Positions 1 to 64,000 of a stretch of DNA of 64,000 bases are shown here, one piece after another; position 1 is the stretch's first letter; the number at the start of each line of letters is the position of its first letter. Both the position numbers and the translations under genes were made by a program. Location of the stretch: assembly GCF_002574545.1 (NCBI RefSeq), contig NZ_NUGT01000080.1:49259-113258 (forward strand), written 5' to 3'. The notes under the pieces were generated by a model. The model made no database searches, had not been told where the DNA came from, and was given only the letters and a program-made list of their open reading frames with translations. This stretch comes from Bacillus sp. AFS055030 (GTDB lineage: Bacteria > Bacillota > Bacilli > Bacillales > Bacillaceae_G).

Positions 1-82
1 AACCTTTCAAATTTTTGCTTAAATAATATATACTGAGACTTCTGTTGTTCTATATTGACAACAAAATATTTCAACAGTCTGA

Positions 83-108
83 CACTCCAGTAAATAAATA
101 CTGGAGTG
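83..108. terminator. inverted repeat downstream of aldehyde dehydrogenase
   Basis: A perfect 10-bp inverted repeat (CACTCCAGTA / TACTGGAGTG) with a 6-nt loop lies just after the stop of the minus-strand dehydrogenase gene. There is no strong U-run on the minus strand, so its role as an intrinsic terminator is plausible but not certain. Confidence 0.5.
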
Positions 109-117
109 AAAAAGATT

Positions 118-1635
118 TTAAAAGAATCCTAGTTTACTCGGTGAATAACTGACAAGCAAATTCTTTGTATTTTGGTAGTGGTCTAACATCATTTTATGCG
201 TTTCACGACCTACTCCTGAATTTTTATAGCCACCAAAAGCAGCATGAGCAGGATATGCATGATAACAGTTTACCCAAACTCGACCTGCTTCGATGTTGCG
301 TCCGAATCGATAAGCCGTATCCATATCACGAGTCCATACACCCGCCCCTAATCCATATAATGTATCATTAGCGATTTCCAATGCCTCTTCTTTTGTTTTA
401 AATGTAGTGACCGAGACAACAGGACCAAAAATTTCTTCTTGGAATACTCTCATTTTATTGTTCCCTTTAAAAACAGTAGGGTTTACATAAAAACCATCTT
501 TCAATTCTCCATCAAGAACATTGCGACTACCGCCAACTAAAACTTCTGCCCCTTCATTCTTTCCAATTTCAAAATAAGATAAGATCTTATTCAATTGCTC
601 TTGAGAAGCTTGGGAGCCAATCATTGTTTGAGGATCCAATGGATTTCCTTGTTTAATCGCTTTCACTCGTTTTATTGCTCTATCCATAAATTCTTCATAA
701 ATTGATTCATGAATTAGTGCTCTTGATGGACATGTACATACTTCTCCCTGATTTAAGGCAAACATCGTAAACCCTTCAAGTGCTTTATCGAAAAACTCTT
801 CATTGTCTACTACATCTTCAAAGAATATATTAGGAGATTTACCACCTAATTCTAATGTAACAGGAATTAAATTCTTTGAAGCATATTCCATAATCAGTCG
901 CCCAGTTGAAGTTTCACCAGTAAATGCAATTTTCGCAATTCGATCACTTGAAGCTAATGGTTTACCCGCTTCAAGTCCAAATCCGTTTACAATGTTAACA
1001 ACTCCAGGTGGCAATAAATCTTGAATTAGTTCCATTAAAACTAACACAGAAGTTGGCGTTTGCTCAGCCGGTTTCAAAACAACACAATTCCCCGCAGCTA
1101 GTGCTGGAGCAAGTTTCCAAACAGCCATTAAAATTGGGAAATTCCAAGGTATAATCTGACCGACAACTCCTAATGGCTCTTTATAATGATATGCAACTGT
1201 ATCACCATCAAGTTCACCGAGTGATCCTTCTTGCGATCTGATACAACCGGCAAAATAACGGAAATGATCAATTGCTAATGGAATATCTGCAGCTAAAGTT
1301 TCACGAACAGGTTTACCATTTTCCCAAGTTTCAGCGATTGCAAGATATTCTTTATTCTCTTCCATACGATCAGCAATCTTATGTAAAATATTTGCCCTCT
1401 CAGTTACTGACATTCTCCCCCATTTACCTTTTGCACTGTGTGCCGCATCAAGTGCTTTTTCGATATCTTCTGAAGTCGATCTAGCTACCTCACAAAAGAC
1501 TTGTCCAGTTACAGGCGATACATTTCCGAAATACCGTTCCCTTACTGGCCTTACCCATTCCCCACCAATAAAATTGTCATAACGATTTTTAAACGTAATT
1601 AATGAACCAGATTTTCCAGGTGTTGCGTAAACCAT
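118..1635 (-). CDS. NAD-dependent aldehyde dehydrogenase
   Basis: Full-length ALDH superfamily enzyme (505 aa) expected to oxidise an aliphatic aldehyde such as acetaldehyde to the acid in the cytosol. The sequence shows the cofactor region PWNFP around residue 164, the general-base glutamate in LELGGKSPN (Glu262) and the catalytic cysteine in [11 protein letters not shown] (Cys300). The GEVCTCPSR variant and overall length resemble the ExaC/AldB-type acetaldehyde dehydrogenases, which is inference. The start ATG is preceded by an AAGGAGG-like site. The gene is monocistronic, divergent from the YitT gene, with an 11-bp inverted repeat in the shared upstream region. Exact substrate is unknown. 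Confidence 0.9.
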
Positions 1636-1684
1636 AATGATTCCTCCTTATTAGCTTGTCTCTTTATAAGCCTATGAACATGTG

Positions 1685-1715
1685 AAACGATCTATGACTA
1701 ATAAATAGATCGTTT
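1685..1715. promoter_or_regulatory. 11-bp perfect inverted repeat, candidate operator
   Basis: AAACGATCTAT and ATAGATCGTTT are separated by 9 nt in the divergent region between the aldehyde dehydrogenase and YitT genes. Arm length and position fit a transcription-factor site. The regulator is not identifiable from this window. Confidence 0.4.
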
Positions 1716-1800
1716 AATTTGGAAAATTTTTTTGATTCATAACGAATTATTAGGTAGAATGATAGAAGTGAAAAAATCTGTTAGAAAATGAGGGGTCACT

Positions 1801-2619
1801 GTGCGTAAAAACTTCCTAGATATTTTATATCTCCTTGTTGGGTCAGCTATATTTGCAGTTGGTGTTAACTTCTTTGCTATACCGAATAAATTAGCTGAGG
1901 GTGGCTTTACCGGCATTACGATGATTACTTATTATTTATTTAATTGGTCACCTGATGTCGTATATTTTGTTTTAAATGCTTCCTTGTTAATAATTGGATA
2001 TAAATATTTAAAGAAACAACTAATCATATATACAGTTATTTCCATAGTAGCAATTTCATTTTTCTTACGTATTACGGACGGTTATGGCGTACCAACAAAC
2101 GAAACTTTACTAGGCACTATTTTTGCTGGTGTTTTAATTGGTCTAGGTTTAGGAATTGTCTTTCGTGCGGGGGGTACAACAGGTGGTTCTACAGTACTTG
2201 CTCAAATGGTTCATCAATCCTTTGGGTGGAGTATTAGTAAATCTTTACTATTATTTGATCTAATCGTCGTTTTAGGTGGTTATTTTGTAATCGGCTTTGA
2301 AAAGACTTTATATACTGTAATTTCTATTTATATTGGTATTAAAGTTATGGATTTTATCATGGAAGGATTAAATCCTAAAAAAGCGATTACGATTATATCC
2401 GACCAAGCGAATGAAATTGCCCAAATCGTATCAAACGAAATGAATCGAGGAGTAACGATTTATCCTGCAAAAGGCCACTTCTCTGGCTTAAGAAAAGAGT
2501 CCTTATATATTATTCTTAATAATAAAGAACTATTTGAACTAAAAAAAATAATTCATACAATTGATCCAAAAGCATTTGTCGTAATACATGATGTAAATGA
2601 CGTGTTGAAAGCAGGATAA
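1801..2619 (+). CDS. YitT family membrane protein (DUF161/DUF2179)
   Basis: A 272-aa integral membrane protein. The first ~180 residues carry about five to six hydrophobic segments, including the Gly-rich stretch GIVFRAGGTTGGST characteristic of YitT/DUF161 proteins. The last ~80 residues are soluble (AITIISDQANEIAQIV...RGVTIYPAKGHFSG) and match the DUF2179 C-terminal domain. Length is normal for the family, whose transport function is not established. Translation starts at GTG with GAGGGG about 7 nt upstream. The gene stands alone and is followed by a strong intrinsic terminator. Confidence 0.88.
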   Translation: MRKNFLDILYLLVGSAIFAVGVNFFAIPNKLAEGGFTGITMITYYLFNWSPDVVYFVLNASLLIIGYKYLKKQLIIYTVISIVAISFFLRITDGYGVPTNETLLGTIFAGVLIGLGLGIVFRAGGTTGGSTVLAQMVHQSFGWSISKSLLLFDLIVVLGGYFVIGFEKTLYTVISIYIGIKVMDFIMEGLNPKKAITIISDQANEIAQIVSNEMNRGVTIYPAKGHFSGLRKESLYIILNNKELFELKKIIHTIDPKAFVVIHDVNDVLKAG

Positions 2620-2635
2620 AAGATTTAAGTAAATA

Positions 2636-2684
2636 AAAAAACAAATCGCTTTAAGTAATCAAACTTAAGTGATTTGTTTTTTTC
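2636..2684 (+). terminator. intrinsic terminator after YitT gene
   Basis: A long stem (ACAAATCGCTTTAAGT pairing with ACTTAAGTGATTTGT, loop AATCAA) is followed by a run of T. It lies 17 nt after the stop codon. Confidence 0.85.
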
Positions 2685-2735
2685 TTTTAAATTGCTTTCG
2701 CTTTATGGTCGCACATCATTTTCGACACCACTAAT

Positions 2736-2765
2736 CAATGGCTAATAAGTCATTGTTTTTTTTAT
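2736..2765 (+). terminator. orphan intrinsic terminator
   Basis: CAATGGCT-AATA-AGTCATTG is followed by eight or more T on the plus strand. No gene immediately precedes it except the already terminated YitT gene, so it may be left over from a lost gene. Confidence 0.5.
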
Positions 2766-3180
2766 GCAGTTTTGTCTGTTTTTTAAAATCGTTAGTATAT
2801 TTCAACAGTTTGTAACATCTTTAACCGTTTTTATATGAAATAAATGGTAAAGTCAAATTGTAAATCGTTATAACTTTGAGAAGGAGGTGCGACAAAAAAC
2901 AATTAATTTTATAACAACTTCTTGTTTAAACCCTTCATATTCTTTGCCACAGATCACTTGATTATCTCCATCAACAGGTAATTCTCTACCCTTAGGCTTT
3001 TGTATCCTTTAACTCACTTATTTCAGAAAGCTACATGCAACACTTGCTGTTATCCGAATGTATTTGTAGCATTGGTTACATTTCACCTTTCTACTCTTAT
3101 GTGACTTGAATCTCACAATACTAATAGTTCAAAATCATATTTTTTAGATTGTCCATCAGTTTAGAAGTTTAATATTATTA
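2766..3180. other. non-coding stretch with possible decayed coding remnants
   Basis: No intact gene is visible. On the minus strand two short open stretches in different frames look protein-like. One contains HKSRKVKCNQCYK (about 3030-3110). The other contains RELPVDGDNQVICGKEYEG (about 2900-2995). They are separated by stops, so they could be remnants of one decayed gene or chance. I do not recognise the family. Confidence 0.25.
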
Positions 3181-3202
3181 CAACAAAAGGAGCGCTAATT
3201 TA

Positions 3203-3625
3203 ATAAAAAATCTGAAAACAATGTTATTTTCATGCATATCAGTATCATTGTTGAGTCTAGTTTTTACTATCCCTGCATTAGCTAGTACAAGTATCTTCAA
3301 TTTCCAGATGAATAAAGTTTATTTAGATGGAAGAGTAAATGCAGCTTATCACAAACTGGATGCAGGTACAGTAGCTTTTAATGGTTCTACTTATGTTTTC
3401 AGTAAAGATGCAGGTGCTAAAACCACTCCTACTGATTTATTGTTTACTCTTTGGAATGCAACTTCTGGTAATAGCTTTGGATCTGTTAAAGCAAAAGTAG
3501 GTAGTAATTTTTCAGGAAAGTTTAAATCAGTAGGTGGTGGAACTAAATATTATTTAATAATTACAAGAGTGAATGGTTTAGACGACGGTAATAATATCAA
3601 AGGTTCTGGTACACTAAAAAATTAG
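3203..3625 (+). CDS. small secreted protein, unknown function
   Basis: A protein of about 134-140 aa with a Sec-type signal peptide (LFSCISVSLLSLVFTIPALA, cleavage after ALA) and a mature part rich in Gly, Ser, Thr and Lys, without cysteine. The family is not recognised. The first ATG is at 3221, but the only good ribosome-binding site (AAAAGGAG, 3185-3192) is 28 nt upstream of it. An in-frame ATA at 3203 sits 10 nt after the site and would add IKNLKT, supplying the positive charges a signal peptide normally has. Either initiation is at a rare AUA codon, or the original ATG has mutated. The coordinates given use the ATA; the conservative start is 3221. No terminator was recognised before the next gene. 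Confidence 0.6.
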   Translation: MKNLKTMLFSCISVSLLSLVFTIPALASTSIFNFQMNKVYLDGRVNAAYHKLDAGTVAFNGSTYVFSKDAGAKTTPTDLLFTLWNATSGNSFGSVKAKVGSNFSGKFKSVGGGTKYYLIITRVNGLDDGNNIKGSGTLKN

Positions 3626-3710
3626 AAAAATATATTTAAAACATTCAAAAATATTTATAAGTCATAAAAATCAATCTCTTATACGGTTTATTTTGGAGGG
3701 GATTCTCAAA

Positions 3711-4289
3711 ATGAAAAAGATGATCGATTTCAATGGATGGATTTTGTATGGATCTATATTGATATTATTAATGATACTATTTGTATTAAAGATAAAATTC
3801 AAAAAAGATATTGTGTATTTATTTTTCTTCTCTATTATGTTTATCTATTTATGTTATGTTTTAAAATACTCTCAATTTCCAATCTATCTATCTCAAACAT
3901 ACAGGAATATGTTTGGGTTACAAGCATGGAATTTGAATCTAGTTCCTCTTATACACCTTACAAAGGATGATTTTGAGACTTCTATACTTAATGTCTTGAT
4001 GACAATTCCATTTGGATTCGGACTTCCTTTTATTACAAAAAGTACATTAACAAAAATAGCCATAGTAGGATTATTGTTAGGGATCATAATTGAGTCTTTG
4101 CAAGGAATTATTGGACTACTTAATGGTTTCTCTTTTAGAGTTGTTGATATAAATGACCTCATATTTAATTTTATAGGTACTTTAATTGGATATAGTCTAT
4201 TCAAATTATTTTCTTTTCTATTTAAGCTAATAATAAAAAAAGCTAATATAAAATTAAACTCGCTATTAAAACATATTTATAATGCTTGA
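3711..4289 (+). CDS. VanZ-like membrane protein
   Basis: A protein of about 192 aa with five hydrophobic segments. The core NVLMTIPFGFGLPFI ... GIIIESLQ ... RVVDINDLIFNFIGTLIGY is the VanZ family signature. VanZ of enterococci gives low-level teicoplanin resistance; most chromosomal homologues have no known role. A TTG lies further upstream, but GGAGGG at 3695-3700 is correctly spaced (10 nt) for the ATG at 3711, so I chose that start. It runs in the same direction as the secreted-protein gene 85 nt upstream. Confidence 0.82.
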   Translation: MKKMIDFNGWILYGSILILLMILFVLKIKFKKDIVYLFFFSIMFIYLCYVLKYSQFPIYLSQTYRNMFGLQAWNLNLVPLIHLTKDDFETSILNVLMTIPFGFGLPFITKSTLTKIAIVGLLLGIIIESLQGIIGLLNGFSFRVVDINDLIFNFIGTLIGYSLFKLFSFLFKLIIKKANIKLNSLLKHIYNA

Positions 4290-4309
4290 GAAGTGATCTA
4301 ATTTAATAA

Positions 4310-4344
4310 ACGCCTAGAATGTTTTTACCAACATTCTTAGGCGA
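4310..4344. terminator. hairpin between convergent genes
   Basis: CGCCTAGAATGTT pairs with AACATTCTTAGGCG (one bulged base). It lies between the converging VanZ-like and ABC-F genes and could terminate either. U-runs are weak on both sides. Confidence 0.55.
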
Positions 4345-4375
4345 TTATTATAAAGATTACACACTATGCAATAAC

Positions 4376-6208
4376 TTATATTGATTTCCCTTTTAAATCT
4401 ACAACTAACCTCTCATTTATTCCATCTAGTTCCTTTTGTAATTTAACGATTTTTGAAATTTGAGCTTTCTTTTCTTCATCTGTTTCTTTTTCTTCTGCAT
4501 TTATTGCAGCTATTTCTAGTTGTAGCTTAATTCGTTCATTTAATAATGTTTGTTGATCATTTGAGATGCTTTGTCTACCGTTCCATTCTGCAAAAGAGCC
4601 TTTGAATTCATATAGATTCCCGTTTTCAATATGGATTACACGATTTGAGACCTTTTTTAGTAAATATGGATCATGTGATACTACAACTACAGCCCCAGGA
4701 TAAGATGCTAAAGCTTCTTCAATTCTTTCTCTTGTGTGAATGTCTAAATAGTTTGTCGGCTCATCAAGTACAAGTAGGTTTGAATCTGAAAAATATAGTT
4801 TTACAAAAGCGACTCTGCATTTTTCTCCCATACTAAGTTCCGCTATTTGTTTGTATACATCTTCTCTTCTAAAAAGGAAACATGCTAAAATTGTTCTTGC
4901 TTCTGTTTCAGTCAAATTTGGTAGTGATAATATTTCATTTAAAATTGTTGAATCCTCATTTAATGCTTCAAGTTCCTGCATAAAATAACCTATTTTTAAT
5001 TGAGGATTATGTCTTACACACCCATTATTAGGAATGATTAATCCTGTTAATAATTTTAAAAATGTTGATTTACCAGAACCATTTTTTCCTATTACAGCTA
5101 ATCGATCTTCTCGATTTAAAATAAAATCAACTTGATTAAATAACGATTTTTCATCATATGAAAAATCAACTTTTTCAAATGTAATCATTTGTTTTGCTGA
5201 AAATGAATCATTTTCAAAGCTCGCTGAAATTGTTTTAACTTCCTTTGGTTTTTCTACTTTTCTTTTTTCTAATCGTTCTAAATCCTTTTCTTTTGATTTA
5301 AATCTTAATGCGTTTTTTGCCGCTTTTTTCTTAGCAAAAGGATCACGTTCACTAGCCGCATTATGTGAACTTGTAAACCATTGTTTATATTGATTTATTG
5401 TTTCGATAAGTTTTTTCTTTTCCGCTTCTTGTTTTTCAAATTGTGCTTGCTGAGTTTTTCTCTCATGCTCTTTTTGTATTTTGTATGCTGAATAGCCACC
5501 ATTATACTTAAAGGTACCACTTTCAGTTAATTCAACAGTTACAGTCGCTACGTCATCAATAAATTGTCGTTCATGTGAAATAAAAAGGACACTACCTTTA
5601 TAGTTCTGTAACCATTCTGTTAACCATTGGATCGACTCAGTGTCTAAATGATTTGTTGGTTCATCTAAAATTAATAGCTTAGGTTTTTTCAACATTACTT
5701 TTGCTAATTTGACTTTTGTTTTTTGTCCACCACTTAAATGACTGAATGGGATATCCCATAACGATTGCGGTAATTGAAATTTCTTAAGAATTTGATCAAT
5801 TTTCGTTTCCCAATCATAGCCGTCTAATTCTAAATAGTTGCTTAAACTCTCGTTATATTTTGCAAGATTTTCTTCATTTGACAAGTCACGTAAATACTTT
5901 TCTAAATTCTTTTTGATTAAAAATCTCTCTTGATCAAACGATTCAACTACTTCTCTTGCTGAAAGGTTTTGTTGATTCTCTTCATCAGTTAAAAGCCATC
6001 CAATTTCATCTTTTGAATAATGAATTTGTAGCATTCCTTTTTTTAATGGAATATTACCTAAAAGTGCATTAATAAATGTTGACTTCCCAACTCCATTTTC
6101 ACCAATTAATGCTACCCTTTCACCTTCTTTTATGTCTAAGTTTCCATTATTAAAAATTGTTTTTCCATTTAACTCTATTTCTATATTCGATGCTTTTATA
6201 ATAAACAT
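4376..6208 (-). CDS. ABC-F ATPase, probable antibiotic ribosome-protection protein
   Basis: A protein of about 610 aa with two ABC domains in one chain and no membrane segment, the layout of ABC-F translation factors. The first domain has Walker A GENGVGKST, signature LSGGQ and Walker B LLILDEPTNHLD. A charged coiled-coil linker follows, then a second domain with GKNGSGKST, LSMGE and LLVLDEPTNYLD, and a C-terminal coiled coil of about 55 residues. Vga/Lsa/VmlR-type members displace ribosome-bound antibiotics. The exact subfamily and drug spectrum cannot be told by eye. An in-frame upstream ATG exists at 6307, but GGAGTGAAG is positioned for the ATG at 6208. A terminator in the leader (6288-6326) suggests induction by antitermination. 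Confidence 0.82.
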   Translation of the reverse strand: MFIIKASNIEIELNGKTIFNNGNLDIKEGERVALIGENGVGKSTFINALLGNIPLKKGMLQIHYSKDEIGWLLTDEENQQNLSAREVVESFDQERFLIKKNLEKYLRDLSNEENLAKYNESLSNYLELDGYDWETKIDQILKKFQLPQSLWDIPFSHLSGGQKTKVKLAKVMLKKPKLLILDEPTNHLDTESIQWLTEWLQNYKGSVLFISHERQFIDDVATVTVELTESGTFKYNGGYSAYKIQKEHERKTQQAQFEKQEAEKKKLIETINQYKQWFTSSHNAASERDPFAKKKAAKNALRFKSKEKDLERLEKRKVEKPKEVKTISASFENDSFSAKQMITFEKVDFSYDEKSLFNQVDFILNREDRLAVIGKNGSGKSTFLKLLTGLIIPNNGCVRHNPQLKIGYFMQELEALNEDSTILNEILSLPNLTETEARTILACFLFRREDVYKQIAELSMGEKCRVAFVKLYFSDSNLLVLDEPTNYLDIHTRERIEEALASYPGAVVVVSHDPYLLKKVSNRVIHIENGNLYEFKGSFAEWNGRQSISNDQQTLLNERIKLQLEIAAINAEEKETDEEKKAQISKIVKLQKELDGINERLVVDLKGKSI

Positions 6209-6287
6209 ATACTTCACTCCATCCGATTTTAATCGATCACTCTGCTTAAAAAATTCGATCTGTTTTCGAAAGTATTTTTTAATGAGA

Positions 6288-6326
6288 GAAAAATAAAAAA
6301 CACACAAGCAGTATCTGCCTGTGTGT
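6288..6326 (-). promoter_or_regulatory. leader terminator (attenuator) of the ABC-F gene
   Basis: On the minus strand ACACACAGGCAG pairs over 12 bp (one G-U) with CTGCTTGTGTGT across a 3-nt loop, followed by TTTTTTATTTTT. It stands about 80 nt upstream of the ABC-F start, inside the transcript leader. A CTGCCTG at 6488-6494 is complementary to the 5' arm (CAGGCAG) and could act as antiterminator. Antibiotic-dependent attenuation is known for related genes such as vmlR; it is inferred here. Confidence 0.75.
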
Positions 6327-6627
6327 ATTGGATGTAATTTAATAAGCCATGTATATATGAAAAAATATACGTGAGTTTATACTTCAAATGAAATGAAATA
6401 ATAAATAAACCATGTTTTTATTCAATGGATTAATTTAATATTCGTATAGGCTCATAAATAGACAGACTTATCCAATTTCTCTGATTTCAGGCAGAGTACT
6501 TTTTTGCTATAAAATTCGTTAGCTTAAAAAGTTATCGGATATTGTACATAGTGTCTAAATTTGATGCCTCCTTAAAAATATTAATTTAATCTTAGCTTAC
6601 TTTTAGTATGAATTCAATGGTTTCTTT
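6327..6627 (-). other. leader/upstream region of ABC-F gene
   Basis: No gene of normal size. It should hold the ABC-F promoter and the 5' part of its leader. A strong AAGGAGG (about 6568-6574) has no well-placed start codon after it. Tiny ORFs are present, such as one encoding MVYLLFHFI, but without a convincing ribosome-binding site. Confidence 0.4.
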
Positions 6628-7122
6628 TTATTCTTTCCAAATTAATGCCAATTCCTTACTTAATTTCTTTCTTATTTGGCGACTTTCTAAACGCTTAAAT
6701 GCTAATTGCTGTAATTTTATTTCTTCCTTAGTTTCTGGTATAACCTCTACTACTTTATGTGGTTTACCATCTTTTAGTGCAACAAATGTTACAAAACAAG
6801 TTGCAGCAACCCTTTTTTCACCTGAAAGTAAATCTTCGGCAGTAGCTCGAACAAATACTTCCATTGAGCTTGAGCCTGTTAAAATCACGAATGATTCATA
6901 ATATATGCAATCACTTTCGCGAACTGGACATAAAAATTCTACTGAATCCATCGATGCGGTTACACATTCCATTCTTGAATGCTTTGTAGCTGAGATGGAG
7001 GCAATTAAGTCCATTGCTGCAAGCATTTTTCCTCCGAATAATGTACCATGATTATTTAAATCAGTTGGAAATATTCTACTACTATCAAATACTCTGGATT
7101 CTTTTACATATCTACCATTCAT
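6628..7122 (-). CDS. acyl-CoA thioesterase, hotdog fold (YkhA-like)
   Basis: A cytosolic hotdog-fold thioesterase of about 164 aa expected to hydrolyse acyl-CoA. The motif NNHGTLFGGKMLAAMDLIASISATKHS near the N-terminus holds the HGT-x-FGG active-site region typical of this group, and the length matches YkhA-type proteins. A GTG at 7131 is an alternative start; AGGGTG places initiation at the ATG 7122. The gene begins only about 14 nt after the metE stop and no terminator lies between. It is therefore probably in the metE transcript and under the same cobalamin riboswitch, an unexpected pairing. Confidence 0.85.
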   Translation of the reverse strand: MNGRYVKESRVFDSSRIFPTDLNNHGTLFGGKMLAAMDLIASISATKHSRMECVTASMDSVEFLCPVRESDCIYYESFVILTGSSSMEVFVRATAEDLLSGEKRVAATCFVTFVALKDGKPHKVVEVIPETKEEIKLQQLAFKRLESRQIRKKLSKELALIWKE

Positions 7123-7135
7123 CGATTTCACCCTA

Positions 7136-9427
7136 TCATTTAATAATTGTATAATATTTTTCTCGAACTATTTTTGCAGATTTTACCATATTTGACAAGG
7201 CATCTATTACCTCAGTTTCATTACGCGTCTTTAAACCACAGTCTGGATTAACCCAAAATCTATTTGCATCACATACTCTTAAAGAGCTAATAATATTTTC
7301 TTCCATTTCCTCAACCGACGGTACCCTCGGGCTATGAATATCATACACGCCTAATCCAATTCCAAAGGGATAAGGGGAATTTGATAAATAAGTAGAAAAT
7401 TCTTGATGACTTCTTGCATGTTCAATTGAAATAACATCTGCGTCTAAATCAATAATTGTATCCATAATATCGCTAAAGTTGCTATAACACATATGAGTAT
7501 GTATTTGCGTTTCGTTTCTGACACTTGATGTAGTTAAACGAAATGCTCTCGTTACCCAATGTAAATATTGATCCCAATCCTTTTGCTTTAAAGGTAATCC
7601 TTCACGAATGGCAGGTTCATCAACTTGAATAATTGAAATACCAACAGCTTCAAGTGCTTTTACTTCTTTACGTAGGGCTAATGCAATTTCATATGCTATT
7701 TCCTCTTTTGTTCGATCTTCACGAACAAACGACCAATTTAATATTGTGACTGGGCCTGTTAACATTCCTTTGACTGGTTTAGTTGTTAAACTTTGTGCAT
7801 ATGCAGTTTCATTTACGGTAATTGGCTTTGTAAACTCTACTTTACTAAAAATAATAGGCGGTTTAACACAGCGCGACCCATACGACTGAACCCATGCTTT
7901 TTTCGTGAATGCAAATCCCTCTAGTTTTTCACCAAAATATTCAACCATATCTGTACGCTCATATTCACCATGTACTAAAACATCCATTTCAATATTTTCT
8001 TGAATTTCAATCCATTCTTTAATTTTCATTTTAATTTGATTTATATATTCTGAATCATCGACCATTTTTTTTCGCCATTGCTGTCTTATTTGTTTAATTT
8101 CCTTCGTTTGAGGAAAACTTCCAATTGTCGTCGTTGGTAAAATTGGTAAATTCATTACTTTATTTTGTATTGGATATCTTAAATGAAATGGTACTGGTCT
8201 TCTAAAATCTTCTTCATTAATCGATTCTAATTCATTCAGAGTTTCGTTATTTTTTTGGCTTAGTTGTTTTAAATTTACTAAACAATTACTTGCATATTTA
8301 ACTTCATTTTCAACTAAGTTCGGATTGTTAATAAATAAACTTTTTAGTAAAACTAACTCTTCTAATTTTTCATTGGCAAACGATAAAGCTTCAAACAAAG
8401 TATCATTTAATAAATTCTCTTCAACTTTTGTAACTGGTACGTGAAGCAAACTACAAGATGGTTGAATCCACCAATCTTTTGGACTTATTTCCTTTTTAAG
8501 AGAATTTAAAAAATCAATAGATTCATTTATATCATTTCTCCAAATATTCCGTCCATTAATGATTCCTACACCTAGTACTTTGTCTTTTGGAAACCCGTAC
8601 TCAAGAATCGACTGTAAGTTACCATCTTTACCGTGAACAAAATCAAGACCAATGCCTGCTACAGGAAACGAAATTAGTTCTTTATATTGTTCTACTGCTT
8701 CAAAGTAAGTTTGAAGCATAATTGATAATGAAGGGACAGCTTTTGCAATTTGTTCATAAATTTCTTTCATAAAATGAATATCTTCGCTTGATTCTTCTAA
8801 AACAAAACATGGTTCATCAATTTGTACCCACTCAACACCTTCATTCTCAAGCTCTTTAAGCATTTGAATATAAAGATTTACTAGATGATTTATTATGTTT
8901 CGTTTTTCTTCTTCTTTGTAACCTTTTGCTAACTGTACAAATGTATAGATTCCTAGAATGACAGGTTTTGTTTTTATACCAAGCTCAGTTAATGCCTCTT
9001 TGTATGCTTCTAATGGCTTATTGAATAATAATCTATGTTGCTTGTCTTTTTGATATTCAGGGACGATATAGTGATAGTTTGTATTAAACCATTTTGTCAT
9101 TTCACAAGCTACAATGTTTTTACTACCTCTTGCTAATGCAAAATATGTATCTAGGCTTGGCCTTTCATTTATTTCACCAAATCGACTAGGGATCCAACCA
9201 AACATCGTTGCAACATCTAACACATGATCATAAAACGTAAAATCATTTACAGGAACTAGTTCCACACCTAAATCATGCTGTTTCTTTATTGAGTTTAATC
9301 TCAGTGATTTCATTTCTTGTTCAAATTCTCTTTGATCAATTTTCTTTTGCCAAAAGCTTTCTAACGTTTTTTTCCATTCACGATTTTCACCAATTCTCGG
9401 ATATCCTAAATTACTTATGTGCACCAT
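7136..9427 (-). CDS. metE: cobalamin-independent methionine synthase
   Basis: A 763-aa enzyme, full length, that transfers the methyl group of 5-methyltetrahydropteroyl-triglutamate to homocysteine, the last step of methionine synthesis, in the cytosol. The N-terminal half starts with the conserved LGYPRIGENREWKK. The C-terminal half has the zinc ligands in HTHMCYSNF and NPDCGLKTR, and the folate-binding LPTTTIGSFPQT. The start ATG follows AAAAGGAGAGGGAG. Control by the upstream cobalamin riboswitch makes sense: when vitamin B12 is available this B12-independent enzyme is not needed. Confidence 0.97.
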   Translation of the reverse strand: MVHISNLGYPRIGENREWKKTLESFWQKKIDQREFEQEMKSLRLNSIKKQHDLGVELVPVNDFTFYDHVLDVATMFGWIPSRFGEINERPSLDTYFALARGSKNIVACEMTKWFNTNYHYIVPEYQKDKQHRLLFNKPLEAYKEALTELGIKTKPVILGIYTFVQLAKGYKEEEKRNIINHLVNLYIQMLKELENEGVEWVQIDEPCFVLEESSEDIHFMKEIYEQIAKAVPSLSIMLQTYFEAVEQYKELISFPVAGIGLDFVHGKDGNLQSILEYGFPKDKVLGVGIINGRNIWRNDINESIDFLNSLKKEISPKDWWIQPSCSLLHVPVTKVEENLLNDTLFEALSFANEKLEELVLLKSLFINNPNLVENEVKYASNCLVNLKQLSQKNNETLNELESINEEDFRRPVPFHLRYPIQNKVMNLPILPTTTIGSFPQTKEIKQIRQQWRKKMVDDSEYINQIKMKIKEWIEIQENIEMDVLVHGEYERTDMVEYFGEKLEGFAFTKKAWVQSYGSRCVKPPIIFSKVEFTKPITVNETAYAQSLTTKPVKGMLTGPVTILNWSFVREDRTKEEIAYEIALALRKEVKALEAVGISIIQVDEPAIREGLPLKQKDWDQYLHWVTRAFRLTTSSVRNETQIHTHMCYSNFSDIMDTIIDLDADVISIEHARSHQEFSTYLSNSPYPFGIGLGVYDIHSPRVPSVEEMEENIISSLRVCDANRFWVNPDCGLKTRNETEVIDALSNMVKSAKIVREKYYTIIK

Positions 9428-9450
9428 TTCTCCCTCTCCTTTTAACTAAA

Positions 9451-9493
9451 ATAAAAAAGCATTTTTATCTCATATGAGACAAAAATGCCTTTA
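9451..9493 (-). terminator. riboswitch-controlled leader terminator of metE
   Basis: On the minus strand AAGGCATTTTTGTCTC pairs with GAGATAAAAATGCTT, followed by T-rich sequence, 24 nt upstream of metE. Its 5' arm begins where the leader ORF (9491-9544) ends. This is the expression platform of the upstream aptamer. Confidence 0.88.
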
Positions 9494-9544
9494 AGTTGGA
9501 AAACATAAATAATTAGAATACGTTAACTTAAGCTTTCTTTCCAT
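9491..9544 (-). CDS. 17-codon leader ORF inside the metE riboswitch expression platform
   Basis: It encodes MERKLKLTYSNYLCFPT. The ATG follows GGGAGGTG at optimal spacing (6 nt), one of the strongest ribosome-binding sites in the window. The stop codon touches the 5' arm of the metE leader terminator. The ribosome-binding site itself lies next to a small hairpin (CCTA...TAGG) just 3' of the aptamer. A ribosome that translated this ORF would cover the terminator arm, so translation could couple aptamer state to termination. That the peptide is made, or that the ORF matters, is inference. Confidence 0.5.
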   Translation of the reverse strand: MERKLKLTYSNYLCFPT

Positions 9545-9585
9545 AAGGCACCTCCCTATCTCTCGTAGGTCAAACAGCGTCGTTA

Positions 9586-9760
9586 GAATAGGCAGGTCTC
9601 CTGACTTAAGAATCTTTGTAAATAAAAGCCTTCCCTATATTAATAAGTGGCATCTTATTATTTACTCCTCTATTACAGTGGCGGGACCGTGTTGGAATTA
9701 AACCAAACTTCCCTTTTAAGTAAATGATTTTCAAACTTTGAAATTCATTTACACCTATTC
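9586..9760 (-). ncRNA. cobalamin riboswitch aptamer
   Basis: Read on the minus strand, the hallmark B12-box elements are present in order: GGGAAG, CACGGTCCCGCCACTGTAA (9674-9692) and AAGTCAGGAGACCTGCC (about 9592-9608). A closing stem GAATAGG (9754-9760) pairs with CCTATTC (9586-9592). It lies upstream of metE, as in many Firmicutes, and is followed by a terminator. Binding of adenosylcobalamin would be expected to turn metE off. Confidence 0.95.
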
Positions 9761-9780
9761 CCTACTATTTAGTTTTAATC

Positions 9781-9809
9781 ATTTTGTCATAAAATGCAAA
9801 AATAGTCAA
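9781..9809 (-). promoter_or_regulatory. candidate promoter of the metE leader
   Basis: TTGACT (9804-9809 complement) and CAAAAT (9781-9786 complement) are separated by 17 nt, about 20 nt upstream of the riboswitch. The -10 match is moderate. Confidence 0.45.
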
Positions 9810-9892
9810 AATATTTATTTTTTATTTTACGTGCAATTAAAAAAAATTCATTTTTAGTTTTATGAATACTGTAAATTTAGTTATTCAGACAA

Positions 9893-9955
9893 TAAAAAAC
9901 ATTCGTATGAAAACCTCATCAGTTTAATGACTGATTGATCTATTCATACGAACGC
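9893..9955 (-). terminator. intrinsic terminator of the amino-acid permease gene
   Basis: Outer arms TTCGTATGAA / TTCATACGAA enclose an inner hairpin ATCAGT-TTAATG-ACTGAT. A T-run follows on the minus strand. Confidence 0.8.
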
Positions 9956-9996
9956 ATTATTTGTTTAAAGGAACATCCTTTTAACTAAGAAATTAA

Positions 9997-11385
9997 TTAG
10001 TTAGCTATTTTTTCATCTGTTTGATCATTTAAAGGTTTACGTTTTCCGATACCAAAAGCATAGAAACAAATAACAAGAATTGCTAAGAAAATAATCCCTA
10101 CAATAAGTGAAATACGTGTATCATCATTAAACCACATACCGATTAATACCATAACTAAATACGCTAAAGTTAAGTAGTTCGTAAATGGTGCAAAAGGCAT
10201 TTTAAAAGGATGATTCTTAATTTCATCTCCCATTACTTTTCTGAAACGAATATGACTAATTAAAATGACAAACCAAGGAATCATCCCAGGTAGTACGCTT
10301 GCACTATATACATATACGAATAAGTTCTTTGGTGCAATAAAATTTAAAATAACGCCGATTACTAAACCAACTAGTACACCGATCGTACCAAATAAAGGCA
10401 CCCCGTGCTTTGAGACTTTTGTAAAATATTTAGGTGCTTGTCCATTTATACCTAATGTATAAAGCATACGACCTGCACTATAAATACCACTGTTACAGCC
10501 AGACAATGCAGCAGTGATTACGACAAAGTTAATAATTCCAGCTGCAGCTGTAATACCAAATTTTGCAAAAGTTACAACAAATGGGCTACCAATTGAATTT
10601 AGTTGATCCCAAGGGAAAACAGTTACAATTACAAAAATAGCACCAATATAGAAAATTAAAATACGCCAAATAAGACTTTGAATCGCATCTTTTAATGTCT
10701 TTTTCGGATTCTCTGCTTCTCCAGCTGTAATACCAATTAATTCAACACCTTGATAAGCTCCAACAACAAGTGATAGTGCAAAGAAGAAACCTGACCAACC
10801 ACCTGTAAAGAAGCCGCCATTTTTCCAAAGGTTAGATACACCAATTGCATTTCCTCCGTTTCCTAAACCGAAGAAAATAAGTCCAAATCCTGCAACAATC
10901 ATTAATAATATTGTGACAACTTTAATCATTGCAAACCAAAATTCAAATTCACCAAATGATTTAACCGAAACTAAATTTGCTGCACCAAGAATCGCAATTG
11001 CAATAAGTCCAGGTATCCAAGCAGGTAGATCTGGGAACCAGTACTTCATATATGCGCCAACTGCAATAATTTCTGACATTCCAACAATAACCCACTGGAA
11101 CCAGTTACTCCATGCAGTCATATACCCTGCTAAAGGATGTATATATTTATGGCCAAATGTTGCAAATGAACCTGTACTTGGCTCAACGTATAGCATTTCT
11201 CCCATTGCACGCATAATGAAGAAGATGAAAATCCCCGATATTGCATAAGCTAGCATTACAGATGGTCCTGTCCAATGAATTGTACTAGTTGAACCCATAA
11301 ATAAACCTACACCGATTGTACCGCCTAGGGCAATCATCTGAATATGGCGCGCTTTCAATCCTTTTTTCAATTGCTTTTCTGCCAT
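9997..11385 (-). CDS. amino-acid permease (APC superfamily, AAT family)
   Basis: A 462-aa cytoplasmic-membrane transporter with about 12 hydrophobic segments. The start [30 protein letters not shown] and the internal [23 protein letters not shown] are signature regions of the AAT family (GabP, AnsP, CycA, AapA relatives), which import amino acids with protons. Length is normal. The substrate cannot be assigned by eye; D-alanine/D-serine/glycine (AapA-like) is one option. AGGGGAGG precedes the ATG. The gene has its own terminator and lies 180 nt downstream of brnQ in the same direction. Confidence 0.9.
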
Positions 11386-11567
11386 TTTATTTCCTCCCCT
11401 TACACTACTTTAATAAAAATTTCATTTAAGAAACTTTACTTAAGTACGATTTTGTATCTGAATTGATTAAAACAAGTGTCATAATCAATCTTAAAAACCT
11501 CTCCCCTAAAACCATTACTAACTTATCAAAAATATTTACAGTTAAAAAGCTTCTTTAGTTCCTATTA

Positions 11568-12923
11568 TTAACTTATTTTTCGAATTGAATTAGGAATATT
11601 TTTCTTATTTTTCTTACGTAAAATACTAATATAAAAACCAAGAAAACCACCAATAATAGCTGGTAATATCCAACCTAAACCTAAACTATACAACGGAAGA
11701 TACTTAGAGAAGAAATGATGAATTACTTCAATCTGTATTCCAGCTGCGTTTAACCCATCAAATAGGCTCACAATAAAAGTTAAGATTAAACTACCTTGAT
11801 ACACTTCTGATCTACCTTTAAATGCATAGTGTAAGAATGTTAAGAAAATTAAGGATATAGCAATAGGATATAATGTCATTAATACAGGAATTGAAACTTT
11901 AATTAATTGGGTTAATCCTATATTTGCTATAAGAGTACTAAATACAGTCATAATGATGGCAATTTTCTTATAGGAAATGTTTGGAAACAAGTCATGGAAA
12001 AAAGTAGAACAAGCTGTAATTAGTCCAACACTCGTAGTTAAGCATGCCACTGTAATCATTAAACCTAAAAAAATTGCTCCATAAGAACCAAAATAATACT
12101 CTGATACTTTCGCTAAAACTTCAGCTCCATTATCTAATCGACCAAGTTGCTCAACACTTGAAGCCCCCATATAAGCAAGAGCAGAATAGATAATTGCTAA
12201 AAGTGTAGCAGCTATAGCTGTTGACTTTCCACAAACGATCATTAGCTGTTTTTTAGTTGTAACTCCTTTTCCTTTAATTGCGTTTACAATAATAATTCCA
12301 AAAACAAACGCTACAAGAGCATCCATTGTTAAATAACCTTCTTGAAAACCTTTAAAAAATACATTTGTTGAGTATCCTTTAAATGGCTCTTGAAATTTTC
12401 CAATTGGACGAATAATAGCGATTACAACAAGCAATCCGATAAACGTTAATTTAATAGGAGTTAGAAATTTTCCAACTACATCAATAATCTTTGTAGGATT
12501 AAGTGATAACAAGCATGTAACTGTGAAAAATAAGATTGTAAATATGATTAAAGCACCAGGATTTGCATCATTCGACAAAAAGGGTTTAACGCCAATTTCA
12601 AACGATACATTCCCTGATCTAGGGATCGCAAAAAATGGACCAATTGCTAGATAGAGAACCGTAGTAAACACAATACCAAACAACGGATGTACACGTCTAG
12701 CTAAAGATTGTAAATTTTTTTCACCTGAAAAAACAAAAGCTGTAACACCTAATAATGGTAGTCCAACTCCAGTAACTAAAAAACCGGCATTGGCAATCCA
12801 TAAGTTTTTTCCGGCTAACTGTCCAAGTATGGGTGGAAAAATTAGATTTCCTGCTCCAAAAAACAGTGCAAATAACATAAAACCTAAAATGATGATAAAA
12901 GTATTAGGTACTCTTGGTGACAT
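11568..12923 (-). CDS. brnQ: branched-chain amino-acid carrier (LIVCS family)
   Basis: A sodium-coupled importer of leucine, isoleucine and valine of about 451 aa with 12 predicted membrane segments. The N-terminal FALFFGAGNLIFPPILGQLAG is diagnostic of BrnQ/BraB, and the C-terminal region ends in a short basic tail. An in-frame TTG at 12932 is possible, but CGGAG is placed 9 nt before the ATG at 12923. Imperfect CodY-like boxes lie upstream, consistent with the CodY control known for branched-chain carriers in bacilli. Confidence 0.92.
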   Translation of the reverse strand: MSPRVPNTFIIILGFMLFALFFGAGNLIFPPILGQLAGKNLWIANAGFLVTGVGLPLLGVTAFVFSGEKNLQSLARRVHPLFGIVFTTVLYLAIGPFFAIPRSGNVSFEIGVKPFLSNDANPGALIIFTILFFTVTCLLSLNPTKIIDVVGKFLTPIKLTFIGLLVVIAIIRPIGKFQEPFKGYSTNVFFKGFQEGYLTMDALVAFVFGIIIVNAIKGKGVTTKKQLMIVCGKSTAIAATLLAIIYSALAYMGASSVEQLGRLDNGAEVLAKVSEYYFGSYGAIFLGLMITVACLTTSVGLITACSTFFHDLFPNISYKKIAIIMTVFSTLIANIGLTQLIKVSIPVLMTLYPIAISLIFLTFLHYAFKGRSEVYQGSLILTFIVSLFDGLNAAGIQIEVIHHFFSKYLPLYSLGLGWILPAIIGGFLGFYISILRKKNKKNIPNSIRKIS

Positions 12924-12965
12924 AAACAACAACTCCGATTAATAATTTGTATTAAAGTTTCCCAA

Positions 12966-13036
12966 TTGGACTAATTTTCAGACCAAACAATCTTACCTCA
13001 GATTTCTATCAAATTCAATAAAATTTCAATAAAATT
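12966..13036 (-). promoter_or_regulatory. candidate CodY-like sites upstream of brnQ
   Basis: The segment 13022-13036 differs from the CodY consensus AATTTTCWGAAAATT at three positions, and a perfect right half-site (TCTGAAAATT) lies about 12971-12980. CodY control of brnQ is known in bacilli. These sites are imperfect in AT-rich DNA, so they are only suggestive. Confidence 0.3.
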
Positions 13037-13177
13037 ATTCTATATTAAGATATTGTTTCTTCGTCTGATACTATTTTGACACAAAATATTCAAAACTATT
13101 GATCCTATTCAGTCGTTTCACTATTAGATTGTTGCTTGCAGAGCATTTATGCTTGGTTTAAAAGTAAAAATTAATCA

Positions 13178-13219
13178 TAAAAAAAGAGCCTCAATTGATA
13201 AACTGAGGTGCTTTTTAAT
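13178..13219. terminator. bidirectional-looking intrinsic terminator
   Basis: AAAGAGCCTCA and TGAGGTGCTTTTT pair around TTGATAAAC-like loop sequence, with A-run and T-run on opposite sides. It lies just downstream of the small minus-strand ORF at 13228. Confidence 0.7.
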
Positions 13220-13227
13220 TGTTCTAT

Positions 13228-13437
13228 TTATACAATTGCATAATTATTTAAAAGTTTAATCATATGGACCTTATTGAACTTTTGCTTTGTTTTTTTATAT
13301 ATAATTGGTTCATGCTGCGCGAAATTTGCTAAAACCATAGTAAGAGCAGTACCTATTACATGAAGGATTATTACTAAAAATAAATAATACATTAAATATG
13401 ATGCTAAAAATAACACTACTAACCATTCGAACCACAT
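13228..13437 (-). CDS. possible small membrane protein, unknown
   Basis: A 69-aa ORF with a long hydrophobic N-terminal half (two membrane segments, FEWLVVLFLASYLMYYLFLV) and a basic tail. A terminator directly follows it, which argues that it is real. There is no clear ribosome-binding site before the ATG, and I do not recognise the family. It could be a fragment. Confidence 0.3.
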   Translation of the reverse strand: MWFEWLVVLFLASYLMYYLFLVIILHVIGTALTMVLANFAQHEPIIYKKTKQKFNKVHMIKLLNNYAIV

Positions 13438-13539
13438 AGAAAATGCGTGATTGCTTGTATAAATATAATCATATGAACTAGCCTAAAACCTATAAAAAGG
13501 GGTCCTAGAAGGGCTAGAATAACACTGTAATAAAATAAA

Positions 13540-13610
13540 GAGGCAGTATACCACTATTATAATACTTAAGAAGCTTCTACGTATTATAACGAGGATACTG
13601 CCCTTTATAA
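13540..13610 (-). terminator. long stem-loop terminator of the gnt operon
   Basis: Outer arms GGCAGTATACC / GGATACTGCC enclose inner arms TTATAATAC / GTATTATAA. A T-rich tract follows on the minus strand, 50 nt past the gntP stop. The stem is unusually long and nested. Confidence 0.75.
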
Positions 13611-13656
13611 TTAATTAACTAACCGTATGAGAAAAGAAAATATCTCACTTGGTTCT

Positions 13657-15003
13657 TTATACGAATAAACTTAGTAAAAGAATAAATACCAATCCGCAAA
13701 CGGAAATAATTGTTTCTAGTAATGTCCAAGTTAAGAAAGTTTCTTTCATCGATAACCCAAAATATTCTTTAAACATCCAGAAACCTGCATCATTAACGTG
13801 TGAAGCGATTAAGCTACCAGCTCCAGTTGCTAAAACGACTAAAGCTAAGTTAACGTCAGATTGACCTAACATTGGTATGACTAAACCAGATGTAGTTAAT
13901 GCTGCAACAGTAGCAGAACCTAGTGAAATACGTAGGATTGCTGCAATAATCCATGCAAGTAAAATGGGTGAGATTGAAGTTCCTTTGAATAACTCAGCTA
14001 CATAATCACCAACACCGCCATCAATTAACACTTGTTTAAAGGCTCCGCCGCCTCCGATGATTAAGAGCATCATCCCAATATGTGTAATTGCAGTTGTACA
14101 AGAGTTCATAATTTCTTTAATAGGAATTTTTCTAGCTAATCCCATTGTATAGATTGCCACTAAAAGTGATATCACCATAGCTGTACCTGCATTACCAATA
14201 AAGCGGATCGCTACTAGTAGGCCATTATCATCAAATCCAATTGTTTTTTGAAGTAAATTAACAATTGTTGCAAATGACATTAAAATAACAGGAAGTAAAG
14301 CCGTAAAAACACTAATTCCAAAACCAGGAGTTTCTTCAAGTTTAAATGTTTTTTGTTCACCTAAAGATGCAATATTACCTGTTTTAGTGAAAGATTCAGG
14401 TACTAACTTTTTAGCAAGCTTTGTAAACAAAGGACCTGCGATAAAAACAGTAGGTAATGCAATAATGAATCCGTACAGTAATACTTCACCTAAATTTGCA
14501 TGATATTCACCAGCGATTACTGTTGGACCTGGATGTGGCGGTAAGAAACCATGTGTGACAGATAAAGCAGCCGCCATTGGAATACCTAAATATAAAATAG
14601 AAACTTTTAATTGTCTTGATATAGCAAATACAATCGGAATCAATAATACTAATCCTACTTCGAAAAATAGAGCGACACCAATAATGAATGAAGCAACAAC
14701 AACTGCCCATTGGATGTTCTTTTCACCGAATTTATTAACAAGTGTCATCGCAATTCGTTGCGCGCCACCAGAATCAGCGATCAACTTACCAAGCATTGCA
14801 CCAAGTCCAAATATTAGTGCTAAATGGCCAAGTGTTCCGCCTAATCCTGCTTCAATGGTTGTGCCAATATTATCTGGTTTTATTCCAAGTGCTAAAGCAA
14901 CTCCAAATGAAACAATAATTAATGAAAGAAATGTATTTAATTTTAACTTCATGATTAAAACTAGTAATGCAATTATTCCGATAGCTACTATAACTAGTGG
15001 CAT
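13657..15003 (-). CDS. gntP: gluconate permease (GntP family)
   Basis: A 448-aa membrane transporter with about 12 to 14 hydrophobic segments, full length for the GntP family. Conserved features include FGLGAMLGKLIADSGGAQRIA, GFLPPHPGPTVIAG and SHVNDAGFWMFKEYFGLS, all typical of gluconate:H+ symporters. It is the last gene of gntR-gntK-gntP, starting 18 nt after the kinase stop with AGGGGG upstream. It imports gluconate for GntK. gntZ, present at the end of the B. subtilis operon, is absent here. Confidence 0.95.
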   Translation of the reverse strand: MPLVIVAIGIIALLVLIMKLKLNTFLSLIIVSFGVALALGIKPDNIGTTIEAGLGGTLGHLALIFGLGAMLGKLIADSGGAQRIAMTLVNKFGEKNIQWAVVVASFIIGVALFFEVGLVLLIPIVFAISRQLKVSILYLGIPMAAALSVTHGFLPPHPGPTVIAGEYHANLGEVLLYGFIIALPTVFIAGPLFTKLAKKLVPESFTKTGNIASLGEQKTFKLEETPGFGISVFTALLPVILMSFATIVNLLQKTIGFDDNGLLVAIRFIGNAGTAMVISLLVAIYTMGLARKIPIKEIMNSCTTAITHIGMMLLIIGGGGAFKQVLIDGGVGDYVAELFKGTSISPILLAWIIAAILRISLGSATVAALTTSGLVIPMLGQSDVNLALVVLATGAGSLIASHVNDAGFWMFKEYFGLSMKETFLTWTLLETIISVCGLVFILLLSLFV

Positions 15004-15021
15004 GGAAATTCCCCCTAAAAT

Positions 15022-16566
15022 TTATTTGTTTTTATTTATTAATCCTCTTTGATAATTAGCAATGCTCTTATAATCTTTTTCTAATACTCTCGATAAGCTA
15101 ATGAAAATAGGCAATAATTCACGATATTCTTTTACTGCTTCTTCATTCGGAGTATGTTTGTGAGTATTACCAACCATTTCAGATACTACATCAAAGGATT
15201 CTATTTTTCCTGTTGCATATAGACCTAAAATACAAGCACCAAGACAAGAACTTTCATAGCTTTCTGGTACAACTACATCTAAATCAAAAATATCGGACAT
15301 CATCTGACGCCATACATTAGATCTTGCGAACCCACCAGTTGCTTGAATGTTAGTTACTGGTCCATCCATACATTCCAATAAAGCTAAAAATACAGTGTAT
15401 AAGTTGTATATAACACCCTCAAGTGCAGAGCGAATCATATGCTCCTTCTTGTGTGCCATCGTTAAGCCGAAAAAGGATCCTCGAACATCTGGGTTCCATA
15501 AAGGTGCACGTTCACCAGCTAAATAAGGATGGAATAATAAGCCATCTGCTCCTGGTTTTACATTTTCAGCAATCCTTGTTAGTACTTCATATGGATCAAT
15601 GCCTAATCTTTTTGCAGTTTCAACTTCCGAAGCCGCAAATTCATCACGAATCCATCTAAAAATCATTCCGCCATTGTTTACTGGTCCACCGATGACCCAA
15701 TGTTTTTCTGTTAGTGCATAGCAAAATATTCGTCCTTTTTCATCAGTTTGTGGTTTGTCAATAATCGTTCGAATTGCACCACTTGTCCCGATTGTGACTG
15801 CAATTTCTCCTTTTCGAATCGCATTCACTCCAAGATTAGAAAGTACGCCATCGCTTGCACCAATTACAAAAGGAGTTTGTGGATCAATTCCTATTTGTCT
15901 AGCTAATTCAAAATTACAATTTGTAAAAATCTCAGTAGTAGGTACTAATCTTGATAGTTGTTCTGGTGTAATCCCTGCAATTTGTAATGCTTCTTCATCC
16001 CAATCTAATGTTTTAAGATTCATCATACCCATGGCTGAAGCAAGTGAATGATCGACAACATATTCATCGAAGAATTTTTTAAATATATATTCTTTAATCC
16101 CAATATATTTTTTCGCCTTCTGAGCGATTTCAGGTCGTTCATTTACAATCCAAGTTATCTTGCTTAAAGGCGACATTGGATGAATAGGAGTTCCTGTACG
16201 TTTGTATACTTCATGACCATTTAATTCATCTTTTATTTTATGAGTCCAAGACTCACTTCGATTATCTGCCCATGTAATACAAGGCGTTAATGGTCGATCA
16301 TTTTCATCCATGGCAATGAGACTATGCATGGCACTACTAAAAGAAATAAATAATATATTTTTTTGAGCATGTTGTTTCATTATTTTAGAAATTGCTTGTA
16401 CTAAAGCTGCAAAGATCTCTTCTGGGTCTTGTTCAGCTGTTGAAATATCAGGTGTATAGAGAGGGTATCCGATATTCTCTTGTTGAATGACTTCACCTGC
16501 TTCAGTAAATAAAACGGCTTTTGTACTTGTAGTACCGATGTCTAACCCTAACATGTAATTTGTCAT
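15022..16566 (-). CDS. gntK: gluconokinase (FGGY family)
   Basis: A 514-aa FGGY carbohydrate kinase that phosphorylates gluconate to 6-phosphogluconate. The N-terminal ATP motif LGLDIGTTSTKAVLF, the middle GASDGVLSNLG and TIGTSGA segments and the C-terminal ATGGFARSNVWRQMMSD are family landmarks. The ATG at 16566 overlaps the gntR stop as ATGA, with AAAGGAG upstream inside gntR. The longer reading from 16611 is an extension into gntR. Context (gntR, gntP) fixes the substrate. Confidence 0.95.
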   Translation of the reverse strand: MTNYMLGLDIGTTSTKAVLFTEAGEVIQQENIGYPLYTPDISTAEQDPEEIFAALVQAISKIMKQHAQKNILFISFSSAMHSLIAMDENDRPLTPCITWADNRSESWTHKIKDELNGHEVYKRTGTPIHPMSPLSKITWIVNERPEIAQKAKKYIGIKEYIFKKFFDEYVVDHSLASAMGMMNLKTLDWDEEALQIAGITPEQLSRLVPTTEIFTNCNFELARQIGIDPQTPFVIGASDGVLSNLGVNAIRKGEIAVTIGTSGAIRTIIDKPQTDEKGRIFCYALTEKHWVIGGPVNNGGMIFRWIRDEFAASEVETAKRLGIDPYEVLTRIAENVKPGADGLLFHPYLAGERAPLWNPDVRGSFFGLTMAHKKEHMIRSALEGVIYNLYTVFLALLECMDGPVTNIQATGGFARSNVWRQMMSDIFDLDVVVPESYESSCLGACILGLYATGKIESFDVVSEMVGNTHKHTPNEEAVKEYRELLPIFISLSRVLEKDYKSIANYQRGLINKNK

Positions 16567-17291
16567 TTTTCTTGTTCTACTCCTTTTGAAAACATTTGTT
16601 GTGATCTCCATAGATCTTCTACTTTTCCTTGAACATCGTCAAAGTTTTGATGTAAAGATTGAATCATAAGTTCTCTATTCTTCGTACTAATTGCATCAAT
16701 ATATAATTGATGATTATCGACTATTCGTTGAAAGTCTTCGTATTTTTCCTTAAATCGTACTCGCATCGATAAAAGGATAAACGCTTCCATGACTGGTTTT
16801 GCATTATTCCAGATCATTAAAATGTATGAATGATCAATGGCACGAATAATTGTTTCATGGAATAAAACATCTTGAAATGAAAACTCATCGGCATCTTGAT
16901 ATTTAATAGCAACTTTCATCATTTCAAGAATTTTACTAAGTTCCATCACCAAATCTTTCGTGTTTAATTTAACTAATCGTTCAAATACAAATGTTTCGAT
17001 TAGTAATCGCACATCATATATTTCTTCTATTTCTTTATCAGTTAATCCAATAACAACTGCACCCATTCTTTCTAAACAAATCAGATTTTCAGATGCAAGC
17101 GTTTTTAATGCTTCTCTAATAGGAGAACGACTTACATTAAAATCGGCAGCCAATTTATTTTCTGATAACTTGGTACCGCTTTCAATTAAACCAGAAATTA
17201 TTTTCATCCTTAATTCATATGTTACACGATCACCAGCTGAAGCTTTTGATAACCATTTTTCTGGATAAAGATTTTGCTTTAATTCTGACAT
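16563..17291 (-). CDS. gntR: gluconate operon repressor (GntR/FCD family)
   Basis: A 242-aa regulator. Its N-terminal winged helix-turn-helix of the GntR type covers ISGLIESGTKLSENKLAADFNVSRSPIREALKTLASENLI, and an FCD ligand-binding domain forms the rest. Size and operon position match B. subtilis GntR (first gene of the gnt operon), which represses it until gluconate binds. An 18-bp perfect palindrome sits 26 nt upstream of the start, and a cre-like site for CcpA lies beyond it, so both induction and catabolite repression are expected. Confidence 0.93.
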   Translation of the reverse strand: MSELKQNLYPEKWLSKASAGDRVTYELRMKIISGLIESGTKLSENKLAADFNVSRSPIREALKTLASENLICLERMGAVVIGLTDKEIEEIYDVRLLIETFVFERLVKLNTKDLVMELSKILEMMKVAIKYQDADEFSFQDVLFHETIIRAIDHSYILMIWNNAKPVMEAFILLSMRVRFKEKYEDFQRIVDNHQLYIDAISTKNRELMIQSLHQNFDDVQGKVEDLWRSQQMFSKGVEQEK

Positions 17292-17316
17292 AGGTTCACC
17301 TTCGTTTCATACGAGT

Positions 17317-17334
17317 ATACTTGTATACAAGTAT
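17317..17334. promoter_or_regulatory. GntR operator
   Basis: ATACTTGTATACAAGTAT is a perfect 18-bp palindrome located just upstream of gntR. It corresponds to the operator known for the B. subtilis gnt operon. Confidence 0.85.
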
Positions 17335-17354
17335 TATAGAACATAATAAAAAAA

Positions 17355-17370
17355 ATGCAAGCGCTTTTAC
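17355..17370. promoter_or_regulatory. cre-like site (CcpA)
   Basis: ATGCAAGCGCTTTTAC matches the catabolite-responsive element consensus around AAGCGCTT with one or two mismatches at the ends. It is close to the gnt promoter region. Confidence 0.55.
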
Positions 17371-17392
17371 TTCAATTTACGCTACTCTGAAA

Positions 17393-17509
17393 TCGACGTT
17401 TTAATATCATTAAAAATGCTTACTAGGAATTTTGTATAAAACGTCGACGAACCAATTAAGTATTCCTAGTCATTAATTGGGGCTAAATACATTATAGGAT
17501 TCCTATAAT
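17393..17509. repeat. interlocking inverted repeats upstream of gntR
   Basis: Three perfect arm pairs interleave: TCGACGTTTTA (17393-17403) with its complement (17437-17447); ACTAGGAAT (17422-17430) with 17462-17470; CCAATTAA (17452-17459) with 17473-17480. A fourth near-palindrome follows at 17491-17509 (ATTATAGGA/TCCTATAAT). The order A-B-A'-C-B'-C' cannot be one nested hairpin; as RNA it would be a chained pseudoknot. No gene overlaps it. Confidence 0.7.
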
Positions 17510-17686
17510 TTCAATATTTTAGTTAGAAAAAAAAAACGAAATTAAAATCTTCATGTTCTTTTTAGTAAACAGACTTTGTTACCTAAATTACATCATATTC
17601 TTACATAATTAATACCAAAAATTACCACTTATCTTAGATTAAGTAATTGGTCACTTTCTTCATATAAAATAACACTCACTAGTAGA

Positions 17687-17824
17687 ATGCCTCTTTTTAA
17701 TCTAAAACAATACACATCAACTCCTTATCTAAATTCGGCTTGTTTGTTAGTGATTAGTGCAGGGAGTTATTTACTAGCGCATAAAGTATTAAAAAAAGCT
17801 CAAGTTCCAAACTTACTTAAATAG
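17687..17824 (+). CDS. possible 45-aa membrane peptide
   Basis: An ORF of 45 codons with a central hydrophobic segment (ACLLVISAGSYLLA) followed by a basic tail (HKVLKKAQVPNLLK). It lies in the otherwise empty 17.3-17.9 kb gap. No good ribosome-binding site precedes the ATG, so support is only composition. Confidence 0.25.
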   Translation: MPLFNLKQYTSTPYLNSACLLVISAGSYLLAHKVLKKAQVPNLLK

Positions 17825-17919
17825 TTTTAAGTAATCGTTCTTCAGAATAGAATGAATTTAAAGATGAGCTTACTATTTTTCTTTTTAAAGAAACTAACTG
17901 ATAGAAGGAGATATGAACT

Positions 17920-18174
17920 ATGAGTCATTTCTTATTAAGTAGACTAGGCAACTGGAAAATTCAAATTCACTGCCACGCTGGAATTAGGACTGTTGGAAAT
18001 GATCGAGAAGTACTATTGCTAGATGAAGAACATGAAAAAATTGCACATTTTTCAATTGATTCTAAAGGAGCCTTTTTAATACTTCAAATCCCTTGGGGTG
18101 GTTATGTAAAAATTAAGGAGGGTTACCAAACAATCGTTGTACATATTCCGTATGAAGAAGATATAGAGGAATAG
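17920..18174 (+). CDS. hypothetical protein (84 aa)
   Basis: A small soluble protein with a strong GAAGGAG ribosome-binding site 9 nt before the ATG. It contains several alternating beta-like segments (KIQIHCHAG, REVLLLDE, GAFLILQIPWGGYVKI, QTIVVHIPY) and an acidic end. I do not recognise the family. No operon partner is evident; the next gene starts about 190 nt downstream. Confidence 0.65.
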   Translation: MSHFLLSRLGNWKIQIHCHAGIRTVGNDREVLLLDEEHEKIAHFSIDSKGAFLILQIPWGGYVKIKEGYQTIVVHIPYEEDIEE

Positions 18175-18363
18175 TTGAATGTATTATTGGCTTTATAAAT
18201 AATCGCATATATTAAAATTAAAGGCTCTTTTCGTAAACTTTGTTGCTTTTAGATATTAAGGATTAACTGTGTTTTAAAATCTTATTGGAATATTCTACCT
18301 TTACGCTTTGTTGTGTTAAAATAGGAATATATGTTCTGTTATTAAATGTGGGATAACTTTAAG

Positions 18364-18930
18364 ATGTTAAAGAATAAAGAAGATGTAATAAAGCTAATCC
18401 AAAGCGATGAAAAAATGATGAAGATTATAAAGGTTGCGAGTACATTAAATTTGCCTGATTGGTGGATATGTGCAGGATTTGTACGTTCAAAAATCTGGGA
18501 CACATTGCACGGGTTTAATGAAAGAACTGACACCCCAGATGTAGATGTTATTTATTTTGATAACGAAAACATTGATGAGAATTTTGAAAAGGAATTAGAG
18601 AATAAGTTGAAAAGCATAATGCCTAATATACCTTGGTCTGTTAAAAATGAAGCAAGGATGCACGTCATTAATAATCTTCCTCCTTATACATCATCGGAGG
18701 ATGCTATTTCAAAGTTTCCAGAAACTGCAACTGCTCTCGGAGTAAAGCTAGACAAGGTTAATAAACTGATTCTTACTTCTCCTTGTGGAATAGATGATGT
18801 CATTAATTTAGAACTGAAACCGACTCCCCATTTTATCGAAACAGAAGAACTTGCTGCAATTTACGAGGAGCGAATTATAAAAAAGAATTGGAAGGCTATT
18901 TGGCATAAAATTAAAATCCAGCACATATAA
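18364..18930 (+). CDS. nucleotidyltransferase family protein (DUF925 type)
   Basis: About 188 aa. The segment LPDWWICAGFVRSKIWDTLHGF followed by TDTPDVDVIYFD is the nucleotidyltransferase_6/DUF925 signature; the D-x-D pair is the expected metal-binding site. Members are predicted nucleotidyl transferases without a known substrate. The ATG at 18346 is in frame and would add six residues. The ATG at 18364 is more usual for the family and has a weak GGGA upstream; the choice is uncertain. A plus-strand terminator follows. Confidence 0.78.
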   Translation: MLKNKEDVIKLIQSDEKMMKIIKVASTLNLPDWWICAGFVRSKIWDTLHGFNERTDTPDVDVIYFDNENIDENFEKELENKLKSIMPNIPWSVKNEARMHVINNLPPYTSSEDAISKFPETATALGVKLDKVNKLILTSPCGIDDVINLELKPTPHFIETEELAAIYEERIIKKNWKAIWHKIKIQHI

Positions 18931-18945
18931 AAAAACTGATTAAGA

Positions 18946-18978
18946 AATAAGTCGTTTCATTTTATGAAATGGCTTTTT
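18946..18978 (+). terminator. intrinsic terminator
   Basis: AAGTCGTTTCAT pairs with ATGAAATGGCTT (12 bp, two G-U) over a TTT loop, followed by TTTT. It follows the nucleotidyltransferase gene. Confidence 0.75.
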
Positions 18979-19330
18979 ATACCTCACGCAGAAAATTTAC
19001 TCTGATGGTGTTTGAGTTCCGACAAGCACTGAGCAACATTTGATTTATCCGTTCTTTCTCTTCAATTTTCTTGTTTTGTTGAAGATAGCTAAACCAATAA
19101 AGGTAATTGTCCAGATATTTAGTCGCCACCCCTTGAAACCTATCCATCCAATCCTTTAACCGTTTGTGATAGTTGTTTACGTTATTCAGGTAGTAGATGC
19201 CTTTTTTTACATATCCTTCTTTACTAAGATTAATAGGCTCGTGTTTCAATGCCTTTATCAGAGGAATTTCTTATAGTTTGTAGCCGTATCTATGGTCAAA
19301 ATAGCAACAATCTTCGCGAAAAAAGCCAAA
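18977..19330 (-). pseudogene. IS1595-type transposase remnant
   Basis: The open part (90 aa) contains NNVNNYHKRLKDWMDRFQGVATKYLDNYLYWFSYL, the C-terminal region of ISXO2/IS1595-family DDE transposases. Just upstream on the same strand IVAILTIDTATNYKKFL continues the family sequence but is separated by stops or a frame change. The 5' two thirds are missing and no terminal repeats or target duplications were recognised. It is a dead fragment. Confidence 0.75.
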
Positions 19331-19332
19331 TG

Positions 19333-19366
19333 AAAAAAGAGCGTGTAATCTAGCACGCTCTTTTTT
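19333..19366. terminator. intrinsic terminator of the dynamin-like gene
   Basis: AAAGAGCGTG and CACGCTCTTTTTT form a strong stem, with A-run and T-run on opposite sides, immediately after the minus-strand GTPase stop. Confidence 0.85.
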
Positions 19367-19367
19367 A

Positions 19368-22121
19368 TTATTTACGCAGTGTTAAAAATTCTAATTGTCT
19401 TAATCTTACTTTGAAGAATGTAATCGGATCGAAGTAAATACTTGGATTTGATTTCATATCTTCTAAAGTTTGGATATAGTTAGAAATTGCTAATCTTGTT
19501 TCATCAACTAGTTCGTGAATTTGCTCAAATGGAGCATGTAAGAACATTGATAGATCTCTTGGTAAAGTTTTTTCAAACATTTCAAATTGTAGGAAAAACT
19601 TCGTTGATAATTCTGATGTTACACCATCATAGTCGACATTATCAACATACTTTTGATATTGAGCAACAAGCTTTGCTTTATTTTGTGGCAGTAAGCCTAA
19701 TAAGATTCCAGAGCTTTTTAAGATAAATTGAGATGGAGATGAATGTAATAAAATATTCATATCATCTAACTGAGTCATACTAGTCATTCGATCAGCATCA
19801 CGGCGCCAGTCATCTAATACTTTAAAATCACACTCAAATTTTAAATATTCATTTCCAATGTACTCATTTAATGAATCACTCATTTCAGTTAAGTAGCTTT
19901 GAGTACCTTCTAATAATACACCTGATTCTTTAATCCAGTTTTGAAGAGCTTCATTCAGTTTTGGTAAAGTATTCTCTCGAACATATTCACCAATTCGAAG
20001 ATTCATCTCTTCGTTAAGCGTTTCAAGAATTGTACCGAAATCACTATCTTCTTTGATTAACTCTTTACATTCTTTAAGTAGACCAGGAATACTCAGCTTT
20101 AAGTCATATTTTAATTCGTCTTTTAATTCACGATAAGAGTTTTTAATTGTATTTAAATGATCCATTTCTTTATCTTTTAATGAATGTAATAGACCATTTA
20201 ATTTATCATCCAGAACTTCATTCCATTTTACATTAGCAAGTAGTTCTTCTTCCTTCTCAACTCGTTTTTCTAATAGGAAATTAATTAATTTGCGAATCGC
20301 TAATAATAATTTCTCAGTTCGTTTAGAATTTGCTTCAGTAGATAGTACATTATTTTCAATAAATAATTCTAAATCTTTAAATTGATCCTGATTACTATAA
20401 ATTGAAGAATAAGGTAATACTTTAGCACTTGGGAAATCTAGATTAATTTTCGCTTGGATTTCAGCACGAACTCGATCAATTTCTTCTTTACTATAAATAG
20501 AATCCATCTTATTTAAAATAAAGTGAATTGGTAGAGTTGGTAATTCTTTATGAATTTTCACTAGTAAAGATCTTTCGTTTGCTGTATAAGGTGCAGTAGC
20601 ATTTAAAACAAAAACAAGACGATCTGCAAGTTTTACAGATTGGAATAATGCTTTAGTATTAACCTGGTTCCCATCAATTCCAGGTGTGTCTATGATTGAT
20701 AGGCGATGCTTTTCTAAAAATGAATTTGGTAATTTATAGTATACTAATTCATCACCTTTTAACAGATTATTTTCAACTGTTGTTAAATCGTAAAAATCAG
20801 CAAATTCAGCAAGTTGTGTATTTCCTTCCTTCGAAAATACGATAATATTTGAATCATTATCTTGTTCAAATAATACTGGAATTGTCGTAGAAGAACCCAT
20901 CATTTTCTCACCTAAAAGCGAGTTAACAAATGAAGATTTACCGTTACCAGTTGTACCAGCAACAAGCATTGTTGTATTTTCAAATTGAGTTAATTTGTTT
21001 GTCCACCACTCAAAACGATCACCAACTTCAATTTCATTTAAAGCAGACCATTGTAGAATGTTTTCAAATAATTCTTTGCCGATTTCAAAGCAATCAGGCG
21101 TTTTTACTAATTGTTCAAATGCCTTTTCTGCGTCAGCAATAATTTGATAGTCGATACTACCTGGGAATAAACGATCCCATGCAAGTGTCGCAGTCGTTGC
21201 TAAAATCGCACCTTTAATATCAGTAATACGTAACCAGTTTGTTAAGAAGCTTGGCATCATTTCCTCAAGCTGAGCAACAAAATATTGCCCTTCAACTAAT
21301 TCCTCATAAGTCATTGAATAGATTGATGGCAATCGATTCCACTTTACACCTGTCTCAACATTGATTTGGAATAACATATCATTGAATGTTTGTAACCAAC
21401 TTATATAAACTGATTGGTCTCTGTAACTATTCCAAAGTGCTTCTACCATTAATTCAAAGTGCTCAAGATCGACTCTAGCTAATGATAGTAACGGTTGCAC
21501 AAAATAGCTCGGTGCCATCTCTTTTGTTACACCATTTATAATGTATTCTCTTAATACAATAAACCATTTTAAATCTTCTGTTCGAATTGATTCTTCTGAA
21601 GCAAGAGCTACAGCGCTAGTCCAATCATGGTGTTTTTCATAAAAATTACGTGCAATTCTTGTTACGTTTGGATAATCAGGATTATATTTTACTGCTTCTT
21701 TAATAATACGATCTGCTTCCTCGTATTTCGAAACATCGATATAAAGAGAGAATAACTTTAAGAATATTTCAGATGTTAACGTACTACTATCTGTTTTCAC
21801 TTCTTTATATAGCTTTTCTGCCGTTTCAAATGCACCAATTTCATAATAAGAATCAGCAATATTTTTCTTTGCCCAATCGCTTAATTGGTTTGCGACTTTT
21901 TCCCATTTAAAAACTGCAGATTCATAATCTTTATTTTCAAAATAAACTTCACCTTGTGCAAATCGGATAGATGAAAGATCCATATCTTCATTTTGTTCAT
22001 TGTAAAGATCAGCTAAAACTGCAATAGGATGGCTATTGTTTTCATTTTCATTTAAATACGATTTATAAAATTGTTTTTTAATAAATTGTTCTTTCACTTT
22101 TACTTTAACTTCCACTGTCAT
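19368..22121 (-). CDS. TPR-containing dynamin-family GTPase
   Basis: A protein of about 917 aa. The first ~200 residues are helical repeats resembling TPRs (AQGEVYFENKDYESAVFKWEKVA, DSYYEIGAFETAEKLYKEV). The GTPase domain begins near residue 380 with G1 AGTTGNGKSS, G3 DTPG near 477 and G4 NKMD near 537. The C-terminal ~330 residues are charged helical stalk-like sequence. Bacterial dynamin-like proteins remodel or protect membranes. This one has a single GTPase head, unlike the two-headed DynA of B. subtilis, and adds the TPR part. An extended reading to 22229 would add a hydrophobic segment, but GGGTG supports the ATG at 22121. Function is unknown. Confidence 0.85.
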   Translation of the reverse strand: MTVEVKVKVKEQFIKKQFYKSYLNENENNSHPIAVLADLYNEQNEDMDLSSIRFAQGEVYFENKDYESAVFKWEKVANQLSDWAKKNIADSYYEIGAFETAEKLYKEVKTDSSTLTSEIFLKLFSLYIDVSKYEEADRIIKEAVKYNPDYPNVTRIARNFYEKHHDWTSAVALASEESIRTEDLKWFIVLREYIINGVTKEMAPSYFVQPLLSLARVDLEHFELMVEALWNSYRDQSVYISWLQTFNDMLFQINVETGVKWNRLPSIYSMTYEELVEGQYFVAQLEEMMPSFLTNWLRITDIKGAILATTATLAWDRLFPGSIDYQIIADAEKAFEQLVKTPDCFEIGKELFENILQWSALNEIEVGDRFEWWTNKLTQFENTTMLVAGTTGNGKSSFVNSLLGEKMMGSSTTIPVLFEQDNDSNIIVFSKEGNTQLAEFADFYDLTTVENNLLKGDELVYYKLPNSFLEKHRLSIIDTPGIDGNQVNTKALFQSVKLADRLVFVLNATAPYTANERSLLVKIHKELPTLPIHFILNKMDSIYSKEEIDRVRAEIQAKINLDFPSAKVLPYSSIYSNQDQFKDLELFIENNVLSTEANSKRTEKLLLAIRKLINFLLEKRVEKEEELLANVKWNEVLDDKLNGLLHSLKDKEMDHLNTIKNSYRELKDELKYDLKLSIPGLLKECKELIKEDSDFGTILETLNEEMNLRIGEYVRENTLPKLNEALQNWIKESGVLLEGTQSYLTEMSDSLNEYIGNEYLKFECDFKVLDDWRRDADRMTSMTQLDDMNILLHSSPSQFILKSSGILLGLLPQNKAKLVAQYQKYVDNVDYDGVTSELSTKFFLQFEMFEKTLPRDLSMFLHAPFEQIHELVDETRLAISNYIQTLEDMKSNPSIYFDPITFFKVRLRQLEFLTLRK

Positions 22122-22329
22122 GTTATCACCCACTATGTATAATAAAATCAATCTAATCAAGTTCAAAAAATATACCAAAAAGAATATGTTAAATTTATGC
22201 AGCATTATTATTCTACCAAATAAGAGCAACCGAAATTATGACAATTCTATGTCATTTTCATAAGATTTTTGTTATATTTGTTACGATACACACAAAACAT
22301 AGGTAAAAGAATAATTATTTGGAGGCATT

Positions 22330-22794
22330 ATGCTAACTTACGAAGAGAAACTTGCAATCATTGAATCATTTCCAGAATTAACAAAAAAGCCAGTCTCACT
22401 TGGGCGTACTAATTTTCAATATGAAGAAAGTTTAAAAGAGAAAAAGAATGTTGTTTATCACCTACATCCTAATGGGAATGGCTTTGTATATGCTGAAGGG
22501 ATTAAGGGGTACAAAACAAACGAAAAAGGTATGGTAAATATAAGAGAATTTACTGAAGACGAACTTCGTACAGTACTTACTAAATCAATTGAAAGTTTAT
22601 CAACTGAACCAATTTATGAAGAAGATGAAGAAGTAGAAGAAATCTGGGTTAATGCGAACGGACAAACTCTTAAGCTTGTTTCAGAAATGGATATGTGGAA
22701 TGTTTATGCAGGAGAAAATCTTGATGGGACATTCAATAGCTATGGAGAAGCTTGTGAATATTTAGATGAAGAAGGATTTACTGTTCGAGATTAA
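22330..22794 (+). CDS. hypothetical protein (154 aa)
   Basis: A soluble acidic protein with GGAGG five nt before the ATG and its own terminator, so clearly a gene. The N-terminal part (EEKLAIIESFPEL, NVVYHLHPNGNGFVYAEGI) and C-terminal WNVYAGENLDGTFNSYGEACEYLDEEGF suggest two small alpha/beta units separated by an acidic linker (YEEDEEVEE). I do not recognise the family. It is divergent from the TPR-dynamin gene about 210 nt away and might share its regulation. Confidence 0.7.
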   Translation: MLTYEEKLAIIESFPELTKKPVSLGRTNFQYEESLKEKKNVVYHLHPNGNGFVYAEGIKGYKTNEKGMVNIREFTEDELRTVLTKSIESLSTEPIYEEDEEVEEIWVNANGQTLKLVSEMDMWNVYAGENLDGTFNSYGEACEYLDEEGFTVRD

Positions 22795-22848
22795 ATAAAG
22801 ATATAGAGGCTGACTAAAAAGCCCTGTTTGATAAAAAAACGTCAAATT

Positions 22849-22896
22849 AAAAAAGCAAGAATAATGTTAAATCAACATTCTTGCTTTTTGTTTTTT
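22849..22896 (+). terminator. intrinsic terminator
   Basis: AAAAAGCAAGAATAATGTT pairs (one bulge) with AACATTCTTGCTTTTT, then a T-run. Confidence 0.85.
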
Positions 22897-22936
22897 AAAG
22901 CTCAGGGCTGAAATCTACCGGACAGTCTCTTTTAAT

Positions 22937-23080
22937 TTAATGCAATTCAGTTTTTGATTTACTGCCTTTTTTTGAACGATAAACATTTCCTTTTGTATTG
23001 TCACCACTAATAGGTGTTTGTCCATGAAGTTCCGGTGCGTTTTGATTTTTACTTCCTTTACTGCCATTTCTACTTGTCAT
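22937..23080 (-). CDS. small Lys/Ser/Asn-rich protein (47 aa)
   Basis: A 47-aa basic, highly hydrophilic protein (MTSRNGSKGSKNQNAPELHG at the N-terminus, SKKGSKSKTELH at the end). AGGAGG lies 7 nt before the ATG, so it is very likely translated. Composition recalls minor acid-soluble spore proteins, but I cannot match it to a named Ssp family. It is one of three small hydrophilic genes in 650 bp. Confidence 0.6.
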   Translation of the reverse strand: MTSRNGSKGSKNQNAPELHGQTPISGDNTKGNVYRSKKGSKSKTELH

Positions 23081-23182
23081 TTTCCATCCTCCTAATTCCA
23101 TTTATCATAAATAGATTCCCATTTTAAATTAAAGATTATTCAAGGAATTTAAGCACATAATAATAAAAAAGGAGGGATAAAC

Positions 23183-23317
23183 ATGGCAAAAGGACATACA
23201 AACAAAGGTCCACAGAAAAGTTCTGTCGATGAATTTGGACATTCAGAGGAATCTGCTTATTCGAAGAGTAAAAAAATGGAAGAGTTTCATAAGAAAAATG
23301 TAGAAAAAGAAAATTAA
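23183..23317 (+). CDS. small Lys-rich protein (44 aa)
   Basis: A 44-aa hydrophilic protein beginning MAKGHTNKGPQKSSVDEFGH and ending in a Lys/Glu-rich helix. AAGGAGGG is correctly placed before the ATG. It resembles small conserved Bacillus proteins of unknown function, possibly spore-associated; this is a guess from composition. Confidence 0.6.
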   Translation: MAKGHTNKGPQKSSVDEFGHSEESAYSKSKKMEEFHKKNVEKEN

Positions 23318-23406
23318 TAGAAGTTTTAATTCTTTTAAATGTACTTGCTAATTTTCCTTCAACAAGTCATTATAAAAGTATGATTACATTGGAGGAAACT
23401 AAATTT

Positions 23407-23589
23407 ATGAGTGAAAAAAACAATGAACCAAAAAAAGTTAGTCTTCAGGAATTAATGAAACAAAAGTTGGCTAGCAAAAAACAGCAAAACGCTAATCATA
23501 ATACTGGTGTAAATGCTGTTAAAGATATGACGAAAAAGAATCAAATTTCTAAAAAGCCAAACAATCAGCGCAAACGTATGGGTGTGTAA
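23407..23589 (+). CDS. small basic protein (60 aa)
   Basis: A 60-aa hydrophilic protein with N-terminal EPKKVSLQELMKQKLASKKQ and a basic tail. GGAGG precedes the ATG at 23407 by about 11 nt. The in-frame ATG at 23380 would place this ribosome-binding site inside the gene and is less likely. The family is not recognised. It is followed directly by an intrinsic terminator. Confidence 0.6.
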   Translation: MSEKNNEPKKVSLQELMKQKLASKKQQNANHNTGVNAVKDMTKKNQISKKPNNQRKRMGV

Positions 23590-23593
23590 TTAG

Positions 23594-23625
23594 AGAAAAC
23601 GACTGAGGTAATCAGTCGTTTTTGA
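23594..23625 (+). terminator. intrinsic terminator
   Basis: AAAACGACTGA and TCAGTCGTTTTT form a strong short hairpin with T-run right after the 60-aa gene. Confidence 0.85.
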
Positions 23626-23635
23626 TTTTGCATTT

Positions 23636-24211
23636 TTATATATCTTCTAAAAGATTTTGATTGGTATTATTTTCACCAAACGTTAAAACTTCCTCTACAG
23701 GCTGATAGGATTCACCGTAAAAATGTGTATCTTTATATGTATGAATCATATTATATGTTTTTTTCATCGCTTTAAAAATCATTTCTTCACTCTCATTATT
23801 TGGAGACCAGTACAAAATCTCCATAGGGTTAATTTCTTGAGTAGCTAGAGAGCGTCTATTATATCCAATCGACTGAGCATGCTCAAAACCTTCTCTTTTA
23901 TAAAATCGAAGTCTTTTTTCTGTATCTGTATCTTCATAATTAACTGGTTCAACCTCTAATATAATTGGCTTGCCCTTCTTCTTTAGCTTATCAAGCAATT
24001 TATTCCCAAGACCTTGACCACGGGCATCTTTTGAAACGAACAAGTAATCGATAAAGACAAAATCGTCCAGTTCGGCATACATTAACACATGATGCGGACC
24101 TTCATCTTTATGATAAATATCTGACCGCTCTTTCAATAAAGTCTCCATATGTTCCCTTGATTTCATTTCTTCAACTGGAAAATACTGATTCAGTTTTTCA
24201 TACCAATGCAT
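23636..24211 (-). CDS. GNAT family N-acetyltransferase
   Basis: 191 aa. The acetyl-CoA binding core is visible as FIDYLFVSKDARGQGLGNKLLDKLKK (motif A, Q/RxxGxG/A), followed by LEVEPVN and RLRFYKREGFEH (motif B). After the GNAT domain a ~60-residue tail follows without recognised features. Substrate unknown. The gene is convergent with the small 60-aa gene, whose terminator separates them. Confidence 0.85.
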   Translation of the reverse strand: MHWYEKLNQYFPVEEMKSREHMETLLKERSDIYHKDEGPHHVLMYAELDDFVFIDYLFVSKDARGQGLGNKLLDKLKKKGKPIILEVEPVNYEDTDTEKRLRFYKREGFEHAQSIGYNRRSLATQEINPMEILYWSPNNESEEMIFKAMKKTYNMIHTYKDTHFYGESYQPVEEVLTFGENNTNQNLLEDI

Positions 24212-24383
24212 AGATATTCTCCTTTTCTTACATGCAGTTTATAGCATTCAATAGTCAAGTCATTATGTTTATGACTATTCACTAGCTGCCCTACTTTTTC
24301 ATATTAAAGTCCTTTCAAATGAAGTATTTGAAGTATTAATACTTTTCATGCAAGAAAAAAAGTTCCTTAATATGAATTGCACA

Positions 24384-24935
24384 TTATTTGTTTATAGAAA
24401 CCCAATCTTCCGCTAACATACCATAAACAATATGGTCTACATAATGATCATACAACCATTCAGCTTTCCTGATACAACCTTCTTGAACGAATCCTAATCT
24501 CTCAGGTATAGCACGGCTTTTTGAATTTTCAACAGCTGCACGAATCTCAACCCGATTTAGCGATAATTCTGTTAATGCATAATGAACAAATGCATGACAA
24601 GCTTTTGACATTATGCCCGATCCTTCAAACCCCTTTCCTAACCAATAACCGATACTTGTCGACCTATTTGACCAATCGATTTTATGGAATCCAATTACGC
24701 CAACAAGTTTTGCATTTGACCATATACCAACTTGAAATCCATTATTTTCAGCAAATTGTTTCATAGTAGATTTAATAAACTTCTCTGTATCCTCAATTTT
24801 TTTATTATGTACAATTAATGGTAACCATTCTTTCAAATGTTCCATTGAATTAATTGTTAATTTATATAATTCTTCTGCATCCTGTAGAGTTAATAACTTT
24901 AAATGCAAGTTTTCTTCAATTTTATAACTAAACAT
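24384..24935 (-). CDS. RimJ/RimL-type N-acetyltransferase
   Basis: 183 aa, the same length as the B. subtilis YdaF-type proteins. The hallmark segments are LTLQDAEELYKLTINSMEHLKEWLP at the N-terminus and SIGYWLGKGFEGSGIMSKA with NRVEIRAAVENSKSRAIPERLGF. RimL relatives acetylate ribosomal proteins or small molecules; the target here is unknown. It stands alone on the minus strand. Confidence 0.88.
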   Translation of the reverse strand: MFSYKIEENLHLKLLTLQDAEELYKLTINSMEHLKEWLPLIVHNKKIEDTEKFIKSTMKQFAENNGFQVGIWSNAKLVGVIGFHKIDWSNRSTSIGYWLGKGFEGSGIMSKACHAFVHYALTELSLNRVEIRAAVENSKSRAIPERLGFVQEGCIRKAEWLYDHYVDHIVYGMLAEDWVSINK

Positions 24936-25047
24936 GATTTCTCCTTTAAAATTTAGTTTTATTAAACTGATTTGACGATTTCTTTACCGAAATATCCAAA
25001 TTCTAATTCTATTTGTTGAATATTAATTTCAACATCCGAGTGTTTTT

Positions 25048-25080
25048 ATACAAAAAGACAGCTTTAAGCTGCCTTTATCG
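25048..25080 (-). terminator. intrinsic terminator after DinB-like gene
   Basis: AAAGGCAGCTT and AAGCTGTCTTTTT form a hairpin with T-run on the minus strand, directly after the DinB-like stop. Confidence 0.75.
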
Positions 25081-25086
25081 GTTATA

Positions 25087-25560
25087 TCAACGATGTGATG
25101 GCCACGATCCTTGCATTTTTCTAATTTGAATAATTTGTCCGGTATGGTAAGCATCATGTAGTAATAGATCCATTAGTTTTAATTCAAAAAAAGAATCTCT
25201 TTTTAGATCCTCATCAGTCATATTACTCAATAGTTGTCTTAATCTACAACTACTATTATCCAAACGTTCTACTACTTTCTTCCATTCGTTTTCTTCATTC
25301 GATTGTTCAGTAAAAGAAAAGGTTTGGTCACCATCTAGATTTTGTGTCCATTCTCTACCTTCTAAATTTGCTACAATTCGTTCTTTATAATATAGAAGAT
25401 GGTTAACGTTTTCCCAAATTGATTTAGTTGCATCCCCTGATGGTTTCCAACTAGCTTGTCCAGCTGTAATACCTTCAATTGAATCTTTTAGTGGCGCAAA
25501 CCAACTTTCCTTATCATATGTTTTGTCTAATACGTTTAATAACATTTCTTTTCTATTCAA
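25087..25560 (-). CDS. DinB family protein
   Basis: About 157 aa of four-helix-bundle type. Conserved positions include the N-terminal GITAGQASWKP, HLLYYKERIVANLEG and the C-terminal LLLHDAYHTGQIIQIRK. The two histidine-containing motifs (H in VNHLLYYKE, H..H in HDAYHTGQ) form the metal site of DinB/YfiT-like enzymes, often bacillithiol-dependent transferases. The start is a TTG at 25560 with GGAGGAG upstream; the longer reading begins inside the ribosome-binding region. Role unknown. Confidence 0.85.
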   Translation of the reverse strand: MNRKEMLLNVLDKTYDKESWFAPLKDSIEGITAGQASWKPSGDATKSIWENVNHLLYYKERIVANLEGREWTQNLDGDQTFSFTEQSNEENEWKKVVERLDNSSCRLRQLLSNMTDEDLKRDSFFELKLMDLLLHDAYHTGQIIQIRKMQGSWPSHR

Positions 25561-25755
25561 AAAATCTCCTCCTTCTTTAAACCCTAACAATGTTAGAAAT
25601 TACTTCTGAAAAGCCTCCTCATAACGATTAAATTGTCATTAAAGGAGGATGAAAATTGAACTAAATCATATCAATTGATCCATTTTGAGGTCACCACTGA
25701 TTATTTATTCAACAAATGGCTATTTTTTCCTTTTATTTTTTAACTTTCTTATAAA

Positions 25756-25787
25756 CCAAAAAGGAGTCACAAATAGGACTCCTTTAG
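25756..25787 (-). terminator. his operon terminator
   Basis: AAAGGAGTCC and GGACTCCTTT-type arms around CTATTTGT are followed by TTTTTGG on the minus strand. It lies about 50 nt after the hisJ stop. Confidence 0.75.
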
Positions 25788-25835
25788 TAGCATTAATTAT
25801 GAAGTTACAAAGTGAATAGCAATCGTTAGTAAAAT

Positions 25836-26660
25836 TTATTTTTTACTATTTGAAAAATAAACATCATATCCTCTTCCAATATCCTTTACACTATGGGAAT
25901 CAGAACCATACATAAACTCTATATTTAATGAATTCGCAATTTCAACGACATGGACTGGTGGATATGATTCACCACAATACTCTTTAAATAATCCTGCAGT
26001 ATTATAATCTAACATATAATTTTTTTCTTTTACTAGCTTTAATAATTCAACTTGTTTATTTAGGATCGTTTGTGTATCATCACATTTCAAAAACTGTTTA
26101 AATTTATTGCATAAGGTCATATGTCCGATTCGTTTTGGTTTAAACGGACCTAAATCATCAATGATTGACTGTTTTACAAGATCATAATAAGCAAGTTGAA
26201 ACGCTTCTGCACTGCCATAGTAATTTACTAAACCAGATAGCGTATCTTCAGCTTTATAATCTAAACAATGCCAGCCATTTTTTCCTTCTAGATAGTGGAC
26301 TGACAAAAGTCCCGTGTCGCAATATTTGCCGTATTCTTTTAAAAAATCTTTAAACCAGACTGATTCACTCGGTAAATAATCGTATTCAAAACCAATTTTT
26401 ATTCGAATTCGATCCTTATACTGATCTCTTACTTTATACATTTCGTTAATATATTCGTCTACTTCTTTTTCAGACATTGCTAGAGAAGCTACTGCCTCAT
26501 CTGGCTTTAAGCTGTTTTGAAAAGATGATGGTACTGGTGAATGCTCGGTGATATGATATTCCTCAAACCCAAGTTCAATCGCTTTTTCGATCATTAATTG
26601 TACGTCATCACCACTTCCATGCGGACAATATTGTGTATGCGTGTGACCATCAATTTTCAA
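25836..26660 (-). CDS. hisJ: histidinol-phosphatase, PHP family
   Basis: 274 aa. The PHP-domain metal ligands are visible in [21 protein letters not shown] and FMYGSDSH near the C-terminus. It dephosphorylates histidinol phosphate to histidinol, the step before HisD. It is the last gene of the his operon and starts with a TTG overlapping the hisIE stop (TTGA). The PHP-type phosphatase is the usual one in bacilli. The HAD-type HisN is absent here. Confidence 0.9.
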
Positions 26661-27304
26661 GATTTTACTTTCTCCTTCCTATTAATTAAGCAATTGTTTA
26701 CCTCTTCAAGTTTTATTCCTTTTTCAACCATTAAAACCAAAGTGTGATAGACTAAATCACTAATTTCATAAATTAATTCTTCAGTTCCTTCATTTTTAGC
26801 ACCAATAATTACTTCACTTGTCTCTTCCCCTACTTTTTTCAAGATTTTATCAATACCTTGATTAAATAAATAGGTTGTATAAGACCCTTCAATTGGATTC
26901 TCTTTTCGATCTCGTATCGTTTCATAAAGATTTGGCAGATGACTTAATGATTTATTTTGAACAATATTTTTTTCTTGTTTTAAAGTCAATTTTTCTGAAA
27001 AACAACTATAGCTTCCTGTGTGGCAAGCTACACCGACTTGTTCAACCTGTAGTAAAATTGAATCTTGGTCACAATCATAGGAAATTGATTTAACATATTG
27101 CAGATTCCCCGACGTTTCCCCTTTTTTCCAAATTGACTTACGACTTCTACTAAAAAATGTTGCAAATCCAGTTTCGAGTGTGAGTTTAATGGACTCATTA
27201 TTCATATAGGCTAACATTAATACTTCTTTCGTATCAATATCTTGCACAATTGCTGGTACTAAACCTTGTTCATTAAAGCGAATTTTTTCGATATCAAAAA
27301 ACAT
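26657..27304 (-). CDS. hisI: bifunctional phosphoribosyl-AMP cyclohydrolase / phosphoribosyl-ATP pyrophosphatase
   Basis: 215 aa (HisIE). The N-terminal cyclohydrolase part has [14 protein letters not shown] and [25 protein letters not shown] with the zinc-binding cysteines. The C-terminal half (from about residue 110) is the HisE all-helical pyrophosphohydrolase: [21 protein letters not shown] and [15 protein letters not shown]. Together they do the second and third steps of histidine synthesis. It starts 11 nt after hisF and overlaps hisJ by 4 nt. Confidence 0.95.
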
Positions 27305-27315
27305 GTTTTCTCCTC

Positions 27316-28074
27316 CTATAGTCGAACTGGAATATTTTTTTCATTTAAATAGTCTTTTAATTCACTAATTTTGATCTCTCCAAAATGAAATACTGATGCA
27401 GCTAAAACGCCATCGACATTTGCATATTCAATCGCATCATAAAAGTGTTCTACTTTACCAGCGCCACCTGATGCGATAACGGGAACATTAACCGCATTAG
27501 TAATTTTTTGAAGCAATCTTATATCAAATCCTCTTTTCATCCCGTCTTCATCAATACTATTTAAAACAATTTCACCCGCTCCAAGTTCCACACCTTTTTT
27601 TGCCCAATCGACTGCGTCCCATTCAGTCTCTTTTCGGCCACCATTTATATACACTTTATAATTGCCATCTTTATTTAACTTTGCATCAATTGAAAGCACA
27701 ACACATTGTGATCCAAAACGATCAGATGCTTCCTTAATTAAAGTCGGATTTAAAATTGCAGCAGAATTGATTGAGACTTTATCGGCTCCATTTCTTAATA
27801 GTTTCGTAAAATCATCAATCGACCGTACCCCACCTCCAACACTGAAAGGAATACGCAATTGTTTCGCTACTTCTGAAACAAATTGCAATGATATATCTCT
27901 TTCTTCATTTGAGGCTGTAATATCATAAAAGACTAACTCGTCAGCACCATTATCACTATAATATTTTCCTAGTTTCGTAGGAGAGTCTACATCTTGAATA
28001 CTTGAAAACTGTTTTCCTTTCACAACTCGTCCATTACGAACGTCTAAGCACGGTATAATTCTTCTTGCAAGCAT
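27316..28074 (-). CDS. hisF: imidazole glycerol phosphate synthase, cyclase subunit
   Basis: 252 aa (beta/alpha)8 barrel. Catalytic Asp11 lies in [15 protein letters not shown] and the second catalytic Asp in VLSIDAKLN. Phosphate-binding loops are FSVGGGVRS and IASGGAGK. With HisH it converts PRFAR to imidazole-glycerol phosphate and AICAR. The 5' end overlaps the hisA 3' end by about 31 nt, which suggests coupled translation. Confidence 0.97.
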
Positions 28075-28775
28075 TTAAGTGCCTCCTCAACTGTAAATTT
28101 TCCTTCATATAAAGCTTTACCTGAAATCGCACCATAAATATTTAACTTGCAAAGGGACTTCAAATCATTGATTGAGCTCACTCCACCTGATGCGATAATA
28201 TTTAAATTTGTTTCTTCAGCTAATCTTTTATATGCTTCTAAATTAGGTCCACAAAGCATGCCGTCCTTTGATATATCAGTGTATACGACTGTTTTCACAC
28301 CAAGCAACTCTAGCAGTTTACAAAATTCAAAGCTATCTTGATTAGTCGACTCTTCCCAACCATTTATGGCTACAAAACTGTTTTTTGCATCTACTCCTAC
28401 AATGATTCGATCACCGTATTGTAAAACCGCTTGTTCTAAAAGTTGTCTATTATTAATAGCAGCTGTACCTAAAATTACTTTTTCAACACCTAATTCTAAC
28501 CAAAATGAAATCGAATCAAGTGATCTTATTCCTCCACCTAACTGAATGTTTAAATTCGTATTTTGAACGATTTCTTTTATAATTTGTGCATTTTTCCTTT
28601 CTCCTGTTCTAGCTCCATCTAAATCAACAATGTGTAATACTTTTGCACCTGCTTTTTCAAAATCTAACGCGACTTCAAGTGGTGAACTCTTATAAATTAC
28701 TTTCTTATTAAAGTCCCCTTGCTCAAGGCGAACGCAGTTACCGTCCTTTAAATCAATTGCTGGATATAGAATCAT
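28044..28775 (-). CDS. hisA: ProFAR isomerase (1-(5-phosphoribosyl)-5-[(5-phosphoribosylamino)methylideneamino]imidazole-4-carboxamide isomerase)
   Basis: 243 aa barrel, a sister of HisF. Catalytic Asp in [18 protein letters not shown] and the second in [11 protein letters not shown]; the phosphate loops are IQLGGGIRS and IASGGVSS. It catalyses the Amadori-type isomerisation of ProFAR to PRFAR. It overlaps hisH upstream by 23 nt and hisF downstream. Confidence 0.97.
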
Positions 28776-29376
28776 ATAAACACATCTCCTTAAATGCTTT
28801 TAATAAATTTAGACCAGTTTCTGCGCTTTTTTCAGGGTGAAATTGCATTCCGTAAATATTACCGGATTTAACAATCGCTGGAATCTTCACTCCATAGTCG
28901 GAATAAGCTAAAAGCTCTTCATTTGTTGAACTTATATAAAATGAATGTACAAAATAGACATACTCACCTTCATTTACATATTTTAAAAATGATTCTTGTT
29001 TAGTAAAATTTAGATTGTTCCAGCCCATATGTGGTACTTTTACGATGTCAGGTATACGTTTTACATAACCTTTAATTAAGCCTAGCCCACTTGCTCCGAA
29101 GTTTTCTTCACTAAATTCATATAATAATTGCATTCCTAGGCAAATTCCTAAAATCGGTGTACCGCTTTTTGCCTTTAACTTTATACAATCTACTAAACCA
29201 AGTCGATTTAATTCGTTCATCGCTGCTTCATATGCGCCAACACCTGGTAGAATAATAGATGATGCTTGCTTGATTACTTCAATTTCATTTGTAATAACCA
29301 CAGGAAAATCAATTTCCTCACATGCTCTTTTTAATGAATCTAAATTACCTACACCATAATCAATAATAATATTCAC
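28753..29376 (-). CDS. hisH: imidazole glycerol phosphate synthase, glutamine amidotransferase subunit
   Basis: 207 aa class-I glutamine amidotransferase. The catalytic cysteine is in LGICLGMQLL, the His-Glu pair in FHPEKSAETG, and the N-terminal IDYGVGNLDSLKRA is typical of HisH. It supplies ammonia to HisF. It starts immediately after the hisB stop. Confidence 0.97.
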   Translation of the reverse strand: MNIIIDYGVGNLDSLKRACEEIDFPVVITNEIEVIKQASSIILPGVGAYEAAMNELNRLGLVDCIKLKAKSGTPILGICLGMQLLYEFSEENFGASGLGLIKGYVKRIPDIVKVPHMGWNNLNFTKQESFLKYVNEGEYVYFVHSFYISSTNEELLAYSDYGVKIPAIVKSGNIYGMQFHPEKSAETGLNLLKAFKEMCLYDSISSN

Positions 29377-29955
29377 TTATAACATTCCTTTCGTTGAAGG
29401 TAATTTAGTCGAAGTTACTTCAACTGCTTGTTTAACCGCTCTACCAAATGCTTTAAATAAAGCTTCAATTTTGTGGTGATCATTTTCTCCATATAAAACT
29501 TCCATATGACAATTCATTTTAGCTTCGGAGCTTAATGCTTTAAAAAATTCTTTAAAATTCTGTGTATCAATCATTCCAATACGTTCTCTCACCGTTTTAT
29601 CATTATAAACAAGATACGGTCTGCCACTAAAATCGACGACTACTCTAGCTAATGTTTCATCCATCGGAATATAACATGAGCCGTAACGATTAATGCCAAA
29701 TTTTTCATCTAACGCAATTAATAAAGCTTTACCTAATGCGATCCCAACATCCTCTGTTGTGTGATGATCATCTACTTCAAGATCCCCCTCACAAAATACT
29801 TCTAAATTAATGCCACTATGGAATGAAAATAACGTTAACATATGGTCTAAAAAGCCAATACCAGTTTGAATCGTACTTTCTCCATCACCATCTAAATTTA
29901 GTTTCAATCGAATATTTGTTTCATTTGTTTGTCTTGTGATCGATGCAGTTCTCAC
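29377..29955 (-). CDS. hisB: imidazoleglycerol-phosphate dehydratase
   Basis: 192 aa monofunctional IGPD, as in other Gram-positive bacteria. The two manganese-binding motifs are DHHTTEDVGIALG and DHHKIEALFKAFGRAV; GIGFLDHML lies near the N-terminus. The GTG start overlaps the hisD stop as GTGA. Confidence 0.96.
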   Translation of the reverse strand: MRTASITRQTNETNIRLKLNLDGDGESTIQTGIGFLDHMLTLFSFHSGINLEVFCEGDLEVDDHHTTEDVGIALGKALLIALDEKFGINRYGSCYIPMDETLARVVVDFSGRPYLVYNDKTVRERIGMIDTQNFKEFFKALSSEAKMNCHMEVLYGENDHHKIEALFKAFGRAVKQAVEVTSTKLPSTKGML

Positions 29956-31241
29956 TTTGAATCCTCCTCAAATCGAATACTAATTGCTTTACCGTGACCA
30001 TATAGTCCTTCTTCCTCTGCGATCAATTCAATATGTTTTCTTGCTTCACTTAAGGCCGCCTTATTGTAGTAAACAACGGATGTTTTCTTCTGAAAATCAT
30101 TTACATTTAATGGCGAGGTGAATCTTGCAGTTCCGCTAGTCGGTAATGTATGATTCGTTCCCGCAAAGTAATCGCCAACAGGCTCTGGAGTATAATCTCC
30201 TAAAAATATAGCACCAGCATTTTTCACTTTATGAACGATCGACTCTGGCTTTTTTATCATTAGTTCAAGATGTTCAGGCGCTAGCTTATTAATAAGTTCA
30301 ATTCCTTCCTCGATTGTTTGAACGACGATAATGGCTCCATAATTTTCGAATGAGCTTTTAATAATTTCTTTTCTCGGCTGTTCGTCTAATAAGTTTGGTA
30401 TTTCTTGCTGTATTTTTTGGGCAAACTCTTCTGAATTCGTAATCACAATACTAGATGCCATTTCATCATGTTCTGCCTGTGCCATTAAGTCAGCTGCAAT
30501 AAATCTTGGATTGGCTGTTTCATCTGCTAAAATGACAACTTCAGTTGGGCCTGCAACCATATCAATTCCTACTATTCCCGAAACGCTTTTCTTAGCAAGC
30601 GCCACATAAATATTTCCTGGACCAACTATTTTGTCTACTTTTTCAATTGTTTCAGTTCCATACGCCAGTGCCCCGATTGCTTGCGCTCCACCAATTTTTA
30701 ATACTTTTGTAACACCAGCTAATTTTGCAGCAACTAGAATGGAAGGCTTAATTTTTCCTTCTTTATTTGGTGGCGTTATAATGACAATTTCATTCACTCC
30801 TGCTATTTTGGCAGGAATTACATTCATTAATACGGTTGATGGGTATGCCGCTTTTCCTCCTGGAATATACACACCAACTCTTTCAATCGGATTTATGATT
30901 TGTTGAACATATGAATTTTTTTCATTTATTTTATATCCATCTTGCAGTTGCTTTTCATGATAAGTCTCTATATTTTTCTTAGCTTCAATTAATGCATTGA
31001 TTAAGTTTTCATCGGTTTGTTTTAGGGCTTCATTAAACTCATCTTCACTTACTTCAAAACTTTTTAGTTTCACCTCATCATAAATTAAAGAATACTGACG
31101 TACCGCTTCATCACCATTTTCTTTCACATTTAATAAAATCTTTTCTACACTTTTTGTGATCTCAACAGTGGGCAAATTCGTTCGGTTTATAATACTTTCA
31201 AGTTTTTCGCTTTTTTGATTAATCGATAAAATTTCCAGCAT
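29952..31241 (-). CDS. hisD: histidinol dehydrogenase
   Basis: About 429 aa zinc enzyme that oxidises histidinol to histidine in two NAD-dependent steps. Family motifs include IPGGKAAYPSTVLMNVIPAK, the zinc region DLMAQAEHDEMASS, the general acid/base APEHLEL, and the C-terminal EGLYGHGKAISIR. The ATG at 31241 overlaps the end of hisG by 23 nt; an apparent N-terminal extension is hisG read in another frame. Confidence 0.96.
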   Translation of the reverse strand: MLEILSINQKSEKLESIINRTNLPTVEITKSVEKILLNVKENGDEAVRQYSLIYDEVKLKSFEVSEDEFNEALKQTDENLINALIEAKKNIETYHEKQLQDGYKINEKNSYVQQIINPIERVGVYIPGGKAAYPSTVLMNVIPAKIAGVNEIVIITPPNKEGKIKPSILVAAKLAGVTKVLKIGGAQAIGALAYGTETIEKVDKIVGPGNIYVALAKKSVSGIVGIDMVAGPTEVVILADETANPRFIAADLMAQAEHDEMASSIVITNSEEFAQKIQQEIPNLLDEQPRKEIIKSSFENYGAIIVVQTIEEGIELINKLAPEHLELMIKKPESIVHKVKNAGAIFLGDYTPEPVGDYFAGTNHTLPTSGTARFTSPLNVNDFQKKTSVVYYNKAALSEARKHIELIAEEEGLYGHGKAISIRFEEDSK

Positions 31242-31866
31242 ATATGTTCCTACCCTTCTTAATTTTTTCGATAAATTCAGTAATACGGAAATAGTTAAAT
31301 CGATAACTAACACGATTTGAAATCACTCTAGCACTGATTGGAATCATTTCTTCTAAAATAACTAATCCATTTGCTTTTAAAGTACTTCCTGTTTCGACTA
31401 AATCAACAATAATATCTGACATGCCTACAATTGGTGCTAATTCAACAGAACCGTTTAAATAAATCAGTTCAATATTTTGCCTAAACTGGAAATACTTCGA
31501 AGTAATATTTGGATATTTTGTCGCAACTCTTAACGTTTCATCACCTCGATCAATTAACGTTCCTGGAAAACCCGCTGCAGCAAAAATGCATTTTCCTAGT
31601 TCTAAATCCATCAACTCATAGACATCTTTCTCTTGTTCTAACAGAATGTCTTTTCCTACAAAGCCAAGATCGCAAACTCCTCGCTCAACATATGTAGCGA
31701 CATCCACTGGTTTTACTACTAAATATTTAATTTTTTGTAACTCATCTTCAAAAATTAGTTTTCTAGTTTTAGAATCAATTACTTTTTTGTAACCAGATTG
31801 ACTTAATATTTTAATGACTTCATCTTCAAGTCTTCCTTTTGCAACTGCAACTGTTAGCCAACTCAC
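31219..31866 (-). CDS. hisG: ATP phosphoribosyltransferase, short-form catalytic subunit
   Basis: About 215 aa. It lacks the regulatory C-terminal domain, as expected for the HisZ-dependent form. VAVAKGRLEDEVIKIL starts the fold, and IVDLVETGSTLKANGL is the PRPP-binding P-loop. It performs the first committed step of histidine synthesis. The GTG at 31866 overlaps the hisZ stop as GTGA with GAGGG upstream; the longer reading lies inside hisZ. Confidence 0.95.
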   Translation of the reverse strand: MSWLTVAVAKGRLEDEVIKILSQSGYKKVIDSKTRKLIFEDELQKIKYLVVKPVDVATYVERGVCDLGFVGKDILLEQEKDVYELMDLELGKCIFAAAGFPGTLIDRGDETLRVATKYPNITSKYFQFRQNIELIYLNGSVELAPIVGMSDIIVDLVETGSTLKANGLVILEEMIPISARVISNRVSYRFNYFRITEFIEKIKKGRNIYAGNFID

Positions 31867-32780
31867 TTTACATCCCTCATTTGACAAGTTATCCAAGCAT
31901 TTGTATCGATCGAAAATCCGATTGCATCAATGCTGTTTTCCGAATCTTCAGACACCAGAAGATAGCGTCCTCCACTTAAAACCTCTTTATTTAACTGATC
32001 ATAATACCCTTTAAAAACGATTCCGTCATAATAATCAAATTCATTTACAATTGATAAATCGAGAAGAATATTTGGACTAATTTCTTGAAATTTGATTACC
32101 TTTTCAACAGCATTTTCCATTTCATTATTTAATACTAAGCTTTTCAGTAATGAATGTAGCTTTTCTCCTTTACCTTGTAAACTAAATAACTGTTCAAAAA
32201 CATTCCTAGCTTGAAATGGTAAATTAATTGACTGAATAAATCGTTCTAATTCATCTATGTTTTTTAAATAAATTAGCTTTTTTAATTTATTTTTTTGCGA
32301 CTCAGTTAAATTACATTCTTTAAATAATCCGTCGATAAACCCTGTATGACCGATTTCTAAAATAAATGGAACATTACTTAATAAATCAATTGCCATAATA
32401 ACTACTTCTATTTCAGATTCTTCCGTAATTCGACCTAAATTTTCAATTCCAAATTGATTAATTTCTTCAAGTTCCACCCCATTATTCCGATAAATTGTTG
32501 ATTGATAAAATACTTTACATTTCTCTTCCTTCAGTGCGATTGGATAAATTTCTTTCATCAGTGCACTTGTTAAATCAGGTCTTAACAATAAAATTTGCTG
32601 TAACCGTGTTAAAACAACAACTAAATCTTCTCTAGCTAATCTTGGATTTCGACTTGAAAATGAATCATATTCTTCAAATAATTGAGGATGAAATGGGATA
32701 TATCCTCGTTCTAGTGCATAATCTTCCATTTTTCTTTTATATTGATAATTGACTAATGACTGCTTTAATTTCCCATCCAA
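31863..32780 (-). CDS. hisZ: ATP phosphoribosyltransferase regulatory subunit
   Basis: About 305 aa histidyl-tRNA-synthetase-like protein without tRNA charging ability. It complexes with short HisG and brings histidine feedback control. Class II synthetase-like parts include YERGYIPFHPQLFEEYDSF and EIGHTGFIDGLF, and the C-terminal YYDGIVFKGYYDQLNKEVLSGGRY. I chose a TTG at 32780 because GGGGG is 9 nt upstream. The longer reading to 32900 runs through the leader terminator and is artefactual. It is the first gene of the operon, shorter than typical 390-aa HisZ. Confidence 0.9.
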   Translation of the reverse strand: MDGKLKQSLVNYQYKRKMEDYALERGYIPFHPQLFEEYDSFSSRNPRLAREDLVVVLTRLQQILLLRPDLTSALMKEIYPIALKEEKCKVFYQSTIYRNNGVELEEINQFGIENLGRITEESEIEVVIMAIDLLSNVPFILEIGHTGFIDGLFKECNLTESQKNKLKKLIYLKNIDELERFIQSINLPFQARNVFEQLFSLQGKGEKLHSLLKSLVLNNEMENAVEKVIKFQEISPNILLDLSIVNEFDYYDGIVFKGYYDQLNKEVLSGGRYLLVSEDSENSIDAIGFSIDTNAWITCQMRDVK

Positions 32781-32799
32781 TTGAACATTCCCCCTTCTA

Positions 32800-32844
32800 G
32801 AAAAAACAAAAAGGCCATACAGGTTAAATGCCTGTATGGCCTTC
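32800..32844 (-). terminator. leader terminator (attenuator) of the his operon
   Basis: On the minus strand AAGGCCATACAGG pairs perfectly over 13 bp with CCTGTATGGCCTT (loop CATTTAA), followed by TTTTGTTTTTT. It lies about 20 nt upstream of hisZ and about 72 nt past the stop of the His-rich leader ORF. Confidence 0.93.
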
Positions 32845-32959
32845 TGGCACGACACAAGCACCTTTTTCGTAACACGAAGAGGGCTTGTATCTATGGTCAA
32901 TTTTTGTCCATAGATTCAAACCCTGGGTGGATGATGATGTTGTAGCCCATTATTCGTGC
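32845..32959 (-). promoter_or_regulatory. alternative helices of the his leader RNA
   Basis: Three pairings are visible. ATCTATGG/CCATAGAT (32889-32896 with 32908-32915) forms a hairpin just after the leader stop. GCACGAA...GGGCT in the leader ORF (32944-32959) is complementary to 32871-32885. ACAAGC...GCTTGT (32854-32888) forms a competing hairpin that uses the same 32871-32885 strand. The last two exclude one another, as expected of an attenuator. I did not find the exact helix that would open the terminator. Confidence 0.65.
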
Positions 32960-32972
32960 GTGCGAAAAACAT
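32916..32972 (-). CDS. his leader peptide with three consecutive His codons
   Basis: An 18-aa peptide, MFFARTNNGLQHHHPPRV. The codons CAT CAT CAT lie at 32931-32939. AAAGGAGA is 8 nt upstream of the ATG at 32972; another in-frame ATG at 32978 is too close to it. The ORF starts about 27 nt after the expected transcription start and precedes the terminator and hisZ. Such leaders control his operons of enterobacteria by ribosome stalling when charged tRNA-His is scarce; the arrangement here is analogous. Confidence 0.8.
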   Translation of the reverse strand: MFFARTNNGLQHHHPPRV

Positions 32973-33005
32973 GTTCATGTCTCCTTTTTCGTTTTATTTT
33001 TATTC

Positions 33006-33034
33006 ATCTTAATGAATTTGTTATAAATTGTCAA
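33006..33034 (-). promoter_or_regulatory. sigma-A promoter of the his operon
   Basis: TTGACA (complement of 33029-33034) and TAAGAT (complement of 33006-33011) are separated by exactly 17 nt. This is the best-matching vegetative promoter I noticed in the window, placing the start of transcription near 32999. Confidence 0.85.
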
Positions 33035-33162
33035 TCCCTTTTAAAAAATAAAAAATCTGAAAGGGTTTTCATTAACGTTTTTTAATTTTTTGAATCTATT
33101 GAATGAATATCTGTTTTTTCTACTAACAACTGGTTATTATAGTAAAATATTGAACGTACATT

Positions 33163-33339
33163 TTACCTTGTAAAAACATAATAAATAACGTAAAACCAAC
33201 TAAAAAAACCGTGAATTATTGCCCATAGAACCGATTTATGAATACTCCAAGATATTGTAATAGCTAAAGCAGAACCGAAAGTAATAGCACTTTTTGAACC
33301 AACTGGAACAATCTGTCTTTTTTCCGACCGTTCTTTCAT
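33163..33339 (-). CDS. small conserved membrane protein (58 aa)
   Basis: About 58 aa: a short charged N-terminus (MKERSEKRQIVPVGSKSA), a hydrophobic segment FGSALAITISWS, then VLWAIIHGFFSWFYVIYYVF. The HGFFSWFYVIYY ending recurs in small Firmicutes membrane proteins as far as I recall; function unknown. GGGG sits 9 nt before the ATG at 33339. An ATG at 33354 would have no ribosome-binding site. Confidence 0.55.
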   Translation of the reverse strand: MKERSEKRQIVPVGSKSAITFGSALAITISWSIHKSVLWAIIHGFFSWFYVIYYVFTR

Positions 33340-33476
33340 TAACTCAATCCCCATTTCAACAGTGTCTATATTTTCATATAATATTTATTCTAAAGTTAAA
33401 AGTTTATTCTCTTCAAGTATTAATATTTTTACTTGAATGCATCCGGATTTTTCTGGTTGATTGTTGTAATAGTTAG

Positions 33477-34163
33477 TTAAATATCAAATAAAAATGTTTC
33501 TTTAAATCCTTTTTTTCCTTCAAATGTTATCTTTACTGCCCTTGATTTTGGCATACGTTGAATCCAATTTAATTCTATAAATCTTTCTAGAAGAGCACTT
33601 CCCAATGCCCCACCAAGGTGGTAATGTCTTTCACTCCAATCTATACATTTATGTGAAAATGATCGACGCTTCTTCTTAATTTTTTCAAGATCAATTTGAA
33701 AATCAGTAAAAAATCTCTCACCTTTTTTTGTCACAATAAAGCTTTGACTTTCTTCACTTATAACACCCAAATTAACTAAAGAATTAGTTAATAGTACCCC
33801 AAACTTTCCAGCCGGATGATCGTAACACGTTCGTGCATAACGTATTGCTGTATTTTCTGTAGCTTGTTTTAAAGACCTGATTTCAATGGGAGGAGCAAGT
33901 GATAATAATGTCTCCATTATTTGAGCAACTTCTTGATTTCGAATACCATAGTATCGATGTCTTCCTTGTTTTTCTACGCTCACTACTTCCGCATCGACCA
34001 ATTTTGTTAAATGGAAACTAGCCGTTTGTGGTTTTATTCCAGCCATATATGCCAGTTCGCTAGCTGGATGGAATCTTCCATCTAAAAGGACAGTTAAAAT
34101 TGCCGCACGGGACCTTTCACTTACAAGTGTAGCAACCACTGCCACATTAGGATTTGCATTCAT
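33477..34163 (-). CDS. ArsR-type winged-helix regulator (YdfF-like)
   Basis: 228 aa. The N-terminal ~90 residues are an ArsR helix-turn-helix (SERSRAAILTVLLDGRFHPASELAYMAGIKPQTASFHLTKLVDAEVV). The rest is an extra C-terminal domain with SHKCIDWSERHYHLGGALGSALL, the layout of B. subtilis YdfF. It is divergent from a flavin reductase-like gene, the same pairing as ydfF/ydfE, so it probably represses that gene. The ligand is unknown. Confidence 0.85.
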   Translation of the reverse strand: MNANPNVAVVATLVSERSRAAILTVLLDGRFHPASELAYMAGIKPQTASFHLTKLVDAEVVSVEKQGRHRYYGIRNQEVAQIMETLLSLAPPIEIRSLKQATENTAIRYARTCYDHPAGKFGVLLTNSLVNLGVISEESQSFIVTKKGERFFTDFQIDLEKIKKKRRSFSHKCIDWSERHYHLGGALGSALLERFIELNWIQRMPKSRAVKITFEGKKGFKETFLFDI

Positions 34164-34265
34164 TTTTCATTCTCCTCTCATTATGTAATCCATATTTCGA
34201 TGATAATAGAACTATTTATATTCTACAATAAATTTTGAAGGAAATAATGATTAGGAGGAAATACA

Positions 34266-34877
34266 ATGAGTCATTTTACAAATACAAAGTTAATACAACC
34301 TAAAATTCTATACTATGGAACACCTGTGATTTTACTAAATACATTAAATGAGGATCAAACAGTTAATATTAGCCCTATGTCTTCCTCATGGGCTTTAGGA
34401 GAATGCATCATATTAGGAATTGGACTTGGTGGAAAAGCTATTGAAAATTTACAGCGACATCCTGAATGTGTAATCAATGTTCCTAGCCCTTTATTATGGG
34501 AGAATGTGGAATTGTTAGCTCCATATACCGGAAAAAATCCCGTTCCTCATTTTAAGAAAAATATAGGATTTACATATGTAAAAGAAAAATACGATATCAG
34601 TAAATTAACCGCTATCGAATCAAAAACCGTAAAACCTACACGTATATCGGAATGCCCAATTCAAATCGAGGCAACTGTAAAACACATTCGTATTCCCGAA
34701 CATTCACCTGATTTTGCAATTGTCGAGACACAAGTTTTGCACGTACATGCTCATAATGAGATCATCATTGAAGAAAATCATATCGATCCAAATAAATGGA
34801 GTCCACTAATATATAATTTCCGCCATTACTTCGGTCTCGGAAATAAGTTAGGTAAAACTTTTCGTTCGGAAATATAG
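34266..34877 (+). CDS. flavin reductase-like flavoprotein (YdfE-like)
   Basis: 203 aa FMN-binding split-barrel protein of the flavin reductase domain. TPVILLNTLNEDQTVNISPMSSSWALGECIILGIG and the segment KAIENLQRHPECVINVPS are family landmarks. It probably reduces or carries FMN; no partner oxygenase is nearby. TAGGAGG precedes the ATG. It faces away from the ArsR regulator, which likely controls it. Confidence 0.85.
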   Translation: MSHFTNTKLIQPKILYYGTPVILLNTLNEDQTVNISPMSSSWALGECIILGIGLGGKAIENLQRHPECVINVPSPLLWENVELLAPYTGKNPVPHFKKNIGFTYVKEKYDISKLTAIESKTVKPTRISECPIQIEATVKHIRIPEHSPDFAIVETQVLHVHAHNEIIIEENHIDPNKWSPLIYNFRHYFGLGNKLGKTFRSEI

Positions 34878-34913
34878 ATCTCTCTTTTTAGTAAAAAATA
34901 GTACTTCAAATAT

Positions 34914-34956
34914 AAAAGTCAGATTCCAACTTGTATGGCATCTGACTTCTTCTCTA
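34914..34956. terminator. intrinsic terminator between convergent genes
   Basis: AAGTCAGATTCCA and TGGCATCTGACTT pair around ACTTGTA, between the flavoprotein gene and the DUF5655 gene. Confidence 0.7.
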
Positions 34957-34957
34957 A

Positions 34958-35296
34958 CTAACCCATCAATTGGTATGATTCTTTTAAAAGAACTAAAAAC
35001 TCTTGATTTATGTCGTCTTTACTATGGAATCTAAAGTTAATGTGAAATCTGTTTTTGGATACTTGTTCAATTTTAGTAATATTCTCGTGTTCAATATGAT
35101 GGTTTGTAACTAAATTAAAATCTAGCCATTTCTTTTTTGGATGAACTCCTCCAAATGAATACTTATTCAAAAGATGAATAGAAGTCTTTTTAAACTCAAC
35201 TTCAAATTGTCCTATTTCTTTTAATAAATCGAGTAATGTTAAATATATTTCATAAACATTAGATCCCTTATTTGAGAATAATTCATCTTCAGACAT
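34958..35296 (-). CDS. DUF5655-type protein
   Basis: About 112 aa soluble protein. YEIYLTLLDLLKEIGQFEVEFKKTSIHLLNKYSFGGVHPKKKWLDFNLV matches the DUF5655 family as I remember it; members have no known function. GAAGG lies upstream of the ATG at 35296; the longer reading to 35341 has no better site. Family call is moderately sure. Confidence 0.65.
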   Translation of the reverse strand: MSEDELFSNKGSNVYEIYLTLLDLLKEIGQFEVEFKKTSIHLLNKYSFGGVHPKKKWLDFNLVTNHHIEHENITKIEQVSKNRFHINFRFHSKDDINQEFLVLLKESYQLMG

Positions 35297-35453
35297 ATTG
35301 TTATCGCCTTCTTTCTCCCCAACAATTAAGTGTATTACCATTATTTTACCAAAAGCCTTATTCCACTAAACTACCATTTAGTTAAACAAAATAAGAGTCA
35401 CCAAAGCAACTCTTTTTGTTCAACAAGCCTGACTAGTCAAATTTTTCTACAAA

Positions 35454-35993
35454 TTATAATTCAACACTTTCTCTTTTTCTCACCTTTAAACGCTTATAAA
35501 TTGGATAGCCCACCATATAATACCCTGAGAATGATAACAGTACTAAGGATAAACCAGTCATTGTTAGGATACTGTATCTATACCAATTACCAAAGAAGGA
35601 TCCATCATGTAAAGAAATGATGAAAGTCGAGTAATCAGGATTTTTAGATAAAACCTTGCCTGTGCTTGCATCAATTTGAACGTCTTGGCTATTATTAAAG
35701 CGAACCTGGTAAATGTTTAAACCAGGTCTATATTCTATCCTAAAAATATCTTCAACCGAATTGGCACCTGAGAGCCCTTGAGATGTCGCAATTGAAACGA
35801 CTTTATCCATTGTTATCGCTTGACTTGGACTCGCCTCTTTCCCTATTTTTAACTCATCTGCAACTCCTAATGGTATCATATAAACTAGCATGAGCCCTGT
35901 TACTGCAATAAACATAAAAAACAAAGATAAAATTAATCCTGACCATTTATGTACTTTTCGACTAAATTGATACAGCTTTAAAGATTTTGACAT
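35454..35993 (-). CDS. PepSY-associated membrane protein
   Basis: About 179 aa with two hydrophobic segments (SGLILSLFFMFIAVTGLMLVYM and YSILTMTGLSLVLLSFSGYYMVGYPIY) flanking an extracytoplasmic part. It resembles a short PepSY_TM/PiuB-like protein: KVHKWSGLILSLFFMFIAVTG and the QVRFNNSQDVQIDASTGKVL strand typical of PepSY. Full-size relatives in iron uptake or reductase systems are longer. A GTG at 36002 is an alternative start. Confidence 0.75.
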   Translation of the reverse strand: MSKSLKLYQFSRKVHKWSGLILSLFFMFIAVTGLMLVYMIPLGVADELKIGKEASPSQAITMDKVVSIATSQGLSGANSVEDIFRIEYRPGLNIYQVRFNNSQDVQIDASTGKVLSKNPDYSTFIISLHDGSFFGNWYRYSILTMTGLSLVLLSFSGYYMVGYPIYKRLKVRKRESVEL

Positions 35994-36082
35994 TCTCCTC
36001 ACACCTTATCTAAATTTTTATTACTAATATTCAATGTAAATTATAGTTCGAATCTAGTTAACATAAACATTCTCATAAGCAA

Positions 36083-36118
36083 TAAAAAAAGGATCTAGGC
36101 TACCAGATCTTTTTGCTT
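36083..36118 (-). terminator. hairpin with T-run
   Basis: AAAGATCTGG and CTAGATCCTTTTTTT pair on the minus strand. No intact gene directly precedes it; upstream is the decayed fragment at 36149-36315. Confidence 0.6.
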
Positions 36119-36148
36119 CTTATGTAACTAGCACATTAGTTAGCTCAA

Positions 36149-36315
36149 TTATGGATTAGTTATTTTAGTAACCAAGAAATAAGTACTAATTCCCATTACC
36201 ATGCCGCCTGCAATGCCTTTAACATACCGATTACATTCTAATAGGTTGATAAGTATATACCAATCATGAACATTATTAATCCGATAAAAAACAAAAATTT
36301 TTTTAAAATTATCAT
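36149..36315 (-). pseudogene. possible decayed small membrane-protein gene
   Basis: On the minus strand, MIILKKFLFFIGLIMFMIGIY runs in one frame to a stop, and RYVKGIAGGMVMGISTYFL continues in another frame to a stop at 36149. A terminator follows. Both parts look like membrane sequence, so a frameshifted small gene is possible. The family is not recognised. Confidence 0.25.
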
Positions 36316-36413
36316 TCTATTTATGCAACTATACAGCCATATACATAAAGAAAAAAGCAGTCAATGGCTGCTTCTGAACTTCAATAGACGCAATGCGTTC
36401 CTAAAGTAATACA

Positions 36414-36959
36414 TCAGTTAAATTTAATCCCTTCAACATTACAACGTAGATTATAAAAGTATTGAATAAGTCTATGTTCGTTTATTATTGTTTTTTCCAT
36501 TTTAATTAATGTTCTTTTTCCTATACGACGATCTAACAGACACAGTATTTTTATTAGAATGTCTGAGGATTTTAATAATATTTCAATTGGAGAATTAAAA
36601 TATTCTTCTAATGCAAAGAAAAAATCATACTGACCATAAATTCCTTCTTTTTTAATGATACTATGAGCCTGGTTCTGTATTGTAAGATTCTCATTTACAT
36701 CATTAATGTTAAATTTGTTAGATCCATTTCTTATCTCGCGTTCTCTTTTGTATTCTGCTCTTTCAGCCAGTATTGTACACATACTTAATACTTCTACTTT
36801 ATCGACAGTCATTACAGCTCTACCCAATTGATCATGTGCTTTACGGTAATTAATCACTTGAAAATCCACTCTCGAACGTAATGGTTCGCATAGTAAACTC
36901 ATTAATCGTTTCTTTGCTTTGCTCCATTTGGGACTATACAACACAATATTATCCTCCAT
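36414..36959 (-). CDS. SF0329-like family protein
   Basis: 181 aa. The N-terminus PKWSKAKKRLMSLLCEPLRSRVDFQVINYRKAHDQLGRAVMTVDKVEVLSMCT resembles the uncharacterised SF0329 family, which I recall by this W-S-K...L-C...G-R pattern. The C-terminal half (YGQYDFFFALEEYFNSPIEILLKSSDILIKIL) is helical. Function unknown. It stands alone; 250 bp of featureless AT-rich DNA lie upstream. Confidence 0.6.
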   Translation of the reverse strand: MEDNIVLYSPKWSKAKKRLMSLLCEPLRSRVDFQVINYRKAHDQLGRAVMTVDKVEVLSMCTILAERAEYKREREIRNGSNKFNINDVNENLTIQNQAHSIIKKEGIYGQYDFFFALEEYFNSPIEILLKSSDILIKILCLLDRRIGKRTLIKMEKTIINEHRLIQYFYNLRCNVEGIKFN

Positions 36960-37212
36960 TAACTATTCCAATTATATTGAAATTGGTAAAATATCACATA
37001 TTTTTTTCTCTCTCGGAAAATAATTCCTAGCTACAATCTAATAGAGAGTAAAAAATCATTTTACTTTTTTGCTTTTGTAAATATCCCCATACAGTTGAAT
37101 AAAAAAATCAACATTCCACTTTAACAGTGCTTTCTATAAAAACAAATTCAACAAAAAATTTATCAGTCATTCATCATACAAGTCCGCTATAACGAAGGAA
37201 ATCGGAAAAAAA

Positions 37213-37491
37213 TCATATTTTTAAAGCATCAACATATTGTTTAGCTTCTAATAATGATAGGCCTAAAACAGCTCTAACCTGTTTAATTGCTTGAATTTCT
37301 TTTCCTTCTTTTAAAAGTTCACGTAAATCATTATTAATTGGATGTTCTGGAACTTCTACTACTTTTGCAATCTGATCTAAAGTAATCTTGATATTTTTCA
37401 TCCGATTTTCTAGTTTGTTAAGTTTATCCATAACTGTTGTTACAAGTACGAACATAATGACTAATATTAATCCAATAAACATATATTCCAT
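37213..37491 (-). CDS. small membrane protein with ribosomal L7/L12-like C-terminal domain
   Basis: About 92 aa. An N-terminal membrane anchor (FIGLILVIMFVLVTTVM) is followed by a short coiled coil (DKLNKLENRMKNIKITLDQI) and a C-terminal segment DLRELLKEGKEIQAIKQVRAVLGLSLLEAKQYVDAL that matches the L7/L12 C-terminal fold. Such proteins are frequent in Firmicutes and uncharacterised. AGGTG lies 7 nt before the ATG at 37491. Confidence 0.75.
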   Translation of the reverse strand: MEYMFIGLILVIMFVLVTTVMDKLNKLENRMKNIKITLDQIAKVVEVPEHPINNDLRELLKEGKEIQAIKQVRAVLGLSLLEAKQYVDALKI

Positions 37492-37524
37492 CAAAAAACA
37501 CCTACCAATTTATCTATTTTTATG

Positions 37525-37740
37525 TTATTGAATATCATTACTTATTTTTTCAAAGAGTTCGTATGGAATAGTGAACTTCGTTGTTTTTTCATTCTTCCAA
37601 TAAGTGATAATGTCTACTTGATTTCCTTTCTTTTCAACTTCCAGTAAAGCATTCTCCCCTTTATTTCGTACTGAGACAATATGATTACCATTTTTCTTTT
37701 CTTTTTGTTTGTATTCGTAATTAATATGTAGTGGATTCAT
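37525..37740 (-). CDS. hypothetical protein (71 aa)
   Basis: A basic soluble protein; the pattern of alternating polar and hydrophobic residues (HIVSVRNKGENALLEVEKKGNQVDIITYWKNEK) suggests a small beta structure. GGAGG is well placed before the ATG, so expression is likely. It lies about 34 nt upstream of the L7/L12-like gene and may be co-transcribed. The family is not recognised. Confidence 0.6.
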   Translation of the reverse strand: MNPLHINYEYKQKEKKNGNHIVSVRNKGENALLEVEKKGNQVDIITYWKNEKTTKFTIPYELFEKISNDIQ

Positions 37741-38077
37741 ATTTCCTCCCGCTCCTTTTTACCTACTTATTTGATAATTTAATATTACCATATATTGGAA
37801 TTAATGTGGTTTTTATTGATTGTCTCCATTTATATTGTTAATACTCTTATCGGACAAAAATGCCTATTCTTAAGTAACCAAAAGGTGCCTATAGAACATA
37901 CAAGTTACTATCGCACTTTAAAGTACGTTCTTTTTTTCTTTTTAAATATATTCCATAATAGCATCTGTAGAGGATAGATTCTTTAGAGGATTCCATTGAA
38001 TATCTAATTTCTAATCTCTACCTACAATTTAACTTAACTTCATCATTTTCATGAAGTTTATATATAGGAGGATTTAC
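37741..38077. other. intergenic, nothing recognised
   Basis: It holds the divergent promoters of the 71-aa gene and the aldo/keto reductase. A 60-codon open stretch on the plus strand (37795-37977) has hydrophobic, low-complexity content and no ribosome-binding site. Confidence 0.4.
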
Positions 38078-39097
38078 ATGAAAGAGACTAATTTATTTCA
38101 AGGAAAACTAGGTTTTGGAACTGCTCCACTAGGAAATATGTTCCGTAACATCCCAGATGAAGAAGCAGTGGCAACTGTTGAAGCAGCTTGGGATCATGGC
38201 ATTCGCTATTTTGATACAGCGCCACTTTATGGTGCAGGTCTAGCTGAAATCCGCCTTGGAGAAGTATTATCAAAATACAAACGTGATGATTATGTTTTAA
38301 GTACAAAAGTTGGACGTTTAATTTTAGATGAACTAGAAGACGTTTCAGCACGAGACTTAGGTGAAAAAGGCGGAGTTTTCGAATTTGGACGTAAGAATAA
38401 ACTTGTGAACGACTATAGTGCAGACGCAACTTTACGTTCAATCGAACAAAGTTTAAAACGTTTGAAAACTGATCGATTAGACATTGTTTATGTTCATGAT
38501 ATTGCACAAGACTTTTATGGTGACGAGTGGATTGCACAGTTTGAAATTGCTCGTACTGGTGCTTTCCGCGTACTTTCTCAATTACGAGACGAAGGTGTTA
38601 TTAAATCTTGGGGACTTGGTGTAAATAAAGTAGAACCAATTGAAATCGCATTAGAATTAGGTGAATACAAACCAGATGTTAGTTTATTAGCTGGTCGTTA
38701 TACACTTTTAGATCATGATCGTGCGCTTCAACGTTTAATGCCTGAAGCTGCTAAACAAAATGTTGATATTATCGTTGGTGGCCCATATAGCTCTGGTATT
38801 CTAGCTGGTGGATCTCATTTCGAATATCAAAAAGCATCACCTGAAATTATTTCGAAAGTTGAGAAGATCAAAGGAATTGCAAATCGACATGGTATTAGTG
38901 TGAAAGCCGCTGCTATTCAATTTTCATTATCAAATCCAGCAGTTGCAACAGTTATTCCAGGTGCAAGTAAACCAGAGCGAATTGCTGAAGACCAAGCTGC
39001 ATTAAACGAAGTAATTCCAGCTACATTCTGGCATGAAATGAGAGAACAAAAATTAGTGTCAGAAAATGCACCTCTACCAATTGATATTAAAAAATAA
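38078..39097 (+). CDS. aldo/keto reductase
   Basis: About 339 aa. The AKR barrel is clear: GFGTAPLGNMF, the catalytic Asp-Tyr in FDTAPLYGAG, KVGR with the catalytic Lys, and YVHDIAQ for the His. The long insertion after KVGRLILDE and WGLGVNKVEPIEIALE resemble the pyridoxal 4-dehydrogenase / D-threo-aldose dehydrogenase subgroup. The substrate is not determined. AGGAGG precedes the ATG at 38078. The SRPBCC gene follows after 23 nt, so they form a two-gene operon. Confidence 0.88.
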   Translation: MKETNLFQGKLGFGTAPLGNMFRNIPDEEAVATVEAAWDHGIRYFDTAPLYGAGLAEIRLGEVLSKYKRDDYVLSTKVGRLILDELEDVSARDLGEKGGVFEFGRKNKLVNDYSADATLRSIEQSLKRLKTDRLDIVYVHDIAQDFYGDEWIAQFEIARTGAFRVLSQLRDEGVIKSWGLGVNKVEPIEIALELGEYKPDVSLLAGRYTLLDHDRALQRLMPEAAKQNVDIIVGGPYSSGILAGGSHFEYQKASPEIISKVEKIKGIANRHGISVKAAAIQFSLSNPAVATVIPGASKPERIAEDQAALNEVIPATFWHEMREQKLVSENAPLPIDIKK

Positions 39098-39120
39098 CTA
39101 TAATATAGGAGCGATAAAAA

Positions 39121-39546
39121 ATGGCTAACACAATTGTTACAATGGAAATTCCAACAAATCCTGAAAAAGTATGGCAATTAATTGGCGGTTTCAATTCGCT
39201 ACCAGATTGGTTACCATACATCCCAAGTAGTGAATTATTAGAAGGTGGACGTGTTCGAAGTTTAGCAAATCCTGATGGAGATGCAATTGTAGAACGTCTT
39301 GAAGAGTTTAATGATAAAGAGCATTTTTATACGTATTCAATTATGAAAGCTCCATTCCCAGTTACAAACTATCAATCAACAATACGCGTTTTAGAGCATT
39401 CTGATCCTAATCGATCAATTGTAGAATGGTCTGGCAGTTTTACACCTGTTGATGCAACGGATGAAGAAGTAATCAAACTATTCAGTGGGATTTATAGTGA
39501 TGGATTGGAAGCATTAAGACAAGCATTTCAAGTTTTAGCAGTATAA
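39121..39546 (+). CDS. SRPBCC (START-like) family protein
   Basis: 141 aa. IPTNPEKVWQLIGGFNSLPDWLPYIPSSELLEGG and ERLEEFNDKEHFYTYSIMKAPFPVTNYQSTIRV with the terminal long helix SGIYSDGLEALRQAF are the polyketide-cyclase/Bet v 1 fold. Such proteins bind a hydrophobic ligand. Linked to the aldo/keto reductase by operon, the pair may act on the same small molecule. Confidence 0.85.
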   Translation: MANTIVTMEIPTNPEKVWQLIGGFNSLPDWLPYIPSSELLEGGRVRSLANPDGDAIVERLEEFNDKEHFYTYSIMKAPFPVTNYQSTIRVLEHSDPNRSIVEWSGSFTPVDATDEEVIKLFSGIYSDGLEALRQAFQVLAV

Positions 39547-39576
39547 TTACTAAATTTTCATTAGTGAAATAGAGGT

Positions 39577-39615
39577 TAAAAAATCCGCTCAATTTTTTTG
39601 AGCGGATTTTTTTCT
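39577..39615 (+). terminator. intrinsic terminator
   Basis: AAAAATCCGCTCAA pairs with TTGAGCGGATTTTT, followed by T. It ends the aldo/keto reductase-SRPBCC operon and faces hisC. Confidence 0.9.
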
Positions 39616-39669
39616 GTGATTAAGTTAATTATATTATAGATGATCTAAAGCTCCATTTAACATAACGTT

Positions 39670-40752
39670 TTAAATTTTAGAAGTATTTTTCGTTAATAAA
39701 GACTTCAAATTTAAGATTAATCCATCATTTTCGGCAGCAGTTCCGATTGTAATTCGGATTCCGTTAGGGAACGCACGGATAATATATCCTTTTGACTCTA
39801 GTTCTTTAAAGATTTCCTGACTGTTTTCAAGTGGAACAAATATAAAATTCGCTTGAGATGGATAGTATTCAATTCCATAACTGTTGAAAAATTCTTCGTA
39901 TTGTTCCATTCCTTTTTTATTTTCCTCGACACAGTTTTTAATAAAGACTTGGTCTTCAAGTGCTGCTATTGCTGCTACTTGAGATAACATTGACGTGTTA
40001 AATGGAAGTCTAGCAATATTTAATTCTTCAATTAATTTGCTATTTGCGATTCCATAACCAATTCGGAATGATGCTAGGCCGTAAGCTTTTGAAAATGTTC
40101 TTAATACGATAAGATTTTCAAATTTATTTAATAATGAGATTGTATCCGGGAAATCTGATGCCGAAACATATTCAACGTAAGCTTCGTCAACAACTACAAA
40201 TGTAGTACTTGGTACTTTTTCTAAAAACTCGACTAATTTGCGGCTTCCGATATATGTACCAGTTGGGTTATTTGGATTACAAATCCAAACAATTTTAGTA
40301 TTCTCATCTATTTGTGCAAGCATAGCATCTAAATCGTGCACACCATTCACTAAAGGAACAGGTCTAACTTCTGCACCTTCAATAACTGCGTGGTGAGCAT
40401 ATTGTGAAAAAGTTTGAGATGCTTGTATAATATTATGTTCTTTCGTTAGCAATGATCGACTAAGCATTTGAATAACTTCATCAGCACCACTTCCGAATAT
40501 TAATTGATCTGGTTGTATATTTAAAAATTTTGCTAGTTTCTTCCCAATTTCTTCTGTCGCTCCATCTGGATAAATCGCAAACTTACTTACGACATTACGT
40601 AGTTCTTCAAAAACTTTAGGAGAACATCCGAATGGATTTTCATTTGATGCAAGTTTTACAACTTTGTCTAGACCATATTCTCGCATGACTACTTCACTTG
40701 GTTTTCCTGGTGTATATGCTTGAAGAGTCAAAATTTGTGGTTTCACGTACAT
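39670..40752 (-). CDS. hisC: histidinol-phosphate aminotransferase
   Basis: 360 aa PLP enzyme of fold type I. The PLP-binding lysine is in TFSKAYGLASFRIGYG, the PLP phosphate contacts in FGSGADEVIQ and the ICNPNNPTGTY / VVDEAYVEY motifs. In histidine synthesis it makes histidinol phosphate; bacillar HisC can also aminate aromatic keto acids. Here it is about 7 kb from the his operon and next to tyrosine-degradation genes. AAGGAG precedes the ATG. Confidence 0.93.
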   Translation of the reverse strand: MYVKPQILTLQAYTPGKPSEVVMREYGLDKVVKLASNENPFGCSPKVFEELRNVVSKFAIYPDGATEEIGKKLAKFLNIQPDQLIFGSGADEVIQMLSRSLLTKEHNIIQASQTFSQYAHHAVIEGAEVRPVPLVNGVHDLDAMLAQIDENTKIVWICNPNNPTGTYIGSRKLVEFLEKVPSTTFVVVDEAYVEYVSASDFPDTISLLNKFENLIVLRTFSKAYGLASFRIGYGIANSKLIEELNIARLPFNTSMLSQVAAIAALEDQVFIKNCVEENKKGMEQYEEFFNSYGIEYYPSQANFIFVPLENSQEIFKELESKGYIIRAFPNGIRITIGTAAENDGLILNLKSLLTKNTSKI

Positions 40753-40903
40753 GCTTATTTCTCCTTTTATTCAAAGTTTTGTATAATGTTGTCAGTTTAT
40801 CATATTATTAAGCTCTTAATCTAGTCCTATTTTCAAGAATATTTCAAATTATCTAAGGCCCATAATGCCTGCGTTATCTTTACATAGCTTGTTTAAAATT
40901 CAA

Positions 40904-40937
40904 ATAAAAAGTAGAATCAAAAGACTCTACTTTTCAA
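40904..40937 (-). terminator. intrinsic terminator of the tyrosine catabolic operon
   Basis: AAAAGTAGAGTC and GATTCTACTTTTT form a hairpin with T-run on the minus strand. It overlaps the last codons of hmgA. Confidence 0.7.
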
Positions 40938-42078
40938 TCCAACTACCCATATAAGCTGGATCTTCATATTGATGTGCTTCTTTTACTACATAAAGAGGTC
41001 TAAAGGTATCAATCATAACGGCTAGTTCTAATGTTTCTTTCTTTCCAATACTTCCTTCAGTTTTACCTGGATGTGGTCCATGTGGAATACCTGATGGATG
41101 TAATGTAATCGACTCTTGTTCGATCCCTTTTCTACTCATAAAGTTTCCTTCTACATAGTAAAGGACTTCATCACTATTTACATTACTGTGTACATAAGGT
41201 GCCGGAATTGCTTCAGGATGGTAATCATACATCCTTGGCACAAATGAGCACACGACAAAATTATGTCCTTCGAATGTTTGATGTACTGGTGGTGGCTGAT
41301 GAATTCTTCCTGTAATTGGTTCGAAATCTTCAATATTAAATGCCCATGGATATAAATACCCATCCCATCCTACTACATCAAATGGATGATGTGTTAAGAC
41401 ATGTTTATAAAGATTTCCTCTTGCTCTAGTTAGAACAGTGAATTCACCTTTTTCATCATATGTCTCTAAAGTTTCTGGTCCTCTAAAATCACGTTCGCAA
41501 AATGGACTATGCTCAAGCATTTGGCCATATTCATTGCGATAACGTCTTGGCGTTGTTAACTGGCTATTAGACTCAACAATTAAAAATTTCGTATCATCAT
41601 TTGGAACTACTTTGTAAATTGTTCCAATAGGGATCATGATATAATCCCCTTTACGGTAAGTAATTGTTCCAAACATTGTTTGGATTTCACCTGAACCGTA
41701 ATGGACAAAGAACATTTCATCGCCTTCACCATTTCGATAAAAATGTTTGCTTTCTTCTGTTACGTTTGCAACTGCAATTAACAGATCAGAGTTTCCTAAA
41801 ACGTATACTCTTCCTTCTAAAGCATCACCTTTTTTCTCCAAATTGTTTGTACGAATATGGCGGTGTTGCAAGGATGTCTGTTCTTCAAATTCAATTTGAA
41901 GTGATTTATAAAATGATGTTTCACTAACTGATGTAGGCATATGGTTATGATATAAAATAGATTGAGTACCTGAAAATCCTTTTGTACCCATTACTTGTTC
42001 TCTATATAATGTTCCATCTTCTTTTCGAAATTGAATATGTCTTTTCTTTGGAATCTTACCTAGACTACGATAATACAC
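40927..42078 (-). CDS. hmgA: homogentisate 1,2-dioxygenase
   Basis: 383 aa, the shorter bacterial type. YYRSLGKIPKKRHIQFR at the N-terminus, GDYIMIPIGTIYKVVP in the cupin core and the C-terminal HPSGIPHGPHPGKTEGSIGKKETLELAVMIDTF contain the iron-ligand region. It opens the ring of homogentisate to maleylacetoacetate. It starts at GTG with GAGGGG upstream, 10 nt after the fumarylacetoacetase gene. No maleylacetoacetate isomerase was seen in the operon. Confidence 0.92.
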   Translation of the reverse strand: MYYRSLGKIPKKRHIQFRKEDGTLYREQVMGTKGFSGTQSILYHNHMPTSVSETSFYKSLQIEFEEQTSLQHRHIRTNNLEKKGDALEGRVYVLGNSDLLIAVANVTEESKHFYRNGEGDEMFFVHYGSGEIQTMFGTITYRKGDYIMIPIGTIYKVVPNDDTKFLIVESNSQLTTPRRYRNEYGQMLEHSPFCERDFRGPETLETYDEKGEFTVLTRARGNLYKHVLTHHPFDVVGWDGYLYPWAFNIEDFEPITGRIHQPPPVHQTFEGHNFVVCSFVPRMYDYHPEAIPAPYVHSNVNSDEVLYYVEGNFMSRKGIEQESITLHPSGIPHGPHPGKTEGSIGKKETLELAVMIDTFRPLYVVKEAHQYEDPAYMGSWIEK

Positions 42079-42088
42079 ACGCTTCCCC

Positions 42089-42985
42089 TCACTTTCTTAC
42101 AGTATTTCGTAATGTACCTAAACCTGTAATGCTTAACTCAACGACGTCTCCATCTTCTAACCAGCGATGTATTTCTTCACCAAGTTCTAAAATACAACCT
42201 GTTCCAACAGTTCCTGAACCAATCACGTCACCTGGATAAAGCGTTACATTTTTTGAAGCATGAGAAATTAATTCTGGAACAGAATAATAAATTGTAGAAA
42301 AGTTGCCACTAGATATGACCTTTCCATTAACTGCGGCTGTCATCTTCAAATCATAGCTTTTACCTGTTCTGAATTTCTCAATTTCATCTTTCGTTACAAT
42401 GCAAGGTCCTAAAGAAGTGGCAAAATCCTTACCTTTTGATGGGCCTAAGCCAACCTTTACTTCATGTGCTTGAATATCTCTAGCACTCCAGTCATTCAAT
42501 ATTGTATAGCCAAGTATATAATCATCGGCTTCTTCAACTGGGATATCTTTACCTTCTTTACCGATTATACAAGCGATTTCTAATTCAAAATCCATCTTTT
42601 TACAATTAGCTGGAATGCTGACATAATCATCAGGTCCAATAACCGCTCGATGATTCGTAAAATAGAAAACAGGTACGTCATACCACTCAGGTATCATCTC
42701 TAGACCTCTTCTTGAGCGTGCAGTTTTCACATGCTCTTCAAAGGCATAAAAGTCACGAATACTTTGTGGTTTTGGTAATGGTGCTCGCAATTGAACAGAA
42801 GAAAGCGGAATACCTTCTCCTTTAATTTCTGCTATTATATTTTTATATAAATCATAGTTTTCTAGAATCGTTAGTAAATCTGCTGGAATTTGGCCATTAC
42901 TAGCTTTATTTAGATCAATTACTTGATCTTCAACTAATAAACCTGCACGCTCATTACCATCATATTGAAAAGTTATAAATTTCAT
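42089..42985 (-). CDS. fumarylacetoacetate hydrolase family protein
   Basis: About 299 aa FAH-domain hydrolase. The metal site is visible in DFELEIACIIGKEGKDIP and YTILNDWSARDIQ, with later LGPSKGKDFATSLGPCIV and GDVIGSGTVGTGCILE. In this operon it most likely cleaves fumarylacetoacetate to fumarate and acetoacetate. AAAGGTG supports the ATG at 42985; the longer reading to 43060 runs into the preceding gene in another frame. Confidence 0.9.
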   Translation of the reverse strand: MKFITFQYDGNERAGLLVEDQVIDLNKASNGQIPADLLTILENYDLYKNIIAEIKGEGIPLSSVQLRAPLPKPQSIRDFYAFEEHVKTARSRRGLEMIPEWYDVPVFYFTNHRAVIGPDDYVSIPANCKKMDFELEIACIIGKEGKDIPVEEADDYILGYTILNDWSARDIQAHEVKVGLGPSKGKDFATSLGPCIVTKDEIEKFRTGKSYDLKMTAAVNGKVISSGNFSTIYYSVPELISHASKNVTLYPGDVIGSGTVGTGCILELGEEIHRWLEDGDVVELSITGLGTLRNTVRK

Positions 42986-42989
42986 ACCT

Positions 42990-43601
42990 TCACCTTTTTC
43001 TTTCAATTGCAAAAGTATCAGAAATTGCCCGTGTATAAGAATGGCCAGCAAGGCGGCCAACTGGGTTTAGTTTTTCAGTATTGATTTTGCCATCTGCATA
43101 TAATTCATCATTTATATGTACATTGACGACTTTACCAATTACTAAACTTCCAGCACCTTTATTCTCACCAAAATGTAATAGCTCATGAAGCTCACATTCT
43201 AGTCCTACTAAACTTTCTTTTACACGAGGAACTTGTACAATTGATCCATCGACTTTTGTAAGTCCAACTTGCTCAAATTCATCTACTCCATAAGGGAAAT
43301 CTGCAGCAGCGTTATTAACTTTTTCGCAAATTTCTTCACTTACTATATTAATAATGAATCGTTTCGTTTGTTCAATATTTTTTAATGTGTCTTTTTTCTC
43401 GCCGTCTGTCCCTCTAAGCATTGGTGCAAAGCACACTAACATCGGGTCAGCACAAATCGCTGTAAAGAAACTAAAAGGTGCAACATTCGCTACACCTTCT
43501 AAGTTTACAGTTGAAACAAATGCAATCGGACGAGGCAACACTGAACCAATTAACAGCTTATAAGCATCTTGCCATGGTAAAGTATCCGGTCTAATTTCCA
43601 T
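42990..43601 (-). CDS. flavin reductase family protein in the tyrosine operon
   Basis: 203 aa FMN split-barrel protein. RPDTLPWQDAYKLLIGSVLPRPIAFVSTVNLEGVANVAPFSFFTAI is the flavin-reductase domain signature. Its task in the pathway is not known; such genes are often found with homogentisate genes of bacilli. AAGGAG precedes the ATG, 12 nt after hppD, and the 3' end abuts the hydrolase gene. Confidence 0.85.
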   Translation of the reverse strand: MEIRPDTLPWQDAYKLLIGSVLPRPIAFVSTVNLEGVANVAPFSFFTAICADPMLVCFAPMLRGTDGEKKDTLKNIEQTKRFIINIVSEEICEKVNNAAADFPYGVDEFEQVGLTKVDGSIVQVPRVKESLVGLECELHELLHFGENKGAGSLVIGKVVNVHINDELYADGKINTEKLNPVGRLAGHSYTRAISDTFAIERKR

Positions 43602-43613
43602 TGTTACAACTCC

Positions 43614-44729
43614 TTATAGATTTCCTCGAAGAGCTTGCTCACGCTCGATTGATTCAAATAATGCTTTAAAGTTACCATCACCGAATCCTCTAGCACCTTT
43701 ACGTTGAATAATTTCAATAAATAAAGTTGGACGGTCAACGATTGGACGAGTAAAGATTTGTAGTAAATATCCTTCATCATCACGGTCAACTAAAATCTTT
43801 AATTCTCTTAATTTCTCAATATCTTCATCAATTTTTCCAACGCGCTCTGTTAACATATCATAATACGTATCTGGTGTTTTTAAGAATTCAACACCTAGAG
43901 CTCTAAGCTTAGTAACTGTATCAACAATATCCTCAGTTAATAAAGCAATATGTTGCACGCCTGGTCCATTGTTATAATCTAAGTACTCTTGAATTTGTGA
44001 TTTTCTTTTCCCTTCAGCTGGTTCATTAATTGGGAACTTAATTCTGCTTCCATTTGTCATAACTTTTGACATTAATGCAGAATACTCAGTACTAATATCA
44101 TCATCGTCAAAATGAATCATAGATTGGAATCCCATTACATTTTCATAATAAGAAACCCATTCTTCCATTCTTTCAACATTACCAACTACATGGTCTAATG
44201 CGATTAAACCTGTTTCATTTACTGGAATAGTGAATGCACGATCTTTATATCCTGGTAAGAAAGGACCATTATAGTCGCCTTTTTCGATTAATGTGTGAAT
44301 TGTATCACCATAAGTTGCGATCACAGCTTTTTTCACTGTACCATATTCATCGCTAACTTCAGTTGGAGGTAAAATCTTAATTGCTCCACGGCTTACTGCA
44401 CCTTGATATGCTGCTTCAATATCATCTACTAATAAAGCGATATCTTTAACGCCATCGCCATGTTTTTTAACAAAGTCAGCAATTTTAGAATCTTCTTTTA
44501 AAGTTCCAGTAATAACTAGGCGAATATTACCATTTTTTAAAACGTAAGAAACTTTATCGCGTACTTTTGTTTCTAAACCTGAGTAAGCAATTGGTGTAAA
44601 TCCAAAAGTGTTAGCGAAGAAATAAGCTGTTTGTTTCGCGTTCCCTACATATAGTTCTAAATGATGTACATCTTGTACCGGAAAAACATCGTAGCTAGTA
44701 TTTGTTTGTTTTAATTCATCTTGTTTCAT
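43614..44729 (-). CDS. hppD: 4-hydroxyphenylpyruvate dioxygenase
   Basis: 371 aa with two VOC-type halves. The iron ligands fall in ALDHVVGNV (His), GPGVQHIALL (His) and PTLFIEIIQRKG (Glu); the C-terminal GARGFGDGNFKALFESIEREQ is diagnostic. It converts 4-hydroxyphenylpyruvate to homogentisate and is the first gene of the tyrosine degradation operon. Upstream lies a perfect 18-bp inverted repeat and an HxlR-family regulator gene. Confidence 0.95.
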   Translation of the reverse strand: MKQDELKQTNTSYDVFPVQDVHHLELYVGNAKQTAYFFANTFGFTPIAYSGLETKVRDKVSYVLKNGNIRLVITGTLKEDSKIADFVKKHGDGVKDIALLVDDIEAAYQGAVSRGAIKILPPTEVSDEYGTVKKAVIATYGDTIHTLIEKGDYNGPFLPGYKDRAFTIPVNETGLIALDHVVGNVERMEEWVSYYENVMGFQSMIHFDDDDISTEYSALMSKVMTNGSRIKFPINEPAEGKRKSQIQEYLDYNNGPGVQHIALLTEDIVDTVTKLRALGVEFLKTPDTYYDMLTERVGKIDEDIEKLRELKILVDRDDEGYLLQIFTRPIVDRPTLFIEIIQRKGARGFGDGNFKALFESIEREQALRGNL

Positions 44730-44909
44730 TTTAATTTCCCCCTAAAAAATACGATTTTTGTAAAGAAAAGAAAAAACTATGTAAGAGCGCTAAGTAAACG
44801 CTTACAAAATAAATAAACCGCATAAAAAAAATTCTTAACAAGGATGACAATTCGCCAAGAATACCATTTGGAAATATATAGGGATTTTCCTAACGAACAC
44901 ACAACCTTT

Positions 44910-44966
44910 ACTACTATATAAATGTAATCATCGTTTTATGAATCGATTTTACATTTATATAGTAGT
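44910..44966. repeat. 18-bp perfect inverted repeat upstream of hppD
   Basis: ACTACTATATAAATGTAA (44910-44927) and its exact complement (44949-44966) are separated by 21 nt. No T-run flanks it on either strand, so it does not look like an ordinary terminator. It lies about 180 nt upstream of hppD and 85 nt past the HxlR stop. Confidence 0.75.
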
Positions 44967-45051
44967 CTCTAAAATAAATATTTCTACACTTCTTTTTAAT
45001 TTCCTGCAAAAAATTTTCAATTAAATAAATTTTTTGTCGTTTCTTAATTTT

Positions 45052-45372
45052 TTAATTAGTTCTGCTTTTCTTTATATGATTTTGGCCCCATTCACATAAG
45101 AGATCTAAAATTGGTTTCATTGATTTGCCATATTCATTTAATTCGTATTCTACTTTAGGTGGAATTTGGTCATAAGCAATACGATTAATTAGTTCATCTG
45201 CTTCTAACTCTCTTAATTGCTGTGTTAACATTTTTTGAGTTATATTAGGCATCAGTTTTCTAAGTTCATTTGTTCTTTTTTTACCGCTTTCTAAATGGCA
45301 TAGTATAATACATTTCCACTTACCACCTATTACCTCAATCGCTGCTTCAATCGGCATATTATACTCTTTCAT
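45052..45372 (-). CDS. HxlR family transcriptional regulator
   Basis: 106 aa winged helix: AIEVIGGKWKCIILCHLESGKKRTNELRKLMPNITQKMLTQQLRELEADELINRIAYDQIPPKVEYELNEYGKSMKPIL is the whole HxlR fold. It is divergent from a flavodoxin-fold oxidoreductase gene, the common arrangement for quinone- or aldehyde-responsive HxlR proteins, so it probably controls that gene. It could also influence hppD downstream. Confidence 0.9.
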   Translation of the reverse strand: MKEYNMPIEAAIEVIGGKWKCIILCHLESGKKRTNELRKLMPNITQKMLTQQLRELEADELINRIAYDQIPPKVEYELNEYGKSMKPILDLLCEWGQNHIKKSRTN

Positions 45373-45611
45373 AAATCCTCCATCATTGCTTATTACTAAT
45401 AAATTATCATTAAGTCCTACAGTAAAGGTTTATAAAATATAGCATACAAATAATTTATAGTTCAAATAAAATTAGTTTAAAAAATTTTTTACTTAGTTCT
45501 AAAGACGCAAACTAAAAAGAAGCTTATAGGCACTTTTTAGTACGTACTTTATTTTAGGATCGTTATCATTCATAATTACAATCATCATTTATTTAAAGGA
45601 GTGGAAACAAT

Positions 45612-46148
45612 ATGTTTATCATACATGGAAGTTCTAGGGAAAATGGAAATACAGAGCAGCTAACAAATCTCATTACGAAAGATATAGTTAAAACACAAGT
45701 GCAATTACGTCATAAAAATATAAAAGCGATAAACGACCAAAGACATGAACCAAATGGCTTCCAACCAATTGATGATGATTACGAGGAAATGATTAAAGAA
45801 ATGTTAGAGCATGATACGATTATTTTTTCAACACCTTTATATTGGTATGGTATGAGTGGGTACATGAAAAACTTTATTGATCGTTGGTCTCAAAGTCTTC
45901 GTAATAAAGATCTTCAATTCGCAGAAAAAATGAAAAACAAAAAAATGTATGTCGTAATTGTTGGTGGAGATCAGCCGAAAATTAAAGCACTACCTTTAAT
46001 TTTACAATTTAAACATATATTCGAATTTATTGGAGCAACACTTGAAGGATATATTATTGGAACAGGAAATACACCTGGTGCAATATTGGAAGATCAATTA
46101 GCCATTCAACAAGCAAAGATACTAAACACAACATTAAAAAATAAGTAA
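45612..46148 (+). CDS. NAD(P)H-dependent FMN oxidoreductase, flavodoxin fold
   Basis: 178 aa. [18 protein letters not shown] is the FMN phosphate loop, [21 protein letters not shown] the flavin-binding loop and VVIVGGD later in the sheet. Such enzymes reduce quinones or nitro compounds. AAAGGAG precedes the ATG. It is divergent from the HxlR gene, which likely regulates it, and is followed 23 nt later by a dehydrogenase fragment. Confidence 0.88.
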
Positions 46149-46171
46149 GTACAACTAAAAGGAGTAAGAAC

Positions 46172-46312
46172 TTGATTCCATTTTTACAACATAACCCAAC
46201 GAAATTATGGTTTGGGAAAAATCAAATTGAACAATTAGCAAATGAAGTACAAGCATATCATCGTATCCTTATCGTTTATGGTGGCGGCAGTATTAAAAAA
46301 AATGCCAGATAA
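46172..46312 (+). pseudogene. truncated iron-containing alcohol dehydrogenase (N-terminal fragment)
   Basis: Only the first 46 residues remain: [20 protein letters not shown] and [14 protein letters not shown] match the N-terminus of NADH-dependent butanol dehydrogenases (YugJ/Bdh type), normally about 390 aa. It still has its own AAAGGAG and a TTG start. It ends abruptly at a stop right after the nucleotide-binding loop, with no further homologous sequence downstream. It looks like an internal deletion that removed the rest. Confidence 0.75.
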
Positions 46313-46454
46313 GGAAAGTGTAACAGATATTTTAGTACGCTCTTTTTAGTATTGGAGGGGACCTTGCATTTAGCTAGGTTCTTTTCTTATTTAGATTGAA
46401 CTAGTAATGGATGAGTTAAAAGACTTAATTTGCGACTTCACTGACATTTTTATC

Positions 46455-46486
46455 AAAAAAAAGAACCTAATGAAAGGTTCTTTCAA
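46455..46486 (-). terminator. intrinsic terminator of the PfkB kinase gene
   Basis: GAAAGAACCTTT and AGGTTCTTTTTTTT pair on the minus strand with a T-run, abutting the kinase stop. Confidence 0.8.
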
Positions 46487-47440
46487 CTAAAATTGCATTT
46501 CTATCCAATTAAGTTCATTAATTTGGTGATCTACAACGTTACAACACATATTCGGGTTAATCGTATCAACATGTGAAATTGTAATAGAAGACATTGAAAC
46601 CGAATATTTAACTGTATCAACAATGCTCATATTATTCATATAGCCATATCCAATCCCAGCAACTAAAGCATCTCCCGCTCCTGTTACATTAACGACTGAT
46701 ACGCCATCTGCTTGGATAATACCCTCTTCTATACCATTATTATAATAAATTCCTTCTGCATCTAAACTAATGAAGACATTTGTTACGCCTAAGTCTTTAA
46801 AATATTTGCCAGCTTTTCGTACATCTTCAACTGAAGTAATGTCAAATCCACATAGTACTTCAGCTTCATGTCGATTTGGTTTAATCGTATGAAAATATTG
46901 AATATAATCTCTTATTTTTGAAGCTTTTGAAGCAGAAACTGGATCTAAAATAAATTTAGTGTCATTATGGAAATTTGTTAATAAATAAGCTAAAATACTT
47001 GGATTATCCGCGTCAACTACCATATATTCGGCATTTCGAATCACATCTGCTTTGGAGTCTATAAACTCCATTGTAAAATTGTTTGTGATATCTAAATCTA
47101 CTACCGCAGAGACCATTTCTCCACTTTCATTTAATATGGCTAAATATGTTGGCGTAGACTCACCCTTAATAATTAACGTGTCTTCCATATCTATATTCAG
47201 ATTCTTTGCGTGATTTAACATGTTGATGCCATTGATATCATCACCAATTACCGAAATAAACTTTGTGTTTACGTTGATCTTCGCCATATTTTCAGCGATA
47301 TTTCGGCAAACACCCCCAAACGATACTTTTACGCTGCCTGGATTCGAATCATATGGGCGATAATTTTTTTTCGTGAACCCGATAATATCACATATGGAAA
47401 CACCAAATACTAATATATATGGATTAGAAGGATTTGTCAT
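46487..47440 (-). CDS. PfkB-family carbohydrate kinase, pseudouridine-kinase-like
   Basis: 317 aa ribokinase-fold kinase. The first PfkB motif reads VSFGGVCRNIAENMAKINVNTKFISVIGDDING; the second, with catalytic Asp and anion hole, is VVNVTGAGDALVAGIGYGY. GGVCRNIAENMA is close to that of pseudouridine kinases (PsuK/YeiC), but no PsuG glycosidase gene is next to it, so the substrate is uncertain. It is divergent from queT. The ATG is preceded by AAAGGAC. Confidence 0.8.
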   Translation of the reverse strand: MTNPSNPYILVFGVSICDIIGFTKKNYRPYDSNPGSVKVSFGGVCRNIAENMAKINVNTKFISVIGDDINGINMLNHAKNLNIDMEDTLIIKGESTPTYLAILNESGEMVSAVVDLDITNNFTMEFIDSKADVIRNAEYMVVDADNPSILAYLLTNFHNDTKFILDPVSASKASKIRDYIQYFHTIKPNRHEAEVLCGFDITSVEDVRKAGKYFKDLGVTNVFISLDAEGIYYNNGIEEGIIQADGVSVVNVTGAGDALVAGIGYGYMNNMSIVDTVKYSVSMSSITISHVDTINPNMCCNVVDHQINELNWIEMQF

Positions 47441-47569
47441 TTTGTCAGTCCTTTCACTTTAAACTGAAAGAAAAATAATTTGTTTCGATTCACCAATTAT
47501 ACCAGTATAATATATTTTTTATAAAGTATTTTTTTAAACTTATTTTCATCATTAATTTCTTTATTATTA

Positions 47570-47598
47570 TTGACTAAAATTATTTTTAAGTATAATAT
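47570..47598 (+). promoter_or_regulatory. candidate promoter of queT
   Basis: TTGACT (47570-47575) and a TATAATAT run (47591-47598) are spaced by 15 to 17 nt depending on the -10 used, about 30 nt upstream of the preQ1 aptamer. Confidence 0.5.
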
Positions 47599-47627
47599 TT
47601 ATTCTTACGTTTAAAAAAATATATTTT

Positions 47628-47666
47628 ACGTGGTTCGAGAACCTCCCACGAAAAAAAACTAAGGAG
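47628..47666 (+). ncRNA. preQ1-I riboswitch
   Basis: The hairpin CGTGGTTCGAGAACCTCCCACG is interrupted by the conserved loop and is followed by AAAAAAAACTAAGGAG, the diagnostic tail of class I preQ1 aptamers. The tail contains the ribosome-binding site of queT, so ligand binding would block translation initiation. Confidence 0.92.
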
Positions 47667-47673
47667 AAACAAA

Positions 47674-48159
47674 ATGAAGTTAAAAACTATTACTGTAAAT
47701 GGAGTATTTGCTGCATTATATATTGCAGTAACGTATTTTATTCAACCATTCGGGTTTACGAATGTACAGTTTCGTGTATCTGAAATATTTAACCATTTAG
47801 TCGTTTTTAATAAAAAGTACATATATGGAGTCGTTTTAGGCGTTATATTAGCTAATTTTTTCTTTTCTCCAATTATGGCTTATGATTTAGTCTTTGGTGT
47901 TGGCCAATCGATTATTTCTTTATTAATTACGATCGCGACATCAAAGTTTATAAAAGGCATTATTCCGAGAATGATTGTTAACACGGTTGTCTTTACGATT
48001 ACTATGTTCTTAATCGCAATCGAATTAAAACTAGCATTTCATTTACCATTCCCAATGACTTATTTAACTACAGCAATTGGTGAATTTGTCGTAATGGTTG
48101 TTGGTATACCGATTATGTACTATTTAAATAAACGAGTAAAATTCGAACATCTTATTTAA
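47674..48159 (+). CDS. queT: queuosine precursor transporter
   Basis: 161 aa membrane protein, the substrate-binding S component of an ECF transporter. FGFTNVQFRVSEIFNHLVVFNKKYIYGVVLGVILANFF is the QueT signature, with about five membrane segments. It imports a queuine precursor (preQ1 or preQ0) together with the general energizing module encoded elsewhere. The preceding preQ1 riboswitch supports the assignment strongly. Confidence 0.95.
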   Translation: MKLKTITVNGVFAALYIAVTYFIQPFGFTNVQFRVSEIFNHLVVFNKKYIYGVVLGVILANFFFSPIMAYDLVFGVGQSIISLLITIATSKFIKGIIPRMIVNTVVFTITMFLIAIELKLAFHLPFPMTYLTTAIGEFVVMVVGIPIMYYLNKRVKFEHLI

Positions 48160-48161
48160 GT

Positions 48162-48203
48162 AAAAAAGAGTTGTTTTCCAAATTGGAAACAACTCTTTTT
48201 ATT
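48162..48203. terminator. bidirectional intrinsic terminator
   Basis: AAAAAGAGTTGTTTTCC pairs with GGAAACAACTCTTTTT over AAATT, between the convergent queT and VOC-family genes. Confidence 0.9.
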
Positions 48204-48208
48204 ATGTA

Positions 48209-48586
48209 TTATTTGTCTTCTCTTAATAAATACTCATTTCCATCTTGATCGTAGAAATTAAACATAGAACCGTATGGCATTCTCATCAGGTCATCAACTT
48301 TTACACCATTTTGTTTCATTTTTTCATAAGCAGCTTCGATATCTGTAGTGCTAAAAAGTACAGTTGGATGAGCTACTTTTTCTGGTTTAAATTGTTCCAT
48401 CGAAGGTTTAGAGTAAAGTACTAAAGTAGTAAATTCACTTTCGCTTGGAGCTACTTCAATCCATTTAGCATCTGGCCCCATTGGCATTTCAAATTTTAGA
48501 ACAAACCCCATTTTATTAATCCAAAAATCTTTTGCTTGCTCTTGATCTTCAACATAAACAGTAACTTTACCAATTTTATTTATCAT
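48209..48586 (-). CDS. VOC (glyoxalase/bleomycin resistance) superfamily protein
   Basis: About 125 aa. NKIGKVTVYVEDQEQAKDFWINKMGFVLKFEMPMG and the second half VKVDDLMRMPYGSMFNFYDQDGNEYLLRED give the beta-alpha-beta-beta-beta pair of a one-domain VOC protein. The substrate is unknown. AGAGGAG precedes the ATG at 48586; the longer reading to 48622 has no site. Confidence 0.85.
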   Translation of the reverse strand: MINKIGKVTVYVEDQEQAKDFWINKMGFVLKFEMPMGPDAKWIEVAPSESEFTTLVLYSKPSMEQFKPEKVAHPTVLFSTTDIEAAYEKMKQNGVKVDDLMRMPYGSMFNFYDQDGNEYLLREDK

Positions 48587-48770
48587 ATAAAAATCTCCTC
48601 TACTCGTTAATTTTACTACCACTCTATTTTAACAATCATAAATTTGTAAAACAAACCGCTTAAGTATGAATGTTTACTTCATAGGGATGACTTTTTTCCT
48701 GTAGAAGCATTTTTATAAAACTATACCATATACTTTTTTTTATACAGTACAAAGTAAGGGGGAAGTAATT

Positions 48771-49436
48771 TTGCCTAAAAACGTAATTTGGAATGATGTT
48801 GATGAATATTTTATTGAAAAACTCCTTCCGACTGATCCTATCTTAGAAAATGTATTACTTGCAAATCATCAAGCGGGATTACCTAGTATAGACGTGTCTC
48901 CTACTCAAGGTAAATTACTTTATTTATTAGCAAAGATTAAACGTGCCAAAAATATTTTAGAAATCGGTACATTAGGTGGCTATAGTAGTATTTGGTTAGC
49001 ACGTGCACTTCCCGAAGATGGGAAATTAACTACTTTAGAAATTAACAATGAGCATGCAAAAGTTGCCAAACAAAATATCAAAGAAGCACAATTGCAAGAT
49101 AAAGTCGAAGTGATCATCGGAAAAGCGTTAGATACATTGCCATCTTTAAAAGAATCAAAACCTTTTTTTGACTTTATATTTATCGATGCTGATAAACCAA
49201 ATAATCCACATTATTTAAAATGGGCATTAAAATTAGCAAGTTCTGGCGCCTTAATTATTGTCGATAATGTTGTTCGAAGCGGAGAGGTCATTAATGAATC
49301 AAGTGAAGATGAAAGTGTCAAAGGTGTCCGTCAGCTAATGGATCTACTCAGTACAGACTCTCGAATTGACACCACCGCTCTTCAGACTGTTGGGTTAAAA
49401 GGGTATGATGGATTTGTGATTGGGGTTGTTAAATAG
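48771..49436 (+). CDS. class I SAM-dependent O-methyltransferase
   Basis: 221 aa, caffeoyl-CoA O-methyltransferase type. SAM-binding motif ILEIGTLGGYSSIWLARALP, then TTLEINNEHAKVAKQNI and FDFIFIDADKPNNPHYLKWAL with the metal-binding Asp; LIIVDNVVRSGEV follows. Bacillar members act on small catechols or on tRNA wobble uridine precursors (TrmR type); which one cannot be told. The start is TTG with AAGGGGG upstream. Confidence 0.88.
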   Translation: MPKNVIWNDVDEYFIEKLLPTDPILENVLLANHQAGLPSIDVSPTQGKLLYLLAKIKRAKNILEIGTLGGYSSIWLARALPEDGKLTTLEINNEHAKVAKQNIKEAQLQDKVEVIIGKALDTLPSLKESKPFFDFIFIDADKPNNPHYLKWALKLASSGALIIVDNVVRSGEVINESSEDESVKGVRQLMDLLSTDSRIDTTALQTVGLKGYDGFVIGVVK

Positions 49437-49502
49437 TAATTCCTTTATGGGAGCCCACGTTTTGTTTTTGCATATTAATGAAGAAGCATGGCAAATAATA
49501 GT

Positions 49503-49558
49503 TGAAAAAGGGGTGCCCTTAATTCAGTTAACCTGAATGATGTGGCTCCCCTTTTTAT
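49503..49558. terminator. nested terminator between convergent genes
   Basis: AAAAAGGGGTGCC and GGCTCCCCTTTTT enclose a second hairpin ATTCAG-TTAAC-CTGAAT. It lies between the methyltransferase and mutL and can act in both directions. Confidence 0.85.
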
Positions 49559-51501
49559 TACATAACTCGCTTAAACATTTTCTCAAGCTCATACGAACTA
49601 AAATGGATTACGATCGGACGTCCATGTGGACATGTAAATGGATTGCTTGATTTTCTCAACGATTCTAATAGATTAAAAATCTCGTCGTTTGTTATATATT
49701 GATTTGCTTTTATTGATGCTTTACAGCTCATCATGATGGCTTTTTCTTCACGTAGTTTTTTTATATTAATTGTTCCTCGTTTTAATAGTTCTTGGATCAT
49801 TTCATCAATTAATGTATCTTCTTGCCCTTCTGGAAACCAATTTGGATGTTCACGAATGACATAACTATTCGATCCGAACTTCTCGATAAATAACCCAACT
49901 TCTTGGAGTTCATCATGGTATTGGTCTAATAAAATAGCTTGCTCTGGTGATACATCAAATGTAATTGGAATTAATAAGGTTTGTAGTTCTGATGCTACTT
50001 CCCCTATTTTTTCCTTAAAATATTCATAGTAAACTCGTTCTTGTGCAGCATGTTGATCAATTAAATATAATCCTTTTTCGTTTTGAGCAATAATATATGT
50101 TCCGTGCATTTGCCCGATTGGATATAAAGGAGGTAGTTGGTCTATATTTTGCTCATCATATACATCTTCGTTCACAATAACTGTTTCTTCTATATTGGAT
50201 TGATCGTCTTCATTAGCATTATTTGAAAAAACTATATCATTATTCATTTCATGTTTTTCAAAATAAAGACTCTCATAATCCGTTCGGTTTGATGAATCAT
50301 TTTGAGTAGTTGAATCATATTCAGTTGATTTTTCTACATTGACTGTTTCTTTTGTCTCATTTGAGTAATTCGAACTAGTACTAAAACGCTCCTGAAGCGA
50401 GAAAGGTAATTTCTTTTCTACGTCTTCTTTTATAGAAGAATGTTCAAACGAAAATGTAGATTGTTCACTTATTATTTTTTCCTTAGGAGCTGTTGACTTT
50501 ATTTCTGGAATAAGCGAACGACCCCTAAAAACTTTTTTTATACTTTCTGTAATTAATGTAAATAATTGATCCTCTTTACTAAAACGAACTTCTTGTTTTG
50601 TTGGATGGACATTTACATCGACTAGTTGTGGGTCCATTTTAATAAATAACGAAACGATTGGAAAACGGCCAATTGGTAGCAAAGTATGATAGCCTTCGCT
50701 AATTGATTTGTTTACGCCATAATGTTTTACATATCTTCCATTAACATATAGTGAAATATAATTTCTAGTTGCTCTTGTATATTCAGGCATGGATAAATAG
50801 CCTTCAATTTGAAAGTCTAATGACTCGCCTTTAAAATGAACCATGTTTTTTGCAATTTGTAAGCCGTATAATGATGCAAGAATTTGTCTTGCGTCGCCAT
50901 TGCCATTGCTACGAAACATTAATTTATCATTATGTTTCAAATCAAAAGCAATTTGTGGATTTGCTAATGCTAATCGATAGACAACATCTGTTACATTACT
51001 TAATTCCGTTTGGACCGTTCTCATATATTTTAATCTAGCAGGTGTATTAAAAAATAAATTTGAAACTTCAATACTTGTCCCTTTTGATTTAGCAATTTCT
51101 TTCTGGGATTGTAATACGCCACCTTTTAAAATTGTTTCAATTCCAGGTCCGTCCTCGGTTGATGTTTTTACTGTAACATAACTTACAGATGCAATACTCG
51201 GTAATGCTTCACCTCTGAAACCTAATGTACGTATTCGAAACAAATCATTTTCATCTTTAATTTTACTAGTTGCATGGCGCTCAAATGCTAGGACACTATC
51301 TTCCTTTGACATCCCTTCACCATTATCACTGACAAAAATTCGTGAGAGTCCACCGTCGTTAATCTCGACTGTAATACGTGTACTATTTGCGTCAATTGCA
51401 TTCTCAAGTAATTCCTTCACAACTGATGCAGGACGTTCTACAACTTCACCTGCGGCTATTTGATTGGCTAATATCTCATCTAACTTCTGTATTTTTGACA
51501 T
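49558..51501 (-). CDS. mutL: DNA mismatch repair endonuclease MutL
   Basis: 647 aa. The N-terminal GHKL ATPase has [28 protein letters not shown] and the transducer region with [13 protein letters not shown] long acidic, low-complexity linker (about 340-450) precedes the C-terminal endonuclease domain with [21 protein letters not shown] and CPHGRP, the metal motif of MutL in bacteria without MutH. It acts with MutS and the clamp. AGAGGAGG precedes the ATG. mutS ends about 320 nt upstream, an unusually wide gap that holds a repeat. Confidence 0.97.
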
Positions 51502-51719
51502 TAGTGAACCTCCTCTCTAAATAGAATACTATACATTAAGAAAAGTTATAGTATGAGTGTTGAAATATAAATATTTTAACTGACTAGTATAAACTTATTT
51601 GTAAAAATGTGAATGTCGATGTCGTCATAATAGGTTTCAATTAAACGAATGAATAAAATGTAATTCATTCGTTTAATTGACTATTGTTTTTAAGATCATT
51701 ATTGATCATATAGAAATTG

Positions 51720-51806
51720 ATTGGAACGAAAGGTTGCCAGGCTTCAATGGGAAAGGAGGCTAAAGGAACCTCGCCCCATGGAAAGCGAGCAACCTGTAGT
51801 AGAAAT
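51720..51806 (-). repeat. dispersed GC-rich palindromic repeat, copy A
   Basis: It shares 31 identical nucleotides (51770-51800 complement) and further similarity with copy B at 57728-57815. The core contains GCTCGCTTTCCATGGGGCGAG, shortened to TTTCCATGGGGCGAG here. Its GC content stands out from the AT-rich surroundings. Similar repeats are familiar to me from other Bacillaceae genomes. It lies in the 316-nt gap between mutL and mutS. Confidence 0.75.
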
Positions 51807-51818
51807 ACTTATTACCTA

Positions 51819-54464
51819 TTAATATTTTTTAACTTGCTTTTGAAGTTCATATAGTAAATTAAATGCTTCCATTGGATTTAATTCTAGTATATTGATTCCT
51901 TTTAATTGATCAATGACAGGATGGTTTTTAACAACTTCTTTAACGACTGGTTGATGATCGTCAAATAAGCTTAACTGAGATTCAGCATCCTCTTTGTCTA
52001 TTGTTTGAACAATTTCTTTTATAGGTACTTTACTATCTGCATTCTCTTTTTCTGCAACTTCAATTTCTTCTTTAACAAACGAATGATTAGTTGATTCTAA
52101 ATCATTTAATAGTTCTTTTGCCCGAGTAATTACCTCTTTCGGAAGATTGGCTAATTCGGCAACGTGGATACCGTAGCTTTGATCCGCTGCACCTTCAAAG
52201 ATTTTATGAAGGAATAATACTTTTCCATCTTGCTCTTTTGCTGCTACGTGAATATTTTTTAAATACTTAAGTTGATTTGCTAATACCGTCAATTCATGAT
52301 AGTGAGTAGAAAACAGCGTTTTTGCTCCTATATGATCATGTATATATTCAATCATCGATTGCGCTAAAGCCATTCCATCATATGTTGATGTTCCTCTACC
52401 AATTTCATCAAATAAGATTAAACTTTTTTCTGTTGCATTCGTGATTGCATAATTAGCTTCTAACATTTCGACCATAAAAGTACTCTGCCCAGAAATTAAA
52501 TCATCTGCAGCACCAATTCTAGTGAAAATTTGATCAAAAATAGGTAATTTCGCATATTCAGCAGGTACATAGCATCCAATTTGAGCTAATATACTTATTA
52601 AAGCAACTTGTTTCATATACGTACTCTTACCAGCCATATTTGGTCCTGTAATTAAAAATTGATGAGTATCAACATCTAAATTTGTATCATTCGGAATATA
52701 CTCTGAACCTAGAAGTACCTTTTCAACTACTGGATGTCTTCCGTTCTTCACGATATATTCTCTTTGTTCTGTGAATGTTGGTCTTACATATCCATTTTTT
52801 TCACTTACTACAGAAAAACTTTGTAAAACGTCAATTTGACTAATTACTTGCCCTAATGTTTGAAGTCTAGATAAATATTGTTTTACTTGTTCTCTTATTG
52901 AAATAAATAACTCATATTCCAATCCAATCATTTTTTCTTCAGCTTCAAGAATCATTGTTTCTTTTTCTTTTAGCTCATTTGTTATAAATCGTTCTGCATT
53001 CGCTAACGTTTGTTTACGTTCGTAACGGCCTTCTGGAATTTGACTAATATTTGATCTAGTAACCTCAATATAGTATCCAAAGATTCGATTGTATCCAATT
53101 TTTAACGACTTAATCCCCGTAATTTCTCTTTCTCTTTGTTCCAATTCCATTAGCCAATTTTTACCGTTCTTACTAATGAATCGATATTCATCTAATGTTT
53201 TATGGAATCCATCTTTAATAATGTTTCCTTCTTTAATAGATAAAGGCGCATCTTCAATAATTGCATTCTCTAAAAGAACTTGAAGCTCTTCACATGGATC
53301 GATTTGATTAATTAGCTCATCGATCGTTTCATGATTAATTGATTTTAAAGCATGAATAATTGAAGGTACTGTTTGAAGTGAACGTTTTAGTTGTAATAAA
53401 TCTCTTGCATTTACATTACCAAATGAGACTTTACCAGCTAAACGCTCTAAATCATATACATCTTTTAATAACTCCTTCAGGTCTTCACGGATAAAATAGT
53501 TTTCCATTAGTAATTCCACAATCGTCAAACGATGCTCGATTTGTTTCGTACTTACTAGTGGACGTTGAATCCATTTTTTAAGTAGTCGGCCACCCATTGC
53601 TGTTTTCGTTTCATCTAATAACCAATTCAAAGAACCTTGTTTGTTTTTTGAACGTTGAGTTTCAACTAATTCAAGATTTCTCATCGAATACATGTCCATA
53701 TTTAAAAAATCATGTTGATGAATAACGACTATTTCTTGAAGATGAGAAAGTGTTCGTTTTTGTGTTCTTGATAAATAATTTAATAATCTTGCAGCAGTAG
53801 CTTTTAAACTTGTTTGATCAATAGATTTTACAACATTTGTAAACTCCTCTGATAAACGATCGTTCTCCTCAAACGAAACGGTAATTGAAAAACTTTTTTC
53901 AAGTGTTTGGATTGCTTTAGATGAAAAATCTTCATTTACGACTACTTCTTTTGTTCCAGTTGCTGCAATTTTTAAAACTGCTTCTTCTATTGAACCGTTA
54001 AGTAATAAAGCATTGCCTTCACCAGTCGTCAAATCAATCCAAGCTAAAGCATATGAGCTTGGTGATACTTCTGATAATGTTGAGATATAATGATTTTGCT
54101 TTTCGTCAATTGATCTACCTTCCATTTGCGTCCCTGGCGTAATCAATTGAACAACCTCTCTTTTAACGACTCCTTTTGCGACTGTTGGATCTTCGACTTG
54201 TTCACAAATAGCTACTTTATATCCTTTTTCAACTAATTGTTCTATATATCCAGCAGCAGAATGGAAAGGTACCCCACACATTGGAATTCGTTCATCAGTT
54301 CCTCCTGCTCGTCCGGTTAAAGTAATCTCTAAAACTTGAGATGCCTTAATTGCATCCTCAAAAAACATTTCATAAAAATCACCAAGTCTAAAAAATAAAA
54401 ATGCATCTTGGTAATTTTTCTTTATATTTAAATATTGCTCAATCATTGGCGTATAAGTTGCCAT
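51819..54464 (-). CDS. mutS: DNA mismatch recognition protein MutS
   Basis: About 881 aa. The mismatch-binding Phe-x-Glu is in [15 protein letters not shown] near residue 28; the connector, lever and clamp domains follow. The ATPase has Walker [15 protein letters not shown], Walker [16 protein letters not shown] and the signature loop. The acidic linker before the C-terminal end (from ~800) is typical of Bacillus MutS. GGAGTGG supports the ATG at 54464; a reading from 54497 adds 11 residues without a site. It precedes mutL in the same direction. Confidence 0.97.
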
Positions 54465-54582
54465 TCTATCCACTCCATCAAAAAACTTTCTTCGCATATT
54501 ATATCATATTTTGCGAAAAGGCTTGGAAAGTTCGAAAGTTAAGAAAAAGAAAACTTATAGGATGCAAAATCCTAATAAAACA

Positions 54583-54614
54583 AAAAAGCTAGGAAGTATC
54601 ACCTCCCTAGCCTA
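54583..54614 (-). terminator. intrinsic terminator after cotE
   Basis: GCTAGGGAGG and CTTCCTAGC pair on the minus strand and a TTTTTT run follows, directly after the cotE stop. Confidence 0.85.
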
Positions 54615-54616
54615 GA

Positions 54617-55162
54617 CTATTCTTCTTCGCCCTCTAAAACAAAATCAGGATCTAAATCTTCAAACTCATCATCTACGTCAAAGAAATCATCATCGTCATG
54701 TACACCATGCGGTGCAACAAGAACAACTATTTTCGTTTCACCTACAACTTCAACTAATACTTCTTTTTCTACAGTCACAATAAATCGATTACCATTTGGA
54801 GATATAATTGCATCTAAACAATTTGGATGTTTTAATGATCTAGCAATTACTTCACAATCTTCGCCAGTAAAATTTTCATCTCTGTGTCTTAATTTTACGA
54901 CTTCATTATACTTAACAGCTTCAGGTACTACTTCTGTTTTCGTATTGTCACCATAGGAGTACCAAATATTAATATCATATTTACCAGATACTTCTACCCC
55001 ATCTTTACATTTTTTTGCATCATATACATGGTTTATAACCCAGCAGCCTAAAATACTTGATGGAGTATGATTTGGTGTGATTGTATGTGTGACTTTGTTA
55101 TATTTCTTGCCTCTTCCTACGACTGCCTTCGTTATAATCTCTCTATGTTCGCGTTCAGACAT
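54617..55162 (-). CDS. cotE: spore outer-coat morphogenetic protein CotE
   Basis: 181 aa. The N-terminal REIITKAVVGRGKKYNKVTHTITPNHTPSSILGCWVINH and the later WYSYGDNTKTEVVPEAVKYNEVVKL are conserved CotE regions, and the C-terminus is strongly acidic (HDDDDFFDVDDEFEDLDPD). CotE directs outer-coat assembly in the mother cell during sporulation. Place between mutS and ymcA is the same as in B. subtilis. It shows the organism to be a spore former. Confidence 0.95.
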   Translation of the reverse strand: MSEREHREIITKAVVGRGKKYNKVTHTITPNHTPSSILGCWVINHVYDAKKCKDGVEVSGKYDINIWYSYGDNTKTEVVPEAVKYNEVVKLRHRDENFTGEDCEVIARSLKHPNCLDAIISPNGNRFIVTVEKEVLVEVVGETKIVVLVAPHGVHDDDDFFDVDDEFEDLDPDFVLEGEEE

Positions 55163-55382
55163 AGGTGTGACCCTCCTCGTTCCATTTTCATTTCATTCTA
55201 TGCGTGACATATGCGGAATGTGTTAATGACATGAAAATTCTTTTATACAAGTTAAAAAAACATGTGATGATAAATTGTATGACGACAGCCTAATAAAGTT
55301 GACTCTATTTTGAAGAAATTAAAAAATAAACATAAAAATATGATAATTAGGCTATTTAGTTATTACTTTATTAGCCTTACAT

Positions 55383-55433
55383 AAAAAAAAGACTCAAGGT
55401 CGCAAAATTAATTGCTTCCTTGAGTCTTTTTTA
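55383..55433 (-). terminator. intrinsic terminator after ymcA
   Basis: AAAAAGACTCAAGG and CCTTGAGTCTTTTTT pair with an inner GC...GC stem; it abuts the ymcA stop. Confidence 0.88.
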
Positions 55434-55880
55434 TTAATGACCGCAGCTATCTGTTTTGCAAGCATCCGGTCCATGAGCTACTTTTGAACCTGTCTCACCG
55501 CTTAATAAGTTACCACCTGTTGACTTAATGATCTCGTCGGTTACACCATTTGAGATCGTGTGAGCGATTAATTGAAGTAAATCATTAACCTCTACTTGTG
55601 AAGATTGGAATTCTTGTACAACTGGAATTGATTCTAGTTTTTCGTTCAATTCTTCAAGTTCTTGTTCAACCTTTTTAAGAGCTTCTTTCTTACCCCAGTG
55701 CTCTAAATTAACTGCTTGTTTTTGTAATGACTTAATTTCTTCAATATAAGTTCTTACAGTTTCACTCTCGTTAATTTGCGCTTCAGCACGTTTAAAAAAG
55801 TCTACTTCTTCTGTTTCAGAAATCATTACTGCTAATTCTTTTGCGCGTTCAACGATATCAGTTTTTGTATATTTTCCCAT
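55434..55880 (-). CDS. ymcA: RicA/YmcA regulatory protein (RicAFT complex)
   Basis: 148 aa helical YlbF/YmcA family protein. ERAKELAVMISETEEVDFFKRAEAQINESETVRTYIEEIKSLQKQAVNLEHWGKKEA is the conserved helix pair. The C-terminal ACKTDSCGH carries the cysteines that help hold an iron-sulphur cluster in the RicA-RicF-RicT complex, which aids RNA processing by RNase Y, sporulation and competence. It starts directly at the miaB stop, so the two are co-transcribed. Confidence 0.93.
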   Translation of the reverse strand: MGKYTKTDIVERAKELAVMISETEEVDFFKRAEAQINESETVRTYIEEIKSLQKQAVNLEHWGKKEALKKVEQELEELNEKLESIPVVQEFQSSQVEVNDLLQLIAHTISNGVTDEIIKSTGGNLLSGETGSKVAHGPDACKTDSCGH

Positions 55881-57409
55881 TATAGCACCTCAACTGTTTC
55901 TTCTACTAGTTCACCATCTAATGACCAAGTTTTAGCTTTTGTAATTTTTACTTTTACAATTTGACCAACGATTGATTTAGGACCTCTAAAGTTTACAAGT
56001 TTATTATAAGGAGTATACCCAGCAAGTACATCAGGGTTTTTCTTGCTTTCTCCTTCTACTAATACATCAAGGACTTGCCCTTCAAAACGTTTATTAAATT
56101 CAGCAGATTTTTCATTCACTAGATTGTTAAGACGTTGTAATCTTTCCTTTTTGACACTCTCTGGTACATTATCCACCATTTTTGCAGCCGGTGTACCTTC
56201 ACGTGGTGAATAAATGAATGTAAATGCTAAATCAAAACCAACTTCTTCATATAATGTCATCGTTTCTTCGAATTGCTCATCCGTTTCATTCGGGAATCCA
56301 ACAATGATATCAGTTGTAAACGAAATATGTGGCATTGCCGTTTTTAATTTTCTTACAAGTTCTAAATATTGTTCACGATCATATTTACGTGACATTAGTT
56401 TTAGAACTTCAGAGCTACCAGATTGAACTGGTAAATGAATATGTGGCATTAAGTTACCACCTTTTGCTAATACTTCTATTAAATGATCATCAAAATCACG
56501 TGGGTGACTTGTTGTAAAACGAACACGTGGGATGCCAATTTTACGGATTTCATCCATTAAATGACCTAATCCATATTTACCATCATTTAAATCTTTCCCA
56601 TAAGCATTAACATTTTGACCTAATAATGTAACTTCTTTGTAGCCTAGTCTAGCTAATTCACGAACTTCATTTATGATATCTTCTGGTTGACGACTACGTT
56701 CTTTACCACGTGTGTATGGAACAATACAGTACGTACAGAATTTATCACAGCCATACATAATATTAACCCAAGCTTTAATTTCACCACGACGTACTTTAGG
56801 AAGGTTCTCAATTACATCCCCTTCTTTTGACCATACTTCAATCACCATTTCTTTACTGAACATCGCTTCTTGAATAATAAATGGTAATCTATGAATATTA
56901 TGTGTACCAAATACCATATCGATAAATGAATGTTTTTGTAAGATTCGATTAACAACTGCTTCTTCTTGAGACATACATCCACAAATACCAATTAATAAAT
57001 CTGGTCTTTGAAGTTTTAACGGTTTTAAGTGACCAATTTCACCAAACACTTTATTTTCAGCATTTTCTCTAATAGCACATGTGTTTAATAGAATAATATC
57101 AGCATCTTCAGCTGAAGTAGCAACTTCATAACCCATTGTCGTTAAAATACCTGCCATAACTTCTGTGTCATGCTCGTTCATTTGACAACCATAAGTACGG
57201 ATTAAGAATTTCTTACCAACACCAGAATTTCTCATTTCTTCAGGAATTTCGAAACCACGATCATACGTAACTTCTTCTTTACCTCTACGCTTTGCATCAG
57301 CTAAAGATGGAGCTTGGTAAACTTTTTCAAAATATTTACTATAATCTTTATCATTTTTATCTTTTGTATTATTTATATTAGTGCCTTGAAGGCGTTGTTG
57401 TTCATTCAT
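55880..57409 (-). CDS. miaB: tRNA-2-methylthio-N6-dimethylallyladenosine synthase
   Basis: About 509 aa, the same size as B. subtilis MiaB (YmcB). The N-terminal cluster cysteines are in [20 protein letters not shown] and CGCMSQEEA. The radical-SAM motif [20 protein letters not shown] follows, and a C-terminal TRAM domain ends the protein. It adds the methylthio group to i6A37 of tRNA. The N-terminal Bacillus-type extension (~60 residues) is present. AAGGAG supports the ATG at 57409; a reading from 57442 is longer. Confidence 0.96.
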
Positions 57410-57640
57410 GAAACAATCTCCTTTCTTCTCGAGCGTCCACACATTACTTAAGTATATAACGTTATTCTACAATATACAATGTGCGTTACGCAAAAAAGAA
57501 AGCTGGTAATAGTAGTATATTTGAATAATTTTATTCATTTTGAAAAATCAATTGTTAAAATAATAAAGCGCTTTATATGTTGATTTCCAATATAGGATTC
57601 TCAATTGTGGAAGTTGACCATAAAACCCTTTGAAACATAA

Positions 57641-57669
57641 AAAGAGGATCCATCAAAGGATCCTCTTCA
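57641..57669. repeat. BamHI-type palindromic hairpin, copy 1
   Basis: AGAGGATCC-ATCAAA-GGATCCTCT forms a perfect hairpin. A very similar hairpin occurs in opposite orientation at 58096-58127. Both are next to TTTCAACA on their outer flank. Confidence 0.7.
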
Positions 57670-57727
57670 CGCTGTTGAAAAAAGAATTTGTCAATTAAAT
57701 CTTGATAAGTAAGTTGTGTTTCAGTGA

Positions 57728-57815
57728 TTTCCACTACAGGTTGCTCGCTTTCCATGGGGCGAGACCTGAGCCTCCTCGGCATTGCCTTGCGGGGTCTCCA
57801 ATCATTTTCTTTATG
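57728..57815 (+). repeat. dispersed GC-rich palindromic repeat, copy B
   Basis: Same element as copy A at 51720-51806, with 31 identical nucleotides at 57733-57763 and AGCCTCCT shared further on. It includes an inverted repeat GAGACC (57761-57766) / GGTCTC (about 57793-57798). It lies about 320 nt upstream of miaB. Confidence 0.75.
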
Positions 57816-57855
57816 AAAAATAATAATCTAAAAATAATAGAATTAGAATACTCAA

Positions 57856-58029
57856 TTGAACGATGAATTACACTTTATTAATCAAATTCAAATCGAAACT
57901 CATGATGGCGACTTTCATATCTTTACAAATATTCACTGTCAAAAAGATGACCTATTAAATCTTAATCAGTTAATTAAAACATTTATATTTCAACCAATAT
58001 CAATTATCAATAAAAGGACACATAAATAA
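57856..58029 (+). other. possible gene fragment (57 codons)
   Basis: An open frame beginning TTG and containing HFINQIQIETHDGDFHIFTNI and LLNLNQLIKTFIFQP looks coding by composition but has no ribosome-binding site. It lies between the two hairpins of an apparent insertion. Not recognised; it may be a remnant. Confidence 0.2.
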
Positions 58030-58095
58030 TAAATAGACTATTTTTCCTTGAAATTCAGTTAATGTTCCAATTGACTACAATATATTTCAACACAC

Positions 58096-58127
58096 TGAAG
58101 AGGATCCATGAAAGGATCCTCTTCAGT
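58096..58127. repeat. BamHI-type palindromic hairpin, copy 2
   Basis: CTGAAGAGGATCC and GGATCCTCTTCAG pair over ATGAAA. It is an inverted counterpart of the hairpin at 57641-57669 and lies 22 nt past the stop of the MraY-like gene, where it might serve as terminator although no T-run follows. Confidence 0.7.
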
Positions 58128-58148
58128 TATAAATTTTTGCATTTTTGT

Positions 58149-59099
58149 TTACATCATAAAATAAACATATAAGTAGCTTAAAAAAGAACCTGTCCAAGAA
58201 ACAATCGTAAAATTCATGACTATAATATTTTCTGACCAACCATATTTAATTCCATAATGAAAATGGATTGGGGCCAAAAGAAATAATCTTTTTTTTGTTC
58301 TTTTAAAGTAGAAAACTTGAAAAATAACAGAAAACTGTTCAGCTAAATAAATAAAAAACAATAACGGAATCAAGATTTCTACTTTTTCAATTATCGCTAA
58401 AAATGATAAAGAACCACCAATTGCCATTGAACCTGTGTCACCCATAAAAGCCTTAGCTGGGTATAAGTTATAAATTAAAAAACCAGCTAAACTAGCAATC
58501 ATTATAAGACTAAAAATTTTCACTTCAATATGATCTGAAATCAAAAAAAAGAAAAAGAAGGTAGGGATTGATACCATACCAAGAAGCCCATCCATCCCGT
58601 CAGTAAAATTAATAGCATTAGCTGATCCAACAATAAATAAAGTGATTAGAGCCAAATACAACCATAATGGTAAAACGATATTGATAGAATCCGTAATCCG
58701 AAAGGTTGTGTCTAATTGAAAAAAGTTGATTAACACAATCAGTAAAAAAATAGTAAAAGAAAATTGAAAAACTAGTTTAGTTTTAGCTGATATTCCTCCT
58801 GGATCCTGTTTTGATGCTTTCTGGAAGTCATCAAGAAAACCAACGACACTAAATAAAATAAAGGTTCCAACTAAAAAAAGCATAAGAGGACTTGAATAAT
58901 TAAGGAAAGCTACTAAAGTACCAATCAAAAATATACTTCCAAGCATTAAAGGAGTGCCCTTTTTATTATGGTGTTCAACAGGTAATTCCGCTCTTATCGG
59001 TTGAGTCAACTTTAGTCTTCTTAACGTAGCAATTAAAAAAGGTGAAAGAATACTTACCAAAATAAAAGTGATCAAAGCAGGTACGAGTGAGGATATCAA
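58149..59099 (-). CDS. MraY/WecA-family phosphosugar transferase (extra copy)
   Basis: About 316 aa polytopic membrane enzyme. The MraY landmarks are VEHHNKKGTPLMLGSIF, GFLDDFQKA (metal-binding Asp pair), NAINFTDGMDGL, KAFMGDTGSMAIGG and LAPIHFHYGIKYGWSE with HFH. These are of the phospho-MurNAc-pentapeptide transferase type that makes lipid I. It is outside a cell-wall cluster, so it is probably a paralogue of the main mraY. The start is TTG at 59099 with AAAGGAG upstream. A specialised role, for example in sporulation, is only a guess. Confidence 0.85.
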   Translation of the reverse strand: MISSLVPALITFILVSILSPFLIATLRRLKLTQPIRAELPVEHHNKKGTPLMLGSIFLIGTLVAFLNYSSPLMLFLVGTFILFSVVGFLDDFQKASKQDPGGISAKTKLVFQFSFTIFLLIVLINFFQLDTTFRITDSINIVLPLWLYLALITLFIVGSANAINFTDGMDGLLGMVSIPTFFFFFLISDHIEVKIFSLIMIASLAGFLIYNLYPAKAFMGDTGSMAIGGSLSFLAIIEKVEILIPLLFFIYLAEQFSVIFQVFYFKRTKKRLFLLAPIHFHYGIKYGWSENIIVMNFTIVSWTGSFLSYLYVYFMM

Positions 59100-59304
59100 A
59101 TTTTTTCTCCTTTCGATTATTTTCAATTAAGAAATTCGATAATATCACGTGATTCCCTTTATTTTCCTGATTTTTAATTTAAGAATTCAGTGTCACTAGT
59201 AATAAGAACCCCGATATTTATTAGGAGAAATAATCTTTTTGAATCGTAAATACGCCCAACCTTACCTCCTACTTGATAAATCGCCACTGTACTCATCCTT
59301 ATTG

Positions 59305-59850
59305 CTATTTTAATATATCGTTAACTTTGATTTTCCAAATCATATGATCATAACCCTTTTCCCAATAATCCTTTAATAAATAATTAGGTTCCCCAAATTT
59401 CTTTTTCCATATTTTTTGGGCATTACGATAACCACTATCTAAACAAAATTCTTCGATCCCTTTATCCTTTAAAGTAACATACATCTTATTTAATAATAAA
59501 TTTCCTAAACCATTTTTTTGATAATCCGGATGTACAAATACAGTTCCGACCTCAGGCATTCCTTTCAATGCATTGTTTGTACAGTTTAAAATAAGATCAC
59601 TTGCTGGACCATATTCAATCGAACCAATAATCTTTTCGTTATCTAAAGCAATCAAAAAATATCGTTTTTCACCATTACTTTCAAAATCATTTTCTAAATA
59701 TTTTTCTTTTGTTTCGATTTCATCATTCAAACTTTCCACTTGATTGCTAATACCTTCTTTTGTAAAAGTGTCCGTAATCACTATTTTAAAAAATTGATTT
59801 AACTCTTTCATATCCTCTATTTTCGGCCTTCTTATTATGATATTTATCAT
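59305..59850 (-). CDS. GNAT family N-acetyltransferase
   Basis: About 181 aa. TVFVHPDYQKNGLGNLLLNKMYVTLKDKG is the acetyl-CoA motif A and AQKIWKKKFGEPNYLLKDYWEKGYDHMIWKI the end of the fold. The ATG at 59850 has AAGGAG 8 nt upstream; the GTG at 59859 is a weaker alternative. Substrate unknown. It has no operon partner. Confidence 0.85.
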   Translation of the reverse strand: MINIIIRRPKIEDMKELNQFFKIVITDTFTKEGISNQVESLNDEIETKEKYLENDFESNGEKRYFLIALDNEKIIGSIEYGPASDLILNCTNNALKGMPEVGTVFVHPDYQKNGLGNLLLNKMYVTLKDKGIEEFCLDSGYRNAQKIWKKKFGEPNYLLKDYWEKGYDHMIWKIKVNDILK

Positions 59851-60017
59851 CAAAAACACTCCTTACTACAAATTACTTCAACAGTAAATGGTATTATCCT
59901 TCATCTCATTGTCAGTATGGTCATCTATTAAAATTAGGCCCTGTTAAAATAGATTGTTAATTTTTGAACAAAAATTAAGACCACAAAAAATTGTGGACTT
60001 TGCTTATTATTCTTATG

Positions 60018-60041
60018 CAACTAAAGCACTGCTTTAGTTGA
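60018..60041. repeat. short perfect palindrome
   Basis: CAACTAAAGCA and TGCTTTAGTTG are adjacent with one base between, in the gap downstream of the small 81-aa gene. A/T-flanked, so either a terminator of the minus-strand gene or a small repeat unit. Confidence 0.5.
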
Positions 60042-60065
60042 ACAACTCATTGGTTTTTAAACTCA

Positions 60066-60311
60066 TCAAAAGATGTCATCAATCTCAATTAAGTCCCATA
60101 TTTCCTTTATTAGTTTCTCATCTAGTCTCACTTTTTGAAGTAAATCTTCAAGATCATCTCCAATGATTTCACTGGATGAGTCATAAAACTTCCAAAACAT
60201 AAATAGACCAGTTCCACGACCAATAAAGTAATTGTCATTTTTATAACTAAAGTGAATTTCACTACCTTTGCTTAAATCTTCAAGAAATTCTTTATAACTG
60301 TATTGTTCCAT
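60066..60311 (-). CDS. hypothetical protein (81 aa)
   Basis: An acidic soluble protein. KEFLEDLSKGSEIHFSYKNDNYFIGRGTGLFMFWKFYD followed by GDDLEDLLQKVRLDEKLIKEIWDLIEIDDIF suggests a beta-hairpin and helices. It resembles small single-domain Bacillus proteins of unknown role (possibly immunity-type), but I cannot name the family. AAGGAG lies upstream of the ATG. Confidence 0.6.
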   Translation of the reverse strand: MEQYSYKEFLEDLSKGSEIHFSYKNDNYFIGRGTGLFMFWKFYDSSSEIIGDDLEDLLQKVRLDEKLIKEIWDLIEIDDIF

Positions 60312-60361
60312 CTGCTTGAACTCCTTTACTTCAACTAAAGAATCAGTTCGTATTATAAGGT

Positions 60362-60547
60362 TTAGGCCTTTTTAATGATAAATCCAGCTAAGATTCCCCC
60401 GATAAGTGTAATTAATCCACCAAAAATACCATGGATATAACGATTATCCCAATGTATATTATTACTTAATATTGTATCTACAATCGCATAAAATGCTGCC
60501 ATAAATGCAATTTGAGAAATACTCATTTTCCCCTTAAAGACTCCCAT
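60362..60547 (-). CDS. small membrane protein (61 aa)
   Basis: Two hydrophobic segments: ISQIAFMAAFYAIVDTIL and YIHGIFGGLITLIGGILAGFIIKKA, the second Gly-rich. GGAAGG is 13 nt from the ATG at 60547; the ATG at 60526 (MSISQIAF) also has AAGGGG very close. The family is not recognised. It lies about 50 nt upstream of the 81-aa gene and could be in the same transcript. Confidence 0.55.
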   Translation of the reverse strand: MGVFKGKMSISQIAFMAAFYAIVDTILSNNIHWDNRYIHGIFGGLITLIGGILAGFIIKKA

Positions 60548-60701
60548 TATTTAGTAACCGTCCTTCCGAAATCCGATCTGTATTTTATTAGTATATATAC
60601 TTCGAGATCTTTTTAAATTTACCTTTTTCCTTTTTCCACTAATCTGTCATTTTTCAAATAAGAAAATCAACATTATTTTATAACAGAGCCTAAAATTAAA
60701 A

Positions 60702-60734
60702 TAAAAAAACTCCTCAAAAATGAGGAGTTTTTCT
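60702..60734 (-). terminator. intrinsic terminator after korB
   Basis: AAAAACTCCTCA and TGAGGAGTTTTT pair with T-runs on both strands; it abuts the korB stop. Confidence 0.88.
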
Positions 60735-60739
60735 TCTTA

Positions 60740-61606
60740 TTACATGAATTCAGCAACTAGTTTTTCGAATTGTGCTTTTTCTAATTGAAGTTCTGATTCA
60801 ACTAATGGTGTTTCACTGTATCCTGAAATTAATTGTTGGTATGATTTTTGCTCTTTGTTTTGGTAGATCAGACCAGTTACTAGACCTTTATTTTGCATTA
60901 ATGTTTGCATAGCCATTTCTTTGTTTGATGGATCATATCCTTCAACATCAGAAAGTTTAACAAGATTTTCTTTAAACCAGTCATATGTGTTTACTTTATT
61001 GTAAGTTACACATGGACTAAATACGTTAATTAAAGAGAAACCTTTGTGGTTAATACCTTGCTCGATTAATGAAGTTAATTCTTTTAAGTCACTTGAGAAA
61101 CTTTGAGCTACGAATGTTCCACCAGCTGTTAATGCCATTTCCATTACTGAAAGTGCAGATTCAACAGAACCTTGTGGTGTACTCTTAGTTTTGAAACCTA
61201 CATCACTACGAGGTGATGTTTGACCTTTTGTAAGACCATAGATTTGGTTATCCATTACGATATACGTAATGTCGATGTTACGACGAATTGCATGGATTGT
61301 ATGACCTAAACCGATAGCGAATCCATCACCGTCACCACCAGAAGCGATAACAGTTAGATCACGGTTTGCCATTTTTACACCTTGTGCAATTGGAAGTGAA
61401 CGACCGTGGATACCATGTAAACCGTATGAATTAATATATCCAGAAATACGACCAGAACATCCAATACCAGAAATTACTGCAAGGTTATCAGGTTCTAAAC
61501 CAACATTTGCTGCTGCACGTTGGATCGATGCTTGTACAGAGAAATCTCCACATCCTGGGCACCAGTTTGGTTTAATATTATTACGAAATTCTTTAAATGT
61601 TGCCAT
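60740..61606 (-). CDS. korB: 2-oxoacid:ferredoxin oxidoreductase, beta subunit
   Basis: 288 aa thiamine-diphosphate subunit. KPNWCPGCGDFSVQASIQRA begins the protein, ISGIGCSGRISGYINSYGLHGIHGRSLPIAQGVK and SGGDGDGFAIGLGHTIHAIRRN hold the TPP-binding GDG...N motif, and TYIVMDNQIYGLTKGQTSP is conserved. With KorA it oxidises 2-oxoglutarate (or another 2-oxoacid) to the acyl-CoA, reducing ferredoxin. It overlaps korA by 14 nt. Confidence 0.94.
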   Translation of the reverse strand: MATFKEFRNNIKPNWCPGCGDFSVQASIQRAAANVGLEPDNLAVISGIGCSGRISGYINSYGLHGIHGRSLPIAQGVKMANRDLTVIASGGDGDGFAIGLGHTIHAIRRNIDITYIVMDNQIYGLTKGQTSPRSDVGFKTKSTPQGSVESALSVMEMALTAGGTFVAQSFSSDLKELTSLIEQGINHKGFSLINVFSPCVTYNKVNTYDWFKENLVKLSDVEGYDPSNKEMAMQTLMQNKGLVTGLIYQNKEQKSYQQLISGYSETPLVESELQLEKAQFEKLVAEFM

Positions 61607-63350
61607 TTAGAACAACTCCTTCCTTGCAAGTGTTGTAAATTTCTTTTGGTAAGAAAGGATTTCCATCATATTTTAGTAAGCTTGAAATCTTTTCTGCGTG
61701 ACCACAATTCATTTTAATAATGCTTGCTAATTGACCAGTAGCATTATTTTCAACAACGATTACACGTTTAGCTTTTTTAAGCTCAGGCATTAATTCGTTT
61801 GTTGGGAATGGGTGTATTAAACGGATATGAGCATGGTTAACTTTGATACCATCTTGCTCTAAACGAACCATTGCTTCTTCGATCGCACCACGAGTTGAGT
61901 TGAAACCAACTAGTAATACATCAGCATCTTCGTGTTTAGAGTTCACTAACACTGGGTTAGGGAATTTTAGGTTATTTAATTTACGCATACGTTTATCCAT
62001 TTGTTGATTACGGTTAATTGGTGATTCTGATGGTTTACCCATTTCATCATGCTCAACACCAGTTACGTGGTGAATTCCACCTTTCATACCTGGTACTACA
62101 CGAGGAGAAACTCCATCTTCAGTCACTTCATAACGTTTGAAGTACTCTTTGTTTTCAGATACAGGTAATTCTTGTTTGTAATCAAACTTACCACGGCGAA
62201 TTTGTACTTTTTCAAATTGAAGTGGCTCAACAGTTTGTTTACCTAAAGAAAGTTGTAAGTCAGTAATTACGATAACAGGCACTTGGAATTCTTCAGCTAC
62301 GTTAAACGCTTCCACCATATCGTAGAATCCTTCTTCTACTGTACTTGGAGCGATTACTACTTTTGGAATCTCACCGTGAGTTCCGTAAATCATAGCCATT
62401 AAGTCTGATTGTTCTTGTTTAGTTGGAAGACCAGTACTTGGACCACCACGTTGAGTATCAACGATAACTAAAGGAACTTCAGTCATACCAGAAAGACCAA
62501 TTGCTTCCATCATTAATGAAAGACCAGGACCTGCAGATGATGTTAATGTACGAACACCAGCATAGTTAGCACCGATTGCCATTGTACATGCAGCAATTTC
62601 GTCTTCAGTTTGAATAACTGCTCCACCATATTGAGGTAATTTTTTAATTAAGTATTCCATAATTTCAGATGCTGGCGTAATTGGATACGCTGCCATAAAA
62701 CGAGAACCACCAGCTAATGCACCCATTGCGATTGCATCGTTACCGATTAGGAACATACGTTTTTTACCATCAGCTTCTGCTAATTGCATTTTATTTACAT
62801 TCACGCCAAGCATTTCTCTCATTTCTTCTGCTCCACGTGCGATTGCTTCTATGTTTTTCTCAACAATTTGTTGACCTTTTTTACCAAAAATTTCATCTAC
62901 AACTTCTCTGAAAACTTCAATTGATAGACCTAAAATTGCACTTGAAGCTCCAACTGCAACCATGTTTTTCATTAATGAAGTTCCTAGTTCAGTAGCTAAT
63001 TCTGTAAATGGAATTGAATAAAGTGTTACGTCAGTTGAATCTGGAATTGTCGGATTAAATTTAGCATCAGCAATTACAATACCGCCTTTGCGTAATTCAT
63101 AAAAGTTTACATCGATTGTTTCTTGGTCAAATGCTACTAAAATATCTAAGTCATCTGAAATAGCACGAACTTCAGTTGTACTTACACGAATTTTGTTATT
63201 TGTGTGACCACCTTTAATACGAGAAGAGAAATGACGATATCCGTATAAGTAGTAACCTAAACGGTTTAACGCAATTGCAAAAATCTCACCTGTACTTTCG
63301 ATACCTTCACCCTGTTGTCCTCCAACTTTCCACGAAAGTTGTTCAATCAT
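61593..63350 (-). CDS. korA: 2-oxoacid:ferredoxin oxidoreductase, fused gamma-alpha subunit
   Basis: 585 aa. The N-terminal ~190 residues are the gamma domain (SWKVGGQQGEGIESTGEIFAIALNRLGYYLYGYRHFSSRIKGGHTNNKIRVS). Then come the alpha-subunit domains: GNDAIAMGALAGGSRFMAAYPITPASEIMEYL, TAIGANYAGVRTLTSSAGPGLSLMMEAIGLSG and the C-terminal domain VLLVGFNSTRGAIEEAM. Size and fusion match Bacillus YqfR/KorA. It is the first gene of the korAB operon. Terminator and gap of 230 nt separate it from the dipeptidase gene. Confidence 0.94.
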   Translation of the reverse strand: MIEQLSWKVGGQQGEGIESTGEIFAIALNRLGYYLYGYRHFSSRIKGGHTNNKIRVSTTEVRAISDDLDILVAFDQETIDVNFYELRKGGIVIADAKFNPTIPDSTDVTLYSIPFTELATELGTSLMKNMVAVGASSAILGLSIEVFREVVDEIFGKKGQQIVEKNIEAIARGAEEMREMLGVNVNKMQLAEADGKKRMFLIGNDAIAMGALAGGSRFMAAYPITPASEIMEYLIKKLPQYGGAVIQTEDEIAACTMAIGANYAGVRTLTSSAGPGLSLMMEAIGLSGMTEVPLVIVDTQRGGPSTGLPTKQEQSDLMAMIYGTHGEIPKVVIAPSTVEEGFYDMVEAFNVAEEFQVPVIVITDLQLSLGKQTVEPLQFEKVQIRRGKFDYKQELPVSENKEYFKRYEVTEDGVSPRVVPGMKGGIHHVTGVEHDEMGKPSESPINRNQQMDKRMRKLNNLKFPNPVLVNSKHEDADVLLVGFNSTRGAIEEAMVRLEQDGIKVNHAHIRLIHPFPTNELMPELKKAKRVIVVENNATGQLASIIKMNCGHAEKISSLLKYDGNPFLPKEIYNTCKEGVVLNGNI

Positions 63351-63441
63351 TTCCTACACCCCTTTGAATGCCCTCATTCGTAATAAATTAAATTATAAAT
63401 GGATAATTTTTTTGCATATCATTCATTTTATTATAAAAGAA

Positions 63442-63489
63442 TGAAAGCGATTTAAAACATATCTTTTGATATGAGTTAATTCGCTTTCA
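63442..63489 (-). terminator. long stem-loop after the dipeptidase gene
   Basis: Outer arms GAAAGCGAATTAA / TTTAAATCGCTTTC surround an inner hairpin CATATC-AAAA-GATATG; a T-rich stretch follows on the minus strand. Likely terminator for the dipeptidase. Confidence 0.65.
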
Positions 63490-63580
63490 ATTCTAGACCT
63501 ATTAACCGAAAAAATCAATGATTTTGAAAGAAATTATTCCTTTAATTTTTATATTTTTATTATTCTGAACAAGTAACATG

Positions 63581-64000
63581 TTATTTGTAATGTATATATG
63601 ATGAATAATTCTCATACAGAAAGCCTTTAACCTGTTGTTCTGTATAGTGTTTAAGCAATTCATTTGTTAAATTTTGATAAAGTCCTACGTGATGTAAATT
63701 TGTCGGATGAGTATCGATTCCATCAAAATCTGACCCCATCGCGATAAATTTTTTTCCACCTAGTGAACACATATAATCGATATGTTTCAGAATATCTGAA
63801 ATAGATGCACTACCTTCATCAACTAAAAATGTTGGGAAGAAATTAATCCCTACAATTGCTCCTCTATTAAACATGGCTTTTAGCTGATCATCGTTTAAAT
63901 TTCTTGGATGTTTACAAATCGCTTTAGCATTTGAATGTGTTGCAGTTGGATATTTTGCTTGCTCAAATGCATCCCAAAACGCGGCTTCAGTACAATGAGA
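63581..64000 (-). CDS. membrane dipeptidase (peptidase M19), 3' part
   Basis: The gene continues beyond the window edge. The visible 139 codons hold ATHSNAKAICKHPRNLNDDQLKAM, with the conserved metal-site His and the HPRNLxD motif of renal-type dipeptidases, then GSDFDGIDTHP and the C-terminal part. An internal ATG at 63874 is not the true start because the family sequence continues upstream in frame to the end of the window. The enzyme cleaves dipeptides with a binuclear zinc site. Confidence 0.9.
   Translation of the reverse strand, partial: SHCTEAAFWDAFEQAKYPTATHSNAKAICKHPRNLNDDQLKAMFNRGAIVGINFFPTFLVDEGSASISDILKHIDYMCSLGGKKFIAMGSDFDGIDTHPTNLHHVGLYQNLTNELLKHYTEQQVKGFLYENYSSYIHYK

Follow-up and report, generated by a model that had tools for sequence, protein, structure and literature searches.

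The window, the 64-kb stretch of DNA analyzed here, comes from a genome of the genus Gottfriedia, a soil bacterium, and carries on its reverse strand an intact histidine operon with the gene order hisZ-G-D-B-H-A-F, followed by hisI(E) and a gene for a PHP-type phosphatase (Table 1). The TIGR00443 score of the first gene, hisZ, is below the curated cut-off because the protein is divergent. Its start codon lies 28 nt past the stem-loop of an intrinsic terminator, and upstream of this are a short ORF, its Shine-Dalgarno sequence and a promoter. Elsewhere in the window, we found a cobalamin riboswitch (9574-9773, minus strand; 108 bits) and a PreQ1 riboswitch (47624-47668, plus strand; 55 bits).

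Table 1. Features of the his leader and operon, in window coordinates
Feature	Position	Strand	Details
Sigma-A-type promoter, TTGACA-17-TAAGAT	33006-33034	-	TTGACA 33034-33029, TAAGAT 33011-33006
Shine-Dalgarno of leader ORF, AAAGGAGA	32980-32987	-	Sequence inspection
Segment A (leader start and coding region)	32945-32984	-	Pairs with the C-D linker and D in the ribosome-free MFE structure
Leader peptide ORF, MFFARTNNGLQHHHPPRV and stop	32916-32972	-	18 codons; ATG 32972, TGA 32918-32916
Sensor, tandem His codons CAT CAT CAT	32931-32939	-	HHH in 13/14 leaders, HDHH in 1/14
Hairpin B:C	32880-32924	-	B 32924-32908 (holds stop codon), C 32896-32880; state with ribosome on His codons
Hairpin C:D (anti-antiterminator)	32851-32891	-	9+3+5 bp; state with ribosome at stop codon, B covered
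Segment D	32851-32861	-
Hairpin D:E (antiterminator)	32827-32862	-	GUGCUUGUGU (32861-32852) pairs with AUACAGGCAU (32837-32828), plus GCC-AGAA-GGC
Intrinsic terminator E:F	32801-32845	-	Stem-loop 32845-32809, T-run to 32801
Shine-Dalgarno of hisZ, AGAAGGGGG	32790-32798	-	Sequence inspection
hisZ, first gene of operon	31863-32780	-	TTG start 32780; TIGR00443 E=3e-48
Rest of operon: hisG, hisD, hisB, hisH, hisA, hisF, hisI(E), phosphatase-like gene	25836-31896	-	Profiles/sequence
hisI(E)	26657-27304	-	From sequence only
PHP-type histidinol-phosphatase-like gene	25836-26660	-	From sequence only

The leader and its alternative hairpins

The promoter matches the consensus at 10 of 12 positions, with a spacer of 17 nt, and near-identical hexamers are seen in most members of the genus. 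The ATG at 32978 was ruled out as the leader start for lying too near the Shine-Dalgarno sequence. Within the window, the leader ORF is the sole ORF of 8-40 codons that combines a His-His-His run with a Shine-Dalgarno sequence, and the mean number of such ORFs in 20 Markov sequences was 0.0. The Gottfriedia leader has the layout of an attenuator: a short translatable ORF rich in codons for the end product, and an intrinsic terminator between the leader and the first gene.

The leader RNA folds nine SDs better than dinucleotide shuffles (z = -9.0) and contains four overlapping hairpins, B:C, C:D, D:E and E:F, where E and F are the 5' and 3' arms of the terminator. The energies of the isolated hairpins are -22.8, -18.7, -16.9 and -23.8 kcal/mol, respectively. 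An initial annotation, made by eye, had described the near-consensus promoter, the 18-codon ORF with its three CAT codons and a terminator just before the first his gene, and all of these were borne out. It had also placed a hairpin directly after the leader stop codon; the hairpin exists, but the stop codon lies inside it. Similarly, we found alternative folds matching its claim of mutually exclusive pairings that use the leader coding strand, but the main pairing partners of the leader-coding segment are the C-D linker and D rather than the first hairpin. The antiterminator helix, which the annotation could not settle, is resolved in the folding model as D:E; an earlier candidate, in which UCUAUGG downstream of the stop codon pairs with the arm of the terminator, was abandoned as folding prefers D:E. 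A match to RF04312 ("trpB") at 32803-32891 on the minus strand, covering C:D and the terminator, was rejected as sub-threshold (36.1 bits against a cut-off of 59) and is explained by the similar layout of hairpin and terminator.

Conservation among Gottfriedia genomes

A scan with a HisZ alignment gave matches only in Gottfriedia (G. acidiceleris, G. luciferensis, G. solisilvae and G. endophytica) and in Bacillus strains, with identities of 97-49% along almost the entire protein. The source genome (G000) shares its genus label with 12 others (G001-G012), and a His leader precedes hisZ in all 13, giving 14 leaders in total, with G009 having two hisZ loci (L006 and L015), each with its own leader. 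The second hisZ copy of G009 resembles that of G. endophytica and reflects either duplication or contamination, the latter being conceivable because the assembly consists of ~800 contigs.

The initial annotation had proposed looking for conservation of the His codons, the ORF and the helices in relatives, and the outcome agrees with its reading. The frame and stop position of the leader ORF are kept in 14/14 leaders, with no frame-breaking indel, as is the Shine-Dalgarno pattern GGAG/GGGG-ACAT. Even where the HisZ identity to the window falls to 49-51%, at L014 and L015, the ORF, the stop position and the His codons are still kept.

Covariation was assessed outside R-scape, on 11 distinct sequences. 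The fraction of paired cells was 98.3% for B:C, 96.2% for C:D and 100% for both D:E and E:F, compared with 20-61% in controls in which one side was slid by one to three columns. Compensatory changes are limited but correct, with one pair each in B:C, D:E and E:F and none in C:D, the covariation being thin because the element is very conserved. Most telling is alignment column 151 in E, which pairs with column 146 in D and with column 179 in F: all three positions have changed jointly in L014 and L015. The two sequences probably record a single evolutionary event, and the joint change supports the predicted alternation of helices without proving it.

Ribosome position and the choice of fold

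We modeled the switch by folding only the RNA not under the ribosome, assuming a leading edge of 12 nt. Measured from an A-site His codon, this edge leaves B free or nearly so; from the stop codon, it covers all of B. Shown for four leaders, a ribosome on the His codons gave B:C and D:E, and one at the stop codon gave C:D; L014 and L015 are exceptions to this pattern before F is made. We then computed partition functions for all 14 leaders on the RNA before transcription of F. With the ribosome at any of His1-His3, the probability of D:E was 0.98-1.00 in 14/14 leaders. With the ribosome at the stop codon, the probability of C:D was at least 0.95 in 12/14 leaders, and 1.00 for the window sequence, but only 0.56 for L015 and 0.02 for L014. 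At equilibrium, the stop-codon fold of L014 still favors D:E (probability 0.98) and that of L015 is mixed, and because of this, switching in these two would need co-transcriptional kinetics. In folding, the antiterminator is thus exclusive with the terminator and switched by the ribosome, with L014 and L015 weaker in the stop-codon state. Among 400 shuffles of the B-C-D region, eight equaled or exceeded the switch score of the window sequence. The ribosome-free state is ambiguous, with a D:E probability of 0.63 at equilibrium. In the four leaders checked, segment A occupies D in ribosome-free prefixes that stop short of the full E arm, and termination may therefore be likely in the absence of translation.

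From the parts of the leader, their conservation and the alternative folds, we infer ribosome stalling, terminator readthrough and a response to histidine. When His-tRNA is low, the ribosome would halt on the three His codons and leave B free, B:C would form and release D, and D:E would capture the 5' arm of the terminator, letting RNA polymerase continue into hisZ. When His-tRNA is ample, the ribosome would get to the stop codon and cover B, and C:D would then form, freeing E for the terminator. Without translation, segment A might take D first and tip the balance toward termination. The initial annotation had proposed a ribosome-mediated histidine attenuator, and the conserved His run and the two folds expected from ribosome position support this reading. 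Judged on its sequence and predicted folds, the leader is very probably a transcription attenuator that acts through the ribosome and matches expression of the hisZGDBHAF-IE operon to how much His-tRNA is available.

Other forms of control have to be weighed against this. The leader could be an attenuator that depends on translation but responds to a signal other than His-tRNA, such as Pro-Pro stalling or an antibiotic: Pro-Pro can slow ribosomes, and the window peptide contains HHHPP. However, the Pro-Pro is not conserved, the peptides reading HHHRKRD in L014 and HDHHPLRG in L015. The His run, by contrast, is HHH in 13/14 leaders and H-D-H-H in the other. The target is moreover the his operon itself, and related leaders with other peptides have mainly His codons in common and in several cases precede histidine-related genes, making this reading very improbable. 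Marginally less probable again is a terminator governed by a T-box or by some other element of riboswitch or tRNA-binding type, with an incidental short ORF. T-boxes are abundant in the source genome (27 above the cut-off) and control his operons in other Firmicutes (PMC9413887), and one of the 27 precedes the canonical hisS, but none is at the his operon. The RF00230 covariance model gave no match in the leader region at the gathering threshold or at E<=5, agreeing with the lack of a T-box motif noted by eye. An untranslated sensor, furthermore, would not need the His-run ORF that sits at a fixed position relative to B in 14/14 leaders. The initial annotation had expected a T-box or other control in such an operon, which was only partly right: most Bacillales his operons are under the repressor HisR, which 12 of the 13 Gottfriedia genomes lack.

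HisR itself offers the alternative that we consider least probable of all, namely that HisR/YerC acts at the promoter, as elsewhere in Bacillales, and that the leader is minor or decayed. Regulation by HisR is the norm in the order (PMC9413887), and in our genome survey PF01371 scored above the cut-off in 382/399 Bacillales genomes. The genomes without it are those of Gottfriedia except G. endophytica (G004), its sister genera, G074 and G391. G. endophytica still has a hisR gene as well as the leader, showing that the leader also occurs where HisR has been retained. In the other 12 of the 13 Gottfriedia genomes, however, no TrpR-family protein scores above the cut-off, and a scan for the HisR box CACTTTAnnnnnnTAAAGTG that defines the HisR regulon found none upstream of any Gottfriedia hisZ, although the same scan found a perfect box, CACTTTACCTTGTTAAAGTG, before hisZ of G051. 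The leader is also highly conserved, not decayed, and for the window genome HisR/YerC control is already largely refuted. Attenuation by the leader peptide thus remains our preferred explanation.

Two side observations concern hisZ in other genomes. The HisZ of G051 (L082 / L108), a genome from another family with the perfect HisR box upstream, is closest to the Gottfriedia type (E 4.5e-67), and transfer of its his operon is possible. In the HisR-less sister genus g2, the regions upstream of hisZ (L111-L114, in G018, G013, G016 and G017) showed neither a leader nor a HisR box; they have operator-like palindromes (CTTGTAAACAAACAACTTACAAG; CTTTCGTTTCGAAAG) after the promoter.

Related leaders and known attenuators

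We built a covariance model, R1, from the hisZ leaders and a second, R2, from the related leaders that R1 found. R1 matched related leaders in the sister genera (G013, G015 and G016) and in G219 of another family. In most genomes, R2 reciprocally recovered the Gottfriedia hisZ leaders at identical coordinates; it also added G014, G017, G054 and second sites in G013 and G016. Outside Gottfriedia, the related set comprises L039/L040, L041, L056, L149, L150, L152, L153, L154 and L155, from the sister genera and two other Bacillales families, and the leader peptides include MLRLLIVAQLHHHT, MINQLTFPQLHHT, MLFIQKSWVHHHRN and MTQQLNVCMTIKHHHL. Downstream lie a hisS paralogue (hisS2, by NF009085; L149 and L106, in G014 and G219), a hisD homologue (L150, in G054), a PF13726/PF03553 permease (L152 and L153), APC permeases (L104 and L154) and an unknown ORF (L103 and L105). 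We take the PF13726/PF03553 protein to be YuiF-like from its family; a search for a close homologue found none in Gottfriedia.

The divergent leaders of other genera keep the hairpin plan around a different sequence. By folding, L039-L041 have the plan of the hisZ leaders, D:E being weaker in L056, and in these leaders the stop-codon state is less decisive at equilibrium; segment D pairs in different registers between the two leader types. Matches of R1 in G126, G197, G208, G272 and G307 and of R2 in G092 were rejected as terminators without a convincing His leader, and antisense R1 matches as the reverse complement of the same hairpins. Plasmid records searched with the leaders and viral contigs searched with the C-segment pattern gave no match. 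We offer only tentatively, at slightly under even chances, the view that these leaders form one homologous family, spread over several targets in the HisR-poor family around Gottfriedia (the his operon, hisS2 and the YuiF-type and APC permeases) and reaching other Bacillales families (hisS2 in G219 and the hisD homologue in G054), an RNA regulon that replaced the HisR regulon, with G. endophytica as an intermediate.

His leader attenuation is already published for bacilli and for the B. cereus group, and the Gottfriedia switch is not new in kind. In bacilli, leader peptides with His codons ahead of hisZ and hisS* were reported in 2010 (Naville & Gautheret, PMC2965389). As described there, the bacilli leader shares with ours a short ORF that has a run of His codons and is followed, ahead of hisZ, by an intrinsic terminator, and its hisS* target has a parallel in the hisS-paralogue leaders of G014 and G219; the likeness is one of description, the account of that leader giving neither a resolved antiterminator nor a species. 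In 2022, his attenuators were predicted in six species of the B. cereus group and in some Peptostreptococcaceae and Erysipelotrichales (Ashniev et al., PMC9413887). Those of the B. cereus group likewise combine a His-rich leader peptide with a predicted terminator and antiterminator in HisR-less Bacillales, and the window leader also lies upstream of hisZ in a genome without HisR. Again the likeness is by description, and there the his operon is the sole listed target, whereas related leaders in the sister genera of Gottfriedia sit before hisS2, the YuiF-type permease and an APC permease, and HisR and the leader coexist in one Gottfriedia species.

The enterobacterial his leader (RF00514) has the same logic of alternating hairpins in which the antiterminator captures the 5' arm of the terminator. 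It differs in that the Gottfriedia leader has three His codons in a short peptide and in that its leader-coding segment has the C-D linker and D, instead of B, as pairing partners. The RF00514 covariance model gave no match to the window leader, and none in Firmicutes according to PMC9413887. The Leu-rich attenuator of S. aureus ilv-leu, which has mutational support (PMC5794164), is another case of amino-acid leader-peptide attenuation in Bacillales, with a different amino acid, genes and sequence. None of the papers searched combines Gottfriedia with histidine and attenuation, and the genus is absent from the main text of Ashniev et al. (PMC9413887). New here are the Gottfriedia case, the resolved switch and the related leaders on other genes (YuiF-type permease, APC permease and hisD homologue) in neighboring genera.

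With this predicted switch, complete and testable, Gottfriedia joins a short list of Gram-positive bacteria with His leader-peptide attenuators. The related leaders on permeases and on the second histidyl-tRNA synthetase suggest that the switch has moved between genes. With the old repressor gene and the attenuator together in one genome of the genus, Gottfriedia allows direct study of how an RNA switch takes the place of a DNA-binding repressor.
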